64,000 nt of DNA from Amnibacterium sp. (GTDB taxonomy: Bacteria > Actinomycetota > Actinomycetes > Actinomycetales > Microbacteriaceae): positions 1 to 64,000 of the forward strand of contig NZ_JAODBE010000004.1 in the NCBI RefSeq assembly GCF_025463795.1, read 5' to 3'. Below are positions 1-64,000 of the stretch, piece after piece. Below the pieces are notes generated by a model. It did no database searches. It saw nothing but the letters and a program-made list of their open reading frames with translations, and had not been told where the DNA came from. Position 1 is the stretch's first letter. Every line of letters starts with the position of its first letter. The position numbers and the translations under genes are program-made.

Positions 1-227
1 ATCTGTACGAGCTGCCGCCGGACGAGGCCAAGACGATCCCGCAGGTGCCGGGCTCGCTCGACAAGGTCCTCGATGCGCTCGAGGCCGACCACGACTACCT
101 GACGGCGGGCAACGTCTTCACGCCCGAGGTGATCGAGACCTGGCTCGAGTACAAGCGCGAGAAGGAGATCAAGCCGCTCGCGGCTCGCCCGCACCCCTTC
201 GAGTACGAGCTCTACTTCGGGGTCTAG
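1..227 (+). CDS. glnA: Glutamine synthetase type I, C-terminal part (5' end outside window)
   Basis: Translation ...[73 protein letters not shown]-stop is typical of the GlnA C-terminus. Confidence 0.88.
201..227 (+). repeat. attL-like repeat (glnA 3' end in use)
   Basis: GAGTACGAGCTCTACTTCGGGGTCTAG, 24/27 identical to 9213-9239. Confidence 0.7.
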
Positions 228-1315
228 CCAGAACGCTGGGCAGAAGCGGTAGCAGTCCGCAGAGAGTCCGCACGAGCAGCCAGAACGTCCGCGACGGCTG
301 CTCGTGCGGACTCTTCCTTGTCCGGCCACAGGTGCGTGTACGTGTCCAGCGTCGTCTTCGCCGAGGAGTGCCGCAGCCGCGTCTGCACGACCTTCACGTC
401 GAGGCCCTTCGAGATCAGCAGGCTCGCGAAGTAGTGCCGCAAGTCGTGGATGCGGAACCCCTCCGGCAGGCCCTCCACCGTTGCCCGCGCCCGCCGAAAG
501 GCCTCCTCGAGGGTGTACGGCGCGATCGGTCGCCCGATCATCCCAACCACGATCGTCGGGCTCCCCCACTGCACCGGGTTCCGGTTCAGCTCGACCGCGA
601 GCTCGAGCGGGATCGGGATCGGCGTCCGGGACATCTCCGTCTTCAGCTCCGCGTTTGGGTACTGCACTGCGGGCTTGATCACGCCCCGCATGAAATCGAC
701 ATCGGAGGTGCGGAGCGCGACGATCTCCGCCACCCGCAGACCGGCGAAGGCGCCGAGCAGGATCGCCGGCCGCATCGGCTCCGGCATCGCTTCGTACAGC
801 GCCCACACCTGCCCCGTCGTCGCCACATAGGGGCGCTGCTTCGCCGCGCCAGGGGACGTGCGCCTGGACACGGGCGACCGGGGTACAAGGCCGTCGTGCA
901 CCGCGTCGGCGAAGATGTGGCCGAGGCGCGCATGTATGGCGTAGATCGTCGAGTCCGCGAGGCCCTCGGACTTTAGCGCCGTCATCCACTCCCGGACCTC
1001 GGACGGGCGCACAGCAGACAGCGGCCGGTCGCCGAGTGCCAGGACGATGCGTCGCACGTGCACCCGCGCCTGCCGCACTGTCGATGGCCGCTTGACCTCG
1101 TAGCCGCGCATCCATGTCTCACACCAGTCCCGCACGGTCGTCCGCGCCGTCTTCGGGTCGAGATAGGTGCCCGTTACCACCGCCGTCGTGACCTCGTTGA
1201 GCCAGCGCTGCGCATCGGCCTTCAGGGTGAAGTGGCGCGCGTGCTCATTCCTCGCATCGTCGCGGTATCGGGCCCGCCAAACGCCGTCAGGACGCTTCTG
1301 AATGCTTGCCATCAT
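224..1315 (-). CDS. Site-specific tyrosine recombinase/integrase
   Basis: [20 protein letters not shown]-terminus, core ...[21 protein letters not shown]...[46 protein letters not shown] ggagg before ATG ATG. Confidence 0.95.
253..272 (+). repeat. Paired AGTCCGCA direct repeats, left end (possible integrase arm-type sites)
   Basis: CAGTCCGCAGAgAGTCCGCA, 19/20 identical to 9092-9111. Confidence 0.55.
263..314. repeat. Perfect 19-bp inverted repeat (14-nt loop) inside integrase 3' end
   Basis: agagtccgcacgagcagcc (263-281) / ggctgctcgtgcggactct (296-314). Confidence 0.85.
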
Positions 1316-1344
1316 GCCTCCGCTCCTCCACAAGAGAGGACCCG

Positions 1345-1552
1345 CGCTCAAGCCACTCGCTGAGCGGAACGCGGGTGCTAGTCGGATCGATGAAGGCCCC
1401 GCGTGACTTCGCCACCTTCACGGTGGCGAGGAAGAGCTCGGCCTCGCGCTTCGTCCGAAGCCGCGCTTATCGGTCTGCGAGTGATCGACCTTCCGGTATT
1501 GGATCCGACCGCGCCGGCCACTGCTCGTCTCGTACGCGGCGACCGATCCCAT
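1345..1552 (-). pseudogene. Relic of a second integrase N-terminus (frameshifted)
   Basis: Minus strand MGSVAAYETSSGRRGRIQYRKVDHSQTDKRGF then, after a frameshift, TKREAELFLATVKVAKSRGAFIDPTSTRVPLSEWLERG; resembles Arm/AP2-like integrase N-terminal domain. Confidence 0.6.
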
Positions 1553-1791
1553 CGTTCCTCGTTCCTCCCGTATCCCGGTGAGCTGATCGTCCTGCTCCCC
1601 TCCGACATCCGCCTCCCCGCTCGCCCACCTGGTCGACTCAACTCACTCGGCCGGTGCTTTCGATACAGTTTCGGCATTTCGCCCGTCGGTCCTTCAGCAC
1701 CCCAATGCCTTCCGAGAATCCGCCTGCCTGCCTCCACCCCGCAATATTTTCCCTTCTCCCTTAACCACTCTCTCCACTGGCCATTCCTTTT

Positions 1792-1910
1792 GTCTTGCCC
1801 TGTCTTGGTCTGCTTCCTGAATACGCGAACCACCCTCTCTCAAGGAACGCAGAGTGAGGGTGGTTCGCGTACGGCACCCGCCGAGGAAGCAGACCAAGAC
1901 AGGGCAAGAC
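1792..1910. repeat. Long inverted repeat, two-segment stem (27 bp + 16 bp)
   Basis: 1792-1818 pairs perfectly with 1884-1910; 1822-1837 pairs perfectly with 1856-1871; internal loops of 3 and 12 nt. Confidence 0.9.
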
Positions 1911-1917
1911 GATCAAG

Positions 1918-1970
1918 CCCCCGTCGCCAGACCCGTCGCATCCAACGACGGAGCAAACGACGGGGGTTTT
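1918..1970 (+). terminator. Nested hairpin followed by T4, terminator-like
   Basis: cccccgtcg (1918-1926)/cgacggggg (1958-1966) enclosing ccgtcg (1933-1938)/cgacgg (1946-1951), then tttt. Confidence 0.5.
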
Positions 1971-3115
1971 GGTCCGGCATAGGACTCGCTTCCACCCCCG
2001 TCGGCGCGTGGCCAAGACAGACGACCTACCACCCCATGTGATAGTCCGATATACGTCCATCAACCCACAGGGCCGCAGTTCGAGGAGCGGGTGGGAGTCT
2101 CACAACCCGCGAGTAAAAACCCACCCGAACGGCAGAGGTTTTAGATGGGTTTGAGAATACCCAGGTCGTGATCCTGTTTTTCGAGCCGGCGCGCTCACCG
2201 AGGGCACCATCCTCCCCCACACGTGCCGATCCAGGCAGGGCCGCCGTTCCTCGCCCAGATGATAGAAGTCGAGAAGGGTCGGAGCCTCAACGAGCAGCAC
2301 TAGTCGGGGATCCCCGCCGTATCGAGCGACCCAGCAACCCTCGTTTGGATCGCTGTTGATCAACTCACACGATCGGGGTGCCCGCTGGTCCGTGTGAGGC
2401 TCTCGGCCCGACGCTTGACCTGTTCACCCTCTCCCAGCCGCCATGGTCTCGTGCTGTTCCCTGGCGCAGTCGGCGGTGCTGTAGGACCGTGCGGCGTCCG
2501 GGTGTCCTGGGTACTGCGTCGGGGGCACTGCCGGCGATCCCGATCGGTCTACTGCTGGTGGTCGCCATCCTGTTGTTGCCGACCGGCCCGCCGGCGTGTC
2601 AGCGGCGCGTGGGCGAAGATAACCCCGCCACTGGTTGCCACGCTGCGATGGTCCTCCGCTCGCTTCAACCCGAAGAGCACCGGAAGGCGGGAATCGGAAC
2701 CCTTCTCAGAAGATGTCTCGCATCGGTTGTCGCTCATGAGGCAGTGGCGCTACGCTCCGCCATGGCTATGAGCCAGCCTGCCGAGGGTGGTGAGGTCGCG
2801 AACCGTGGCCCGCTTCCACTCGACCTGATCGCCCTTGGTCCTCGCGGTCGTTTTCGTCGCGATTTCCCGCGTCGCGGCGCGCCTGGTTCCGGTCGTGTCG
2901 CCCGTCGATGCCGACGACGGTCAATCTTTGCCAGTGACCAGGTGGAGGTGACGCTGTGATCCATCGACAGCAGCGACGTTGCACGGACGGGCGTTTGACA
3001 GCTTTGAGGGGAGGACCCGGATGAGCGATCCGAGGTGGTGCCTCGCGGCCGGGTGGCCCGGTGGAGAGCTCAGGTCGGCGGATACCAGTCCGTTGCTTCC
3101 CGCAGGAGGACGGAC

Positions 3116-5005
3116 ATGAGATCGCGCATGGTCGCGCTTTCCATCGCGGTGTTTCTGCTGGCATGGCCGGCATCAGCGCACGCACGACCCGGCTCAACGA
3201 GCGCGCAAGCGAGCACACCATCTCAGACCAACGCCGCCTACGCCGAGTCGAATCGCACCGTCAGAAACACGTTCGTGACAACGCAGCAGACCAGCTGCTA
3301 TCGCCCAGAGGTTCCGGCTGCGCAGTTCAACTTCGGACCGGCGGAGGGCTACAGCGGGGAGACTCCCTGCTCGCCAACGACCGCGACAACCGGCGAGGAC
3401 ACCGGGCTCGCTCCGTACCTGACGCAGTCCCACAGCAATCCGGGCTACCCCGACAGCGGCCCGATGGTGGTCAAAGACCACTCGGAGTCGTCTTTGGCTG
3501 CCGACCCGGCCCATCCCGATCACCTCATCGGGTCGTCCAAATGGGAAACGAGTCCCGAGGGCGGCATTCATGTCCTCGGCTTCTTCGAGTCCTATGACGG
3601 CGGTCGAACTTGGCCGTTCCAGGGACACATCCCGGGCTATGAAGGATGGACGCAGATCACCGACCCGTCCGGGGCGTTTGACAGCTACGGCAACTATTAC
3701 GAGCTCCAGCTGCCCTACCAATTCTCCTTCAACCCGGACGGTAGTCGAAACTACTCCGCCGACGCTAAGATCGAGCCGAATCCGACTAGACCCAACAACG
3801 TCATCTCGCTCAGCGAGCACCCGTACAAGTCGGAAAATCGGCGCACCTCGAGACAATGGTCGGCCACGAACGGCAACGACCCCCAGACATCGCGACTCGA
3901 CATTCTGCGGGCCAGCGAGTCCGTCGCCCTCGACAAGCAGTGGCTCACCATCGATACCCGGCCCGACAGCCCGCACCGCAACCGCATGTACGCCATGTGG
4001 AGCGAGTACGCCGTGAACGGAGACCTGACCTCCGTCGCCTCCTACGCCGACGCTCGACCGAACGGCACCCACTCTCCATGGTCAGCGCCGATCACGCTGC
4101 CTTCGGGCCCATTGACGAACGGGGTCACGTTCGTACTGCCCCGCGTGGCCGCCAACGGCTGGGTGTACACACCCCTCTCCGCATTCACAGGGAACGTCGC
4201 GGCTATCGGAGTCGATATCTCCAAGGACGGCGGCAAGACCTGGCACTACATCGGAACCGCGTCCCCCAACATCACCACCCCACCGTCAGACCCACCCGGC
4301 ACTGCACTTGCCAACACGACGATCTCTGATGGGATTTTCACCAGTTTCGCCGTCGGCAACGACCCGAGCGGGAGGGGCCCGCTGTATCTGGTGTGGGAGG
4401 ACTACCGCACAGGAGTCAGCAACGTGATGTTGTCTGCATCGTCCAACGGCGGAGTCTCGTGGTCAGCGCCCTTGCGCGTCAATGACAACGCACACGCCAC
4501 CGACGCGTTCCAGCCGACAGTCGCAGTGCAAGACCGCGCGGCCGGAACCGTCAGCGTGACCTTCTATGACCGGCGCCTGCCTTGTCCGGGCACTACGCGC
4601 GCCGCTGATGTCCCGGGCACCGAGTCGTACAACGCGGGCCTGCGGCTCGACACCGCGAACCCGAGATCACCCGTCGGCGCCGAACCACCCTACGGAGTCA
4701 GTAACTACTGCGTGGACAGCAGCGTCCAGTACTACCGAGCCAACCTCACGCTCTTCAATGACCACGCTCACAACATCCGCTTGACGAAACACTCGTGGGA
4801 CCCCCAGCTCAACCCACACCGCAGCAGTGCGCAACGAAGTTCTACTGCGACATTCATCGGCGACTACTACGGCGACGTCATCATCGGCGGCACCAACCTC
4901 TTCGACTTCGTCAGCACGTTCGACAGCATGACGGACATCAACCAGCGCAACCCGGCGCATCAGATGCAACAAGTCCTAGCACGCCTGCCGGTGCCGACCT
5001 CATAG
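3116..5005 (+). CDS. Secreted sialidase/neuraminidase-fold (BNR/Asp-box) protein
   Basis: Signal peptide MRSRMVALSIAVFLLAWPASAHA; Asp boxes SYDGGRTW, SKDGGKTW, SSNGGVSW; SD aggagga 5' of ATG. Confidence 0.8.
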   Translation: MRSRMVALSIAVFLLAWPASAHARPGSTSAQASTPSQTNAAYAESNRTVRNTFVTTQQTSCYRPEVPAAQFNFGPAEGYSGETPCSPTTATTGEDTGLAPYLTQSHSNPGYPDSGPMVVKDHSESSLAADPAHPDHLIGSSKWETSPEGGIHVLGFFESYDGGRTWPFQGHIPGYEGWTQITDPSGAFDSYGNYYELQLPYQFSFNPDGSRNYSADAKIEPNPTRPNNVISLSEHPYKSENRRTSRQWSATNGNDPQTSRLDILRASESVALDKQWLTIDTRPDSPHRNRMYAMWSEYAVNGDLTSVASYADARPNGTHSPWSAPITLPSGPLTNGVTFVLPRVAANGWVYTPLSAFTGNVAAIGVDISKDGGKTWHYIGTASPNITTPPSDPPGTALANTTISDGIFTSFAVGNDPSGRGPLYLVWEDYRTGVSNVMLSASSNGGVSWSAPLRVNDNAHATDAFQPTVAVQDRAAGTVSVTFYDRRLPCPGTTRAADVPGTESYNAGLRLDTANPRSPVGAEPPYGVSNYCVDSSVQYYRANLTLFNDHAHNIRLTKHSWDPQLNPHRSSAQRSSTATFIGDYYGDVIIGGTNLFDFVSTFDSMTDINQRNPAHQMQQVLARLPVPTS

Positions 5006-5526
5006 ACGTGGCGGCGCGCTGCAGCGGTGCCGACCTGCGGCATGTCGGTATCGTGAGCACCGAGACCGCTGGGCCAGGATCTTGAGTCGCTCGTCACGTC
5101 CAATCAGAAGGGCGGACGCTGCTTGACGACCTGTGGACTGGTGACAGCTCAGCGCTGTAACGACGGTCGGCGCTGAACGCTGGTGGGTCCCGCTGAAGCG
5201 TCTCGGTAGCGACATCGATCTGGTGTCGAGATGTGAAGAGGCGCACGAACTCGGCCGCGGTCGGTGCAGCGAGCTCGACCGTTTGGGACTGGGCTCGGCA
5301 GGGTTTTGCTGCGCGTGTCGGGCAGCAAAAAGATCACGGCGCAGGTACGGAGCCCGCGGAACCGTTGATGCCCGTCCGACCCGGTGGTACACCTGTGGCT
5401 GAGCGAGGACGCGAGGAGTTCGCGTCGCCGTACCAGCAGCCGTCCAGGTCTCGGCGTTGGCGCTCGTGACGAAGCCCTGAGTCATCGTCGGTTCGGTCGC
5501 AGGGCAGCCAGTACTCGAGGTGCCTC

Positions 5527-6474
5527 ATGGCAGTGCAGTTGGACATCAGTTCATTTCCGGTCGCCGACAGGGTGAGAGCCTTCGAGGCTCGGCTTGATGC
5601 CGCGCTCCCGCCTTCCGCCCAACTTGATGCTGCGCATGAAGCGCAAGGTTCGCTCAGCGGATGGGATCTCGGCTCGGAAGCCGTGCTCGCGGACATGCGG
5701 GTGACCGCGAGGTACCTGCAACTGAGCCGCCGCAAGCGCTCGCCGCGGTTCATGTCGAGCGGCGAGCGGCTCTCCGTGTCCGTGAATCCTGTAGGCGACT
5801 GCCGCACCAACGGTCGGGGGGTGCAGGCCAGCGGACGGCGGCTTCGCTTGCTGGACCTCACGTCCGACTTCAGCATCTGCTACCGCGGGTCTTGCCGGAG
5901 CGTCGCCTTCGACAGCGACAACGCCTATCCGGGACTCTCCGTCGACGCGGTTCGCGCGGCCGTCGGCCGGACGGATGCCAGTCCACTTCACGACCTCGTC
6001 TATCGCCACATCATCAGCCTCGCTGACTTGGCGCGTGGCCTGACGGCCGACACGCTCCTGACGACGGGCGCTGCGACCGCCGATCTCGTGAGAGCGCTCG
6101 TACAGTCCGTCTCCTCCCGCGATGCGGACCGCAAGGGAGCCCTCGCCGAAACGCTTCCGAATCGCATTGACGACTACATCCGTCGACATCTCGGCGATGC
6201 GGACCTCTCTCCAGCCCGCATCGCCGAGGCGCATCACGTCTCACTCCGCTACCTGTACGTCCTCCTCGCGGAGAAGGCGGAGACGCCCGCCGAATGGATC
6301 ATGAGCCAGCGTCTCAATGCAGCTCGCATCGACCTGGCGCAGGACAGCCCCGCGGTCGGCGTCGTTGCTCAGCGGTGGGGCTTCAAGGACCAATCGCACT
6401 TCACCCGCCGCTTCAAAGCGGCGTACGGCATGACGCCGGGAGAGTTCGCTCGGACCGCTTCCAAACCGTACTGA
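5527..6474 (+). CDS. AraC family transcriptional regulator
   Basis: C-terminal HTH ...LSPARIAEAHHVSLRYLYVLLAEKAETPAEWIMSQRLNAARIDLA...VAQRWGFKDQSHFTRRFKAAYGMTPGEFA. Confidence 0.93.
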   Translation: MAVQLDISSFPVADRVRAFEARLDAALPPSAQLDAAHEAQGSLSGWDLGSEAVLADMRVTARYLQLSRRKRSPRFMSSGERLSVSVNPVGDCRTNGRGVQASGRRLRLLDLTSDFSICYRGSCRSVAFDSDNAYPGLSVDAVRAAVGRTDASPLHDLVYRHIISLADLARGLTADTLLTTGAATADLVRALVQSVSSRDADRKGALAETLPNRIDDYIRRHLGDADLSPARIAEAHHVSLRYLYVLLAEKAETPAEWIMSQRLNAARIDLAQDSPAVGVVAQRWGFKDQSHFTRRFKAAYGMTPGEFARTASKPY

Positions 6475-6720
6475 CTCGAAGGGCGGACAGCCCCGGAGCG
6501 GCTCGTTTGAAGGTGCCTGACCTGTTCGAGGCGAAGTTGGTTGGAACAGGGAGCACAAGGCCCTCAGGGCGACACGCGCCGCCCAGCGCTGACCGACGCG
6601 CTCGTCGTTTCGACGGCTCTGCGCGCTGAGGCCAGTGCGGTGCACGGTCGTGCAAGCGGGACGCCACCGCCTCGTTCTAGCGTGCGAGCTGTCCAGGAAG
6701 TGAAGCCCAGGAGGCGCCTC

Positions 6721-7584
6721 GTGAGCGAATTGACCCACCGCGAGTTGAGAGAGATCGACGCTGCGAACGCGTCTGATCTACCTCCGGTCGCGTTCATCCA
6801 CGGCTTGTGGCTGCTGTCGAGTAGTTGGGACAGGTGGCGCAAGCACTTCGAGGCGCAGGGCTACAGCACCATCGCCCCGGGGTGGCCCGATGACCCTGAG
6901 ACGGTCGCGGAAGCGAAGCAGGACCCGTCCGTGTTCGCGCACAAGATGATCGGCGTCGTCACTGATCACTATCTGGACGCGATCAGCCGCTTGACGAGAA
7001 AGCCAGCAGTGGTCGGGCACTCGTTCGGGGGTCTGATCGCACAAAAGATCGCGGGCGATGGAGTTTCCGCCTCGACCGTCGCCATCGACCCTGCGCCCTA
7101 CCGAGGAGTGCTTCCCGTTCCGTGGTCGGCGCTGAAGTCAGGGGCGCCCGTGCTCGGCAACCCAGCGAACGCTGGCCGAGCTGTAGCGCTGACCTTCGAT
7201 CAGTTTCGATTCGGATGGACCAACGCGCTTCCGGAGGAGGAGGCCCGGCAGCTGTACGACGAGTACCACGTCCCAGCCGCGGGCGCTCCCCTCTTCCAGG
7301 CCGTCACCGCAAATGTCAACCCGTGGACAGAGGCGCAAGTCGACATCCGAAACGCCGACCGGGGGCCGCTGCTCATCATCGCGGGGCAAGCCGACAACAC
7401 CATCCCACTGGCGATCACGCACGCGATGTTCAAGCTGCAGCAGAAGAACCCAGGTCTGACCGAAATCGCCGAGATCCCGAACCGCGGACACGCCCTCACC
7501 ATCGACCACGGCTGGAAGGAGGTAGCGGACGCCGCACTCAGCTTCATCGCACGCACCCTCAGCCCGGCCAGTCCCGTCCGCTGA
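6721..7584 (+). CDS. Alpha/beta hydrolase
   Basis: VAFIHGLWLLSSSWDRW, nucleophile elbow GHSFGG, C-terminal NRGHALTIDHGW. Confidence 0.85.
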   Translation: MSELTHRELREIDAANASDLPPVAFIHGLWLLSSSWDRWRKHFEAQGYSTIAPGWPDDPETVAEAKQDPSVFAHKMIGVVTDHYLDAISRLTRKPAVVGHSFGGLIAQKIAGDGVSASTVAIDPAPYRGVLPVPWSALKSGAPVLGNPANAGRAVALTFDQFRFGWTNALPEEEARQLYDEYHVPAAGAPLFQAVTANVNPWTEAQVDIRNADRGPLLIIAGQADNTIPLAITHAMFKLQQKNPGLTEIAEIPNRGHALTIDHGWKEVADAALSFIARTLSPASPVR

Positions 7585-7790
7585 TCGCACAAGGTGCCCG
7601 GGTCAGGGCCCGGGGTCACACCTTCGCAGGAGCAGCGCCCGGCCCGCCGCTCCCGGAGTGCCTCAAGAGTGCTCCCCTTCGTCGCCGAGACGCAGGGGAG
7701 AAGGGGAAGGCCGGGGGCGCCACCTCTTCCGCTGAGCACGCGCGCCGTTACCAGTACCGCAATTCGATCCGATCCATCCCAGGAGAAGTC

Positions 7791-8615
7791 ATGGGTTTCA
7801 TCCAGACAGCAGACGGCACGGAAATCTTCTACAAGGACTGGGGCTCTGGTCAGCCAATCGTTTTCAGTCACGGATGGCCGCTCTCGGCCGACGACTGGGA
7901 CGCTCAGATGTTGTTCTTCCTGCATCACGGCTACCGCGTCATCGCCCACGACCGCCGCGGGCACGGCCGGTCCACGCAGACCGGCGGCGGCCATGACATG
8001 GACCACTACGCCGCCGACGTAGCCGCGCTGACCCAGCAGCTCGACCTGCGCGACGCCATCCACGTCGGGCACTCCACCGGCGGGGGCGAGGTCGCCCATT
8101 ACATCGGCAAGTACGGCGAGGACCGCGTCGCCCGGGCGGTGCTCATCAGCGCTGTGCCGCCGATCATGGTGCAGACCAAGAACAACCCCGACGGTCTACC
8201 GAAGAGCGTGTTCGACGACCTGCAGGCCCAGGTTGCCACCAACCGCTCCAACTTCTATCGGGCGTTGCCTTCGGGCCCGTTCTACGGCTACAACCGCCCA
8301 GGGTCGGCGGCATCCGAACCGGTCATTCAGAACTGGTGGAGGCAGGGAATGATGGGCGGGGCGAACGCCCACTACGACGGCATCGTCGCGTTCTCACAAA
8401 CAGACTTCACCGAGGACCTCAAGAAAATCACCGTCCCGGTGCTGATCATGCACGGCGACGACGACCAAATCGTCCCGTATGCCGACTCCGCGCCCTTATC
8501 AGCCCAACTCGTTCAGAACGGCACCCTCAAGACCTACCCGGGCTTCCCCCACGGGATGCCCACCACTGAGGCCGCCACGATCAATGCCGACCTATTGGAG
8601 TGGCTGCATTCCTGA
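7791..8615 (+). CDS. Alpha/beta hydrolase, non-heme chloroperoxidase/arylesterase type
   Basis: MGFIQTADGTEIFYKDWGSGQPIVFSHGWPLSADDWDAQM...GHSTGGGEVAHYIG...FPHGMPTTEAATINADLLEWL; SD aggaga. Confidence 0.92.
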   Translation: MGFIQTADGTEIFYKDWGSGQPIVFSHGWPLSADDWDAQMLFFLHHGYRVIAHDRRGHGRSTQTGGGHDMDHYAADVAALTQQLDLRDAIHVGHSTGGGEVAHYIGKYGEDRVARAVLISAVPPIMVQTKNNPDGLPKSVFDDLQAQVATNRSNFYRALPSGPFYGYNRPGSAASEPVIQNWWRQGMMGGANAHYDGIVAFSQTDFTEDLKKITVPVLIMHGDDDQIVPYADSAPLSAQLVQNGTLKTYPGFPHGMPTTEAATINADLLEWLHS

Positions 8616-8715
8616 CTTTTTCGTAACTAGACGGAGCCCCCAATTTGCGGCGCTGGACCTGGCAGGGCATCAGCCCGTTCAGCAATGAAGGACAGAGGCT
8701 TCCTGACGCCGACGT

Positions 8716-8815
8716 GTGATCATCGACGCGGCCGGCAATCCGCTGGCTCTGCTCGACCTTCCTGAGGCATACCTGGCCGGTTCGCCGGGCCGCGGACTTC
8801 CCGGCCTGGGCTCGG
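8716..8815 (+). pseudogene. Fragment of LuxR-family large ATPase regulator
   Basis: VIIDAAGNPLALLDLPEAYLAGSPGRGLPGLG resembles the conserved 'AAGGNPLALLELPRAL' segment; no complete ORF. Confidence 0.45.
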
Positions 8816-8824
8816 TCCGTACCC

Positions 8825-9055
8825 GGCTCTCTCGTCGGCCAGCTCGCCAGACGTCAGTCGATCCTCAACGCGAAGGGCACGATCACCTCCGCCAAGCCGT
8901 TCATCGGCAGGACCTTCGACGAGGTCTCGGAGGAGGCGTCTGCCGTCGGGTTCGGCGTGGTCCCGAGTCCCGGCGGGGAGGCACGCTTCGACATCCGGGG
9001 CAAGCTCCTCGCGCCGGAGGAAATCAGCGCGCTCGTGCTGCGGAAGCTCGCGGCT
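8825..9055 (+). pseudogene. Truncated DnaK (Hsp70) ATPase-domain fragment
   Basis: GSLVGQLARRQSILNAKGTITSAKPFIGRTFDEVSEEASAVGFGVVPSPGGEARFDIRGKLLAPEEISALVLRKLA matches the N-terminal DnaK pattern; truncated at both ends. Confidence 0.75.
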
Positions 9056-9091
9056 CGGGTGCGACGACCCGCTGGCCGCCCTGCTGGGGGC

Positions 9092-9111
9092 CAGTCCGCA
9101 GAAAGTCCGCA
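9092..9111 (+). repeat. Paired AGTCCGCA direct repeats, right end
   Basis: CAGTCCGCAGAaAGTCCGCA, matches 253-272 with one mismatch. Confidence 0.55.
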
Positions 9112-9212
9112 AGCGGGCCACTCTTTCCCTCTTCAGCCGACACCAGTCATGACCACATCCGCGATTTTCCGCGGCTCCCGTAACTGTCCAACACCCCACA
9201 GCACGCCGGGGC

Positions 9213-9239
9213 GAGTTCGAGCTCTACTACGGCGTCTAG
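9213..9239 (+). repeat. attR-like repeat (displaced glnA 3' end)
   Basis: GAGTTCGAGCTCTACTACGGCGTCTAG reads E F E L Y Y G V stop but is not preceded by any glnA sequence. Confidence 0.72.
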
Positions 9240-9248
9240 CCCGCCGCC

Positions 9249-9311
9249 CCGTCGGGTCGCGGTTCGGGACGCTCCATCGGTCTGATGGCGTCCTGAACTG
9301 CGACCCGACGG
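9249..9311. repeat. Palindromic repeat copy 1 flanking DUF559 gene (24-bp arms)
   Basis: ccgtcgggtcgcggttcgggacgc / gcgtcctgaactgcgacccgacgg with two G-T positions, 15-nt loop. Confidence 0.85.
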
Positions 9312-10250
9312 TCACAGCACCCCGCGAGCGCGAAGCCGCCGACGGACGCGCTCGATCAGGGCAGCCCTGCGCGCTCCGAAGAGGTCGTCGGCGGTGACAC
9401 GGATGACCTCCCATCCGGCGTCGCGGAAGCGTTCGTAACGCTCGATGTCGTAGCGGAACTGATCGCGGTCGATCCGGTGCCCGTCCCCCTCGTACTCGAG
9501 CACCAGCCCTGCGCTACGCCAGACGAGGTCTGCGTGACCGAGGACCTCGCCCAGGGAGTCGGTGACCGGAGCGTTGAGCTCGGGAGCAGGGACACCCGCC
9601 CGGGTGAGCAGCAGACGCACCCGCGTCTCCCCCGGTGAACGCGCGCCTCCACGGGCCTCCTCGAGCGCGGCCAGGAGGTTCGCCGCCCCGATCCGTCGCG
9701 TCCCACGGATCCGCCCGCCGAGGACGGCGCGCGCTGCCGCCTCATCGAGGGGCGCGTGCTCCAGAAGATGGTCGGCGACGACGATCGCCTCGTCGAGCGT
9801 CAGCTCGTCCCCGAGCTGGCACCACGCCTCGCTCGCGACGCAGACGGGGAGACCCTCGAGCGTCTGGACGAGCGGGGTGATCGACAGCCGATGGCCGACC
9901 GCGCCGGCAGCACGCGGCGGCATGTGCGGGCGGACCGCGCAGACGTGGACGGGCGATACGGCCTCCATGCGAGCAGGCAGCGGCAGGCCGTGCAGCAGCG
10001 CCGCGGTCGCGTGGCTGAAGGCCTGCCCCGGTCGGAGCCGCACGGCGTAGGCGCGGCATGCCTCGTGGATCGTCGCCGGCGTCGACGTGACCTGGACGCC
10101 TCGGAACGGACGTGAGACGTCACGACGCTTGAGGCGCCCCTCGGTCATGCCGGTGAGGCGGAGGGCTGAACGGTCGAACGGGACGTCGGCGAGATGCGGT
10201 GGAAGCGGCCTGGGGGTACGCACGCGGGAAGGATGGCCGACACGGCACAT
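9312..10250 (-). CDS. DUF559 (Vsr-like endonuclease domain) / AbiEi-like protein
   Basis: C-terminus GHADLVWRSAGLVLEYEGDGHRIDRDQFRYDIERYERFRDAGWEVIRVTADDL; N-terminus RPFRGVQV...RPGQAFSHATAALLHGLPLP. Confidence 0.85.
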   Translation of the reverse strand: MCRVGHPSRVRTPRPLPPHLADVPFDRSALRLTGMTEGRLKRRDVSRPFRGVQVTSTPATIHEACRAYAVRLRPGQAFSHATAALLHGLPLPARMEAVSPVHVCAVRPHMPPRAAGAVGHRLSITPLVQTLEGLPVCVASEAWCQLGDELTLDEAIVVADHLLEHAPLDEAAARAVLGGRIRGTRRIGAANLLAALEEARGGARSPGETRVRLLLTRAGVPAPELNAPVTDSLGEVLGHADLVWRSAGLVLEYEGDGHRIDRDQFRYDIERYERFRDAGWEVIRVTADDLFGARRAALIERVRRRLRARGVL

Positions 10251-10368
10251 GTTCGCGCCGCTCTTCCACAGGCCGTCGGAGGCGACGACTCGCGGCGCAG
10301 CTCGAGACGCTCCGCGGGAAGTGAAGCGTCGGGAACCGCGACGCGAGACCGAGCGCTGGTGGCGGTGG

Positions 10369-10413
10369 CGCAGTTCGGGACGCTTCCCGGCGGAGCCGGC
10401 GTCCCGAACTGCG
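10369..10413. repeat. Palindromic repeat copy 2 flanking DUF559 gene (perfect 15-bp arms)
   Basis: cgcagttcgggacgc (10369-10383) / gcgtcccgaactgcg (10399-10413); degenerate half copy at 10326-10345. Confidence 0.87.
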
Positions 10414-10427
10414 ACGCGAACGCGTCG

Positions 10428-13424
10428 TCAGGCGAAGAGGCGCTCGAAGACCGTGCGAGCCCGGCGGGTGACCTTGAGCACGTCCTCCTCGAGCAGGCTC
10501 GCCGACCCCGGCTGGTACTCCAGGATGCGCGCGATGCCCTCGAGCTGGCCGCGGTCGGTCGGCAGCAGGTCGCTCGTGCGATTCGTCCAGAGGGTGATCG
10601 CGCTGCGCACCCGCGACGCGAAGACCCACGCCTCCCGCAGCTGCGCCGCGTCACGCCGGTCGAGAAGTCGCGCGCCGACGGCCGCCTCCAACGCGGCGAG
10701 CGTGCTCTGGGTGCGCAGAGCCGGCACGGTGGTCGCATGCTGCAGCTGCAGCAGCTGCACGATCCATTCGACGTCCGAGAGCCCTCCCCGCCCGAGCTTC
10801 AGGTGGCGGCTCGCGTCGGCGCCCTTCGGCAGCCGCTCCGTCTCCATCCGGGCCTTGATCCGGCGGATCTCGCGCTGGGCCGTGTCGTCGAGCTCGGCGG
10901 GGTACCGCATCCGGTCGGCGAGCTCCTCGAAGTCGAGCACCAGGTTCCGGTCCCCCGCCACGCCGCGGGCACGGAGCAGCGCCTGCGACTCCCACGTCAC
11001 CGACCACCGCGCGTAGTACGCCTCGTAGGAGCGGAACGAACGGACGATCGAGCCGTTGCGTCCTTCAGGGCGCAGGTCGAAGTCGAGATCGAGCGGGAGC
11101 CGCGGATCCGTCGTCAGCCGCTTCAACTCGGCGACGAGCAGCTCCGCCTGCCGCTGCGCGAGCTCCGGCGCCATGCCGGCGAGCGCCCGGTGCACGACGA
11201 TCACGTCCGCGTCGGAGCCGAAGCCGAGCTCCGCTCCCCCGTAGCGGCCCATGGCGATGACCGCGAACTCCGGCCACGGCCCGTCGTCGCGCCGCACCGA
11301 CCGCAGCGCGCCGGCGAGCAGCGCCGTCGTGACATCGGCGAGGGCGGGGCCGAGTTCCTGGACCGTCACCTGCCCGAGCAGCGCGCCGAGGGCGAGGCGC
11401 AGCACCTCCCGGCGGCGGGCGGTGCGCAGGGCCGCCGCGGCGGCCTCGCGGGTGGGATGGCGCAGCACGGTGGCGGACGTCTCCGCTCGGAGCGCGGCCC
11501 GCGGCCGCGGCTTCAGGTCGGCGTCGCGCTCGAGCCACGCGACCGCCTCGGGGTTCGTCTCCAGCAGCCCGATCACGAAGCGCGACTCCGCGAGCACCGT
11601 CGCCAGCCGCCGCGCGGCGAGCGCGGAGTCGCGCAGCATCCGCAGGTACCAGGCCGTGTCGCCGAGCCGTTCCGACAGGCGGCGGAAGGCGAGCAGGCCC
11701 TGGTCCGGATCAGGACCCTCCGCGAACCACTGCAGCAGCACCGGCAGCAGCGTGCGCTGGATCGCCGCTCGCCGCGAGACCCCCTCCGTGAGCGCCCCGA
11801 TGTGGCCGAGGGCGCTGCGCGGGTCCCGGTAGCCGATGCTCGCGAGCCGCGCGGCCGCCGCCTCGCTCGTCAGCTGCAGGTCGTCAGTCGGCAGGCGCGC
11901 GACGGCGCTGAGCAGCGGTCGGTAGAAGAGGCGCTGGTAGAGCCCGCGGACCCGGGAACGGACCCGGCTCCAGCGCTCCACCAGATCGTCCGCGTCGGGA
12001 GCGAGGCCGCTCGCGCGCGCCAGGACGCGCAGCTCCGCGGGATCCGTCGGCATCAGATGCGTCCGAGCGAGCCGGCGCAGCTGCAGCCGGTGCTCGAGCA
12101 GCCGGAGCACGCGGTAGTCCTCGGCGAACTCCGCGGCCTCGACCCGGCCGACGTAGCCGCGTTCGGCGAGCGCGCGGAGCGCCGGCAGGGTAGCCCGCTG
12201 CCGGACCCCGTCGTCGGTGCGTCCGTGCACGAGCTGCAACAGCTGCACGGTGAACTCGACGTCGCGCAGCCCGCCTGGCCCGAGCTTCAGCTGCCGGTCG
12301 GCCTGGCCGAGCGGGATGTGCTGCTCGACCCGTTCCCGCATCCGCTGCACGTTGGCGACGAAGTCCGGCTGCTGCGACGCCAGCCACACCTTCGCACGCA
12401 CCGCCTCGACGTACGCCTCGCCGAGCGCCCGGTCCCCGGCGAGGGCGCGCGCCTTGAGCAGGGCCTGGAACTCCCAACCCTGCGCCCACCGCTCGTAGTA
12501 GCCGACGTGGGAGCCGAGGGTGCGGACGAGGGCCCCGTTGCGGCCCTCCGGCCGGAGGTTCGCGTCGACCTGCCACAGCGAGGGCTCGACGTCGGTGTCG
12601 TCGAGCACGCGCATCATCGTGATGGCGAGGCGGGTCGCGACGGGGATCGGATCGTGCGCCCCGCCCGTATCTGCGGGCTCGGCCACGAAGATCACATCGA
12701 CGTCGCTCACGTAGTTGAGCTCGCGCGCCCCCGCCTTCCCCATACCGATCACGGCGAGGCGCGTCGCCGCGACGGCGGCCGCACCGCCGGTGCTGCCCAC
12801 CTCGGCGCGCGCCACCGTGAGCGCCGCCTCGAGCGCCGCGGCGGCGAGGTCGGCGAGGGCCGCAGCGACGGCTTCGAGGGCCGCGGTCGCTGCCGGCTGC
12901 ACGAGGTCCCAGGCCGCCAGGCGGGTGAGCTCCCGGCGGTAGGCGATGCGGAGCGCGCGCCGGCCCGCGACCCCGATCGCAGCCGCCACGCCGTCCTCGG
13001 CACCCACTGCACGGAGGAGCGCGTCGAGCAGCGCCTCCGCAGTCGGCGGTGCCGCGATCGGATGCGCGAGCACCGCCGCCTCGTCCGGGTGCCGCACCAG
13101 GAAGTCGGTGAGACCGCTCGAGGCCCCGAGCACGGCCACCAGCCGGTGCCCGAACCCCGCGTCCGCGACGGCCGCGGCGACCCGCTCGGGCGCCTTCTCG
13201 AGCAGCCGCTCGAGGCCGGTCAGCGCCTCGTCGGGGTCGGCGACGGGACGCTCGAACAGCGCGAGCAGGGCGGGCGCATCCGTCCCCGTCCGGGCCGCGA
13301 GGCCGCGCAGGCGCTCCGCGGCGCCGCTCAGATCGTCGAAGCCGGCCCTGGCGAGGTCGGTGAGCCGGAGCGCGCCAGCGGGCGCCCGGCGGTCAGAGGA
13401 GCTCGAGATTGGTGGCGAGCTCAT
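10428..13424 (-). CDS. glnE: Bifunctional glutamine-synthetase adenylyltransferase/deadenylyltransferase
   Basis: 998 aa, repeated nucleotidyltransferase motifs (GMGKAGARELNYVSDVDVIFV; AMGRYGGAELGFGSDADVIVV); adjacent to glnA2. Confidence 0.96.
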   Translation of the reverse strand: MSSPPISSSSDRRAPAGALRLTDLARAGFDDLSGAAERLRGLAARTGTDAPALLALFERPVADPDEALTGLERLLEKAPERVAAAVADAGFGHRLVAVLGASSGLTDFLVRHPDEAAVLAHPIAAPPTAEALLDALLRAVGAEDGVAAAIGVAGRRALRIAYRRELTRLAAWDLVQPAATAALEAVAAALADLAAAALEAALTVARAEVGSTGGAAAVAATRLAVIGMGKAGARELNYVSDVDVIFVAEPADTGGAHDPIPVATRLAITMMRVLDDTDVEPSLWQVDANLRPEGRNGALVRTLGSHVGYYERWAQGWEFQALLKARALAGDRALGEAYVEAVRAKVWLASQQPDFVANVQRMRERVEQHIPLGQADRQLKLGPGGLRDVEFTVQLLQLVHGRTDDGVRQRATLPALRALAERGYVGRVEAAEFAEDYRVLRLLEHRLQLRRLARTHLMPTDPAELRVLARASGLAPDADDLVERWSRVRSRVRGLYQRLFYRPLLSAVARLPTDDLQLTSEAAAARLASIGYRDPRSALGHIGALTEGVSRRAAIQRTLLPVLLQWFAEGPDPDQGLLAFRRLSERLGDTAWYLRMLRDSALAARRLATVLAESRFVIGLLETNPEAVAWLERDADLKPRPRAALRAETSATVLRHPTREAAAAALRTARRREVLRLALGALLGQVTVQELGPALADVTTALLAGALRSVRRDDGPWPEFAVIAMGRYGGAELGFGSDADVIVVHRALAGMAPELAQRQAELLVAELKRLTTDPRLPLDLDFDLRPEGRNGSIVRSFRSYEAYYARWSVTWESQALLRARGVAGDRNLVLDFEELADRMRYPAELDDTAQREIRRIKARMETERLPKGADASRHLKLGRGGLSDVEWIVQLLQLQHATTVPALRTQSTLAALEAAVGARLLDRRDAAQLREAWVFASRVRSAITLWTNRTSDLLPTDRGQLEGIARILEYQPGSASLLEEDVLKVTRRARTVFERLFA

Positions 13425-14733
13425 ACGGCGTCACCTGGGCGCGGTAGGCCTGCCACTCCCGTCGCTTGTTGGCGAGCACGTAGCGGAACACCTGCTCGCC
13501 CAGGGTCTCGGCGACCAGCTCGGACTCCTCCATGAGCCGCACCGCGTGGTCGAGGTTCGTGGGCAGGGGCGGGAAGCCGAGCGCACGCCGCTCGCCGTCG
13601 GAGAGGGACCACACGTCGTCCTCCGCCTCCGGCGGCAGCTCGTAGCCCTCCTCGATGCCCTTGAGGCCTGCGGCCAGCATCAGCGCGAACGACAGGTAAG
13701 GGTTCGCCGCGGAGTCGATCGCCCGGTACTCGACGCGCGCGGACTGGCCCTTGCGCGGCTTGTACAGCGGCACGCGCACGAGCGCGGAGCGGTTGTTGTG
13801 CCCCCAGCAGACGTAGCTCGGGGCCTCGTCGCCGCCCCACAGCCGCTTGTAGGAGTTGACGAACTGGTTCGTGACGGCGGTGATCTCCGGCGCGTGCCGC
13901 AGCAGCCCGGCGATGAACTGGCGGCCGATCTTCGACAGCTGGTACTCGCCGCTCGGCGAGTAGAACGCGTTCGCGTCGCCCTCGAACAGCGACATGTGGG
14001 TGTGCATCCCGCTGCCGGGCTGCCCCGACATCGGCTTCGGCATGAACGTCGCGTAGACGCCCTGCTCGATCGCGACCTCCTTGATCACGGTGCGGAACGT
14101 CATCACGTTGTCGGCGGTGGTCAGCGCGTCGGCGTACCGCAGGTCGATCTCGTTCTGGCCGGGGCCCGCCTCGTGGTGGCTGAACTCCACCGAGATGCCG
14201 AGGTCCTCGAGCATGCGCACGCTGCGCCGGCGGAAGTCGTGGGCCGTGCCGCCCGGCACGTTGTCGAAGTAGCCGGCCGAGTCGACGGGTTCGGGTCCCT
14301 CCGGGCCGATCGTGCTCGACTTCAGCAGGTAGAACTCGATCTCCGGATGCGTGTAGAAGGTGAAGCCGTGGTCCGCCGCCCTCGCGAGCGACCGCTTCAG
14401 CACGTTCCGCGGATCCGCGGCCGCCGGCTGCCCGTCCGGCGTCGTGATGTCGCAGAACATCCGCGCGGTCGGGTCGATCTCACCGCGCCACGGCAGCACC
14501 TGGAAGGTGCTGGCGTCGGGCTGCGCGAGCACGTCGGCCTCGTACGACCGCGTGAAGCCCTCGATGGCGGACCCGTCGAAGCCGATCCCCTCGGCGAACG
14601 CGCCCTCCACCTCGGCCGGCGCGATCGCGACCGACTTCAAGGTGCCGACGACGTCCGTGAACCAGAGGCGGACGAACTTGATGCCGCGTTCCTCGATCGT
14701 GCGGAGCACGAAGTCGCGCTGCTTGTCGACCAC
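13393..14733 (-). CDS. glnA: Glutamine synthetase (GlnA2-type)
   Basis: VVDKQRDFVLRTIEERGIKFVRLWFTDVVGTLKSVAIAPAEVEGAF...; GTG at 14733 with SD aaggagggg; upstream in-frame ATG at 14781 also possible. Confidence 0.93.
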   Translation of the reverse strand: MVDKQRDFVLRTIEERGIKFVRLWFTDVVGTLKSVAIAPAEVEGAFAEGIGFDGSAIEGFTRSYEADVLAQPDASTFQVLPWRGEIDPTARMFCDITTPDGQPAAADPRNVLKRSLARAADHGFTFYTHPEIEFYLLKSSTIGPEGPEPVDSAGYFDNVPGGTAHDFRRRSVRMLEDLGISVEFSHHEAGPGQNEIDLRYADALTTADNVMTFRTVIKEVAIEQGVYATFMPKPMSGQPGSGMHTHMSLFEGDANAFYSPSGEYQLSKIGRQFIAGLLRHAPEITAVTNQFVNSYKRLWGGDEAPSYVCWGHNNRSALVRVPLYKPRKGQSARVEYRAIDSAANPYLSFALMLAAGLKGIEEGYELPPEAEDDVWSLSDGERRALGFPPLPTNLDHAVRLMEESELVAETLGEQVFRYVLANKRREWQAYRAQVTPYELATNLELL

Positions 14734-14797
14734 CGGTCGCGTCCCCTCCTTCGGACCGGAACCAGGCGCCGTCCGAGCCATCCCTAAACTAGCGGGC

Positions 14798-16528
14798 ATG
14801 CCCATGCTGCGCATCGCGCTGGCGCAGACCGACCCCGTCATGGGCGACTTCCCGGCCAACGCGGCCGCCGCGATCGACGCCGCCCGTCGGGCCCGCGAGG
14901 CGGGCGCCGACCTCGTCGCGCTGGGCGAGATGGCCCTCTCCGGGTATCCGATCGAGGACCTGGCGACGCGCCCCGCGTTCCTCGCCGCGTCGCACGCGCA
15001 TCTGCTCGACCTGGCCGCCCGGCTCGAGGCGGAGGGCCTGGGCGACCTCCCGATGGTGCTCGGCTTCCCGGACGGCCCCTTCGACCCGCGGCCCGACGAC
15101 CGGGGCACCTCGCCCACCTCGATCGCCCAGAACTGCGCGGCCGTGCTCCACGGCGGCCGACTGGTCGCCCGGCAGGCGAAGTTCCACCTGCCGAACTACT
15201 CGGTGTTCGACGAGTACCGCAACTTCATCCCGGGCGACGAACTCGTCGTGCTGCGGATCGGCGACGTCGACGTGGCGCTCGCGATCTGCGAGGACATCTG
15301 GCGGGACGGCGGGCCGGTGAGCCGCGTCGCCTCGGCGGACGCCGGGGTGCTGCTCGTGATCAACGGCTCGCCCTACGAACGGGACAAGGACGACGTCCGG
15401 CTGCCGCTGGTCAGGCGGCGCGCGAGGGAGACGGACGCGGTCGTCGCCTACGTGAACCTCGTCGGCGGCCAGGACGACCTTGTCTTCGACGGCGACAGCG
15501 TGGTCGTCGATCCCACCGGCCGCATCGTCGCCCGCGCGCCGCAGTTCCAGGAGCACCTGCTCGTCGTCGACGTGGAGGCGCCGGATCCGGGCGAGCCGAC
15601 GGTGCTCGACGGCGTCGTTCGGGTCACCCTGCCGAAGCACGAGCGCGTGCGGCCGCCGCTGCAGCCCGACGTGAGCAGGCCGCCCGACGACCTCCAGCAG
15701 ATCTGGGAAGCGCTGACCCTCGGCCTCGCCGGGTACGTGCGGAAGAACGGGTTCCCCTCCGTGATCCTCGGGTTGTCGGGCGGGATCGACTCGTCCGTCG
15801 TCGCGTCGCTCGCCGCCGACGCGATCGGTCCGCAGCGCGTCCACGGCGTCTCGATGCCGAGCCGCTACTCGTCCGAGCACTCCCGGTCGGACGCCGACGA
15901 GCTCGCCGACCGGATCGGCCTCGTGTACCGCACCGAGCCGATCGAGGACCTCGTGCTGCCCTTCGAGCGCCAGCTCCACCTCGAGGGGCTCGCTGCCGAG
16001 AACATCCAGGCCCGCGCGCGGGCGCTCATCCTGATGGCCCTCTCCAACCAGGAGGGGCATCTCGTGCTCACGACCGGCAACAAGAGCGAGCTCGCCGTCG
16101 GGTACTCGACCGTCTACGGCGACTCGGTCGGCGGCTTCAACCCCTTGAAGGACGTGCCGAAGTCGCTCGTCTGGCAGCTCGCCCGGTGGCGCAACCGCGC
16201 CGCGCTCGAACGGGGCGAGACCGCACCGATCCCGGAGAGCTCCATTGCGAAGCCGCCGTCCGCCGAGCTGCGGGTCGACCAGACCGACCAGCAGACGCTG
16301 CCCTCGTACGAGCTTCTCGACGAGATCCTCGAGCGCTACATCACCGACCGCTGGAGCCGGCAGCAGCTGCTCGACGCCGGGTACGACCCGGCCGTCGTGC
16401 AGCAGGTCGTCGCGCTGACCGACCGTGCCGAGTGGAAGCGGCGGCAGAGCGCCATCGGACCGAAGATCTCGCAGATGGCCTTCGGCCGCGACCGCCGCCT
16501 CCCGATCACCTATCGGCCGGCCGACTGA
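14798..16528 (+). CDS. nadE: NAD+ synthase, glutamine-hydrolysing
   Basis: N-terminal nitrilase domain plus LGLSGGIDSSVVASLAADAIG and TTGNKSELAVGYSTVYGDSVGGFNPLKDV. Confidence 0.96.
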   Translation: MPMLRIALAQTDPVMGDFPANAAAAIDAARRAREAGADLVALGEMALSGYPIEDLATRPAFLAASHAHLLDLAARLEAEGLGDLPMVLGFPDGPFDPRPDDRGTSPTSIAQNCAAVLHGGRLVARQAKFHLPNYSVFDEYRNFIPGDELVVLRIGDVDVALAICEDIWRDGGPVSRVASADAGVLLVINGSPYERDKDDVRLPLVRRRARETDAVVAYVNLVGGQDDLVFDGDSVVVDPTGRIVARAPQFQEHLLVVDVEAPDPGEPTVLDGVVRVTLPKHERVRPPLQPDVSRPPDDLQQIWEALTLGLAGYVRKNGFPSVILGLSGGIDSSVVASLAADAIGPQRVHGVSMPSRYSSEHSRSDADELADRIGLVYRTEPIEDLVLPFERQLHLEGLAAENIQARARALILMALSNQEGHLVLTTGNKSELAVGYSTVYGDSVGGFNPLKDVPKSLVWQLARWRNRAALERGETAPIPESSIAKPPSAELRVDQTDQQTLPSYELLDEILERYITDRWSRQQLLDAGYDPAVVQQVVALTDRAEWKRRQSAIGPKISQMAFGRDRRLPITYRPAD

Positions 16529-16550
16529 CGACACGTCCTACGCTCGTCCC

Positions 16551-17360
16551 ATGGCAGATCCCCGCGCGAGGGTGCGCACCCGGCACTTCCAGCAGGCCAA
16601 GGAGACGGGCGTCCGCATCACCGGCCTGACGAGCTACGACGTGCAGACCGCCGAGATCTTCGACGCGGCAGGGATCGACTTCCTGCTCGTCGGCGACTCG
16701 GCCGGCAACGTCGTCCTGGGCTACGAGTCGACGGTGCCGGTCACCGCGGACGAGCTCATCCCCCTCACCCGGTCGGTCGCCCACGCGGCCCGGCGTGCGT
16801 TCGTCATCGCCGACCTCCCGTTCGGCTCCTACGAGCTCGGCCCGGACCAGGCGCTCACCACCGCCTTCCGCTTCATGAAGGAGACCGGAGCGCACGCCGT
16901 CAAGCTCGAGGGCGGTCGCCGCAGCGCCCGGCAGATCGAGCGGATCGTCTCCGCCGGCATCCCCGTCATGGCGCACATCGGGTTCACGCCGCAGAGCGAG
17001 CACCGGCTGGGCGGGCACCGGGTGCAGGGCCGCGGATCCGACGCGGAGGAGCTGATCGCCGATGCGCAAGCCGTCGAGGACGCCGGCGCCTTCGCCGTGG
17101 TGCTCGAGATGGTGCCGTCCACCGTCGCCCGGCGGGTCACGGAACTGCTGTCGATCCCGACGATCGGCGTCGGCGCCGGCCCGCACGTCGACGGGCAGCT
17201 GCTCGTCTGGACCGACTTCGCGGGACTCACCGCCGGCCGGATCCCGAAGTTCGTGAAGCGGTACGCGGACCTGCGCGGCACGCTGACCAGCGCCGTCGAG
17301 GCGTTCCGCGAGGACGTCGCGGAAGGCCGCTACCCGGCCCCGGAGCACGAGTACGACTGA
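16551..17360 (+). CDS. panB: 3-methyl-2-oxobutanoate hydroxymethyltransferase
   Basis: ITGLTSYDVQTAEIFDAAGIDFLLVGDSAGNVVLGYESTVPVTADELI...MAHIGFTPQSEHRLGGHRVQGR. Confidence 0.96.
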   Translation: MADPRARVRTRHFQQAKETGVRITGLTSYDVQTAEIFDAAGIDFLLVGDSAGNVVLGYESTVPVTADELIPLTRSVAHAARRAFVIADLPFGSYELGPDQALTTAFRFMKETGAHAVKLEGGRRSARQIERIVSAGIPVMAHIGFTPQSEHRLGGHRVQGRGSDAEELIADAQAVEDAGAFAVVLEMVPSTVARRVTELLSIPTIGVGAGPHVDGQLLVWTDFAGLTAGRIPKFVKRYADLRGTLTSAVEAFREDVAEGRYPAPEHEYD

Positions 17361-17470
17361 GCGGCCGTGCCATCCGTCGTTCGCAGGATCCGGCGGGGTC
17401 GCTCAGAAGGACCCGCGGATGCTCGCGCCGCGCCACGCGTGAACTCCTGAACACGGCGGCCCGGCGGAGG

Positions 17471-17650
17471 TCACTGCTCGCGCCGATCCTCGTCCGCCCA
17501 GCGCCGGCTGTTCTCGGCGATGCGCGCCGCTGCGCCCTCCGCCTCCTCCCGGGACGTGTAGGGCCCGGCTCGGTCCGTCCACGGCGACTGCGCGCCGTGC
17601 TCCACCTGACCCGTCTTCGTGTTGAACCACCACGCGTCGGCGTCGGCCAT
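17471..17650 (-). CDS. Small SPOR-like/hypothetical protein (59 aa)
   Basis: MADADAWWFNTKTGQVEHGAQSPWTDRAGPYTSREEAEGAAARIAENSRRWADEDRREQ, a pattern common in actinobacteria. Confidence 0.7.
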   Translation of the reverse strand: MADADAWWFNTKTGQVEHGAQSPWTDRAGPYTSREEAEGAAARIAENSRRWADEDRREQ

Positions 17651-17722
17651 GACCGTCCCCTCTCCCGTCGGCCCCGCACCGGAGCCGAAGGGGATCGTAT
17701 GCCCGCACGCTAGATTGAAACG

Positions 17723-18547
17723 GTGGCCCAGGCGATCGGCATCGACATCGGCGGCACCGGCATCAAGGGCGGCCTCGTCGAGGTGACGACGGGTGAGCTG
17801 CTCAGCGACCGGATCAAGCGACCCACCCCCGAGGGCGGCGAGCCCGACGACATCGTGAAGGTCGTGCACACGATCCTCGCCGAACTCGACGACCGCTCCG
17901 CCGACGCCCCAATCGGCGTCTGCTTCCCCGCGATCGTGCGGAACGGCCGCACGATGTCCGCGGCGAACGTGTCCAAGAAGTGGGTCGGCCTGGCCGCCGA
18001 GCAGCTCTTCGAGCGGGCCCTCGCCCGAGACATCACCTTCGTCAACGACGCCGACGCGGCCGGCTACGCCGAGAGCGAGTTCGGTGCCGCGAAGGACGTC
18101 GACGGGCTCGTGCTCATGACCACGCTCGGAACCGGGATCGGCAGCGCGATCATCTACCGCAACCTGCTCGTCCCCAACGCCGAGCTCGGCCACCTCGACA
18201 TCGGCGACCGGCACGACTACGAGACGCACGCGTCGAACGCCGTCCGCGAGCGCAAGGAGCTGAGCTGGAAGCGCTGGGCCGCCCTGCTCCAGACGTACTA
18301 CGAGAAGCTCGAGTTCCTCTTCTCGCCCGACCTCTTCATCGTCGGTGGCGGCGTCTCGAAGCACGCCGACGAGTTCCTGCCGCTCCTCCAGCTCGACACC
18401 CCGATCGTGCCCGCAGCGCTGCGCAACAACGCCGGCATCCTCGGCGCCGCCGCCCTCGCCGCCCACGGCTCCGGCGACCGGTACACGCAGGGCGCCGAGC
18501 ACCTCATCCGCTCCACCAACGAGAGCGCCCCCTCCCCCACCGCCTAG
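17723..18547 (+). CDS. ppgK: Polyphosphate glucokinase (ROK family)
   Basis: AIGIDIGGTGIKGGLVEVTTGEL...PIGVCFPAIV...TFVNDADAAGYAES...TLGTGIGSA. Confidence 0.95.
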   Translation: MAQAIGIDIGGTGIKGGLVEVTTGELLSDRIKRPTPEGGEPDDIVKVVHTILAELDDRSADAPIGVCFPAIVRNGRTMSAANVSKKWVGLAAEQLFERALARDITFVNDADAAGYAESEFGAAKDVDGLVLMTTLGTGIGSAIIYRNLLVPNAELGHLDIGDRHDYETHASNAVRERKELSWKRWAALLQTYYEKLEFLFSPDLFIVGGGVSKHADEFLPLLQLDTPIVPAALRNNAGILGAAALAAHGSGDRYTQGAEHLIRSTNESAPSPTA

Positions 18548-18562
18548 ACTCGGCTGCGGAAT

Positions 18563-18939
18563 GGGCCGGCAGACGGCCGCGTCGGCCGCCGCTTCACCGC
18601 GGCGACCGCCGAGGAACGTCCGGGCTCCGCAGAGCAGGGCGGTGGGTAACGCCCACCCGGGGTGACCCGAGAGCAAGTGCAACAGAGAGCAGACCGCCAC
18701 GAGCGTCCGCGAGGACGCACGGGGTAAGGGTGAAACGGTGGTGTAAGAGACCACCAGGGGTCCGGGTGACCGGATCCGCTGGGTAAACCTCGCCCGGAGC
18801 AAGGTCGAACAGGGACCGATTCGGCTGCTCGCCGATGGTCCCGGGTGGACCGCTGGAGGGCTGCGGCAACGTAGTCCCGAGATAGATGGCCGTCACCGCT
18901 CCACCAGGAGCGGTACAGAACCCGGCGTATCGCCGGCCC
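18563..18939 (+). ncRNA. rnpB: RNase P RNA, bacterial type A
   Basis: gaggaacgtccgggctcc, gggtaagggtgaaacggtggtgtaagagaccacc, acagaacccggcgtatcg; terminal gggccggc/gccggccc pairing; boundaries approximate. Confidence 0.93.
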
Positions 18940-18949
18940 ATTCTCATTA

Positions 18950-19091
18950 CCGCGCCGCCGCTCCTGCGGCGCGGGTCGTGGGCAGTCCGGCCGGACCGGC
19001 GCGGCGGCCCGGCCTCCCGATCCAGAGGCCTCCCGATCCAGAGACCGACTCACGGCCGTGGCCCGCGCCGCCGCTCCTGCGGCGCGGGTCG
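18950..19091. repeat. Duplicated 29-bp hairpin (direct repeat) plus 16-bp tandem duplication downstream of rnpB
   Basis: ccgcgccgccgctcctgcggcgcgggtcg at 18950-18978 and 19063-19091; gcctcccgatccagag tandemly repeated between them. Confidence 0.9.
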
Positions 19092-19100
19092 CGTAGGGGG

Positions 19101-19850
19101 CTAGAGGCCGCTCTCCGCCGTCCGGACGAGGATGCAGCCGCTCTCCGCATCCAGCACGACCGCATCCGGGGCTGCCGCGCGCACCTCCGCGAGGTCCGCC
19201 CCCGTCAAGGCCATGTTGCTGCCGTGCGACACCCCACGCGTGAGCAGGGCGGCGCCGATGCCGTACCGCGTGCGCTGCCGGTCGTAGAGCGCGACCAGCG
19301 GACCCGGCAGCTCCGCGACCAACGCCACGCGCTCGGCGGTGACCCGCTGCTCGTTCTCGGTGAGGCCCGCGAGCGCGTCGTCCTGGTCGGCCTGCAGCGC
19401 GCGGACCCGCTCCTCCGCCGCCGCCAGCGCCGTGCCGGTCTCGGCAGCCGCCGTCTCCGCGGTCTCGAGCGCCTCCATGAGCTCCAGCTCGTCGTCCTCG
19501 AGGGCGCCCCGGCGGCGCACCAAGGAGGCGATCTCCTGCTCCAGCCCCTGCGCGTCCTTCGACGACGACGTCGCGTTCAGCCGTCCGCGATCCCGCGTCA
19601 GCCGCTGCTCGACGAGGGCGACGTCGGACTCGAGCCGGCGGATGCGCGTGCGCAGATCCTCGAGCACGCCGCGCTCGTCCGCAGCACGACGGCGCAGCCC
19701 GGCCTGCTCGTCGGCCGCCGCTGGCAGGTCGCCACCCGCCTGCAAGCGACGTCGATGCGCGGTGATGCGGCCGAGCTCGTCGTCCAGCGCCTGAAGCTCC
19801 AGCAGCCGGGCCTGCACCTCAGGTGGTGCGGTGACTCCGGCGACGCTCAT
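19101..19850 (-). CDS. Coiled-coil 'zinc ribbon' family protein (C-terminal ribbon cysteines lost)
   Basis: Coiled coil followed by TRGVSHGSNMALTGADLAEVRAAAPDAVVLDAESGCILVRT, aligns to the C4 zinc-ribbon family without the CxxC pairs. Confidence 0.7.
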   Translation of the reverse strand: MSVAGVTAPPEVQARLLELQALDDELGRITAHRRRLQAGGDLPAAADEQAGLRRRAADERGVLEDLRTRIRRLESDVALVEQRLTRDRGRLNATSSSKDAQGLEQEIASLVRRRGALEDDELELMEALETAETAAAETGTALAAAEERVRALQADQDDALAGLTENEQRVTAERVALVAELPGPLVALYDRQRTRYGIGAALLTRGVSHGSNMALTGADLAEVRAAAPDAVVLDAESGCILVRTAESGL

Positions 19851-22546
19851 CCCTCCACACTATCGACGGCCTGCCCACCGCTGCTGCGGAGCCGCGAGGC
19901 GGGCGGGGCCGCGGCCCGCGACGCGGCGGCCCTGGCGAGCACCGCGGCGAGCAGGCCGAGCACGAACGCGACGAGCACGCCGAGCGCCGGACCCCCACGC
20001 CAGGCGGAGCCGAGCGGGATGCGGAGCAGGTCGAGCACGGGGCTGCGCTCCCCCGGGACGAGCAGGCCGTCGACGAGCAGCCAGCCGATGACGGTCGCGA
20101 TCGCCGCCGCGACGAACGCCGTCGCCCGGACCGAGCGGGTCGCGGGCGACCGCAGGGGTGCGAGCGTGACGACACCCGTCCACACCGCGACCGGGACGCC
20201 GAGCACCGGGCCGAGCGTCGCGAGTGCGCTCGGCGCGGTGAGCCCGACCGCGAACAGCGCCAGGGTCACGGCGAGCACGAGCAGTCCGGCGGCGACCGAG
20301 CCGAGGCGAGCGGAGCGGCCCGCGCCGATCAGCACGGCGGCGGCGTCGCCGGACGTGGCGAGGAGCAGGGCCGGAAGCGGCAGCGCGGCGACGAGGAGCG
20401 CGACGCCGAGCGGCACCGCGGCCGACGCGGGGGTCGCGTCGGCGACCACACCGGCGAAGGCGGTGGCCCCATCGCCGGACGCGCCGGCGCCCCGTCCGAC
20501 GGCGAGCGCGAGCACGAGGATCACGAGGCCGACGATCGCGGCGAGCACGATCGCGACGGCGGCACCACGTCCACGGCGGCGACCCGCCGCGAGCAGGGTG
20601 GCGTCGGCGACCGTCGCGGTGAGCAGGAGCCCCGGCACCGCGAATCCGACGGCACCACCGGTGACGGTGCTCACTGCGGGGGGCGCGGTGGGCACGGCGG
20701 TCGCGACCGCCGGCGCGGTGACGACGAGCACGATCACGGCGACGAGCAGCGCGAGGACCGCGAGCACGCCGAGCACGATCCGGGTCGTTCGCCGCGGCCA
20801 GGCGACGGCGAGGAGCGCCGCCAGGCCGGCCACCAGGACGGCAGTCACGGAGGCCGCGGAGCTGGACGTGCCGCCCACACCGGTGCGAGCGGTGAATGCT
20901 GCGGCCAGGTCGGCCACGCCGAGGAGTGCCAGCACTGCGGCGAGCAGTCGTGCGGCGAGCAGCACGGCCGCGACGGCCGGACCGCCGCGCGGCCCGAAGA
21001 CGCGGGACGCGATGGCCGGTGAGCCGGCGCGGTCGGCATCGGACGCTGCGGTGAGGCGCACAGCCGCGGGAAGGGCGAGCGCGACGCCGAGTACCAGGGC
21101 GCCGGCTGCCGCACCGCCCCCGCCTCCGGCGGCGAGGCCGAAGCCGGCGAGGAACAGCGCCGGGGACGCGAGCGCGCCGCACCAGACGAGCAGCAGCGCG
21201 AGCAGCGATGCGCCACCCAGCGGAACCCGGCGCTCGTCCTTCGCCTCCGTCGTGTCACGAGGGACGACGACCGGGATAGCCCCGCTGACGGGCGCCGCCT
21301 GCTCGATCATCGGCGGGAGGGGTACGGACGCCGTGTCGGCCGCGGACACCGCCCGGATCCCCGTGTCGACCTCGTCGACGCCGTCGCTCTCCTCCTCCGC
21401 GAGCGGAGGGCTGTCCACGACCGGTGGATCCGTGTGCGACACCGTGGTGGCCGCAGCCACAGCGGGAACGGGTCCGGCCACCGGTTCCGGCGCGGCCCCA
21501 GGAAGCTCGACGCGGGCTGCTCGGCCGGCACGGCCTCGGCGGCGGGGCTCCGGCACGGTCGCCGCCTCCTCGGCGGCGGGCGTGACGATCTCCGCCGCCG
21601 GCTCGCGAGCGGGCGGCTCGGGCAGCGGGCCGAGCGCCGCCCGCGACAACGAGATGGTGGCCGCGTCGGCATCCGAATGATCGGCGACCGTCGAGTCGAG
21701 CCAGTCGTCGGACCGGGGCCGACCGATCGAGCGGAGCGACTGCTCCCACGAGTCGTAGAGCGTCGGGGGCAGCGCGAGCGGGCCGGTCTCGCGCAGCGGG
21801 TCCTGGAGGTCCGGCGGCGGGGGCAGCGCCGACTCCGAGATCGGACGCACGGCCTCGGGGATCACGACCGGCTGCGTGCTCGGCGGCTCGGGATCGGCCG
21901 CCCGCCTCCGGCCGGGCGCGGGCTCGGGTCTCGGCTCCGCGGTCGTGGAGAAGCTCGGGGCCCGGGTGGCGCGAACGGGCGGCGGCGGGGCCAGCGGTAC
22001 GTCGGCTTCAACGGGCGTTCCCTGCGCGGCGCCCGATCCGGCCGGAACCGCCTGCAGCCGGGCGCCCCGTGCCTCGCGGTCACTGTGCCGCGCCGAGGTC
22101 TCGACGTGCCGGTGATGCGGCTCCGGGGTGGCGGCCTCGGGCGTCGCCGACGGCGCGTGCCGGCGCGCCGAGCGCGGGGCGAGCGCCTCGGGTCGGTCGC
22201 CCTCGTTCGGCGGTCCCTGCCGTTCCGGTGCCGTCGACGCGACGCGACGCGACGGCGTTGCGGATCCTTCCGGTTCGGCCGATCGCCGAACCGACGATGG
22301 CTGGGCCGGCCCCGCGACGACGGGCTGCCGCCCTGCCGACGGACGATTCTCGACCGGTTGAGCGGGAGGCGTCGCTTCCGGCCGGACCGGCCCGAAGGGG
22401 ACGGCGGAGGCTCTCAGGACGGGTACGGCGCCCGTCGGCGCGATGCGGTCCAGCTCGGCGGCGAGGGCGGCGGCGAGCTCGTCGTCGTCGTGGATCTCCT
22501 CGTCGGGTCCGGCTGCCGCGTGCGCGCGGGTCCGGTCGTCCGCCAT
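19847..22546 (-). CDS. Large predicted multi-pass membrane protein with long disordered N-terminus
   Basis: about 430 aa Pro/Ala/Arg-rich N-terminus then about 12 hydrophobic segments; start could also be 22555. Confidence 0.6.
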   Translation of the reverse strand: MADDRTRAHAAAGPDEEIHDDDELAAALAAELDRIAPTGAVPVLRASAVPFGPVRPEATPPAQPVENRPSAGRQPVVAGPAQPSSVRRSAEPEGSATPSRRVASTAPERQGPPNEGDRPEALAPRSARRHAPSATPEAATPEPHHRHVETSARHSDREARGARLQAVPAGSGAAQGTPVEADVPLAPPPPVRATRAPSFSTTAEPRPEPAPGRRRAADPEPPSTQPVVIPEAVRPISESALPPPPDLQDPLRETGPLALPPTLYDSWEQSLRSIGRPRSDDWLDSTVADHSDADAATISLSRAALGPLPEPPAREPAAEIVTPAAEEAATVPEPRRRGRAGRAARVELPGAAPEPVAGPVPAVAAATTVSHTDPPVVDSPPLAEEESDGVDEVDTGIRAVSAADTASVPLPPMIEQAAPVSGAIPVVVPRDTTEAKDERRVPLGGASLLALLLVWCGALASPALFLAGFGLAAGGGGGAAAGALVLGVALALPAAVRLTAASDADRAGSPAIASRVFGPRGGPAVAAVLLAARLLAAVLALLGVADLAAAFTARTGVGGTSSSAASVTAVLVAGLAALLAVAWPRRTTRIVLGVLAVLALLVAVIVLVVTAPAVATAVPTAPPAVSTVTGGAVGFAVPGLLLTATVADATLLAAGRRRGRGAAVAIVLAAIVGLVILVLALAVGRGAGASGDGATAFAGVVADATPASAAVPLGVALLVAALPLPALLLATSGDAAAVLIGAGRSARLGSVAAGLLVLAVTLALFAVGLTAPSALATLGPVLGVPVAVWTGVVTLAPLRSPATRSVRATAFVAAAIATVIGWLLVDGLLVPGERSPVLDLLRIPLGSAWRGGPALGVLVAFVLGLLAAVLARAAASRAAAPPASRLRSSGGQAVDSVEG

Positions 22547-22620
22547 GGCCGCCATCGTATCGATGGGTCGCCCCCGACCGGGGAGCCACGAGGGCCGATC
22601 GGGCCCTCAGGCCCGTCCGG

Positions 22621-22878
22621 TCAGGCGACGGGGCGCAGCGGCACGACCTCGTCCGCGACGGCCTCCTGCGACGCCGGGTGCTCCACCATCGCGATCACCC
22701 GGTTCGCCATGAACCGCGCCGTTCGCACCGGCGTGCCACCCCTCGTGACCTCGGTCACCTCGACCAGCCCGCGCCCGTGGGCGATGTCCAATCGGCGGCC
22801 CGCGCGGGTCGCCTCGATCTCGTATGTCTTCGTGTCGCCGCCCGTGTCGACGACGACCTCGACGCGATCACCCTTCAT
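22621..22878 (-). CDS. Hypothetical protein (85 aa)
   Basis: MKGDRVEVVVDTGGDTKTYEIEATRAGRRLDIAHGRGLVEVTEVTRGGTPVRTARFMANRVIAMVEH...; SD gaggaggc upstream. Confidence 0.7.
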   Translation of the reverse strand: MKGDRVEVVVDTGGDTKTYEIEATRAGRRLDIAHGRGLVEVTEVTRGGTPVRTARFMANRVIAMVEHPASQEAVADEVVPLRPVA

Positions 22879-23119
22879 GTGTGCCTCCTCGGCTTCACTG
22901 GATACAACACCCCTGGTCCGACAGTGATTCCTTGTTCTCATGCGCCGCGCGGCGGACTTCCGGAACCGGTGTGGCGAGGACCGCAGGACGATCACCCGAA
23001 CGGGCGTGCGCGGCGCCCGGCGTCGCGCAGGTCCGGCCGACGCTCGGTCTGCGGTGAGCTCGGACGGGTGGTGGCCGGCTCTGCCGTCCCTCACTCCGAC
23101 AGCACGGCGGATCCGGCGC

Positions 23120-24139
23120 CTACGCGGCCCCCGTGGACGTCTCGATCGCCACGCCGCGGACGGCCGCGAGGAAGCCGCTCCCCCACCGGCCGGATGCGGT
23201 GCCCGACCCCGGCTCGGCGGTTCCGGCGAGCACGCGCTCCGCCGCATCCACCGCGGACTCGGCGGAGAACCGGAAGCCGTCCCCGGCGGTGAGCGATGCC
23301 CAGTCCGACCAACCGTCGGCGCGGAACAGCTCCGCCCACGCCCGGCTGACCGGCTCCCGGTCCCGGTCCCGGGGCCTGCTCTGCGGGAGCGCAGGCAGGC
23401 GGCGCGCCGCGGCGGCCACGACAGGCAGCAGCAGGCGGGCCGCCGGGCGCGGCAGCGGCATCGCGACACCGATCGCGACGGATCGGACGCCGGTGGTCAG
23501 CGGCGTGATCGCGAGGTCCGCCAGCCCGACGGGCACGAGCAGCGGGCCCGCCCCCGGCGCGCGGAACGCCCCGCTGCCGAGCGCGGCGCGTTCGACGACG
23601 CCGTCCTCGAGCCGCCGCGCACCCGCCCGGAGCACCCCGAGGGTGCTGGCCGACACGCCGCGGCTGCCCCCGTCGGATCCGATCGCCATCCCGAGACGGA
23701 TGCGGATCCCGTCCGGAACACGATCGGCGAGGAGCCGGGCGAGCCCGTCGGTCGCCACGGTGCCGAACCCGACCGCCGGGGTGGCGCTGATACCGGCCTC
23801 GATCAGCTCCGCATCGGCGCGAAGCACGGACAGCACCGGCCCGAGGTCGTTCGAGAGGTCGAGGTAGGAGGTGCGGCTCGCGATCGCGGCATGGAGCACA
23901 GGTCGGGCCGTCGCCTCGAACGGGCCGGCGACGTTCAGCACCGCATCCGCCCGCTCGAGCACCCGGGTCAGCCGGTCGTCGCCGAGCGATGCGGCCGCCC
24001 ACGGCCGGTCGAGGCGCCGGCCGAGCGCCGCGAGCATCGTCTCGTCGCGGCCGATCAGCAGCACGTCCAGGCCGCGCGCGACGGCGACCTCGGCGACGAG
24101 CGACCCGGTCCTCCCGGTGGCTCCGAAGACGGCCAGCAC
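23120..24139 (-). CDS. Saccharopine dehydrogenase-like NAD(P)-binding protein / trans-acting enoyl reductase family
   Basis: MLAVFGATGRTGSLVAEVAVARGLDVLLIGRDE...VLNVAGPFEATARPVLHAAI...YLDLSND. Confidence 0.8.
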   Translation of the reverse strand: MLAVFGATGRTGSLVAEVAVARGLDVLLIGRDETMLAALGRRLDRPWAAASLGDDRLTRVLERADAVLNVAGPFEATARPVLHAAIASRTSYLDLSNDLGPVLSVLRADAELIEAGISATPAVGFGTVATDGLARLLADRVPDGIRIRLGMAIGSDGGSRGVSASTLGVLRAGARRLEDGVVERAALGSGAFRAPGAGPLLVPVGLADLAITPLTTGVRSVAIGVAMPLPRPAARLLLPVVAAAARRLPALPQSRPRDRDREPVSRAWAELFRADGWSDWASLTAGDGFRFSAESAVDAAERVLAGTAEPGSGTASGRWGSGFLAAVRGVAIETSTGAA

Positions 24140-24199
24140 GTCAGGATCCTCGCAGAGACGTCGCGATGCGGCGAGGGCCGCGATGCGAGGGGCGGCGAG

Positions 24200-24272
24200 T
24201 GGGCCCTACGCGACTCGAACGCGTGACATCCACGGTGTAAACGTGGCGCTCTACCGACTGAGCTAAAGGCCC
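24200..24272 (-). tRNA. tRNA-Val (anticodon TAC)
   Basis: gggcctttagctcagtcggtagagcgccacgtttacaccgtggatgtcacgcgttcgagtcgcgtagggccca folds as a cloverleaf with CCACG-TTTACAC-CGTGG anticodon arm. Confidence 0.95.
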
Positions 24273-24451
24273 TTCGCCCGGGAGCCTAGCCGCGCGGGAT
24301 CCGGCCTGCCGCGGGCCGTTCGGCCCGCTTCTGCGGGCGCCTCCGCCGCACTGATGGCGGCGGCAGCATGCCGACGCACCCGACCCCCCACGGGTGCCCA
24401 TGGTGGCCGCACTACACTCGCAGAGCCTCTTCTCTTCGACCAGGAAGTGAG

Positions 24452-27199
24452 ATGCGGGTGGCGGTCAACGATCAGAATCCTTACCTCGCCGGCACGCTCG
24501 ACCGAGACCCGGCCGAGACCGCCGAGTGGGTTGAATCCCTCGACACCCTCGTGACCCAAGCGGGGCATGAGCGGGCGCGCGAGATCATGCTCAGCCTGCT
24601 GAGCCGGTCGCAGGAGCTGCACCTCGGGATCCCGATGGTCCCCACGACCGACTACGTGAACACCATCGCTCCGGAGGACGAGCCGACCTTCCCGGGCGAC
24701 GAGGACATCGAGCGGCGCTACCGGGCGTGGATCCGGTGGAACGCGGCCATCACGGTGCACCGGGCGCAGCGGCCCGGCATCGCCGTCGGCGGCCACATCT
24801 CCACGTACGCCTCCTCGGCGGCGCTCTACGAGGTGGGGTACAACCACTTCTTCCGCGGCCCCGACTTCCCGGGCGGCGGCGACCAGGTGTTCTTCCAGGG
24901 GCATGCCTCCCCCGGCATGTACGCGAGAGCGTTCCTCGAGGGCCGGCTGAACGAGGCCGACCTCGACGGCTTCCGGCAGGAGAAGTCCCGCGCGCCGCAC
25001 AGCGTGCCGTCGTACCCGCACCCGCGGCTCATGCCCGACTTCTGGCAGTTCCCCACGGTGTCGATGGGCATCGGCCCCATCAACGCCATCTACCAGGCGC
25101 AGCTCGCGAAGTACCTCACCAACCGCGGCATCAAGGACGCGTCCGAGAGCCACGTCTGGGCGTTCCTCGGCGACGGCGAGATGGACGAGGTCGAGAGCCG
25201 CGGTCAGCTCCAGGTCGCGGCGAACGAGGGCCTCGACAACCTGACGTTCGTCGTCAACTGCAACCTGCAGCGCCTCGACGGGCCGGTACGCGGCAACGGC
25301 AAGATCATCCAGGAGCTCGAGAGCTTCTTCCGCGGTGCCGGCTGGAACGTCATCAAGGTCATCTGGGGCCGCGAGTGGGACGACCTGCTCGCCCGGGACA
25401 CCGAGGGCGCGCTGCTCAAGCTCATGAACTCGACCCCCGACGGCGACTTCCAGACCTACAAGGCCGAGAACGGCGCCTACGTCCGCGAGAACTTCTTCGG
25501 CCGCGACCCGCGTGCGGCCAAGCTCGTCGAGGACTACACGGACGAGCAGATCTGGAACCTGAAGCGCGGTGGCCACGACTACAAGAAGGTCTTCGCCGCT
25601 TACCAGGCCGCGCTCGAGCACAAGGGCCAGCCGACCGTCATCCTCGCGAAGACGATCAAGGGCTACGGGCTCGGCCCGAACTTCGCGGGCCGCAACGCGA
25701 CCCACCAGATGAAGAAGCTCACGCTCGACAACCTCAAGCAGTTCCGCGACGAGCTCCGCATCCCCATCACGGACGCGCAGCTCGAGGAGAACCCCTACCT
25801 GCCGCCGTACTACAACCCCGGCCAGGACGACGAGGCGATCCAGTACCTGCAGGAGCGTCGACGGGCTCTGGGCGGCTACGTGCCGCAGCGTCGGGTCAAC
25901 CACGCGCCGGTGAACCTGCCGGACGCGAAGGCCTACCAGGTCGTCAAGAAGGGCTCCGGCACGCAGGCCGTCGCGACGACGATGGCGTTCGTCCGTCTGC
26001 TCAAGGACCTCGTGCGGGCGAAGGACTTCGGGGCCCGTGTCGTGCCGATCATCCCCGACGAGGCGCGCACGTTCGGCATCGACGCCTTCTTCCCGACCGC
26101 GAAGATCTACAACCCGCGTGGCCAGCACTACACGTCGGTCGACCGCGAGCTGCTCCTCGCCTACAAGGAGAGCCCCCAGGGCCAGCTCCTGCACGTCGGC
26201 ATCAACGAGGCGGGCGCGGTCGCGGCCTTCACCGCGGTGGGCACCTCCTACGCGACCCAGAGCGAGCCGCTCATCCCGGTCTACGTCTTCTACTCGATGT
26301 TCGGGTTCCAGCGCACCGGGGACGCGATCTGGGCGGCGGGCGATCAGATGGCCCGCGGGTTCCTGATCGGCGCGACGGCCGGCCGCACCACGTTGACCGG
26401 TGAGGGCCTCCAGCACGCCGACGGCCACTCGCACACCCTGGCCGAGACCAACCCGGCCGTCGTCGCCTACGACCCCGCCTATGGGTACGAGATCGGCCAC
26501 ATCGTCGCGGACGGCCTCGACCGGATGTACGGCGTCGGACCCGACGGGCAGGGCCATCCCGCCCCGAACGTCATGTACTACCTCACGGTCTACAACGAGC
26601 CGATGCCCCAGCCCGCCGAGCCGGAGGGTCTCGACGTCGAGGGCGTGAAGCGCGGGATCTACCAGCTGAGGCGCGCGGACGCCGACGGCCCGCGCGTGCA
26701 GCTGCTCTCCTCCGGTGTGGGCGTGCCCTGGGTCCTCGAGGCGCAGGAGCTGCTCGCGAAGGACTGGGGCGTGGCGGCCGACGTCTGGAGCGTCACCTCC
26801 TGGTCGGAGCTGCGCCGTGACGGGCTGAAGGCCGAGGAGGAGGCCTTCCTCAACCCGGGCGAACCGCGCCGCACGCCGTTCGTCACCGAGCGGCTGCAGC
26901 AGTCGGAGGGGCCGATCGTCGCCGTCAGCGACTGGGCGCACTCGGTTCCGGACCAGATCCGCCAGTTCGTGCCGCGCACGTACTCCACGCTCGGCGCCGA
27001 CGGGTTCGGGTTCTCCGACACCCGGGCGGCGGCACGCCGGTTCTTCCACATCGACGGGCCGAGCGTCGTCGTGCGGGCGCTCGAGCTGCTCGCCGAGGAG
27101 GGCAAGGTCGACGCGGGAGCCGCGGCCGAGGCGTTCCGGAAGTACCGCCTCGACGACGTCAACGCGGGCACGACGGGTTCGGCCGGCGGCGAGAGCTGA
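24452..27199 (+). CDS. aceE: Pyruvate dehydrogenase E1 component, homodimeric type
   Basis: Full-length AceE sequence ([26 protein letters not shown]...[14 protein letters not shown]...). Confidence 0.97.
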
Positions 27200-27213
27200 C
27201 CGGCCGGTCCTCC

Positions 27214-28491
27214 GTGCCACGAACCAAGCAGGAGACGCTCGCCTGGCTGCGCCAGATCGCCGGTGAGCTCGCCACGGCGACGCTGAAACGGCTCGAGGAC
27301 ACGCTGCCCTGGTACCGCGAGATGCCGCCGGGCCGGCGCAGCGCCGTCGGGCTGGTCGCCCAGCAGGGCATCCGGTCGTTCATCAGCTGGTACGACGATC
27401 CGCAGTCCACGCCGTGGATCGCCGCGGACGTCTTCGGCACCGCGCCCCGGGAGCTGCTGCGGTCCGTGAGCCTCCAGCAGACGCTGCAGCTCATCCGGGC
27501 GACGGTGGAGGTCGTGGAGGAACGCGTCACTCGCGGCACGGACGACTCGGTGCGGGAGGCGATCCTGCTCTACTCGCGGGAGATCGCGTTCGCGGCCGCC
27601 GACGTGTACGCCCGCGCCGCGGAGGCCCGGGGACTCTGGGACGCCCGGCTCGAGGCGCTCGTCGTCGACTCGATCCTCTCCGGGGAGGCGGACGACGCCC
27701 TGCCGAGCCGGATCGCGGCGCTCGGCTGGCACGGCCACGGCGAGGTCGCCGTGCTCGTCGGCACCACTCCCCCGATGCTCGACGTCGACCAGCTGCGCCG
27801 CACGGCCCGGCACCTCGCGGCGGACGTGCTCATCGGCGTGCAGGGCAACCGGCTGGTGCTCGTCATCGGACGGGCGGACGAGCGCTCCGGCTGGACGATC
27901 GCCGGCCGCGAGGAGGCCGCCCGCGAACGCCCCGAAGCCGAGGTGCGGACCGACGTCGCGCGGGCCGACCCCGAGGGCGCAGAGGACCGGCAGCTGTCGT
28001 TCCTCGACATCGCTCAGCGGCTCGAATCCGGCTTCGGTCCCGGCGCCGTCGTGCTCGGCCACCCGGTGCCCGACCTCGTCGAGGCGTCCCGGAGCGCCCG
28101 CGCCGCCCTCGCCGGTTTCGCGGTCGTGCGCGCCTGGCGCCGGTCGCCGCGGCCGGTGCTCGCCGACGACCTCCTGCCCGAGCGCGCGCTCGCCGGCGAT
28201 CCGCTCGCGCGTTCCACCCTCATCGGCCGCATCTACCGGCCCCTGAAGGATCACTCGACCAGCGAGCTGCTCGGCACCCTGTGGGCCTACCTCGACAACG
28301 GCCGATCGCTCGAGGGCACCGCGCGCGAGCTGTTCGTGCATCCGAACACCGTCCGCTACCGGCTCAAGCGCATCACGGAGCTCATCGGCTACGACGCGAC
28401 GGGGCCGCGCGAGGCGCTCATCCTGCACGCCGCGCTGATCCTGGGCGCGATCAGCGAGCCGGTGCCGCCGAGGCGGCGCGTCGGACGCTGA
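27214..28491 (+). CDS. fasR: PucR-type transcriptional regulator of fatty-acid synthesis (FasR-like)
   Basis: C-terminal HTH LLGTLWAYLDNGRSLEGTARELFVHPNTVRYRLKRITELIG, immediately upstream of fabD-fabH-acpP-fabF. Confidence 0.85.
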   Translation: MPRTKQETLAWLRQIAGELATATLKRLEDTLPWYREMPPGRRSAVGLVAQQGIRSFISWYDDPQSTPWIAADVFGTAPRELLRSVSLQQTLQLIRATVEVVEERVTRGTDDSVREAILLYSREIAFAAADVYARAAEARGLWDARLEALVVDSILSGEADDALPSRIAALGWHGHGEVAVLVGTTPPMLDVDQLRRTARHLAADVLIGVQGNRLVLVIGRADERSGWTIAGREEAARERPEAEVRTDVARADPEGAEDRQLSFLDIAQRLESGFGPGAVVLGHPVPDLVEASRSARAALAGFAVVRAWRRSPRPVLADDLLPERALAGDPLARSTLIGRIYRPLKDHSTSELLGTLWAYLDNGRSLEGTARELFVHPNTVRYRLKRITELIGYDATGPREALILHAALILGAISEPVPPRRRVGR

Positions 28492-28581
28492 GCGGTCCTT
28501 TGTCGATCGTGGACAGTGTTCGCGGTCGTTCGTTGGCGTCGCTCGCGGGCGACGCCCCGTCGCGTTCGGCAGACTGGACCG

Positions 28582-29487
28582 GTGATCGTCGTCGTCGCGC
28601 CCGGCCAGGGCTCGCAGTCGCCCGGCTTCCTCGCGCCGTGGATCGAGGACCCGTCGGCGCGTGAGCACCTCGAGCGGCTCGGCGACGCGGCCGGTCTCGA
28701 CCTCGTGCAGCTCGGGACCCAGGCGGACGCGGACACCATCCGTCGCACCGAGATCGCCCAGCCGCTCATCGTGGCGGCGGGGCTCGTCACCCTTGCGGCG
28801 CTCGGCCGACCGGTGCGGGCCGTGGCCGGCCATTCCGTCGGCGAGGTCACGGCGGCGGTCGCGGCAGGGATCCTCGACGAGGCCGACGGCATGCGCCTGA
28901 TCGCGGTCCGCGGGCGCGCCATGGCGGAGGCCGCCTCGTCGCGACCGACCGGGATGGCCGCGGTCGTCGGTGGTGACGAGGCGGCCGTCGTCGCGCGCCT
29001 CGAGGAGCTCGACCTCGTGCCCGCGAACCGCAACGGCGGCGGGCAGATCGTCGCGGCCGGCGAGCTGGACGCCCTCGACCGGCTGAAGGCCGAGCCGCCC
29101 GCCGGCAGCCGGGTGATCCCGCTGCAGGTCGCGGGCGCCTTCCACAGCGAGGTGATGCGGCCCGCGGTCGGCGCGCTGCGCGCGTTCGCGGACACGCTCA
29201 GCCCGACCGACCCGTCGGCCCGCATCTGGACCAACCACGACGGCTCGGAGGTGAGGAGCGGCCCGGCGTTCCTCGACCTGCTCGTCGGTCAGGTCGCGTC
29301 CCCGGTACGGTGGGACCGCACGATGGAAGCGTTCGCCGCCGCCGGGATCACCGGGCTCGTCGAACTGGCTCCCGCCGGCACCCTCACCGGTCTCGCCAAG
29401 CGCGGGCTGAAGGGCGTGCCGGCCGTCGCGGTGAAGACACCGGCGGACCTCGCCGCCGCCCACGACCTGTTCGATCGGACCGAATGA
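28582..29487 (+). CDS. fabD: Malonyl-CoA:ACP transacylase
   Basis: VIVVVAPGQGSQSPGFLAPW...AGHSVGEVTAAVAAG. Confidence 0.95.
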   Translation: MIVVVAPGQGSQSPGFLAPWIEDPSAREHLERLGDAAGLDLVQLGTQADADTIRRTEIAQPLIVAAGLVTLAALGRPVRAVAGHSVGEVTAAVAAGILDEADGMRLIAVRGRAMAEAASSRPTGMAAVVGGDEAAVVARLEELDLVPANRNGGGQIVAAGELDALDRLKAEPPAGSRVIPLQVAGAFHSEVMRPAVGALRAFADTLSPTDPSARIWTNHDGSEVRSGPAFLDLLVGQVASPVRWDRTMEAFAAAGITGLVELAPAGTLTGLAKRGLKGVPAVAVKTPADLAAAHDLFDRTE

Positions 29488-30488
29488 CCGCCCTGCACCA
29501 GGCCGCCGGCCACCCGGGTTCCCGCATCCTCGCCTTCGGCGCCGCCCGAGGCGACATGATCGTGACGAACGAGGACATCGCCGGACCGATCAACTCCTCC
29601 GACGAGTGGATCCGCCAGCGCACGGGCGTCGTCGAGCGCCGTCGCGCCTCCGACGGCGTGGAGGCGATCGACCTCGCCGTCGACGCGTCGAAGCAGGCCA
29701 TCGAGAACGCCGGCATCGACCCGAAGCAGATCGGCGCGGTGCTCGTGTCGACGATCTCGAACACGGTGCAGACCCCCTCGCTCGCCGCGCTCCTGACCGA
29801 GCGTGTCGGCGCGACGCCTGCGCCCGCCTACGACATCTCGGCCGCCTGCGCCGGCTACACGTACGGCATCGCGCAGGCCGACGCGTTCATCCGCTCCGGG
29901 CTCGCCGAGTACGTGCTCGTGGTGGGCGCGGAGAAGCTGTCGCAGTTCGCGAAGCCCACCGACCGCACGATCTCGTTCCTCCTCGGCGACGGTGCCGGGG
30001 CCGCAGTGCTCGGCCCGTCCGACGATCCCGGGGTCGCGGCGACCGTGTGGGGCTCCGACGGATCCAAGTGGGACGCCGTCGGCATGGACAGCCCGCTCGC
30101 CGCGTATCGCGACGGCGCCGGCGCGGTCGCCTGGCCGACCCTGCGGCAGGAGGGCCAGACGGTGTTCCGCTGGGCCGTGTGGGAGATGGCGAAGGTCGCC
30201 CAGCAGGCGATCGACGTGGCCGGCATCACCGCCGACGATCTCGCCGCCTTCATCCCGCACCAGGCGAACATCCGCATCATCGATGAGCTCGCGAAGCAGC
30301 TGAAGCTGCCGGAGCACGTGGCGATCGCCCGCGACATCGTCACGACCGGCAACACGTCGGCGGCGTCGATCCCGCTCGCAGCCCACGCGCTGCTCGCCGA
30401 GCACCCCGAGCTGTCGGGCGGCCTCGCCCTGCAGATCGGCTTCGGCGCGGGCCTCGTCTTCGGGGCGCAGGTCGTCCGCCTGCCCTGA
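29484..30488 (+). CDS. fabH: Beta-ketoacyl-ACP synthase III
   Basis: SSDEWIRQRTGVVERR...DISAACAGYTYGIAQAD...FIPHQANIRIIDELAKQL. Confidence 0.95.
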   Translation: MTALHQAAGHPGSRILAFGAARGDMIVTNEDIAGPINSSDEWIRQRTGVVERRRASDGVEAIDLAVDASKQAIENAGIDPKQIGAVLVSTISNTVQTPSLAALLTERVGATPAPAYDISAACAGYTYGIAQADAFIRSGLAEYVLVVGAEKLSQFAKPTDRTISFLLGDGAGAAVLGPSDDPGVAATVWGSDGSKWDAVGMDSPLAAYRDGAGAVAWPTLRQEGQTVFRWAVWEMAKVAQQAIDVAGITADDLAAFIPHQANIRIIDELAKQLKLPEHVAIARDIVTTGNTSAASIPLAAHALLAEHPELSGGLALQIGFGAGLVFGAQVVRLP

Positions 30489-30553
30489 GCCCGCGACACC
30501 GCGCCCAATACACTGTCTGCCGTCGATCCGACCCCCGAGCAAGGAGACCACCC

Positions 30554-30802
30554 ATGGCCCAGTCCACCGAAGAAGTCCTCAGCGGCCTCGCCGAGCTGAT
30601 CAGCGACGAGACGGGGATCGCCACCGACACCGTCGAGATGGACAAGTCGTTCACCGACGACCTCGACATCGACTCCATCTCGATGATGACGATCGTCGTC
30701 AACGCCGAGGAGAAGTTCGACGTCAAGATCCCCGACGAAGAGGTCAAGAACCTCAAGACCGTCGGCGACGCTGTGAACTTCATCGTCAACGCTCAGCACT
30801 GA
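30554..30802 (+). CDS. acpP: Acyl carrier protein
   Basis: 82 aa with DLDIDSISMMTIVVNAEEKFDVKIPDEEVKNL. Confidence 0.96.
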   Translation: MAQSTEEVLSGLAELISDETGIATDTVEMDKSFTDDLDIDSISMMTIVVNAEEKFDVKIPDEEVKNLKTVGDAVNFIVNAQH

Positions 30803-30820
30803 TCGGATCCCGTCCGCTTC

Positions 30821-32059
30821 ATGACTGCCCCACGCATCGTCGTCACCGGTCTCGGTACGTTCTCGCCCCTGGCGCAGAACGCGCCGGACACCTGGTCAGC
30901 GCTCCTCGACGGCGCCTCCGGTGCTCGCCACCTCGAGCAGCCGTGGGTCACCGAGCTCGCGCTGCCGGTGACGTTCGCGTCGCAGGCCTTCACCGACCCC
31001 GAGACGGTGCTCGATCGCGTGGAGTCGAAGCGACTCGACCGCGGCAGCCAGTTCTCGCTGCTCGCCGCACGTGAGGCCTGGGCCGATGCGGGCAGCCCCG
31101 AGGTGGAGCCCGAGCGGCTCGGCGTGGACTGGGCGACCGGCATCGGCGGCGTGTGGACGCTCCTGAACGCGTGGGACACCCTGCGCGAGAAGGGGCCGCG
31201 GCGGGTGCTGCCGATGACCGTGCCGATGCTGATGCCGAACGCGCCGGCAGCGGCCGTCGAGATGGAGTTCGCCGCGCGGGCGGGCGCCCGCACCGTCGTG
31301 TCGGCGTGCGCCTCCAGCACCGAGTCGCTGGCCAACGCGGTCGAGCACCTGCAGGCGGGCCTGGCGGACGTCATCATCGCGGGCGGCACCGAGGCGAGCA
31401 TCCATCCGCTGCCGCTCGCGGCCTTCGCGGCGATGCAGGCGCTGTCCAAGCGGAACGACGACCCGGCGCGGGCCTCGCGCCCCTACGACTCGAACCGTGA
31501 CGGCTTCGTGCTCGGCGAGGGCGCAGCGGCGCTCGTGCTCGAGACGGAGGAGCACGCGAAGGCCAGAGGGGCCCGGATCTACGCGGTCGTCGTCGGGTCC
31601 GCCGTGACGAGCGACGCCTACCACATCACGGCTCCGGACCCCGAGGGTTCGGCGGCGGCGCGGGCGATGATCGCTGCCGTGCACGCGGCCGGCCACGACC
31701 TCGCGGACGTGAAGCACGTCAACGCGCACGCGACGAGCACGCCCGTCGGTGACATCGCCGAGTACCGGGCGCTGGCGCACGTGTTCGGCGACCGGCTCGA
31801 CGACATCGTCGTGACCGCCACGAAGGCGTCCACCGGCCATCTGCTCGGTGCCGCCGGCGCGATCGAGGCGCTCTTCACGGTCAAGGCGCTGCACGAGCGC
31901 ACCGTGCCGCCCACGATCAACCTCACGGACCAGGATCCGGAGATCCCGCTCGACGTCGCGACGTCGCCGCGCCCGCTGCCCGCCGGCGACGTGCTGGCGC
32001 TCAGCAACTCGTTCGGCTTCGGCGGCCACAACGCCGTCGTGGCGTTCGCGAGCGCCTGA
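30821..32059 (+). CDS. fabF: Beta-ketoacyl-ACP synthase II
   Basis: VVSACASSTESLANAVEHLQAG...VNAHATSTPVGDIAEYRAL...TKASTGHLLGAAGAIEALF. Confidence 0.95.
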   Translation: MTAPRIVVTGLGTFSPLAQNAPDTWSALLDGASGARHLEQPWVTELALPVTFASQAFTDPETVLDRVESKRLDRGSQFSLLAAREAWADAGSPEVEPERLGVDWATGIGGVWTLLNAWDTLREKGPRRVLPMTVPMLMPNAPAAAVEMEFAARAGARTVVSACASSTESLANAVEHLQAGLADVIIAGGTEASIHPLPLAAFAAMQALSKRNDDPARASRPYDSNRDGFVLGEGAAALVLETEEHAKARGARIYAVVVGSAVTSDAYHITAPDPEGSAAARAMIAAVHAAGHDLADVKHVNAHATSTPVGDIAEYRALAHVFGDRLDDIVVTATKASTGHLLGAAGAIEALFTVKALHERTVPPTINLTDQDPEIPLDVATSPRPLPAGDVLALSNSFGFGGHNAVVAFASA

Positions 32060-32165
32060 CCGCTGCTCCGCACCAGCGGCCGCTGAAGACGTCTGCGGCC
32101 GGTACATCGGCAGACGTCCATGAGCCCAGCAGATGGGGCATGGCGCTCGCGCGTCCTGGACCAGG

Positions 32166-32326
32166 CCGCGACCGGGAGCCGATCTCGGGGTCCGGAGGCC
32201 AGGCGCTCGCGCGCGGCCGGCCTCCGGACCAGTCCACGACGCCCTGCACCACCCCGCGACCGCGAGCCGATCTCGGGGTCCGGAGGCCGGGCGCTCGCGC
32301 GCGGCCGGCCGGACCAGTCAGCGACG
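32166..32326. repeat. Tandem direct repeat, two about 75-bp GC-rich hairpin units (partial third upstream)
   Basis: ccgcgaccgSgagccgatctcggggtccggaggccRggcgctcgcgcgcggccggcc...ggaccagt at 32166-32241 and 32254-32326; ggcgctcgcgcg...ggaccag also at 32142-32165. Confidence 0.85.
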
Positions 32327-32365
32327 TCTTCGATCCCCGTGGGGATCGAAGACCATCAACACAGG

Positions 32366-32406
32366 GAAGAGCCCCCGGCCGGTACCCATCCGGACGGGGG
32401 CTCTTC
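32366..32406 (+). terminator. Rho-independent-like terminator after fab operon
   Basis: gaagagcccccg (32366-32377) / cgggggctcttc (32395-32406), perfect 12-bp stem. Confidence 0.7.
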
Positions 32407-32569
32407 TGCCGCAAGATGCTGAGGTTCGAGGGCCGCTACCCATACAGCCCGAACACTGAAGAATTCGCATCCGCTGGCACAAAAACGCTATCCGTGTGGG
32501 CTGCGCACGACCACACGACACGCCGTCGAATTACACGGATGTCATCCCGGGCGTGTCGCGATCACGGGT

Positions 32570-33076
32570 TCAGACCGCCGAGCGGTGCAGCCAGGTGACG
32601 GAGGAGGATCCGATCGCGTGCCGGAAGGGCTCCAGCTCGTCGTCCCAAGCCTGCCCGAGGGCGAGGCGCAGCTCCCGGTGGAGCTCGATGATGCTCGTGC
32701 CGGCCGCTTCCATGGCGTTGCGGATCCGGTCCTCGGGGATCACGACGTTGCCGGCCGCGTCCGTCTGGGCGTGGAAGATCCCGAGGTCGGGCGTGTGCAG
32801 CCAGCGGCTGCCGTCGACGCCGTCGCGGGGGTCCTCGGTGACCTCGAAGCGGAGATGCTCCCAGCCGCGGAGCGCGCTCGCCATGGCGGCGCCGGTACCC
32901 GGCGCGCCTTCCCAGTAGAAGTCGGTGCGCTGCGAACCGCGGAGCACCGGCTGATCAGCCCAGGAGAAGCTGACGGCACGGCCGATCGCGCGACCTGCCG
33001 CCCACTCGACGTGGGGGCAGAGCGCACGAGGCGACGAGTGCACGTACAGCACGCCCCGGGCGGAGGTGGTGACCAT
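32570..33076 (-). CDS. DUF3145 family protein
   Basis: RGVLYVHSSPRALCPHVEWAAGRAIGRAVSFSWADQP...; conserved neighbour of actinobacterial fab locus. Confidence 0.85.
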   Translation of the reverse strand: MVTTSARGVLYVHSSPRALCPHVEWAAGRAIGRAVSFSWADQPVLRGSQRTDFYWEGAPGTGAAMASALRGWEHLRFEVTEDPRDGVDGSRWLHTPDLGIFHAQTDAAGNVVIPEDRIRNAMEAAGTSIIELHRELRLALGQAWDDELEPFRHAIGSSSVTWLHRSAV

Positions 33077-33335
33077 GGATTCGTCCTCCGTTCGAACAGA
33101 TGCGTCTTCCCCAACGACCTGTGGTGAACGGATGAACCGATGCCACCGCTTATGAAATTAGCGGAGCCCTATTCGACTCCCCGGAAGTATGCCCGACGAC
33201 ACGCCGGAATGACAAGGCGAGAACGCGCCGGACGGCGTGCCGCGGCGGCGGGCGCCCGTCGGAGGGGTGGGAGGAACGGAGGTCGCCCCACTGTCACTCC
33301 GGCCGGAGCGCCCGTCGGTGCGACGCGCCGGACGG

Positions 33336-34295
33336 TCATGGGAGGAGCGCGAGCTTGCCGCCCGGATGGCCGTCCGCGAGGAAGGTGAGCGCGTCGGCGC
33401 CACGGTCGAGGGGGTAGGTGCGCGCCACCGGCACGACGAGATGGCCGGACGCGGCGAGCGCGATCAGGTCCGCGCGCACGCGGTCCCGGAACGCGGCGCT
33501 CTCCGGCATGCCGCCACCGACGACGCGGATCCCGTCCTGCTGCGACCGCTGGAACGCCGCGATGGTGACGACCCGCTCCTTCGGCACGAGCGCGAGCGAG
33601 ACGTCGACGGCTTCGTCCGTGCCGACGCAGTCGAACGCAGCGTCGACGCCGTCGGGCGCGGCGTCCCTGACGCGCTGCTCGAGGCCCGCGCCGTAGGCCA
33701 CCGGCTCGCCGCCGAATCGACGGACCATGTCGAAGTTGCGCTCCGCAGCGGTGCCGATCACCCGCATCCCCCGCCGCCGCGCCTGCTGCAGCAGGCTGAC
33801 ACCCACCGCGCCGGAGGCGCCGTGCACGAGCAGCGTCTCGCCGTCCTGGGCGTCCACCGCATGCAGCATGTCGGCCGCGGTGGTGCCGGCGAGCAGCAGG
33901 TTCGCGGCGGCCGGGAAGTCGAGGGCGTCCGGCTTCGCGAACACGTCCTTCGCCGGGACCGTGAGCACGGACGCGTAGCCGCCGGAGACCCGGAACGCGA
34001 TCACCGGATCGCCGACCGCTCCACCACCCGAGGCGAGCTCGGTGTCCGCGCCGAGTGCGAGGACGGTCCCGGCGATCTCGTAGCCGGGCCTGATCGGCAG
34101 GGCGTCGGGGTCGGCGCTGCGCTGGCCGGAGAACCCCTTGTAGTCGGCGGGGTTCACCCCGGCCGCGCGGACGGCGATCATCACCTGGCCCGGTCCGGGG
34201 TGCACGACGTCCTCCTCGACGACGCGGAGGACGTCGGGGCCCCCGTACTCGGGGGCGAGGACGCGGCGGACGCTGGTCGGGGTCTCGTTGCTCAT
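33336..34295 (-). CDS. NADP-dependent oxidoreductase, zinc-type/quinone MDR family (paralog 1)
   Basis: AAGVNPADYKGFSGQ...VHGASGAVGVSLLQQARRRGMRVIGTA. Confidence 0.9.
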   Translation of the reverse strand: MSNETPTSVRRVLAPEYGGPDVLRVVEEDVVHPGPGQVMIAVRAAGVNPADYKGFSGQRSADPDALPIRPGYEIAGTVLALGADTELASGGGAVGDPVIAFRVSGGYASVLTVPAKDVFAKPDALDFPAAANLLLAGTTAADMLHAVDAQDGETLLVHGASGAVGVSLLQQARRRGMRVIGTAAERNFDMVRRFGGEPVAYGAGLEQRVRDAAPDGVDAAFDCVGTDEAVDVSLALVPKERVVTIAAFQRSQQDGIRVVGGGMPESAAFRDRVRADLIALAASGHLVVPVARTYPLDRGADALTFLADGHPGGKLALLP

Positions 34296-34340
34296 GTGGG
34301 CATTGAACGCCGGACGGCCTGCGGATCCGCCGGACGCCGG

Positions 34341-36038
34341 TCAGGCGTCGGCGTAGGAGTCCACCACGGCGACGTCGAGGGGGAAGTCGATCGGGAATCC
34401 GCCGAAGAGGAGGCGCCCGGCCGTGACGGCGGCTTCGCGCACGGCCTGCGCCGCCTGCTCGGCCACTCCTTCGGGCGTGTGCACCAGCACCTCGTCGTGC
34501 AGGAAGTAGACGAGATGCGGCCGCTCGTGGAGTGCTCCGGACCCCAGCTCCCAGAGCCGCTTGCGGAGCTCCGCCATCCAGCAGAGCGCCCACTCGGCCG
34601 CGGTTCCCTGCACCACGAAGTTGCGGGTGAAGCGGCCCTGCTCGCGGGCGAGGGACCGCGCACGGCGCAGCGCGACCGGATCCGCGTCGAGGTCCGTCGC
34701 AGCCCGCTGCGCGGCACGCCACTGCTCGGACGGGGGCGGCGACGTGCGCCCGAGCAGCGTGGAGACCGTTGCGCCCTGCTCACCGATCCTGGCCGCGCGC
34801 TCGACCAGGCCGAGGGACTGCGGGAAGCGCTGGGCGAGCCGCGGGACCAGCCGGCCGCCCGTGCCCTGCGTCGCACCGTAGAGCGCGCCGAGCATGCCGT
34901 ACTTCGCCGCGGTGCGGTCGGCGACGGCGCCGGTCGCCACGATGCCGTCGTAGAGGTCGCGGCCGTGCCCCGCCTTCGCCATGCTGCGGTCCTGCGCCAT
35001 CCCGGCGAGCACGCGCGGTTCGAGCTGCGCCGCGTCGGCGACGACGAGCCGCCACCCGGCATCGGCGGTGACCGCGGCGCGGATCTGCTTCGGCAGCTGC
35101 ATAGCCCCGCCGTTGCGCGTCGCCCAGCGGCCGGTGACCACGCCGCCGACCACGTAGTCGGGACGGAACCGGCCCTGCTCGACCCACCTGTCGAGCCAGT
35201 GCCAGCCGTTCGCACTGGCGAGCCGGGCGAGCTTCTTGTACTCGAGCAGCGGCGGGATCGCCGGATGCTCGAGCGCCGCGAGCTCCCGGGATCGGGTGCT
35301 CTCGACGACGAGACCGGCCGCGCGCAGGGCCTTGACGAGCTCGACCGGCGAATCGGGGTTCAGCGCGGGCGCGGTGAGCGCTTCGCGGATCTCGGCCAGG
35401 AGGCGCTCGAGCACCGCGGGTCGCACACCGTCGCCGACCCTCGGGCCGAGCCGCTGCTCGAGGATGCGCTCGTGCACGTCGGCCCGCCAGGGCAGGCCCG
35501 CGTGCCACATCTCGGCCGCCGCGAGCGCGCCCGCCGATTCGGCGGCGAGCAGGAGCCGGAGCGCACCGGGCCGAGGGGCGGCCTCGACCGCCGCGTTCTG
35601 CCGCTCGAACTCCGTGAGCGCGTCGGCCGGCGCGGCCTCCGGCTCGAGCCCGAAGAGCGCAGCGGGCGCAGTGCGCTGCTCGGCGGGCAGGTCGTCCCAG
35701 CCGTCGACCGGGATCGCGGCGAAGCGCTCGGCCGTCGCGGCTGCCCGCCGCAGGATGCCGCGCGCGAGGCGCAGGTCGTGGCACCGCTCCACCCGCACGC
35801 CGGCGGCGAGAAGGCCGGGGTAGCGCGCAGCCGTGTCCCACACCCATCGGGGGCTGAAGGGCTCCCATCCCTCGACGAGGGTGGGCAGCTGCACGGCCGG
35901 CAGGAGCCGGTCCTCGAGCACCCGGCCGCCCGAGTCCAGCGCGCGCACGCGGATCCGCTCCCTCGTCCCGTCGATCACGACGTGCGAGGGGGCCGAGGAG
36001 GCCCCGTCGGAGTCGCGCTCGGCGGCGGTGAGGGTCAC
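34341..36038 (-). CDS. Bifunctional 3'-5' exonuclease/family A DNA polymerase-like protein
   Basis: GRWATRNGGAMQLPKQIRAAV...VVADAAQLEPRVLAGMAQD...YFLHDEVLVHTPEG pol A motifs. Confidence 0.88.
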   Translation of the reverse strand: MTLTAAERDSDGASSAPSHVVIDGTRERIRVRALDSGGRVLEDRLLPAVQLPTLVEGWEPFSPRWVWDTAARYPGLLAAGVRVERCHDLRLARGILRRAAATAERFAAIPVDGWDDLPAEQRTAPAALFGLEPEAAPADALTEFERQNAAVEAAPRPGALRLLLAAESAGALAAAEMWHAGLPWRADVHERILEQRLGPRVGDGVRPAVLERLLAEIREALTAPALNPDSPVELVKALRAAGLVVESTRSRELAALEHPAIPPLLEYKKLARLASANGWHWLDRWVEQGRFRPDYVVGGVVTGRWATRNGGAMQLPKQIRAAVTADAGWRLVVADAAQLEPRVLAGMAQDRSMAKAGHGRDLYDGIVATGAVADRTAAKYGMLGALYGATQGTGGRLVPRLAQRFPQSLGLVERAARIGEQGATVSTLLGRTSPPPSEQWRAAQRAATDLDADPVALRRARSLAREQGRFTRNFVVQGTAAEWALCWMAELRKRLWELGSGALHERPHLVYFLHDEVLVHTPEGVAEQAAQAVREAAVTAGRLLFGGFPIDFPLDVAVVDSYADA

Positions 36039-36072
36039 GCCGTGACGGTAGGCCGCGGGTCGGACAGCCGCC

Positions 36073-36906
36073 TCAGTGCAGCAGCTCGCCGTCCGTGTTG
36101 AGGACCTGCTTCTCGCCCGCCTCGATCCGGAAGGGGAAGCGGTTCTGCTTCGGTGGCAGCGGGCAGTTGAAGTTGTAGCTGAACGCGCACGGCGGCAGCA
36201 CGGCGTAGTTGAAGTCGAGCGTGATCGACCCGTCGGGGTTCGGCGCGAGGAAGAGGAAGCGCCCGACGCCGTAGCTGTCCTGGCCGCTCGTGGCGTCCGC
36301 GAACACGAGCTGGAGGCGCTTGCCGTCCTTGAAGGCGGCGAGCCGGTACTCGCTGCCCTCGATCGTGATCGCGATGTCCCCGGGCACCGGCAGCTCGCGC
36401 GTGGCGCCGTCGTCCTTCAGGTGCGAGAAGCCGACGGTCGTGCCCTCCGGGTGGGGCGTGAAGACGCCCCGGACGACCCACGCGGGGTTGTACGGGAACG
36501 CGGAGATGCCGCCGAAGCGCTGCACGTCCTCCGACCGGGCGTCCCACACGCGGAGGGCGTACTGGCCGTCCTCGCCGCGGATGACGGTGCCGACGGTGTG
36601 GTCGTCGAACACGACCGAGCTCGGCTGCGGGTCGTCCTTGCCCCGGACGACCGCCTCACCGTCGACCGTCACGCCGTCCACGACGATGCCGTCGGTGGTG
36701 GCGGCGCGCACGATCAGGCCGGACGCGCCGCCCGGTCGCGGCGCCCACGTGCCGGGCACACCCCAGATCGTCTGCTCCTCGCCCACCCACTGCGTGTTCA
36801 CGAGCGCGAGGAAACCGGTCGGCGTGGCGACGGACTGCTCGCGGAGGGTGTGGAAGCGCTCGTAGCGCTGCTCGGCGGTCGCAGGTGCCGTGGCGGTGTC
36901 GGTCAT
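36073..36906 (-). CDS. DUF1684 domain-containing protein
   Basis: ALRVWDARSEDVQRFGGISAFPYNPAWVVRG...LDFNYAVLPPCAFSYNFNCPLPPKQNRFPFRIEAGEK. Confidence 0.88.
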   Translation of the reverse strand: MTDTATAPATAEQRYERFHTLREQSVATPTGFLALVNTQWVGEEQTIWGVPGTWAPRPGGASGLIVRAATTDGIVVDGVTVDGEAVVRGKDDPQPSSVVFDDHTVGTVIRGEDGQYALRVWDARSEDVQRFGGISAFPYNPAWVVRGVFTPHPEGTTVGFSHLKDDGATRELPVPGDIAITIEGSEYRLAAFKDGKRLQLVFADATSGQDSYGVGRFLFLAPNPDGSITLDFNYAVLPPCAFSYNFNCPLPPKQNRFPFRIEAGEKQVLNTDGELLH

Positions 36907-36966
36907 GGACGGTCCTCTCGGGGTCGGATGGGAGGTGCAACGGGCGGCGGGACGTCCGCCTTCCCG

Positions 36967-38886
36967 TCAGTCGAGGTCGAGGGCGGGGACGCCCGGCGGG
37001 ACGAACCCGAGGATGTCCCCGAGGAAGGCGAGCGCCGCCTCCTTGGCGCGCACGATCGCGTCCTTGCCGCGGAAGCCGTGGCCCTCGCCCGCGAACTCCA
37101 GGTAGGCGTGCGGGATGCCACGGGCCGCGAGCGCGTCGCGGAACGCCTGCGACTGGGCGGGCGGGACGATCCGGTCGTCGGAGCCCTGGAGCAGCAGCAC
37201 CGGGGTCGTGAGCGTGGCGACGTGGTTGATCGGCGCCCGCTCCGCGTACAGCGCCGCGGCTTCGGGATAGGGGCCGATGAGGCCGTCGGTGTAGCGCGAC
37301 TCGAAGTCGTGCGTGTCGGTGGCGAGCGCCACGGCGTCGGCCACCCCGTAGTAGGAGACGCCGCAGGCGAAGACGTCAGTGGTGGTCAAGGCGGCGAGCA
37401 CCGTCCATCCGCCTGCGGAGCCGCCCTCGATGGCGAGCCGTGCGGGGTCGGCGATCCCGGCGGCGCCGAGGCCGGTGACGGCCGTCACCACGTCCTCGAC
37501 ATCGACGACGCCCCACTGCCCGCGCAGCCGCTCCCGATAGGCGCGTCCGTACCCCGTCGACCCGCCGTAGTCGACATCGACGACGCCGATGCCGCGACTC
37601 GTGTAGAACGCGACCGACGGATCGAGGCCGACGCCCGCCTGGGCGGTCGGGCCGCCGTGCACGAACGCGACGAACGGCGGCAGCTCGTCGTCGGGCGCCC
37701 GGAAGCGGGGGTTGCTCGGGCGGTACACGACGGCGTGGACGCCGTCGAAGTCCATCGGCTCGGCCGCCGGGAACGCGTCGAGCGGCAGCCCGTCGATCGC
37801 ACCGCGGATCGTGCGGAACTCCCCCGTCGCGAGGTCGAGCTCGCGGAGCCCGCCCGGCTCGCTCGCGGCCTCGTCGATCAGCAGGGCCCTGCCGTCGGCG
37901 ACCGCCCACCACTCGGTCCTCGACCGTTCACCGCGCAGGCGCCGACGCTGGCCGGTCGCCGGGTCGAGCAGCACCTGCTCATCGGCGCCGAGCGTCGAGG
38001 TCGCGAGGATCCGTCCGTCGCCGGTCGGCAGGTACCAGCGCTGGCCGAGCACCCACAGCGGGCCGCCGGTCTCGCGCGCCCGCGGATCCAGCGGCTCGAG
38101 CCCGCCGGTGTCGAGCGGCAGACGGTAGAGGTTCCACCAGCCGGTGCGATCCGAGAGCACGGCGAGGGTTCGGTCGTCGAGCCACTCGGGCTGGAGGACG
38201 GACTCACCGGGGCCGCCGAGCAGCGTGCGCCACTCGGGCACCCGCCCGTCGACCAGGTCGCCCACGCGGAGCTCGCTCGCGTCCCACGGCATGTCGGGGT
38301 GGTTCCAGGCGATCCAGGCGAGGCGCCGCCCGTCGGGCGAGACGGCCGGATGGGCGAGGAAGCGGGAGCCGGCGACGACGCTCGTGATCGCGGCGGCGTC
38401 GCCCGCGGCCCGCCCGTCGAGGGGCACCAGGACGAGATCGCGCTCGACGTCGGTCGGCCCGTCGCCGGTCGCCGTCTCCCGGATCGCGAGGACCCGGTCG
38501 CCGACCGACCGGAGGCCGCCGTACCGCACGGTCGGGTCCTCAGGCGTGAGCGGGACCGGGTCCGAGCCCGTCACGTCGATCCGCCGGAGCCGCTGGTCGT
38601 CGAAGTGGACGAAGACCGCACCGCCCGGAACGGCCGTCCAGGCACCGCCGCCGTACTCGTGCACGCGGCTGCGGACGTTCCACGGACCCGGCAGGAGCCG
38701 CTCGGGCGATCCGTCCGGGCCTGCGCGGAACAGGGCGACGAGGCGCTCCGCGGCGACGGACTCCGACCACCAGGCGACACCGTCCACGTAGGCGGCCTCG
38801 GCAGGCAGGTGCGCTCCCTCGGCGAGCGCGTCGGCATCGAGCGGAGACTCCCACTCGCCGTACGGAGCGACCCGGCGTTCGGACAT
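36967..38886 (-). CDS. S9 family peptidase (prolyl oligopeptidase)
   Basis: C-terminal IEGGSAGGWTVLAALTTTDVF, LLLQGSDDRIVPPAQSQAF, EFAGEGHGF. Confidence 0.93.
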   Translation of the reverse strand: MSERRVAPYGEWESPLDADALAEGAHLPAEAAYVDGVAWWSESVAAERLVALFRAGPDGSPERLLPGPWNVRSRVHEYGGGAWTAVPGGAVFVHFDDQRLRRIDVTGSDPVPLTPEDPTVRYGGLRSVGDRVLAIRETATGDGPTDVERDLVLVPLDGRAAGDAAAITSVVAGSRFLAHPAVSPDGRRLAWIAWNHPDMPWDASELRVGDLVDGRVPEWRTLLGGPGESVLQPEWLDDRTLAVLSDRTGWWNLYRLPLDTGGLEPLDPRARETGGPLWVLGQRWYLPTGDGRILATSTLGADEQVLLDPATGQRRRLRGERSRTEWWAVADGRALLIDEAASEPGGLRELDLATGEFRTIRGAIDGLPLDAFPAAEPMDFDGVHAVVYRPSNPRFRAPDDELPPFVAFVHGGPTAQAGVGLDPSVAFYTSRGIGVVDVDYGGSTGYGRAYRERLRGQWGVVDVEDVVTAVTGLGAAGIADPARLAIEGGSAGGWTVLAALTTTDVFACGVSYYGVADAVALATDTHDFESRYTDGLIGPYPEAAALYAERAPINHVATLTTPVLLLQGSDDRIVPPAQSQAFRDALAARGIPHAYLEFAGEGHGFRGKDAIVRAKEAALAFLGDILGFVPPGVPALDLD

Positions 38887-38916
38887 CGCTTCACGGTAGC
38901 GGGCGCCGCCGACGGC

Positions 38917-39864
38917 TCACGGCACGAGCGCGAGCTTCCCCCCCGGATGGTCGCGCGCGAGGACCCGGAGCGCCTCTGACGCCTCCGCGAGCGGACGGGT
39001 GGCGGCCACCGGCACCTCGAGCCGGCCCTCGTCGGCGAGCGCGATCAGCCCGGCGCGCGCCGCGTTGCGGAACGCGGTGCCCGGATCCGCGCCGGGCCCG
39101 GCACCGAGCGCCTTGCCACCGGCGGCCAGCACCGCCTCGAAGGCGACGATGGTCGCGAGGCGCCCGGGGTCGGCCAGGAGCGCGAGCGACGCGCGCACCG
39201 CCTCGTCGGTCCCGACGCAGTCGAGGGCGGCGTCCACGCCGCCGGGCGCGAGGGCGCGGACTCGGTCCACGAGACCGTCCCCGTAGCGGACCGGCTCGGC
39301 GCCGAGGCGCCGCACCAGGTCGGCGTTCCGGTCGCTCGTCGTTCCGAGCACCCGGGCGCCGGCGAGCCGCGCGAGCTGCACGGCCAGGGTGCCCACACCG
39401 CCGGAGGCGCCGTGCACGAGCACGACATCGCCCGTGCCGACTCCGGTCACGTCGACCAGGTGGGCGGCCGCAGTGCCGGCGAGCAGCAGGTTCGCGGCCG
39501 CCGGGAAGGAAAGCGGACCGGGCTTCGGGAAGACGTGCTCCGCCTTCGCGACGACCTCGTCCGCCCACCCGCCGACGACCGGATAGGCGACGACCTCCTG
39601 CCCGACCTCGATCCCGCGGCCCGCGGGAGCGACGTCCTCGCCGACGGCCGTCACGATCCCGGCGACCTCGCTGCCCGGGCGGAGGGGCAGCTTCGACGGG
39701 TCGTCGCCGAAGCGCCCGGCGATCCGCTTCGTATCGGCGGGGTTCACGCCCGCGGCCAGCACCCGGATCAGCACGCGGCCCGTCCCCGGCGGCGCGATCT
39801 CGCGGTCGCGGAGCTCCAGCACCTCCGGGCCCCCGTAACGCGGGGCGACGACCTGACGGCTCAT
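38917..39864 (-). CDS. NADP-dependent oxidoreductase, MDR family (paralog 2)
   Basis: MSRQVVAPRYGGPEVLELRDREIAPPGTGRVLIRVLAAGVNPADTKRIAG...VHGASGGVGTLAVQLARLAGARVLGTT. Confidence 0.9.
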   Translation of the reverse strand: MSRQVVAPRYGGPEVLELRDREIAPPGTGRVLIRVLAAGVNPADTKRIAGRFGDDPSKLPLRPGSEVAGIVTAVGEDVAPAGRGIEVGQEVVAYPVVGGWADEVVAKAEHVFPKPGPLSFPAAANLLLAGTAAAHLVDVTGVGTGDVVLVHGASGGVGTLAVQLARLAGARVLGTTSDRNADLVRRLGAEPVRYGDGLVDRVRALAPGGVDAALDCVGTDEAVRASLALLADPGRLATIVAFEAVLAAGGKALGAGPGADPGTAFRNAARAGLIALADEGRLEVPVAATRPLAEASEALRVLARDHPGGKLALVP

Positions 39865-39933
39865 GGGGCCATTCCACCGCATCGGGGCCGACGGCGTTGC
39901 GCCCCGGCGAGCACGCGATCTACCATGAGCCTC

Positions 39934-39949
39934 TCGAACACGTGTTCGA
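39934..39949 (+). promoter_or_regulatory. LexA/SOS box, perfect palindrome
   Basis: TCGAACACGTGTTCGA fits the actinobacterial LexA consensus TCGAAC-N4-GTTCGA, 17 bp before ATG 39966. Confidence 0.85.
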
Positions 39950-39965
39950 GAGCGGGAGGCGTGGG

Positions 39966-40235
39966 ATGAGCGACGCGACGATCGGGACGGAGGGCCGGGC
40001 ACTCCTGGCCACCACCGAACGGGGCGTCCCGGTGGCGCTCGACTGGCACGCGAGGCGCTACCGGGTGACCGACGCGCCCACCAGGATCGAGGACGCGCTC
40101 GGCGTGCTGCTGACCCATCCGCTCCCGGTCCGCGGCTGGCGGTTCCAGGGCACGAGCGGCGACGGCACCGAGACCCTGGTCTTCGACGTGCTGCTCTGCG
40201 ACGACGACTGGCGCGTCGTCAAGACCTATCGCTGA
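39966..40235 (+). CDS. Small DUF6504-like protein, predicted SOS-regulated
   Basis: 89 aa MSDATIGTEGRALLATTERGVPVALDWHARRYRVTDAP...GWRFQGTSGDGTETLVFDVLLCDDDWRVVKTYR; downstream of SOS box. Confidence 0.7.
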   Translation: MSDATIGTEGRALLATTERGVPVALDWHARRYRVTDAPTRIEDALGVLLTHPLPVRGWRFQGTSGDGTETLVFDVLLCDDDWRVVKTYR

Positions 40236-40300
40236 GCCGCGTTCGCGCCGCGCCCTCGCGCCACCGGGCCGCCGCGCAGCCGCGCACCTAGCCTGAACGG

Positions 40301-41437
40301 ATGCGCCTTCGGAAGCGGTGGTCCGGCGCGGCGATCGCCGCCGCGGCCGCGGCCGCGGTGACCGTCGGCGCCCTGCTGGCGCCGGCGGCCTCCGCCGTCC
40401 CCGCCGGGGATCCCACGTGGGCGGAGGTGCAGCAGGCGAAGCACAACGCCGGGGCCAAGGCCGCGGAGGTGAAGCGGATCCAGGGCGTACTGGGGTCGCT
40501 CGAGAGCAGGGCTGCGGCCCTGGGCGCTGCGGCGATCAAGGCGGAGGCGGCCTACCAGACCGCTGAGGCGCAGGTGAAGGCCGCGCAGCAGGCGCTCGCC
40601 TCACTGCAGCAGCAGGCCGCGGCGGCGGAGAAGCGGGCGAAGGCCGCCCGCCGTACCGCGGGCAGCGTCGCGACCCAGCTCTATCGCAGCGGGGATCCGA
40701 CCCTGTCGGTGTGGCTGTCCGGCAAGCAGTCGGGCTCCCTGCTCTACCGGCTCGGCGCCCTCTCGCGCATCGGGAACTCGTCCGCGGCGCTGCTGCGGCG
40801 CGCCGTCGCGGACGAGCGCACCGCCGCGGCCCTCGGCGACCAGGCGAAGGCGCAGGCGCAGGTCCGCGACCAGCTCGCGGCGAAGGCGAAGCGGCTGTCC
40901 GACCGGGCAAAGGCGGCGCAGGCCGCCGCGGACCGCCAGGTCGCGACCACGAAGGCGCGCACGGCGACGCTGCAGGCGCAGCTTCGCTCGCTGCAGGCCA
41001 CCTCCAGCGCGCTCCAGGCCTCGTACGCCGCCGCACAGGCCGCGAAGGCCGCGGCCGCGGCGGCGGGCAACGGCGGCGGGGCCGACCAGTCGCTCGGGGG
41101 CGGATCCGCCGGCCCCGGCTCGCTCTCGCCCGCGGGCGCCCAGAACTACGCGCAGGGCCGGATGGGGGCCTACGGCTGGGACTCCTCCCAGTTCGACTGC
41201 CTCGTGCGGCTCTGGAACATCGAGTCGGGGTGGCGCTGGGACGCCTACAACGCCTCGTCGGGCGCGTACGGCATCCCCCAGTCACTGCCGGGCGACAAGA
41301 TGTCCAGCGCCGGCGGCGACTGGCGCACGAGTTCGGCGACGCAGATCGAGTGGGGGCTCGGCTACATCCAGGGCCGGTACGGGAGCCCGTGCGGCGCGCT
41401 CTCGTTCGAGACCTCGCACGTGCCCTACTGGTACTGA
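40301..41437 (+). CDS. Secreted coiled-coil lytic transglycosylase-like peptidoglycan hydrolase
   Basis: Signal peptide, long Ala/Gln coiled coil, C-terminal FDCLVRLWNIESGWRWDAYNASSGAYGIPQSLPGDKM...WGLGYIQGRYGSPCGALSF. Confidence 0.88.
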   Translation: MRLRKRWSGAAIAAAAAAAVTVGALLAPAASAVPAGDPTWAEVQQAKHNAGAKAAEVKRIQGVLGSLESRAAALGAAAIKAEAAYQTAEAQVKAAQQALASLQQQAAAAEKRAKAARRTAGSVATQLYRSGDPTLSVWLSGKQSGSLLYRLGALSRIGNSSAALLRRAVADERTAAALGDQAKAQAQVRDQLAAKAKRLSDRAKAAQAAADRQVATTKARTATLQAQLRSLQATSSALQASYAAAQAAKAAAAAAGNGGGADQSLGGGSAGPGSLSPAGAQNYAQGRMGAYGWDSSQFDCLVRLWNIESGWRWDAYNASSGAYGIPQSLPGDKMSSAGGDWRTSSATQIEWGLGYIQGRYGSPCGALSFETSHVPYWY

Positions 41438-41462
41438 CGCCTCCGGCCGAGGCGGCGCGGGA

Positions 41463-42008
41463 TCAGCCGGCCAGCGTGCGGTACGTGCTCCGGAAGTAGA
41501 CGAGCGGCGCCCGATCCTCGAGGCCCGGTGCCTCGAGGGCCCGCACCCGGCCCAGCACGATCACGTGGTCGCCCCCGTCGTGGACCGCGTGCACATCGCA
41601 CTCGAGGTGCGCTATCGCCCCGTCGAGGAGGGGGTTGCCGAGCGCGCCCGGGCGCCAGGCGACGCCGTCGAACTTGTCGCCCCCGCTGACCGCGAACCGC
41701 TCGCTGAGCTCCCGCTGGTCGTCGCCGAGCACGTTCACCGCGAATCTCCGGGTCGCCTCGATCCGCGGCCAGGTCCTGGACGTCCGCGCCGTGCTCAGCA
41801 GCACGAGCGGCGGATCCAGGGACAGCGAGGAGAAGGACTGGCAGGTCAGGCCGGCAGGCCCGCCCTCGGTCGTGCCCGTCACGACGACGACGCCGGTCGC
41901 GAACCTGGCGAGGATCTGCCGGAACGAGGCGTCGTCGAAGGACTCGGCCGTCGCGCCCGCCCGGCGCTCCCCGCCCGGCCCCGGGGCCGCGGAGAGGGAC
42001 GTGGTCAT
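41463..42008 (-). CDS. Flavin reductase family protein
   Basis: FRQILARFATGVVVVTG...GLTCQSFSSLSLDPPLVLLS...RFAVNVLGDDQRELSERFA. Confidence 0.9.
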   Translation of the reverse strand: MTTSLSAAPGPGGERRAGATAESFDDASFRQILARFATGVVVVTGTTEGGPAGLTCQSFSSLSLDPPLVLLSTARTSRTWPRIEATRRFAVNVLGDDQRELSERFAVSGGDKFDGVAWRPGALGNPLLDGAIAHLECDVHAVHDGGDHVIVLGRVRALEAPGLEDRAPLVYFRSTYRTLAG

Positions 42009-42063
42009 CGTGCCAGCCTACGAGGGGGCCGTTGGGCGCTCCTGCGAGACGTCACACGACGCA

Positions 42064-42106
42064 ACGACGCCGGCCGGCCCGCAGGATGCGGGCCGGCCGG
42101 CGTCGT
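42064..42106. terminator. 19-bp perfect GC hairpin at rpf 3' end
   Basis: acgacgccggccggcccgc / gcgggccggccggcgtcgt, 5-nt loop, no U tail. Confidence 0.6.
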
Positions 42107-42121
42107 CGTGCTGCTCGGCGA

Positions 42122-42910
<789 letters not shown>

Positions 42911-43212
42911 TCACGGGGATGGGGGTTCCGCAGTCCCTGTCTGGCGGGATCCCGGTGAGCGCGAGTGACACTAGGTGCAAATTCACAAGATCACAAACCG
43001 GTATCGAACCGTCGGCGTGTCGCTGCGGCCATCGCGAGGCCTTCTCCGATATGCGCGCCGAGCAGGGATTCCATGAACGCGTGGCGTGTCCGCCGAGCCG
43101 CCTCTCGGGCGCTCGTGCGACCTCCGGGCGTCGGCCGGATGTCGCCTCCGTGTCGCCCGGACATCGGCGGTGAGCGCATCGGACGGTCAGGTGGGGCGGA
43201 TAGACACCGGCC

Positions 43213-44115
43213 ATGACGTCCGCATCCTCCTTCGCCGTGCCCGATCAGACCGGGCGCACCGTCGTCGTCACGGGGGCGAACAGCGGCGTCGGCTTCGAGG
43301 CGAGCCGCCGTCTCGCCGCCGCCGGAGCGCACGTCGTCCTCGCGTGCCGGGACGTCGAGCGAGGGCGCCGAGCGGCCGAGCGGATCGACGGGAGCACCGA
43401 GGTGCGCGAGATCGACACCGCCTCGCTCGCCTCCGTGCGCGCGTTCGCCGAGGCGTTCGATCGTCCGCTCGACGTGCTGATCAACAATGCCGGGATCATG
43501 GCCGTCGACGAGGCCAGGAGCGCCGACGGCTTCGAGCTGCAGCTCGCGACGAACTACCTCGGCGCCTTCGCGCTGACGGCGCTGCTGCTCGACCGGCTCG
43601 GCGACCGGGTGGTGATGCTCTCGAGTCAGGCGCACCGCATCGGGCGCATCGCGCTCGACGACCTGAACTGGCGCCGCCGCCGCTACTCCCGGTGGGGCGC
43701 GTACGGCCAGTCGAAGCTCGCGGACCTCATGTTGGCGTACGACCTGCAGCACAGGTTCAGCGCCGCCGGATCACGCCTCCGGGCGGTCGCCGCGCACCCC
43801 GGCACGGCGAGCACGAACCTCACCAGGGGCATGCACATGCCGCCGTGGGTCGAGGCGATCTCGGCGGCGGTCATCAACGGGCTGGGGCAGCCGGCCGACG
43901 CCGGCGCGCTGCCGACTCTGTACGCGGCGACGGTCCCCGACCTCCCGGGGGCCTCCTACATCGGCCCGAGCGGGCCGGGCGAGATGCGCGGTGCGCCCGT
44001 GGTGGTGGGCTCCTCGCGGTCGTCGCACAACCGGGACGTGCAGCGACTGCTCACCAGCGAGGCCGAGCGGCTCACGGGCGTGACGATCCGGGTGCCGTCG
44101 GCCTCGGCCGTCTGA
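43213..44115 (+). CDS. Short-chain dehydrogenase/reductase
   Basis: VVVTGANSGVGFEASRRLAAAGAHVVLACRD...LINNAGIM...YGQSKLADL. Confidence 0.92.
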   Translation: MTSASSFAVPDQTGRTVVVTGANSGVGFEASRRLAAAGAHVVLACRDVERGRRAAERIDGSTEVREIDTASLASVRAFAEAFDRPLDVLINNAGIMAVDEARSADGFELQLATNYLGAFALTALLLDRLGDRVVMLSSQAHRIGRIALDDLNWRRRRYSRWGAYGQSKLADLMLAYDLQHRFSAAGSRLRAVAAHPGTASTNLTRGMHMPPWVEAISAAVINGLGQPADAGALPTLYAATVPDLPGASYIGPSGPGEMRGAPVVVGSSRSSHNRDVQRLLTSEAERLTGVTIRVPSASAV

Positions 44116-44141
44116 CCGCCGGGGGCGCCTGTGCTCGGCGC

Positions 44142-45098
44142 TCACTTCACATTGACGATGCCGCCGAACCCCTCCGGCACGACCACGACGTTCCCCGAAG
44201 CGGCGAGCTTCGACAGGGTGTCGATGTAGTTCTGCTTCAGCACGTTGGTGGTCAGCGACCGGTTCAGCGTGTCGTTCGCCTTCGCCTTGGCCTCCGCCTG
44301 CACGACCTGCTGCTGCGCCGACACCTGCGCGGCCTTCAGGTTGTTCTGCTCCGTCGTGACCTTGATCTGCGCGTTCTGGGCCGCGGCGTATGCGGCGGTC
44401 ACGCTCGCCGGCGGAGTGATCTGCTGCAGGCTCACCGAGTCGACCGTCACACCGGTCCCCTTCCAGCGCTGCTCGAGCGCGGTCTGGATCGCCGTGTTCA
44501 CCTCGGCCCGCTTGGTGATCAGCTCGAGGGTCGTGAACGAGTTCGGGGCGTCGCGGACGGTGGAGCGGATGTCCTGGGTCACGAACTGGGAGACGAAGTT
44601 CGTCTCGTCCCGGAACTGCCGGTAGATCGTCGTCACCTGATCCGGTCGGATCGAGTAGCGGACGGCGATGTCGATGTTGCTCGTGACCCCGTCCGAGTCC
44701 TGCACGGTGATGTCCGGCCCGAGCGCGGAGCCGCCCGTGTAGTCGGTCTCCGCTCGGTTGCCGGCGAAGACGACCTGCTGGTTGCGCACGCTGAAGGTGT
44801 CGACCGTGCTCCACGGCGCCTTCACGTGCAGCCCGGGAGTGATCTCCTGCCCGAGGATGTCGCCGGTCCAGGAGACGATCACGCTCGCGTCGCCGGTGTC
44901 CTGCGCGTAGACGCTGGAGCCGCCGAGCAGCAGGAGGCCGAGCAGGGCCGCCACGGTGGCGCCCGCCAGGCCGATGAACCGGTTCCGTCGCTGCGGCGCG
45001 GACTCGGCGCCCTTGCTGCGGCGGGAGCGCCCGGCGAGCACGATGAAGAGGAGCACGGCGGCGAGCAGCAGCAGGAGACCCACGACGAACACGTGCAC
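44142..45098 (-). CDS. SPFH/prohibitin-like (band 7) membrane protein
   Basis: TM segments then PGLHVKAPWSTVDTFSVRNQQV...VTTIYRQFRDETNFVSQFVTQDIRSTVRD; GTG start. Confidence 0.88.
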   Translation of the reverse strand: MHVFVVGLLLLLAAVLLFIVLAGRSRRSKGAESAPQRRNRFIGLAGATVAALLGLLLLGGSSVYAQDTGDASVIVSWTGDILGQEITPGLHVKAPWSTVDTFSVRNQQVVFAGNRAETDYTGGSALGPDITVQDSDGVTSNIDIAVRYSIRPDQVTTIYRQFRDETNFVSQFVTQDIRSTVRDAPNSFTTLELITKRAEVNTAIQTALEQRWKGTGVTVDSVSLQQITPPASVTAAYAAAQNAQIKVTTEQNNLKAAQVSAQQQVVQAEAKAKANDTLNRSLTTNVLKQNYIDTLSKLAASGNVVVVPEGFGGIVNVK

Positions 45099-45210
45099 AC
45101 GTTAGGGGTTCACGGAGAAATGGGCCGACTGCTGCCCCGGATCTCCGGGCGGGAACCGGCCCAGGAGTCGTCAGGGAGCCGAGGCGGAACGCGGTCCTAG
45201 CCTTGGCCGG

Positions 45211-46002
45211 GTGACGGACCTGCAGCTCGATGTCGATGGAGCCCGACTCGCGTACGAGGTGCAGGAGGGAGAGGGACCCGTCGTGGTGGCCCTGCACGGC
45301 CTCTCCTCCTCGCGGGCGAGCGAGCGCGCGGCGGGATTCTTCGATTGGTCACCGGTCGCGGGAGCGGGCCGCGCCCTCGTGCGCTACGACGCCCGGGGGC
45401 ACGGGCGCTCCACGGGCCGCGGCGAACCGGGCGACTACGCGTGGTCCGCGCTGGCCGACGACCTGTTCGCCCTGCTCGACGTCGTCTCACCTGGCGATCC
45501 AGTCGACGCGATCGGCGTCTCGATGGGCGTCGGCACGCTGCTCCACGCCGTGAGCAGACGACCGGAGCGCTTCCGGCGGCTCGCGTTCGTGATCCCGCCG
45601 ACCGCGTGGGAGACGCGGACCGCGCAGGGCGACGGCTACCGGCAGATGGCCCGGATGGCGGAGGAGCGCGGCTACGACGCGCTCGTCCGGGCGATGGGAG
45701 CGTTCGCACCGCTGCCCCTGCTGGAAGCAGGCGGGTGGACCACCACTCCCCCGCCCGACATCGACCCGGCGATCCTGCCCGCGGTGTTCCGCGGCGCGGC
45801 CGCCACCGACTTCCCGGCGCCGGACGTCGTCGCCACGATCCGGCAGCCGGTCCTGCTCGCGCCGTGGGTCGGCGATCCCGGCCACCCGGTGTCGACCGCC
45901 GAGCGGTTGCACGAGCTGCTGCCGCAGTCGACGCTGACCCTGCTCGACACCCCGGACGCGCTGCGGGCACTCGGCGGCAGGATCGCGGACTTCTTCGCCT
46001 GA
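45211..46002 (+). CDS. Alpha/beta hydrolase
   Basis: VVALHGLSSSRASERAAGFFDW...DARGHGRSTG...IGVSMGVGTLLHA. Confidence 0.9.
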   Translation: MTDLQLDVDGARLAYEVQEGEGPVVVALHGLSSSRASERAAGFFDWSPVAGAGRALVRYDARGHGRSTGRGEPGDYAWSALADDLFALLDVVSPGDPVDAIGVSMGVGTLLHAVSRRPERFRRLAFVIPPTAWETRTAQGDGYRQMARMAEERGYDALVRAMGAFAPLPLLEAGGWTTTPPPDIDPAILPAVFRGAAATDFPAPDVVATIRQPVLLAPWVGDPGHPVSTAERLHELLPQSTLTLLDTPDALRALGGRIADFFA

Positions 46003-46055
46003 CCGGATCCAGAGCCGGGCGGGTCCGGCCCGCCTCGGACGCCCGATCGCGCACG

Positions 46056-47261
46056 TCAGCCGGCGAGACGGATGCGCGCGGCCACGACACGCTCGGCGGC
46101 GGCCGTCAGGGCTGCGGAGAACGCCGGATCGGCGGCCGCCTCCCGCACCAGTGCCTCGTGCATCGGCCCGAGGTCCGCCGGCACGATGTCGAGCAGCAGG
46201 TCACCGCCCGCGCGCACGAACTTCACGGCGCGCTGCCCGCTCGACCAGCGATCGACCGCGGCGGCTCCCCCGAGATCGTCCGACATGACGACACCCGTGA
46301 AGCCGAGCCGTCCGCGCAGCAGACCCTGCACGATGCGGGAGGAGAACAGCGCGGGCACGCCGGGATCGATCCGGGAGTACTCCGCGCTCGACATCATGAC
46401 GAAACCCGCACCCGCGTCGAGACCGGCGGAGAAGGAGCGGAGCCGGACCGAGTCGACCGTGGTCTCGGTGTCGACCACGCGGCGGTCGGTGTCGGTGTTC
46501 TCGCGCACGCAGCCGAGCCCCGGGAAGTGCTTGACGGTCGTTCCCACCCCGGCGGCGGCCATCCCCCGGATGAACGCGGCCACGTGACCGCCGGCCGCTG
46601 CCGGATCGGACGAGTACTGCCGTCGCAGGTTCGCGACGGGCGGGTTGTCCTGCAGCGTGTCCGCGCACGGCACGTCGGCGACCGGGGCGAGATCGAGGCG
46701 CACCCCCGCCCGCGCGAGCTCACGTCCCCAGCGCTCGCCGTCCGCGCGGGTCGCCGCCGTGGACCCGCGCCCCTGCTGCACCGCGCTGGGGATCGCGGAG
46801 AAGCCGGGGCCGCTCAGCACCTGCACGGTGCCGCCCTCCTGATCCGTCGCGGTCAGCAACGGCAGGTCGGCCGGTGCCGCCGCTCGCACCGGAACGAGAG
46901 CCCGAGCGACCGCTGCGGTGCCGCCTCCGCTGCGCCCCCGGATCATCACGCCGGCCAGGTGGTAGCGACGGACGGCCGCCGCCAGCCCATGCAGGTCGGG
47001 CACGGTGGCCGCGGTCATCAGCAGCTGGCCGGCCCGCTCGTCGGGAGTCATCGCGGCGACGAGCGCCGCGGCGCGGCCGTCGGCCGTCGGCGCCGTCGAG
47101 ACGGACGGCGCAGGTGCCGGCGGCGCGGAGGCGGCTCGCACCGGCGCGCTGGAACCGACGGGAGCGGTTCCGGACGCACCGGCCGTGCAGCCGGTGAGCA
47201 GCAGGCCGGCGGCGAGGAGCACGGGGACGAGCAGGCGGGCGCGGCGGGAGCCGCGGGTCAA
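46056..47261 (-). CDS. Glycoside hydrolase family 3 lipoprotein (beta-N-acetylhexosaminidase-like)
   Basis: Lipobox LLLTGC; VKHFPGLG motif; GVVMSDDLGGAAAV; TTG start overlapping upstream TGA. Confidence 0.88.
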   Translation of the reverse strand: MTRGSRRARLLVPVLLAAGLLLTGCTAGASGTAPVGSSAPVRAASAPPAPAPSVSTAPTADGRAAALVAAMTPDERAGQLLMTAATVPDLHGLAAAVRRYHLAGVMIRGRSGGGTAAVARALVPVRAAAPADLPLLTATDQEGGTVQVLSGPGFSAIPSAVQQGRGSTAATRADGERWGRELARAGVRLDLAPVADVPCADTLQDNPPVANLRRQYSSDPAAAGGHVAAFIRGMAAAGVGTTVKHFPGLGCVRENTDTDRRVVDTETTVDSVRLRSFSAGLDAGAGFVMMSSAEYSRIDPGVPALFSSRIVQGLLRGRLGFTGVVMSDDLGGAAAVDRWSSGQRAVKFVRAGGDLLLDIVPADLGPMHEALVREAAADPAFSAALTAAAERVVAARIRLAG

Positions 47262-48601
47262 TCCGTCATCGCGCTGCGCGCGCGCCTCGCGAGGGACTTG
47301 AACTGCTCCCGCACCTTCGCCGACAGCGGTGGGACCTCGGTGACCGGATCCGTGACCTCCTCGCCCCGGTAGAGGCGCTCGAAGATCGTGATCGTGGTGT
47401 CGATGTCGTGCGGCTCGAGCAGCCGCAGCGAGGCGCGCTGCATGACCTCGTACTCGTCGTGCGGCATGCGCAGCACCCGCTCGAGACGGTCCGACAGCGC
47501 CGCCACGTCCCGCGGGGGGTAGAGGAAGCCGTTCTCGCCGTCCTTCACGAGGTGCGGCAGCGCCATGGCGTCGGCCGCGACGACGGGCAGGCCGCTCGCC
47601 ATGCCCTCCATCGTCGCGATCGACTGCAGCTCGGCGATCGAGGGCATCGCGAACACGGTCGCCCGGGTGAGCAGCCGGCGCAGCTCCTGGTCGCTGACGA
47701 GGCCCGGGAAGTGCACGCGGTCACCGATGCCGAGGCGGTCGGCGAGCTGCTCGAGCGCCTTCCGCTGGTCGCCGTCGCCGATCAGGTCGAGGTGCGCCTC
47801 GAGGTCCCTGGGCAGGCGCGCGACCGCCTCCACGAGGTCGGGAAGCATCTTCTCGCCGGTGATGCGACCGCAGAACGCGATCCGCCGCTCCGTCTTCTGC
47901 TCGAAGTCCGGGGTGTAGTCGGTCATCCGGATCCCGCAGGAGATCGCGTGGACGTGTCGCAGCCCCGTGCGCTCCTCGAGGTAGGCCGCAGCGCGCTTGG
48001 TCGGCGTCGTCAGCGCGGCCGCCTTGCGGTACAGCCGCGTGCAGTCCTTCCACGCCAGCCAGCTGATCACCGGGTACGTGAACTTCGGGAAGGGGCTGTG
48101 CTCGATGAGGTTCTCGGGCATGAAGTGGTTCGTCGCCACGACGCGGATGCCGCGTTTCGCCGACTCCGTCGTGAGCCCCCGCCCGACGACCATGTGCGAC
48201 TGCATGTGCGACACGTCGGGCCGCACCTTGTCGATGATCTTCGCGGCGTTGCGGTGGATCGCCCAGGGGTACACGGCACGCAGCCAGTCGTGCAGCGGGT
48301 AGCGGAAGCTCTTCAGCCGGTGGACCGTGAGCACCTGACCCAGGTGCTCCTCGCGGTAGACGCCCTGGGGCTCCCCGTGGCTCTGGGCGATGATGTGCAC
48401 GTCGTGACCGCGGGAGGCGATGCCCGCCGCGAGCCGGACCGAGAAGGCGGCCGCACCGTTCACGTCGGGCGGGAAGGTGTCGCCGCCCATGAGCACGGTC
48501 ATCCGGGGCAGCGCGGCCTCAGGCGTCGGCTCGCTGATGGCGGTCTCCTCCTGGGTGTTCGTGCCCCTCTCGGGGGCCTGGGCGTTCCGACGGTAGCGCA
48601 T
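47258..48601 (-). CDS. Glycosyltransferase family 1/4
   Basis: MGGDTFPPDVNGAAAFSVRLAAGIASRGHDVHII...FAMPSIAELQSIATMEGMASGLPVVAADAMALPHLV; exact start uncertain. Confidence 0.9.
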   Translation of the reverse strand: MRYRRNAQAPERGTNTQEETAISEPTPEAALPRMTVLMGGDTFPPDVNGAAAFSVRLAAGIASRGHDVHIIAQSHGEPQGVYREEHLGQVLTVHRLKSFRYPLHDWLRAVYPWAIHRNAAKIIDKVRPDVSHMQSHMVVGRGLTTESAKRGIRVVATNHFMPENLIEHSPFPKFTYPVISWLAWKDCTRLYRKAAALTTPTKRAAAYLEERTGLRHVHAISCGIRMTDYTPDFEQKTERRIAFCGRITGEKMLPDLVEAVARLPRDLEAHLDLIGDGDQRKALEQLADRLGIGDRVHFPGLVSDQELRRLLTRATVFAMPSIAELQSIATMEGMASGLPVVAADAMALPHLVKDGENGFLYPPRDVAALSDRLERVLRMPHDEYEVMQRASLRLLEPHDIDTTITIFERLYRGEEVTDPVTEVPPLSAKVREQFKSLARRARSAMTD

Positions 48602-48636
48602 GCCCCGGAACCGGGTGCGCTGCGCGGCGGCGCGCC

Positions 48637-49572
48637 TCAGGCGGCCTCGACGGCCTCCCGATCGCCCACCTGGGGGTGGTGCCGCGCCAGCTGGAACACC
48701 CCGAACACGGCGATCCCTCCGGAGACGAGGAAGGCCGGGCCGGCCCACCAGGGCGCGTTCTGCGCCTCCCCGAGCACGAGCACGCCGATACCCACTGCGA
48801 CGATGGGGTCGACGACGGTGAGGCCGGCGATGACGAGGTCGGGCGGGCCGACGGTGTAGGCGGTCTGCACCAGGTAGAGACCCCCGGCGCCCGCGGCGAG
48901 CAGGCCGACGACGCACAGCACGGTCAACCAGTCGAACTGACCCGCGATCAGGCGGTTGATGACGGTCTTCGCCATCGTCGCCACGAAGCCGTAGAGGACG
49001 CCGGCTCCGGCGATGTAGGCGAGCGGGGTCATGCGCGTCCGGTAGATCGCGTACAGCGTGCCGAGGACGGCGAGCACGACCGCGAGCAGCACCAGGATCG
49101 TGCGCAGGTCGTCGTCGCTGATCGCGGTGTCGGTCGCGCTCGGTGCGGCGACCGCGACGAAGATGCCGACCCCGCCGACGCACAGGATGATCGCCCGCAC
49201 CACCTTGCGGTGGATGCGCACATGGTTCAGCCGCGCGTTGAGGATCGTCGTGACGACCAGCGCGATCGCGCCGATCGGCTGCACGACGATCAGCGCGGCG
49301 AACCGCAGGCTCGTCAGCTGCAGCACGATCGCGAGCCCCAGCATCACGGTGCCGAGCAGCCACGCGCGGTTCCGGACGAGCCGGAGCAGCTCGGATCCGC
49401 CCAGCTCCGTGCCGGCCGTCGCCCGTGCGGCCTCGACCTGCTTCACGCCGCGCGACTGGAACTGCGCGCCGAAGGCGAGGAAGACGGCTCCGACCAGGGC
49501 GATGGGGATGCCGACGGCCTGGGCCGTGTTCAGCACGTGGGTGCCGATGTGGATGTCGAGGACGGGCGGCAC
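48637..49572 (-). CDS. DMT-superfamily (EamA-like) membrane protein
   Basis: Nine to ten hydrophobic segments; VVQPIGAIALVVTTILNARL...VVDPIVAVGIGVLVLGE. Confidence 0.85.
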   Translation of the reverse strand: MPPVLDIHIGTHVLNTAQAVGIPIALVGAVFLAFGAQFQSRGVKQVEAARATAGTELGGSELLRLVRNRAWLLGTVMLGLAIVLQLTSLRFAALIVVQPIGAIALVVTTILNARLNHVRIHRKVVRAIILCVGGVGIFVAVAAPSATDTAISDDDLRTILVLLAVVLAVLGTLYAIYRTRMTPLAYIAGAGVLYGFVATMAKTVINRLIAGQFDWLTVLCVVGLLAAGAGGLYLVQTAYTVGPPDLVIAGLTVVDPIVAVGIGVLVLGEAQNAPWWAGPAFLVSGGIAVFGVFQLARHHPQVGDREAVEAA

Positions 49573-49661
49573 GGCCGAACCTTAGCCGCCCGGGGCCTCA
49601 GAGAGACGGCACTACGCTGATGAGACGCGTGTTTCGTCAGTGATACCGGAGGTTCCGCAGG

Positions 49662-50228
49662 GTGACCGTGTTGCCGATCCTGATCACCGGAGACCCCGTC
49701 CTGCACCAGCCGGCGGCGCCGGTCGTCACCTTCGACGATGCGCTGCGGACGCTCGTCGCCGACATGTTCGAGACGATGGACGAGGCCCCCGGCGTCGGCC
49801 TCGCCGGGCCGCAGGTCGGCGTGCCGCTCCGCCTCTTCGTCTACAGCTACGAGCACGATCCCGAGGGCCCACGTCGCGGCGTCGCGATCAACCCCACGCT
49901 GTGGATCACGCCGACGCCCGTGGGCGAGGCGGACGAGGACGCCGAGTCGGAGGGCTGCCTCTCCGTGCCCGGCGAGCGGTTCCCCCTCCGGCGCTCCCCG
50001 AGAGCACGCCTGGAAGCCGTCGACCTGGACGGCGAGCCGTTCACACTGGAGGCGCGGGGCTGGTTCGCCCGGGTGCTCCAGCACGAGACCGACCACCTCG
50101 ACGGGGTGCTCTACGTCGACCGGCTGGACTTCCTCCACCAGCGCCGCGCGAAGAAGGCGATCAGCAGCAACAAGTGGGGCCGCCCGGGCAACAGCTGGAC
50201 GCCGGGGGTCGACGACCTGGAGGCCTGA
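49662..50228 (+). CDS. def: Peptide deformylase
   Basis: GVGLAGPQVGV, EGCLSVPG, QHETDHLDG motifs; GTG start. Confidence 0.96.
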   Translation: MTVLPILITGDPVLHQPAAPVVTFDDALRTLVADMFETMDEAPGVGLAGPQVGVPLRLFVYSYEHDPEGPRRGVAINPTLWITPTPVGEADEDAESEGCLSVPGERFPLRRSPRARLEAVDLDGEPFTLEARGWFARVLQHETDHLDGVLYVDRLDFLHQRRAKKAISSNKWGRPGNSWTPGVDDLEA

Positions 50229-50231
50229 GTC

Positions 50232-50504
50232 ATGGAGTTCGAGCACGACGCCGCACGGCATCGGTACCTGGGCACCCTCGACGGCGAGGTGGTCTGCTCG
50301 CTCGACTACGCCGAGAACGGCGACGTCGTCTCGATGACGCGCACGTTCACGAACCCGCCCTTCCGCGGGCACGGCTACGCGGCGCAGATCACCGAGCACG
50401 CCGTGCGGCAGGCTGAGGCGGCGGGCAAGCGCGTGCGCCCCATGTGCTGGTACGTCGCGCAGTGGTTCGACGACCACCCGGAAGCAGCGCACCTGCTCGC
50501 CTGA
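50232..50504 (+). CDS. Short GNAT-like N-acetyltransferase
   Basis: MEFEHDAARHRYLGTLDGEVVCSLDY...TFTNPPFRGHGYAAQITEHAV... Confidence 0.88.
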   Translation: MEFEHDAARHRYLGTLDGEVVCSLDYAENGDVVSMTRTFTNPPFRGHGYAAQITEHAVRQAEAAGKRVRPMCWYVAQWFDDHPEAAHLLA

Positions 50505-50610
50505 CGCTCCACCGCGGATCCGCAGGACGTGCGCGCGTCCGCGGTTCCGGACACGCCGCCGCCGACGGCCGGGCCACCCGTGTGTCGGCGAGCCCTCCGG
50601 ATCGCGAGGC

Positions 50611-51027
50611 TCAGGAGGCGACGGCGCGGGAGGCGGCGGCCTCGCGGATCGCGGCGAGCAGGAGGTCGGGCTCGGCGTCCTTGTAGAGGACGGCGTCCGC
50701 CCCCGCCTCCCGGCCCGGAGCGATGAAGCGGTCGAGGTCCGTCGCGGTCACGAGCACCACGCGGGTCACGGGCGAGCGCTGCACCAACCGGATGCGGGCG
50801 TCCGTGGCCACCGTCTCGGTGACCTGCAGGCCGCCGAGCCGCGGCATCCGGGCGTCGATGACGGCCACGTCCACGGGCAGGCGGCGCAGCACGGCGAGCG
50901 CCTGCAGACCGTCCGGCGCCTCCGCCACCACCTCCAGGTCGGGATGCGCGTCGATGATCAGCCGCCAACCCTCCCGCTGCAGCGGATCGGCGTCGGCGAG
51001 CAGCACCCGCGTCGGCGCCGCGGTCAC
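50611..51027 (-). CDS. Single-domain response regulator (no DNA-binding domain visible)
   Basis: VLLADADPLQREGWRLI...VAVIDARMPRLGG...VLYKDAEPDLLLAAIREAAASRAVAS-stop. Confidence 0.85.
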   Translation of the reverse strand: MTAAPTRVLLADADPLQREGWRLIIDAHPDLEVVAEAPDGLQALAVLRRLPVDVAVIDARMPRLGGLQVTETVATDARIRLVQRSPVTRVVLVTATDLDRFIAPGREAGADAVLYKDAEPDLLLAAIREAAASRAVAS

Positions 51028-51917
51028 CGTCGGGTCAGGTCGACGCCGTGGACCCCGTTGTGGAAGCGGATGGAGGGGAAGGTGGCGCTGATCGAGAAGC
51101 CGACCCCCGGCGTCTCCGACGCGGTGAGGGTGCCGCCGAACAGCTCGGTGCGGGCGCGCATCTCCTGGATCCCCGGACCCGCGAGCTGCTGCGTGAGGGA
51201 CCGCAGGTCCTCCTCCACCCCGTAGGCGAGCTCGGCGGAGGCGTCCTCCGCCGAGAGGCCACGTTGCAGCACGGCGTTGCGGAACCCGTCGTCGTCGACC
51301 TTCACCGCGATACCCGACGAGGTCCAGGTGAAGCCGACCCGCACCTGGGTGCCCTCCCCGCCGTACTTCAGCGAGTTCGAGAGCGCCTCCTGCAGGATCC
51401 GGTAGATCGCGAGCTCGGCGCCCGAGTTCAGGTCGTAGGGCTCGCCGTGCTCCTCGACGACCACGTCCAGCCCGGCGTCGCGCATCGTCTTGAACAGCTC
51501 GCGGGTCGACTTCAGGCGGGGCTGCGGGGCGGCTTCCGCCTCGCTCTCGCGCACGAGGGTCATCACCCGGCGCATGTCGGCGAGGGTCGCGCGCCCGGTC
51601 TCGGCGATCGCCTGCGCCGCCCGGACGGCCGCGCTCGGGTCGGTCGCCCCGGCGTACCGGGCGCCGTCGGCCTGCGCGATCATCGCGGACACGCGGTGCA
51701 CGGCGACGTCGTGCAGCTCACGGATGATGCGCAGGCGGCCGCCCTGATCGGCGACCGCGATCTGCAGCCGCGCGGCGAGGTGCGCCCGGTCGGCGGCCGC
51801 GCGACGTTCGACGCGCAGCCGACGTATCGTGGTGATCCACAGCACCAGCAGCAGGACGGTCAGGACCAGCAGGCCACCGGCGATGGCGAGCCACACGGTC
51901 TGGGGCAGGCTCGGCAT
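51024..51917 (-). CDS. Sensor histidine kinase (HisKA_3 type)
   Basis: RIIRELHDVAVHRVSAMIAQADGARY; IYRILQEALSNSLKYG; overlaps response regulator by 4 bp. Confidence 0.9.
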   Translation of the reverse strand: MPSLPQTVWLAIAGGLLVLTVLLLVLWITTIRRLRVERRAAADRAHLAARLQIAVADQGGRLRIIRELHDVAVHRVSAMIAQADGARYAGATDPSAAVRAAQAIAETGRATLADMRRVMTLVRESEAEAAPQPRLKSTRELFKTMRDAGLDVVVEEHGEPYDLNSGAELAIYRILQEALSNSLKYGGEGTQVRVGFTWTSSGIAVKVDDDGFRNAVLQRGLSAEDASAELAYGVEEDLRSLTQQLAGPGIQEMRARTELFGGTLTASETPGVGFSISATFPSIRFHNGVHGVDLTRR

Positions 51918-51979
51918 GCGGTCGAGTCTACGAATCGTGCGTGCCGCCGCCCGGAGGCGCACGGAACGTCGAGGGCGGG

Positions 51980-52198
51980 TCAGGCCCCGCCGCCCGGTCC
52001 CCGGCCCCGCCGGACGCCTGCCGCGATGAGCACGATCCCCACCACGCCGGCGACCAGCCCGATGGCGAACCAGGTGCGGTTCCCCGTCATGAAGCTGCCC
52101 GGGATCAGGTTCAACCCCTGGCCGATCCACACCAGGCCGGTGACGACGAGGATCACCCCGACGACGATCAGGGCGGCGCGCGCGGGACGACTGCTCAC
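51980..52198 (-). CDS. Small two-TM membrane protein (72 aa)
   Basis: MSSRPARAALIVVGVILVVTGLVWIGQGLNLIPGSFMTGNRTWFAIGLVAGVVGIVLIAAGVRRGR. Confidence 0.75.
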   Translation of the reverse strand: MSSRPARAALIVVGVILVVTGLVWIGQGLNLIPGSFMTGNRTWFAIGLVAGVVGIVLIAAGVRRGRGPGGGA

Positions 52199-52219
52199 GC
52201 GCTCACCGTACGGCCTCCC

Positions 52220-53476
52220 TCAGCCGGCGACCGCGAGCCGCGAGCGCACGAGGACCAGGGACGCGTCGGCGTCGCCCGGCTGCGGGATCGCGGCGAGCGT
52301 GAACTCGCTGACGGCGCCCGGCCGGAAGATCAGGCACTCGCTCGATCCGCCGAACTGGAAGCAGCCGAGCTCCTCCCCCTTGGCCACGTGGTAGCCGGGC
52401 CGCACATGGTCGCTGATCAAGCAGGTGGAGACCTCCACCATGCCGATGGCGATGAACGCGACCAGCCCGATCACCGGGTCGTCCGCCTGCACCAGGATGA
52501 TCGCGCGGGTCGCCATGTGAGCGATGTAGCCCTGCGACTCCTGGGCCTCCGCGGCGTCCGGCCCTTCGGACTGCGCCTCGGCGTAGTACGTGCCCTCCTG
52601 CACCCAGGCGCGGACGATCGTTCCCGCCACCGGGCTGTGCCAGCGGTGGTAGTTCAGGGCGCTGAGGAACGCCTGGTACACCGTGCCACCGACGAACTCG
52701 TCGACCGACTCGTCGTGCGCGAGCATGTCCTCCAGGGAGTACGGCTGGCTCTTCGCCCAGAACCGGTCGCGGCGCTTCACGTCGGTGCTGATCCGGTACG
52801 GCGTGGACTCGCACGCGCTGACGATCACCTTGTCGTCGTCGGGCGCGGCGACGGGACGGCTCCCCTCCGCCAGGCGACGGGTGAAGAAGTCGTTCCAGGA
52901 CGTGAAGCCCCAGTGCTCGTCGTCCGGGTCGTGCGCGTAGTCGCTCATCCCGACCGCCCGCTCCGCCTCCGGGCTCATCCAGCCGGTCTCGGAGCGGTTC
53001 AGCGCGGAGAGGGAGTCCGGACTGTTCAAGTACTCGGCCCAGGCGTTCAGGATCTTCTTCAGCATCGCGTTGATGCGCGGGTCCCGGTAGGCGGCGAACC
53101 CGGCGGGCGTGGCCAGCGTCCAGTCGAGGATCCCGGCGAGCGGGGTGCTCACCATCCCGCCCACGCTGAACTCCGGCGTCATGGTCAGGACCTCGTTGAT
53201 CAGCCGCAGCAGCTGCGGCACGTCCTTGACGTGCCGCTCCTTGTACTGCTTCCCGGTCGGCACCTGCTCGACCATCTGCGTGACGTACATCCGGACGATC
53301 GGGTCGGTGTCCATCAGCTGCTGGAACTCGACCAGCACGGGATGCAGCGGGGTGTCCTCGCCGTGCGCCTCGGTGCGCTCCCGGTGACCGGAGAGCCACG
53401 CCTCGAGGTCGTCCTGACTGGGCGGCAGCCAACCGGCTCGCCGCTTCACGTCCGTGCTGGAGCCTTCGTTCACCAT
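52220..53476 (-). CDS. Phosphatidylserine decarboxylase-superfamily protein with extended N-terminal domain (PsiD/tryptophan-decarboxylase-like)
   Basis: SWNDFFTRRLAEGSRPVAAPDD...NYHRWHSPVAGTI...VAKGEELGCFQFGGSSECLIF; LGST-like GGSS self-cleavage region. Confidence 0.82.
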   Translation of the reverse strand: MVNEGSSTDVKRRAGWLPPSQDDLEAWLSGHRERTEAHGEDTPLHPVLVEFQQLMDTDPIVRMYVTQMVEQVPTGKQYKERHVKDVPQLLRLINEVLTMTPEFSVGGMVSTPLAGILDWTLATPAGFAAYRDPRINAMLKKILNAWAEYLNSPDSLSALNRSETGWMSPEAERAVGMSDYAHDPDDEHWGFTSWNDFFTRRLAEGSRPVAAPDDDKVIVSACESTPYRISTDVKRRDRFWAKSQPYSLEDMLAHDESVDEFVGGTVYQAFLSALNYHRWHSPVAGTIVRAWVQEGTYYAEAQSEGPDAAEAQESQGYIAHMATRAIILVQADDPVIGLVAFIAIGMVEVSTCLISDHVRPGYHVAKGEELGCFQFGGSSECLIFRPGAVSEFTLAAIPQPGDADASLVLVRSRLAVAG

Positions 53477-53686
53477 GGGCGGCACCGTACGCGCCGGTGC
53501 TGGCCGTCCCGCCGGTACCGCCGGTACCACCGATCCGTCGCTGCGCGTTCCGCCCCGTCGCGTGCGGATCCACCGTCGAGGTGCTGGGAGCCGGTTCGGT
53601 CTGAGGCGTTTCTTGGTGACGCGGCAACACGTTCAGGAGGTCGGCACCCATCCGTGCAGGCGCCCGCCGAGACCGAGGAGCCATCC

Positions 53687-54136
53687 GTGGTGACGAACAC
53701 GACCACCCCCCGAGCCACCACCACCACCCAGGTGCCGGCCGGCGTCCGCCGCGCCTTCGCGATCGCCGTCGGCCTCAGCGCCCTGTTCGTGGTCTTCCAG
53801 TACTTCACCTCCGGCGAGTTCATCACCGCCGGGATGCCGAAGGACACCCACGAGCTGTGGACGAACGCGCACGGGTTCGGCGCCTACCCCGTGATGGTCT
53901 TCGCGCTGATCGCGGCGGTCGTTGCGCTCACCCGCCTGCGCACGAAGGGCGGGCTGCCGATGCTCGCGTCGGTCTACTTCGTCGCGACAGTGGCCCAGTG
54001 GCTGCTCGGCCACGCGATCTCCACCCTCGGGATCGACGCGCTCACCCCCCTCCACGTCGTGGTCGCGGCGCTCGTGATGGGCCTCGCCGTGTGGCTCTCG
54101 GTCCGTTCCGCCCGGCTGCGTCGCGACACCGTGTGA
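53687..54136 (+). CDS. DUF6220-like four-TM membrane protein
   Basis: FAIAVGLSALFVVFQYFTSGEFITAG...AHGFGAYPVMVFALIAAVVALTR...HVVVAALVMGLAVWLS. Confidence 0.75.
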   Translation: MVTNTTTPRATTTTQVPAGVRRAFAIAVGLSALFVVFQYFTSGEFITAGMPKDTHELWTNAHGFGAYPVMVFALIAAVVALTRLRTKGGLPMLASVYFVATVAQWLLGHAISTLGIDALTPLHVVVAALVMGLAVWLSVRSARLRRDTV

Positions 54137-54256
54137 GACCGCGGCCGCCGGTCCCGGCGGGGTGGCGCGCGGGCTTCCTGCTCGCCACAGTGGATCATCG
54201 ACGGGCCCGGACCCCACGGTCCGGTCCCCGATCCATGCACCACGAGCGGAGCAGCA

Positions 54257-54883
54257 GTGCGCCTTCCCGGACGACGCCACCTCGAGCAGGAGGAGGTCCT
54301 CGCCGCGGCCGCGGAGATCGCGATCGAGCTCGGCATGCATGCGGTGTCGATCGCCGCGGTCGTCGAGCGACTCGGCGTGCAGCGGAAGGCGGTCGCCGCG
54401 CTGTGGCCCGGCGACGACGCGCTCGTGGCCATGACCTTCTCGCGCATCGTGAGCGCCGAGCTGACCGAGGTGCAGGACGACGTGCTGAGCCAGGAGTCCC
54501 CGGTGGAGCAGCTCGCGGTGCTGCTCGGCTCGCTCGCCGAGCCGGTGCCGCACCTCGACGCCCTGTGGGTCGAGTCGTGGAGCCTCGGCCGCCGCAACCG
54601 GGCGCTCGGTGCCGCCGTGCGGAGCGAGGAGGACGCCTGGCACACGCTGATCGAGTCGGTCGTCCGCTCGGGGATCGCCTCCGGCGACTTCACCGCGGAC
54701 GCCCCGGAGGAGGTCGCGACGCATCTGCTCGCGGTCGTGGACGGGGTGAACGCGTACTCGCTGGTGGGCTACGACACGGACGTCGACCGGCTGCGACTGC
54801 TGCACGCCGTCGCCCGGACGCATCTCGGCGCGACCCTGCCGACCGAGGACCAGCAGGCGGAGTCCGCACCCTCCGCCTCCTGA
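54257..54883 (+). CDS. TetR family transcriptional regulator
   Basis: LEQEEVLAAAAEIAIELGMHAVSIAAVVERLGVQRKAVAALWPGDDALVAM. Confidence 0.85.
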   Translation: MRLPGRRHLEQEEVLAAAAEIAIELGMHAVSIAAVVERLGVQRKAVAALWPGDDALVAMTFSRIVSAELTEVQDDVLSQESPVEQLAVLLGSLAEPVPHLDALWVESWSLGRRNRALGAAVRSEEDAWHTLIESVVRSGIASGDFTADAPEEVATHLLAVVDGVNAYSLVGYDTDVDRLRLLHAVARTHLGATLPTEDQQAESAPSAS

Positions 54884-55016
54884 CACCCCCTCCTCGTCGC
54901 TCCGCCTCCAGGTGCCGCGCGAGGTGCGGCACCCACCGGTCCCCGACCGATGCGCCGCAGTCGGAGTGAGCAGGAGTGGAGAAGCGGGCGCCGAGGGCGG
55001 TGACGAGAATCGGCGC

Positions 55017-55478
55017 ATGACCGATACCCGGAAGACCGAGACCACCGACACCGGCAAGCCCGGCGCCACGTTCTCCGCGGCGGAGCGAGCCGCGATGCGG
55101 CAGCGCGCGAAGGAGCTGCGCGCCGATCAGAACGCTGCCGAGGCCCTGCGCGAGGTGCAGGAGAAGATCGCGTCGCTGGAGGAGCCGGACCGCACCAACG
55201 CGGAGCGGATCCACGCGATCGTGACGTCCGTCGCCCCCTCCCTGCTCCCCCGCCTGTACTACGGCAGCCCCGGCTACGCGACCGCGGCCGGGCGGATCGT
55301 GCTCTTCTACCAGGAGCGCGCGAAGTTCAAGGTGCGCTACGGCAACCTCGCGTTCTTCGACGCGGCCCGGCTGGACGAGGGGACGATGTGGCCGACCGGG
55401 TTCGCGGTCACGACCATCGCACCGGAGGACGAGCGGGTCATCGCGGAGCTCGTGAAGAAGGCGGTGGGCACCGACTGA
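55017..55478 (+). CDS. DUF1801 domain-containing protein
   Basis: RIHAIVTSVAPSLLPRLYYGSPGYATAAGRIVLFYQERAKFKVRYGNLAFFD. Confidence 0.88.
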   Translation: MTDTRKTETTDTGKPGATFSAAERAAMRQRAKELRADQNAAEALREVQEKIASLEEPDRTNAERIHAIVTSVAPSLLPRLYYGSPGYATAAGRIVLFYQERAKFKVRYGNLAFFDAARLDEGTMWPTGFAVTTIAPEDERVIAELVKKAVGTD

Positions 55479-55515
55479 GCGGCCCTGGTGTGGCTCCATC
55501 CCCTACAGTCGGCGC

Positions 55516-55740
55516 GTGAACTCGCCGGCCTCCGCGATCACGGCCGTGGTGGCGATCGCGGGTGGTGCCCTCGTCGCGGTCGCGGGCCTGCTGCTCAGCG
55601 TGCGGTCGTCACGGCGCCGGGTGTCGGAGGGTGGACCCTCCACCCACTCCGACCTGACGGTCGCACTCACGGTGTTCGGGCTGGTCGCGGTGATCTTCGG
55701 GCTCGGCGACGTCGCCTTCCTGATCCTCAGCACCGGCTGA
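55516..55740 (+). CDS. Small membrane protein (74 aa)
   Basis: Two hydrophobic helices; GTG start. Confidence 0.6.
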   Translation: MNSPASAITAVVAIAGGALVAVAGLLLSVRSSRRRVSEGGPSTHSDLTVALTVFGLVAVIFGLGDVAFLILSTG

Positions 55741-55760
55741 CCCGCCGGCGAGCCCGGGGC

Positions 55761-56402
55761 TCAGCGCCCCGCTGCGCCCTCCGCCGTGCCCGGGCGCCAC
55801 GGCTGGGCCGCGTGGCTGAGCCAGACGAGCTGCGGGTCGAGCGCCCGGATCCGCCGCTGCCCCTCGGTGCGCGGCTCGTCCAGCTCCGCGAAGAAGACCG
55901 CGCTGTCGCCCGCGATGACCGCCGGCCGTCCGCCGGTCTCGACGACCACCACCTGCGAGCCGCGGGTGTGGCCCGGCGTCGGGACCAGCCGGATCCCGGG
56001 CAGCAGCTCGAGCTCGCCGTCGACCGGCGCGTACTGCACGCCCGGCGCCTCCACCCACTCCCGGATCGTGTAGTGGTCCTCGGTGAGGGCGTCCTCGAGC
56101 TCCTGCCGCTGGACGTGGATCGGGCGGCCGGCGAAGAGGTGGTTGCCGCCGCAGTGGTCGTAGTGCAGATGCGTGTTCACGATCAGGTCGACGGCCGACA
56201 GGTCGATCGGGTGCTCCGTCAGCGGCATGAGCCGGGGATCCATGTCGGCCACGGCGGGGTGCAGCACCGTCATGCCCGTGTCGACCAGCACTCGCCCCTC
56301 CGGGTGGTCGATGAGATGGACGAAGACCGGCATCCGGCCGCCCTCCACGAGCAGCTCGGCCACGAGCACCGGCGTGATCGTCGCGTACCCGGTGTCGCTC
56401 AT
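55761..56402 (-). CDS. Metallo-beta-lactamase-fold hydrolase, N-acyl-homoserine lactonase-like
   Basis: VNTHLHYDHCGGN (HxHxDH), TPGHTRGSQVVVVET, AGDSAVFF. Confidence 0.85.
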   Translation of the reverse strand: MSDTGYATITPVLVAELLVEGGRMPVFVHLIDHPEGRVLVDTGMTVLHPAVADMDPRLMPLTEHPIDLSAVDLIVNTHLHYDHCGGNHLFAGRPIHVQRQELEDALTEDHYTIREWVEAPGVQYAPVDGELELLPGIRLVPTPGHTRGSQVVVVETGGRPAVIAGDSAVFFAELDEPRTEGQRRIRALDPQLVWLSHAAQPWRPGTAEGAAGR

Positions 56403-56557
56403 CGCGGTGCTCCCTGCTCCTCCCCCGCTCGGGAGCGGGGATGTGAACACTGTAGACATCGGGAGGAGCCATTCCCCAGGGGTTCCGGGGCGGAACACCT
56501 CAGGAGCCCGACGGGAGGCGTACCGTCCGACCGGGCGCAGCAGGGACGGGTGGGGAC

Positions 56558-58099
56558 ATGGGCGACGGTCCGACGCGCCGTTCGGTGCTGGCCGGGGGCG
56601 CCGGGATCGGCCTCGTGGGCCTGCTCGCCGCCTGCACCGACGTGACGCCGCAGACGACTCGGCGACCGACCTCGACCGCCTCCGCCGGCCCGAGCGCGAC
56701 CACCACGCCGACGCCGGGCCCGACGACGTGGGGCGAGCTGGCTGCGGCGACGACCGGGGCGCTGCTGCGCCGCGGCTCCGCCGGGTGGGACGCCGCCCGC
56801 CTGCTGCGCAACCCGCGGTACGACGGCGCCGAGCCGCTGGGGGTCCTCCGCGTCGCCGGGGTGGCCGACGTCGTCGCCGGGCTCGCGTTCGCCCGCACCA
56901 CCCGCACCCCGGTCGCGCTGCGTGCCGGCGGCCACTCGTACACGGGCTGGTCGGCGGGCGGTGCGGCGGGAACGGGAGTGCCCCCGTCACTCGTGCTGAG
57001 CACCGCCGACCTGAACGGCGTGCGCCTGACGTCCGACGGCACCTCGGTGACCATCGGGCCGGGCGCCCGGCTGCTCGACGTCTACGAGCGGCTCGCCGCG
57101 TCCGGGAGGGCGATCGGCGCCGGCTCCTGCGCGACGGTCGGGATCGGCGGCCTCACCCTGGGTGGCGGTCTCGGCGTCCTCGTGCGTTCGTTCGGGCTCA
57201 CCTGCGACCAGCTCACGGGCGCGACCCTCGTCACCGCGGACGGCCGGGTGCACCGGGTGTCGGACCGCGCGGAGCCGGACCTGTTCTGGGCCTGCCGCGG
57301 CGGCGGAGGCGGCACCCTCGGCGTCGTCACGGACCTGACCTTCCGGACGGAGCCCGCTCCCGACGTGCTCATGTTCGAGGTGGGCTTCCCCTGGTCCTCG
57401 GCGGCGGCCGTGGTCGCCGCCTGGCAGCGCTGGGCGCCGGGCGCGGACCGGAAGCTGTGGTCCTCGCTGAAGCTCCTAGCGGGCTCACGCCATCCCACGG
57501 GCCCCAGCGTGACCGTCTCCGGGACCTGGACGGGCCCGAGGAGCGGCGCCGACGCATCGGTCGACGGCTTCATCCGGGACACGGGCGCCCGCCCGCTCCG
57601 CCACGTGGCCACGGAGGCGGGGTACGGGGAGGCGATGCGGCGGTACGCCGGCAGCGGGTCCCGCGTCTCCGAGTCCGCGACGTCGTCCATCGGGTCGCGA
57701 CGGCTGGCCGCGCCGGAGATCGCGACGCTGCTGGACCAGGTCCGCCGCGCCGCCTCCGTCCCCGGGCTGGCCGAAGGGGGTGTCGCTCTCGACGCCCTCG
57801 GCGGGGCTGTGAGCGACCTCCGTGCGAGCGACACCGCGTTCCCCTGGCGCGCTGCGCTCTGGAGCGCGCAGTACACCGCGACCTTCGCCGACGGCGCCGA
57901 CGCGGCGCCGTTCGACGCGTACGTCCGAGGGTTCCGGGCGGCGATGCGGCCGTCGTGGGGCGACGCGGCGTACGCGAACTACTGCGATGCCGGGATCACG
58001 GACCCGTCGGCCTACTTCGGCGCGAACACCGCACGGCTCCGCGGCATCGCTGCCCGGGTGGACCCCGGTGGGGTGTTCGCGCAGCCGCACTGGGTGTGA
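56558..58099 (+). CDS. FAD-binding (berberine-bridge-like) oxidoreductase with Tat/lipobox leader
   Basis: TRRSVLAGGAGIGLVGLLAAC leader; VALRAGGHSYTGWSAGG; GGLTLGGGLGVLVRSFGLTCDQLTGATLVTADG; C-terminal AYANYCDAGI. Confidence 0.92.
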   Translation: MGDGPTRRSVLAGGAGIGLVGLLAACTDVTPQTTRRPTSTASAGPSATTTPTPGPTTWGELAAATTGALLRRGSAGWDAARLLRNPRYDGAEPLGVLRVAGVADVVAGLAFARTTRTPVALRAGGHSYTGWSAGGAAGTGVPPSLVLSTADLNGVRLTSDGTSVTIGPGARLLDVYERLAASGRAIGAGSCATVGIGGLTLGGGLGVLVRSFGLTCDQLTGATLVTADGRVHRVSDRAEPDLFWACRGGGGGTLGVVTDLTFRTEPAPDVLMFEVGFPWSSAAAVVAAWQRWAPGADRKLWSSLKLLAGSRHPTGPSVTVSGTWTGPRSGADASVDGFIRDTGARPLRHVATEAGYGEAMRRYAGSGSRVSESATSSIGSRRLAAPEIATLLDQVRRAASVPGLAEGGVALDALGGAVSDLRASDTAFPWRAALWSAQYTATFADGADAAPFDAYVRGFRAAMRPSWGDAAYANYCDAGITDPSAYFGANTARLRGIAARVDPGGVFAQPHWV

Positions 58100-58210
58100 T
58101 CGACGCGGGAGCTGAACCGCGGCTCGTGGACGCGACCGGATCCGCGCCCCGCTGCGAACCGGCGGATCAGCGCCCGATCCCCGCCGTGCCTCCGCGCCTG
58201 GGCACCCGGC

Positions 58211-59503
58211 TCACGCCTGTCGCAGGAACACGGGATCCTCGAGGTCGTCGACCAGCCCGTCGGCGCCGCGCGACCAGCGGATCGCAGCGCCGATCCGAGC
58301 ACTCGCCGTCATGTAGCCGGGGTCCGCCAGCACCCGCCGTACCGCGTGTCGGATCCTGCGGGCTGACGGTCGACCGGTGCGCAGGTCGATCCCGATGCCG
58401 GACCACGCCACGCGGGCCGCGTTCTCCGGCTTGTCCTCCGTGTCCCCGGCGACGACGACGGGTACCCCGTACTCCATCGCGTAGTGCAGGCCGCCGTAGC
58501 CGCCGTTCGTCACGAAGACGTCGGTGCGAGGCAGGAGGCGGTCGTACGGGATGAACTCCGCTGCGAACGCGTTCGGCGGCATGGCGGGCAGCGCCGAGAC
58601 GGGGGGCCCGCCGGTGGTCACCACGATCTGCACGTCCTCGTTGCCGAGTGCCGCGAAGGTCGGCGCGACGAGCTCGCCGAAATCACCGTTCGCGACGGTG
58701 CCCTGGCTGACGTGCACGATCGGACGGTTGTCCAGCTCGTCCCACCAGGTGGGCAGCGGCGTGGTCGAGGTCACGCCCCGCGACACCGGCCCGTAGAACC
58801 GGACGTTGGGCGGCAGGTCTCGTCTGGGGTACTCGAACGCGGGCACGGTGAACTGCGCGAACAGGTCGGCGGCGAGCACGAAGTCCATGAAGAAGCGTCC
58901 GTCGAGCGGGGCCGCCCCGATCGCTGCGAGCGTCCGGTCCGCCTCCCTGTGCATCGGCGCCAGCAGCACCCGCGTCGCGAGTCGCGTCAGCACACGGTTG
59001 CGAGCGCGGTTGAGGGGGCCGCGCATCGGCGCCAGCCCGAGTCCGAACGGGGCGACGTCGGGGCTCGAGATCCCCAGCGGGACGACGCCGCACACCACTG
59101 CCGTCGGCCGCGACTCCGCCGGCAGACCCGCGATGCCCGCCGCGCCGACGAACGCGAGCTCAGCCACGACCAGCTCGGCCGGTTCCGCTTCGAGGGCGGC
59201 CTCGAGCGCCGCCCATGCCGCAGGCGCGGGGGTGAGGAACGCGGCGGTGGCGCCCTCGTTCAACGCCTTGAGCCCCGCACGCCGCTCGGAGTGCGCCTCC
59301 TCGTCGTGCACGTCGCCAGCGGCCGGGAGCTCCACGAACTCGGCCCCGACCGCCTCGGCGCGGCTTCGCAACGGTGCGCCGGACAGCACCCGGACCCGCC
59401 ATCCGTGCCGCACGAACGCGTCGGCGACAGCGACCATCGGCCGAGCATGACCCTCGGCGGAGTTGCAGCAGACGATGACGCGACGGTCCGTCACGACCGT
59501 CAT
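58211..59503 (-). CDS. Glycosyltransferase, MGT/UGT-like
   Basis: VSQGTVANGDFGELVAPTFAAL...VFVTNGGYGGLHYAMEYGVPVVVAGDTEDKPENAARVAWSGIGIDLRT. Confidence 0.92.
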   Translation of the reverse strand: MTVVTDRRVIVCCNSAEGHARPMVAVADAFVRHGWRVRVLSGAPLRSRAEAVGAEFVELPAAGDVHDEEAHSERRAGLKALNEGATAAFLTPAPAAWAALEAALEAEPAELVVAELAFVGAAGIAGLPAESRPTAVVCGVVPLGISSPDVAPFGLGLAPMRGPLNRARNRVLTRLATRVLLAPMHREADRTLAAIGAAPLDGRFFMDFVLAADLFAQFTVPAFEYPRRDLPPNVRFYGPVSRGVTSTTPLPTWWDELDNRPIVHVSQGTVANGDFGELVAPTFAALGNEDVQIVVTTGGPPVSALPAMPPNAFAAEFIPYDRLLPRTDVFVTNGGYGGLHYAMEYGVPVVVAGDTEDKPENAARVAWSGIGIDLRTGRPSARRIRHAVRRVLADPGYMTASARIGAAIRWSRGADGLVDDLEDPVFLRQA

Positions 59504-59557
59504 CCTGTCCCGCGGTCGATCGGCTCACAAGAGCGCACGGCGTGGTCCGAGCGCGGA

Positions 59558-59962
59558 TCACCCGTCCCGTGGCGGGGGTGTGCATGCACTCGATGCGGAT
59601 GCCGCTGCCGTCCTCGACGAAGGAGGCGTCGTCGCGGTCCGAGAACCGCGGGTACTCCTTCGGCGGCTGCACCGGGGTCCAGCCGCGCCGAGCGCCACGG
59701 CGTGCAGGCGCTCGACGTCTGCGCGCGAGCTCATGGCGAAAGCCAGGTGCTGCCAGCCCACGCGCCCGTGCCGATGCGGTTGCGGAACCGCTTCGCGCGG
59801 TGCCATGAGGACGAGCTCGGTCTCGTCGCCCTTGTTCCAGGAGCACGAATGGTCGTCCCCGTACCCGCTGCGGTAGCCGAGGGTGTCGAGGACGGGATGG
59901 AACTGTGCCCGCCCGCGCTCGAGGTCGAGGACGGTGATGCAGAGGTGATCCAGGAGCGCCAT
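59558..59962 (-). pseudogene. VOC/glyoxalase family protein with internal frameshift
   Basis: MALLDHLCITVLDLERGRAQFHPVLDTLGYRSGYGDDHSCSWNKGDETELVLMAP... then at about 59682-59690 frame change to GWTPVQPPKEYPRFSDRDDASFVEDGSGIRIECMHTPATG. Confidence 0.75.
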
Positions 59963-60377
59963 GCGACCGGGCGCTACCGCCGCCCGACATCGCGGTGACG
60001 ACGTGTCCGCGAATGGCGCGGCCGATGCGGAGGAATTCCCGGTCGACCGGACCTGCGGCTTCTCGACTCGGATTGGAGCGGAGAACCTGCCGAACTCTCC
60101 CGCACCGAGAGGACTTCAACGCAGCTCGGCGAGCGGATTCCCGCCTGGGTACCGCGCGGCTCCTTCGAGAAGCCTGGTGGTCGAATCGCGGCGACCATTG
60201 CTCTTGATTCCGTGCGACGCCTATCCTCATACAGCGGTTTCCCGCGGGCAATGCCGCTCGCGGGACGGCACGGTGGCTTTCGGGCGCCGGCATCCGAGAA
60301 GGGGTCGACCTTTCGATGGTACAGGACCGACGAGCTGTTCAACCGGGTCGGCCGGCGCGATCCGGGCCGTTGCGCCC

Positions 60378-61574
60378 GTGAGCGAGAAGGAAGCCGACGC
60401 GGCGGATCGACTGCGCCAGGTCGTCGCCCGGGTCGGGGCCGACGAGCTCATCGCGCGTCCGTCCTTCTGCCGGAACGTGCTCGGCGATGTGTTTCCCGAT
60501 CGTCCGGCCGACGCTTTGCTGCTGACCGTTGCGGTCGAGAGCGGCACCGTTGCCGCCCTCCGATTACAGGCCGCCGAGGCAGGGATCGCACTTGCGCTCC
60601 CACGACAGGTCCGCGAACTCGTCGAACAGCGCTCGATCGAGGTCGCCCGCGCCGAATGGGCGCTCAGGACCTGGGCGAGGGCGTTGGGTATCCCGCCGGC
60701 GCACGCTTCCCGTGCAGAGCTGACGCCGGAGACGGTTTCGGCGTCCGCTCCGGTGGGCGATTCCCGGGCCGCCGACGAACCCACGGTCCGGCGCGACCCG
60801 CCGCAGGCTTCCCCGTTCGACGGCTCGACCGTGCTCCAGCCACCGGAGCCGACTGTGCGGGCGCCCGGACCGGGGTCGACAGGGCCCTCCCCGCTCCACG
60901 TCCGTCGCAACCTGATCGCACTGGCCGTCGTGATCGTTGTCGTCCTCGCGGTCAGCGGCGGAATCCTCTACGCCAGCACCCGTCCCAGTGCGGCGCCTGT
61001 TGTCCCTGCCCGTGCCGCGGCCGGCTCGGCCTCAGCCTTCCCCACGACCACGACCACGACCACGACCTCCCCCACGACCACGACCTCCCCCACGGCCGCC
61101 CCGTCCGTTGCCGTCGCCGGTTCCCCGGAGTCGAGCCCATCACCCGGTCCGAGTGTCGGATCATTGAGCGAGCGCTTATCCGTGCTGGTCGAGGACTGCA
61201 CACCACTCGACCGAAAATATTATGGAAACGATTTCCCGGCATCCTCGAAGCCGCAGACCTGTAGTCCCCGGACCTTGTATGCGAAGGGCGTTCCTGCCGA
61301 AGTCGATGTCTATCCGGAGCCGGGGCGCGATGTCGCAGCAGATGTGCGCAAAGAATATCCCCTCCCCTGTGATTTCAGCGGCGGGGGCACGTCGTTCACC
61401 GATGCGGGGTCATCTCGAACAGGCGCACTCGCCTGCGCTCACGACCGCTACGGGGAGCCCTACGTCGTCTGGTCGTATGACACCGACCACGTCGTCCTGG
61501 AAGCCGTGGGATCTCCGGGTATCAAGCTTGCGGACATCTTCACCTGGTGGAAGCAGAATCACGCGCTCGGGTGA
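60378..61574 (+). CDS. Single-TM protein with N-terminal 'effector-associated-like' helical domain and Thr/Pro linker
   Basis: GTG start; LIARPSFCRNVLGDVFPDRPADALLLTVAVESGTVAALRLQ...WALRTWARALG; TM LIALAVVIVVVLAVSGGILYA; TTTTTTTTSPTTTTSPT linker. Confidence 0.75.
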   Translation: MSEKEADAADRLRQVVARVGADELIARPSFCRNVLGDVFPDRPADALLLTVAVESGTVAALRLQAAEAGIALALPRQVRELVEQRSIEVARAEWALRTWARALGIPPAHASRAELTPETVSASAPVGDSRAADEPTVRRDPPQASPFDGSTVLQPPEPTVRAPGPGSTGPSPLHVRRNLIALAVVIVVVLAVSGGILYASTRPSAAPVVPARAAAGSASAFPTTTTTTTTSPTTTTSPTAAPSVAVAGSPESSPSPGPSVGSLSERLSVLVEDCTPLDRKYYGNDFPASSKPQTCSPRTLYAKGVPAEVDVYPEPGRDVAADVRKEYPLPCDFSGGGTSFTDAGSSRTGALACAHDRYGEPYVVWSYDTDHVVLEAVGSPGIKLADIFTWWKQNHALG

Positions 61575-61891
61575 ACGCTGCCGCTCCCGCAGAGCGGTAT
61601 GACCGCCGATGGTGGCGCCGCCGAAGCGATTCGTCCGGAGACACGTCGACGCTTGGCGCAGTGAGCACGCTCCTTGCGAGGATTCGCGCAGGGGATCCGC
61701 AACGTCGGCTGACGGTGAGGCGGACTGAGCGGACCTGCTCAATCCGCCGGTCGGGCGGCCCGGCGGCGGGAAGGCGCCGTGCCGGTGTACGAGTCGCCAC
61801 ACTCCGTCCGTCCGGTGGTGCACGTGCGTCGCGCGGTGGTGAAGCGGTTGCAGATGCCTGGTCAGGGGCGGATGACGCGGAGCGGCGGGGC

Positions 61892-62065
61892 TCAGCCGGC
61901 GGGACGGTTCGCGGAGAGCATCGCGATTCCGCCTACGGTCTGGCTCCTGACCCTGCCGTCACCGGATTCGCGGCGCTCGGGCCCGTCCGGCCCGAGATCG
62001 ACCAGCCCGTTCGTCTGGTCGAACACGTGCGGCTCGACGTCGGGCTCATCGGTTTCGTGCTTCAT
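61892..62065 (-). CDS. Small ORF, 57 aa, unknown (below the supplied ORF length cut-off)
   Basis: MKHETDEPDVEPHVFDQTNGLVDLGPDGPERRESGDGRVRSQTVGGIAMLSANRPAG; SD GAGGAG 5 nt upstream; high third-position GC (49/57 codons). Confidence 0.5.
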   Translation of the reverse strand: MKHETDEPDVEPHVFDQTNGLVDLGPDGPERRESGDGRVRSQTVGGIAMLSANRPAG

Positions 62066-62177
62066 CGCTGCTCCTCGACCACTGGTGCCAGGCCCTGGTC
62101 CTGTGGTCGTGAAGATAGACCTGCCGGATCGCGGTAGCGAGGACGTCCGACTTCTCGTCCGGTACCGACTCGGTCAC
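62046..62177 (-). CDS. Small ORF, 43 aa, unknown
   Basis: VTESVPDEKSDVLATAIRQVYLHDHRTRAWHQWSRSSDEARNR; GTG preceded by GGACGGAG; overlaps the following ORF start. Confidence 0.4.
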   Translation of the reverse strand: MTESVPDEKSDVLATAIRQVYLHDHRTRAWHQWSRSSDEARNR

Positions 62178-62338
62178 GCGTCTCCGTCCTGCTGCCGAGA
62201 CGTGGCCACGAGGACGGCGATCACGACCGCGCGGCCGGCGCACCTGATCGCAGCCGGACCTGCCGGAACGACGTCCACCGGCTCCGCCTCCGGGCGCGAT
62301 CCGGCGATGGGAATGTCTCCACCGATCGGCTGCTCGCC

Positions 62339-63517
62339 TCAGCGATGCGCGGGGAGATGGGCCGCGGCGACCCGGGCTACAGCGGCCCCGGCCAGGGCGA
62401 CCACGGCGACGGCCCCGAACAGCACCGCGGGCGATGCGTGCTCGTACGCGAACCCGCCGAGGGAGGAACCGATCAGCGGCCCCAGACCCATCATGGTGGC
62501 CTGCAACAGGGCTTGCCCGGTGGCCTGCCTGCCCGCCGGAAGCTCCGAGCTCGCCGCGGTCACCAGCCCGACGTACATCAACGCGTAGCCCGTGCCGGTC
62601 AGAACGCTCACGCCGACGAGCAGGACCGGATTCGAGAACACGGCGAAGCAGGCCAGCGGCGCGGCGAAAGCCACTCCACCCAGCAGGAAGACCTTGCCCG
62701 CGCCCAGCCGGTGCCAGAGCACACCACTCATCCGCATGACGGGGATCTCCACCAGCGCGCCCAGGACGGCAGCCGCACCGACGGCCGTCACACCACCGCC
62801 CACGGAGACGAGCCGGAGTGGGCCGGCGGTGCTCGAAGCGCCCATCGCGACTCCGAACGCGAGAGCCCCTCCATGCAGCACGAGCAGCCGCGAACTCCTC
62901 GTCAGCCGCAGGTCCGAGAGCCGGAGCCGCGGGCCGGCCGGCGCGACGGGCCAGCGTCGGCCGCCTGTGCTGGCGAGCTGGACGGCCATCGCGGCGGGGT
63001 AGGCGATCAGGATCAGCGCGAGGTTCGTGTGCTTCAGGACCACCGCTGACACCGCGACAGCGCCCGCGAATCCGATGCTCGACCACAACCGGACGTTTCC
63101 GTAGTTGCGTGACGCCTCGGCGCGGAGGGTACCGATCGCCAAGGTGTTGCCGAACGCTTCCCCCGGTGCGCTGGCCGCGGCCAGCACGGCGGCGCAGACC
63201 ACGATGCCCGGCGCGAATCGTCCCGACACCAGCAGCGCCAGGCCGGCCGCCGCCGCGAGCACGCAGGAGAGCCGGAGCGCGGTCACGGTCCCGAGCGCGT
63301 GATCGGCGACGAGGCCCCACAGCGGCAGAGCCAGAAGGCCCACGCCTGCCATGAGCGCCACGACCAGGCCCGCCTCGGTCGGCGACAGCCCCCGCCACGT
63401 GAAGTACACCACCGCGTAGGGCAGGAAGCTGCCTGTGCCGACGCCGAGGGCAGCGAACAGTGCGTTGAGCCGAAGACGATCCGACCTGGCGGTCACGCGC
63501 TCGCCCGCAGCGCTCAA
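62339..63517 (-). CDS. MFS transporter
   Basis: 392 aa, about 12 hydrophobic segments, YFTWRGLSPTEAGLVVALMAGVGLLALPLWGLVADHALG. Confidence 0.9.
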   Translation of the reverse strand: MSAAGERVTARSDRLRLNALFAALGVGTGSFLPYAVVYFTWRGLSPTEAGLVVALMAGVGLLALPLWGLVADHALGTVTALRLSCVLAAAAGLALLVSGRFAPGIVVCAAVLAAASAPGEAFGNTLAIGTLRAEASRNYGNVRLWSSIGFAGAVAVSAVVLKHTNLALILIAYPAAMAVQLASTGGRRWPVAPAGPRLRLSDLRLTRSSRLLVLHGGALAFGVAMGASSTAGPLRLVSVGGGVTAVGAAAVLGALVEIPVMRMSGVLWHRLGAGKVFLLGGVAFAAPLACFAVFSNPVLLVGVSVLTGTGYALMYVGLVTAASSELPAGRQATGQALLQATMMGLGPLIGSSLGGFAYEHASPAVLFGAVAVVALAGAAVARVAAAHLPAHR

Positions 63518-63640
63518 CAGGGGTCTCCTGACATCACGCTCGCACCCTCCGGTCCTCGCGCATCCGGTGCGCTGATCAGTTCCCGCGCCGACGCCCCGGT
63601 GCCCCCGGCAACGTCTGCGAGACGAGTCGGAGGGGGCGAC

Positions 63641-64000
63641 TCAGACAGCGACGGACGCCCGGTTCGGCGAGAACACCGACACATCGAGGCCTCCCGGGTC
63701 GTCGCTCCCGGTCATCCCGTCGACGAGCCTTCGCCCGAGGAGGGGGCCCAGCGTCAAGCCCCAGGAGCCGAGACCCGTGAGCACGGACACCCGATCGTCG
63801 ACGCGACCGACGAGCGGCAGGCCGTCGACGGAAGCGGGACGGAATCCCACCCGCGTCTCGAGGATCGTGTGCGCTCGCAGCCCGGGAGCGACCGAGAACG
63901 CCTGCTCGAGGACCTCGAGCTGGTCGCCCGCACGGACATCGGCCGACGGCGCCTCCGACGTCTCGTGCGTCGCCCCGACCACGATGCGCGGCCCACTGAA
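63641..64000 (-). CDS. FAD-dependent amino-acid oxidase-like oxidoreductase, C-terminal part (continues beyond window)
   Basis: PRIVVGATHETSEA...ETRVGFRPASVDGLPLVGRVDDRVSVLTGLGSWGLTLGPLLGRRLVDGM. Confidence 0.85.
   Translation of the reverse strand, partial: FSGPRIVVGATHETSEAPSADVRAGDQLEVLEQAFSVAPGLRAHTILETRVGFRPASVDGLPLVGRVDDRVSVLTGLGSWGLTLGPLLGRRLVDGMTGSDDPGGLDVSVFSPNRASVAV

Follow-up and report, generated by a model that had tools for sequence, protein, structure and literature searches.

A 64,000-nt stretch of Amnibacterium sp. DNA (hereafter the window) carries, next to glnE, a gene for a 312-aa nuclease-like protein with palindromes on both of its sides, raising the question of whether the gene and the palindromes form a functional unit. 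An earlier note, made from the window's sequence, had proposed a palindrome-gene cassette reminiscent of RAYT-REP logic or of a homing or defence element. RAYTs are single, distinctive genes (PMC3116915), and the published traits of REP/RAYT systems include palindromes flanking both sides of the gene, co-evolution of the two, fast evolution of the gene, and dependence of the palindrome copies on a cognate gene (PMC2817692). REP copies also lie near convergent gene ends (PMC3733652). We therefore compared the window locus and its relatives with these traits.

Results

The window nuclease gene lies among three palindromes

Table 1. Features of the nuclease locus in the window
Feature	Position	Strand	Description
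Palindrome copy 1	9249-9311	none	Arms of 24 nt that mismatch at 2 positions, loop of 15 nt; adjoins the nuclease stop codon
Nuclease gene, 312 aa	9312-10250	-	Predicted winged-helix/AbiEi-like N-terminus and Vsr/EDxHD-like (DUF559/MTES_1575) nuclease C-terminus
Palindrome copy 2	10296-10346	none	Degenerate, both arms present; 46 nt 5' of the nuclease start codon
Palindrome copy 3	10367-10415 (core 10369-10413)	none	Core arms perfect over 15 nt, loop of 15 nt; lies between copy 2 and the glnE stop (10428)

Copies 1 and 3 confirmed that the same palindrome family is present on both sides of the gene, and both were also recovered by a genome-wide pattern search. The degenerate half copy reported earlier at 10326-10345 proved to be a complete, if degenerate, palindrome: its left (10296-10311) and right (10322-10346) arms both fall in the same repeat families as the other copies, so that the gene has two copies upstream and one downstream. 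The two upstream copies lie in tandem (10296-10415), 73 nt apart, and at another locus (L207 1818-2184) four palindromes form a tandem array with a spacing of about 105 nt; both arrangements recall REP clusters. Paralogues of the nuclease in the window genome carry palindromes of their own, different from those of the window.

The hairpins of copies 1 and 3 out-folded all 200 shuffled sequences on both strands (z -3.8 to -9.0). Copy 1 folded at -48.8 kcal/mol in the gene's own minus-strand transcript and at -55.5 kcal/mol in plus-strand RNA. The mismatches of copy 1, which had been read as G-U pairs that preserve the RNA hairpin, do pair in this way in the antisense (plus-strand) RNA but are unpaired in the gene's own transcript. 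Inspection found no T-run 3' of the window hairpins, and thus, though strong, they do not have the form of classical intrinsic terminators.

The glnA-glnE gap is variably occupied in Amnibacterium

In relatives, the gap that corresponds to the window locus is flanked by convergent glnA (plus strand) and glnE (minus strand). The earlier placement of the cassette between these two genes is accurate for that gap; in the window itself, that glnA is reduced to roughly its last 9 codons, near 9212-9239, and another glutamine synthetase gene lies beyond glnE. The synteny comparison that the earlier note had called for revealed empty, occupied, replaced, and remnant states within the genus. Genomes G016 and G159 have an empty gap, G000 has the window cassette in it, and G293 retains a remnant, while in G255, G097, and G210 it is occupied by a distant AbiEi/DUF559-like gene (judged by reading the G255 and G210 sequences) with other palindromes. 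The brackets of this distant gene are CTTCGGCAGGC double palindromes (L124 330-418 and 1394-1476; L127; L128). To the left of the glnA remnant the window continues into unrelated DNA, and a similar junction occurs at about 240-270 of L128; these junctions could stem from an integrative element that makes use of the 3' end of glnA, or from a join made in assembly.

The protein resembles an EDxHD homing endonuclease

Searched alone against Pfam, the window protein matched MTES_1575 (E 0.004) and DUF559 (E 0.03), both under the curated cut-offs; among 28 relatives, MTES_1575 was detected in 24 and DUF559 in 19 at E 0.01 or better. An AlphaFold2 model of the protein was confident (pLDDT 93.3), and its most specific Foldseek match was the catalytic domain of the EDxHD homing endonuclease I-Bth0305I (PDB 3r3p; E 0.025, probability 1.00, TM 0.70 by target length). 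No Foldseek match in the PDB fell below E 0.001, and the higher-ranked entries were mitoribosome proteins with poor TM. A PDB profile search by sequence returned 3r3p as its second match (E 0.04). Residues E208, D241, H258, and D268 are among those invariant across the nuclease family, and they may constitute the EDxHD motif of a putative active site. Neither Pfam searches of the relatives nor the fold comparison gave a match to a Y1/HUH tyrosine transposase. The Vsr-like DUF559 nuclease assignment made earlier agrees with the relatives' Pfam matches and the EDxHD-like fold; the AbiEi resemblance of the N-terminus is weak (E 0.02).

Of 247 genomes sampled from the class Actinomycetes, 204 carry the protein family. 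In Rathayibacter the nuclease gene evolves faster than its neighbours, the nuclease being 80% identical between G172 and G045 against 94% for the median gene. The cassette palindromes measure about 50-65 nt, and an EDxHD enzyme has been found to bind as a dimer to a target of about 60 bp (PMC3943268); by analogy, a dimer of this kind would suit a palindrome of this length.

Matching palindromes bracket family genes well beyond the window

We assembled 93 non-redundant loci, nearly all from Microbacteriaceae, out of 100 family genomes, Rathayibacter and Naasia genomes, and named genomes, the last searched for homologues with a 4-member alignment. A gene was counted as bracketed when each of its ends had, at a distance of up to about 300 nt, a palindrome that shared a word of at least 10 nt with one at the other end. 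Bracketing was first seen by eye and the criterion was set afterwards, with palindrome thresholds looser than in the first looks; the same thresholds were applied to 4131 control intervals drawn from the flanks of longer loci. Matched palindromes were present on both sides at 52 of the 93 nuclease loci, an approximate rate because a few pairs depend on short or GC-rich words, compared with 13 of the 4131 control intervals; at the other 41 loci no matched pair was found. Genes of this family are thus strongly enriched for matched palindromes, a test in line with one that the earlier note had proposed. Bracketing was also seen in other families of the class, at 34 of 55 loci, a set without controls of its own.

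Each lineage carried a palindrome of its own, and palindrome similarity tracked protein identity among the matched-pair loci. A 9-nt word was common to all 18 pairs at 70% identity or more and to 11% of pairs at 30-40%, a co-variation of which shared ancestry by itself would explain part. With these counts from Microbacteriaceae and from the rest of the class, and with the scattered copies that accompany the cognate nuclease, the palindrome-gene cassette proposed for the window is supported, and we have almost no doubt that the association between palindrome and nuclease is real.

Scattered copies accompany the cognate gene

Genome-wide copy numbers were obtained by pattern searches. The exact core of the Rathayibacter palindrome occurred 83 times in G045, 87 times in G172, and 38 times in G222, with zero matches to the reversed control, and was found in 11 of 400 family genomes. 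When up to 3 mismatches were allowed, the five genomes counted held 98 (G045), 93 (G172), 50 (G222), 28 (G302), and 4 (G116) copies. The cognate nuclease was found at 100% identity in G172, 85% in G045, 79% in G222, and 81% in G116, and no nuclease above 50% identity was found in G302, G264, G331, G358, or G384. Exact copies numbered one in G264 and zero in G331, G358, and G384. There are exceptions in opposite directions: G116 has few copies despite its orthologue, and G302 has its 28 copies without one. Arms were perfect in 208 of the 241 copies of G172, G045, and G222 but in 10 of the 28 in G302; G116 (1 of 4), which was outside this comparison, does not fit the pattern.

A second palindrome, TGTCCCACTT from Microbacterium, showed the same linkage, occurring in 6 of 35 named genomes, all six of which carry the cognate cassette, and in none of the 29 others. 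The cognate locus was already known in five of the six; in the sixth it was predicted from the spacing of the copies and then confirmed as a family gene lying between two copies at a distance of 1077 nt from each other. At the stringency used, the pattern search gave 5 copies of the window palindrome in the window genome, of which the window locus accounts for two, and none in the 16 other genomes searched, six of them from the same genus. The f25 palindrome was considered as another high-copy family and rejected, as it has 0-2 exact copies per genome, indicating that high copy number is not general. The nuclease gene is essentially single-copy per palindrome family, while the palindromes reach about 98. 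Scatter with no link to DUF559 genes, which would have spoken against a cassette, was thus not what we found: the copies are scattered, but they track their cognate nuclease.

Rathayibacter copies lie at convergent gene ends and have constrained outer arms

By a GC3-based gene call, 29 of the 34 copies examined were intergenic. Neighbouring genes were convergent for 22 of the 27 copies with both neighbours called, whereas convergent gaps made up 23% of gaps in two 200-kb stretches; the resulting P = 2e-10 is optimistic, since the 34 include overlap duplicates, cassette copies, and a few Naasia copies. At these convergent ends, the scattered copies sit 10-30 nt beyond stop codons.

The Rathayibacter palindrome consists of fixed 12-nt outer arms, an 8-nt inner stem that is variable but co-varying, and a 15-nt loop. 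We compared ten ortholog pairs between G172 and G045, including both cassette copies and leaving out one tandem-array pairing of uncertain register. Differences fell at 3 of 240 outer-arm, 41 of 160 inner-stem, and 26 of 150 loop positions, with some bias toward conserved arms, because the search pattern for copies covered the 8 outermost nt of both arms. Inner-stem pairs 16-18 were paired in 64-66% of 50 copies from one genome compared with 43-46% after shuffling, with the kinship of the copies uncontrolled, and the hairpin itself therefore appears to matter.

All dispersed copies with synteny between G172 and G045 were present at the same site in both, and we saw no recent spread between these two Rathayibacter species among them. 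At one Rathayibacter site, the palindrome is missing from G264, the single clear absence, and decayed in G384. At one orthologous site (G172:C1:1183481 and G045:C1:841608) the loop motif stands in opposite orientations, which looks like an inversion of the palindrome in situ; read by eye, loop orientation in G222 showed no obvious strand bias. Rathayibacter also contains a further repeated near-palindrome, GATCTCGATACGCCCGC...GCGGGCTACTCGATCAGC, upstream of site 2 (L190, L194, L195), and about 270 nt of L173 (about 7279-7550) match dozens of places in several Rathayibacter genomes and may be a dispersed repeat or encode a protein domain that recurs.

Discussion

The locus shares several traits with REP/RAYT systems: a distinctive, fast-evolving, single-copy gene between palindromes, co-variation of palindrome and protein, and extragenic scatter of the palindrome near convergent gene ends, linked to the cognate gene. 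It also differs from them. The stems are longer, the palindromes occur in either relative orientation, and copy numbers are usually far lower, the many-copy extragenic scatter typical of REPs being seen in Rathayibacter (50-98 copies) but less so in the window genome (5) or for f25 (0-2). Inspection of the window and Rathayibacter copies revealed no GTAG or CGTC tag at the foot of the palindrome. Above all, the enzyme is a Vsr/EDxHD-like nuclease, whereas RAYTs are Y1/HUH transposases, which places the system outside REP/RAYT membership. The RAYT-REP analogy drawn earlier thus applies to the way of working and fails as a classification. The C-terminal nuclease fold is shared with the EDxHD homing endonuclease I-Bth0305I and with Vsr/DUF559 proteins; in contrast to that homing endonuclease, the window gene is intergenic rather than within an intron or intein and has palindromes on both sides, and the cleavage activity of its product is predicted. 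Full and empty glnA-glnE sites both exist. Our literature search, with most subscription journals outside its reach, found no published account of a DUF559/Vsr-like nuclease or a RAYT with such palindromes, in agreement with the earlier note, which knew of no such pairing.

We consider it probable that gene and palindromes form a REPtron-like cassette with an unrelated enzyme at its core, working by the mechanism outlined below. This reading draws on the matched bracketing, the lineage-specific co-variation, the scattered copies linked to a cognate gene, and the constrained outer arms; from these we infer that the protein binds and cleaves the palindrome and spreads or keeps up its copies. Recognition of its own palindrome by the protein is putative but likely, and a role in spreading or maintaining the copies is also putative, with the balance tipping slightly in its favour. 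In the proposed mechanism, a nuclease dimer would read the outer arms, and the nuclease domain would nick or cut at the palindrome, either in double-stranded form or as an extruded or single-stranded hairpin. Repair or replication might then copy the palindrome to new sites or keep old sites intact. Most surviving copies would be those between converging genes, where a hairpin may do no harm or may serve as a terminator.

Alternatively, the protein could be chiefly a DNA- or RNA-binding regulator, an AbiEi-like autorepressor with a secondary nuclease domain. The palindromes would then act as its operators and as hairpin terminators, with scattered copies marking a set of transcript ends under its regulation. 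At least one copy lies in the promoter region and another directly after the stop codon, scattered copies follow stop codons at short distance where genes converge, the hairpins fold strongly, and the outer-arm constraint resembles that of a binding site. The invariant nuclease-domain residues would be unexpected if catalysis were unimportant, however, and copy numbers that differ between related species, from 0-1 up to almost 100, are unusual for operators, so that we regard this explanation as unlikely, though one to be taken seriously. A plainer alternative, that the palindromes are ordinary intergenic terminators or chance palindromes unlinked to the gene, agrees with the hairpins formed by scattered copies at convergent gene ends, but it is scarcely credible given the excess of matched pairs over control intervals, the lineage specificity, and the restriction of the TGTCCCACTT and window families to genomes with the cognate gene; we rejected it on the control intervals and genome counts.

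The presence, absence, and replacement states of the glnA-glnE gap, together with the homing-endonuclease-like fold, would also fit joint movement of the gene and its two palindromes, in the manner of an insertion sequence or a free-standing homing element. The palindromes would then form the ends of the element, and solo palindromes would be leftovers. We think this improbable because a gene that is single-copy per family contrasts with up to about 98 palindromes, and because hardly any copies occur in phage or plasmid records; the flanks of the glnA-glnE gap are too diverged to give exact insertion ends, and a target-site duplication was not established. A phage or plasmid origin likewise found little support: matches came from 1 phage record and 3 plasmid records, none of which reached 35% identity. 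AbiEi proteins bind inverted repeats, and the weak AbiEi resemblance and the nuclease fold could suggest a defence or self-recognition nuclease, acting in AbiE-like abortive infection or restriction, with palindromes that mark self DNA. Unlike AbiE, the window protein has a nuclease domain and its gene is flanked by palindromes on both sides; by inspection, no AbiEii toxin gene adjoins it, its neighbours being glnE and the glnA remnant. The gene is almost solely chromosomal, and no PADLOC match was better than E 0.02, so the defence reading raised earlier gained nothing and appears very improbable. In the copy-rich genomes G172, G045, and G222, a Y1 RAYT is a possible other source of the copies.

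Returning to the REPtron-like cassette, we give even chances to its broadest form, a second, independently evolved palindrome-propagating system in which widespread Vsr/EDxHD-like nucleases of Actinomycetes recognise lineage-specific bracketing palindromes and seed or maintain copies at gene ends. If these enzymes do spread or maintain palindromes, REP-like biology would have arisen at least twice, with unrelated enzymes. Through the association, many loci of an orphan nuclease family that is very common are already tied to a specific DNA sequence, which supplies a candidate substrate for a large set of differing enzymes, each nuclease-palindrome pair being a natural case of protein-DNA specificity. 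Together, these data suggest that many Actinobacteria carry a system, so far undescribed, which operates in the manner of REP/RAYT elements but with an unrelated enzyme; if so, many of their genes now annotated as DUF559/AbiEi-like hypothetical proteins would acquire a function.
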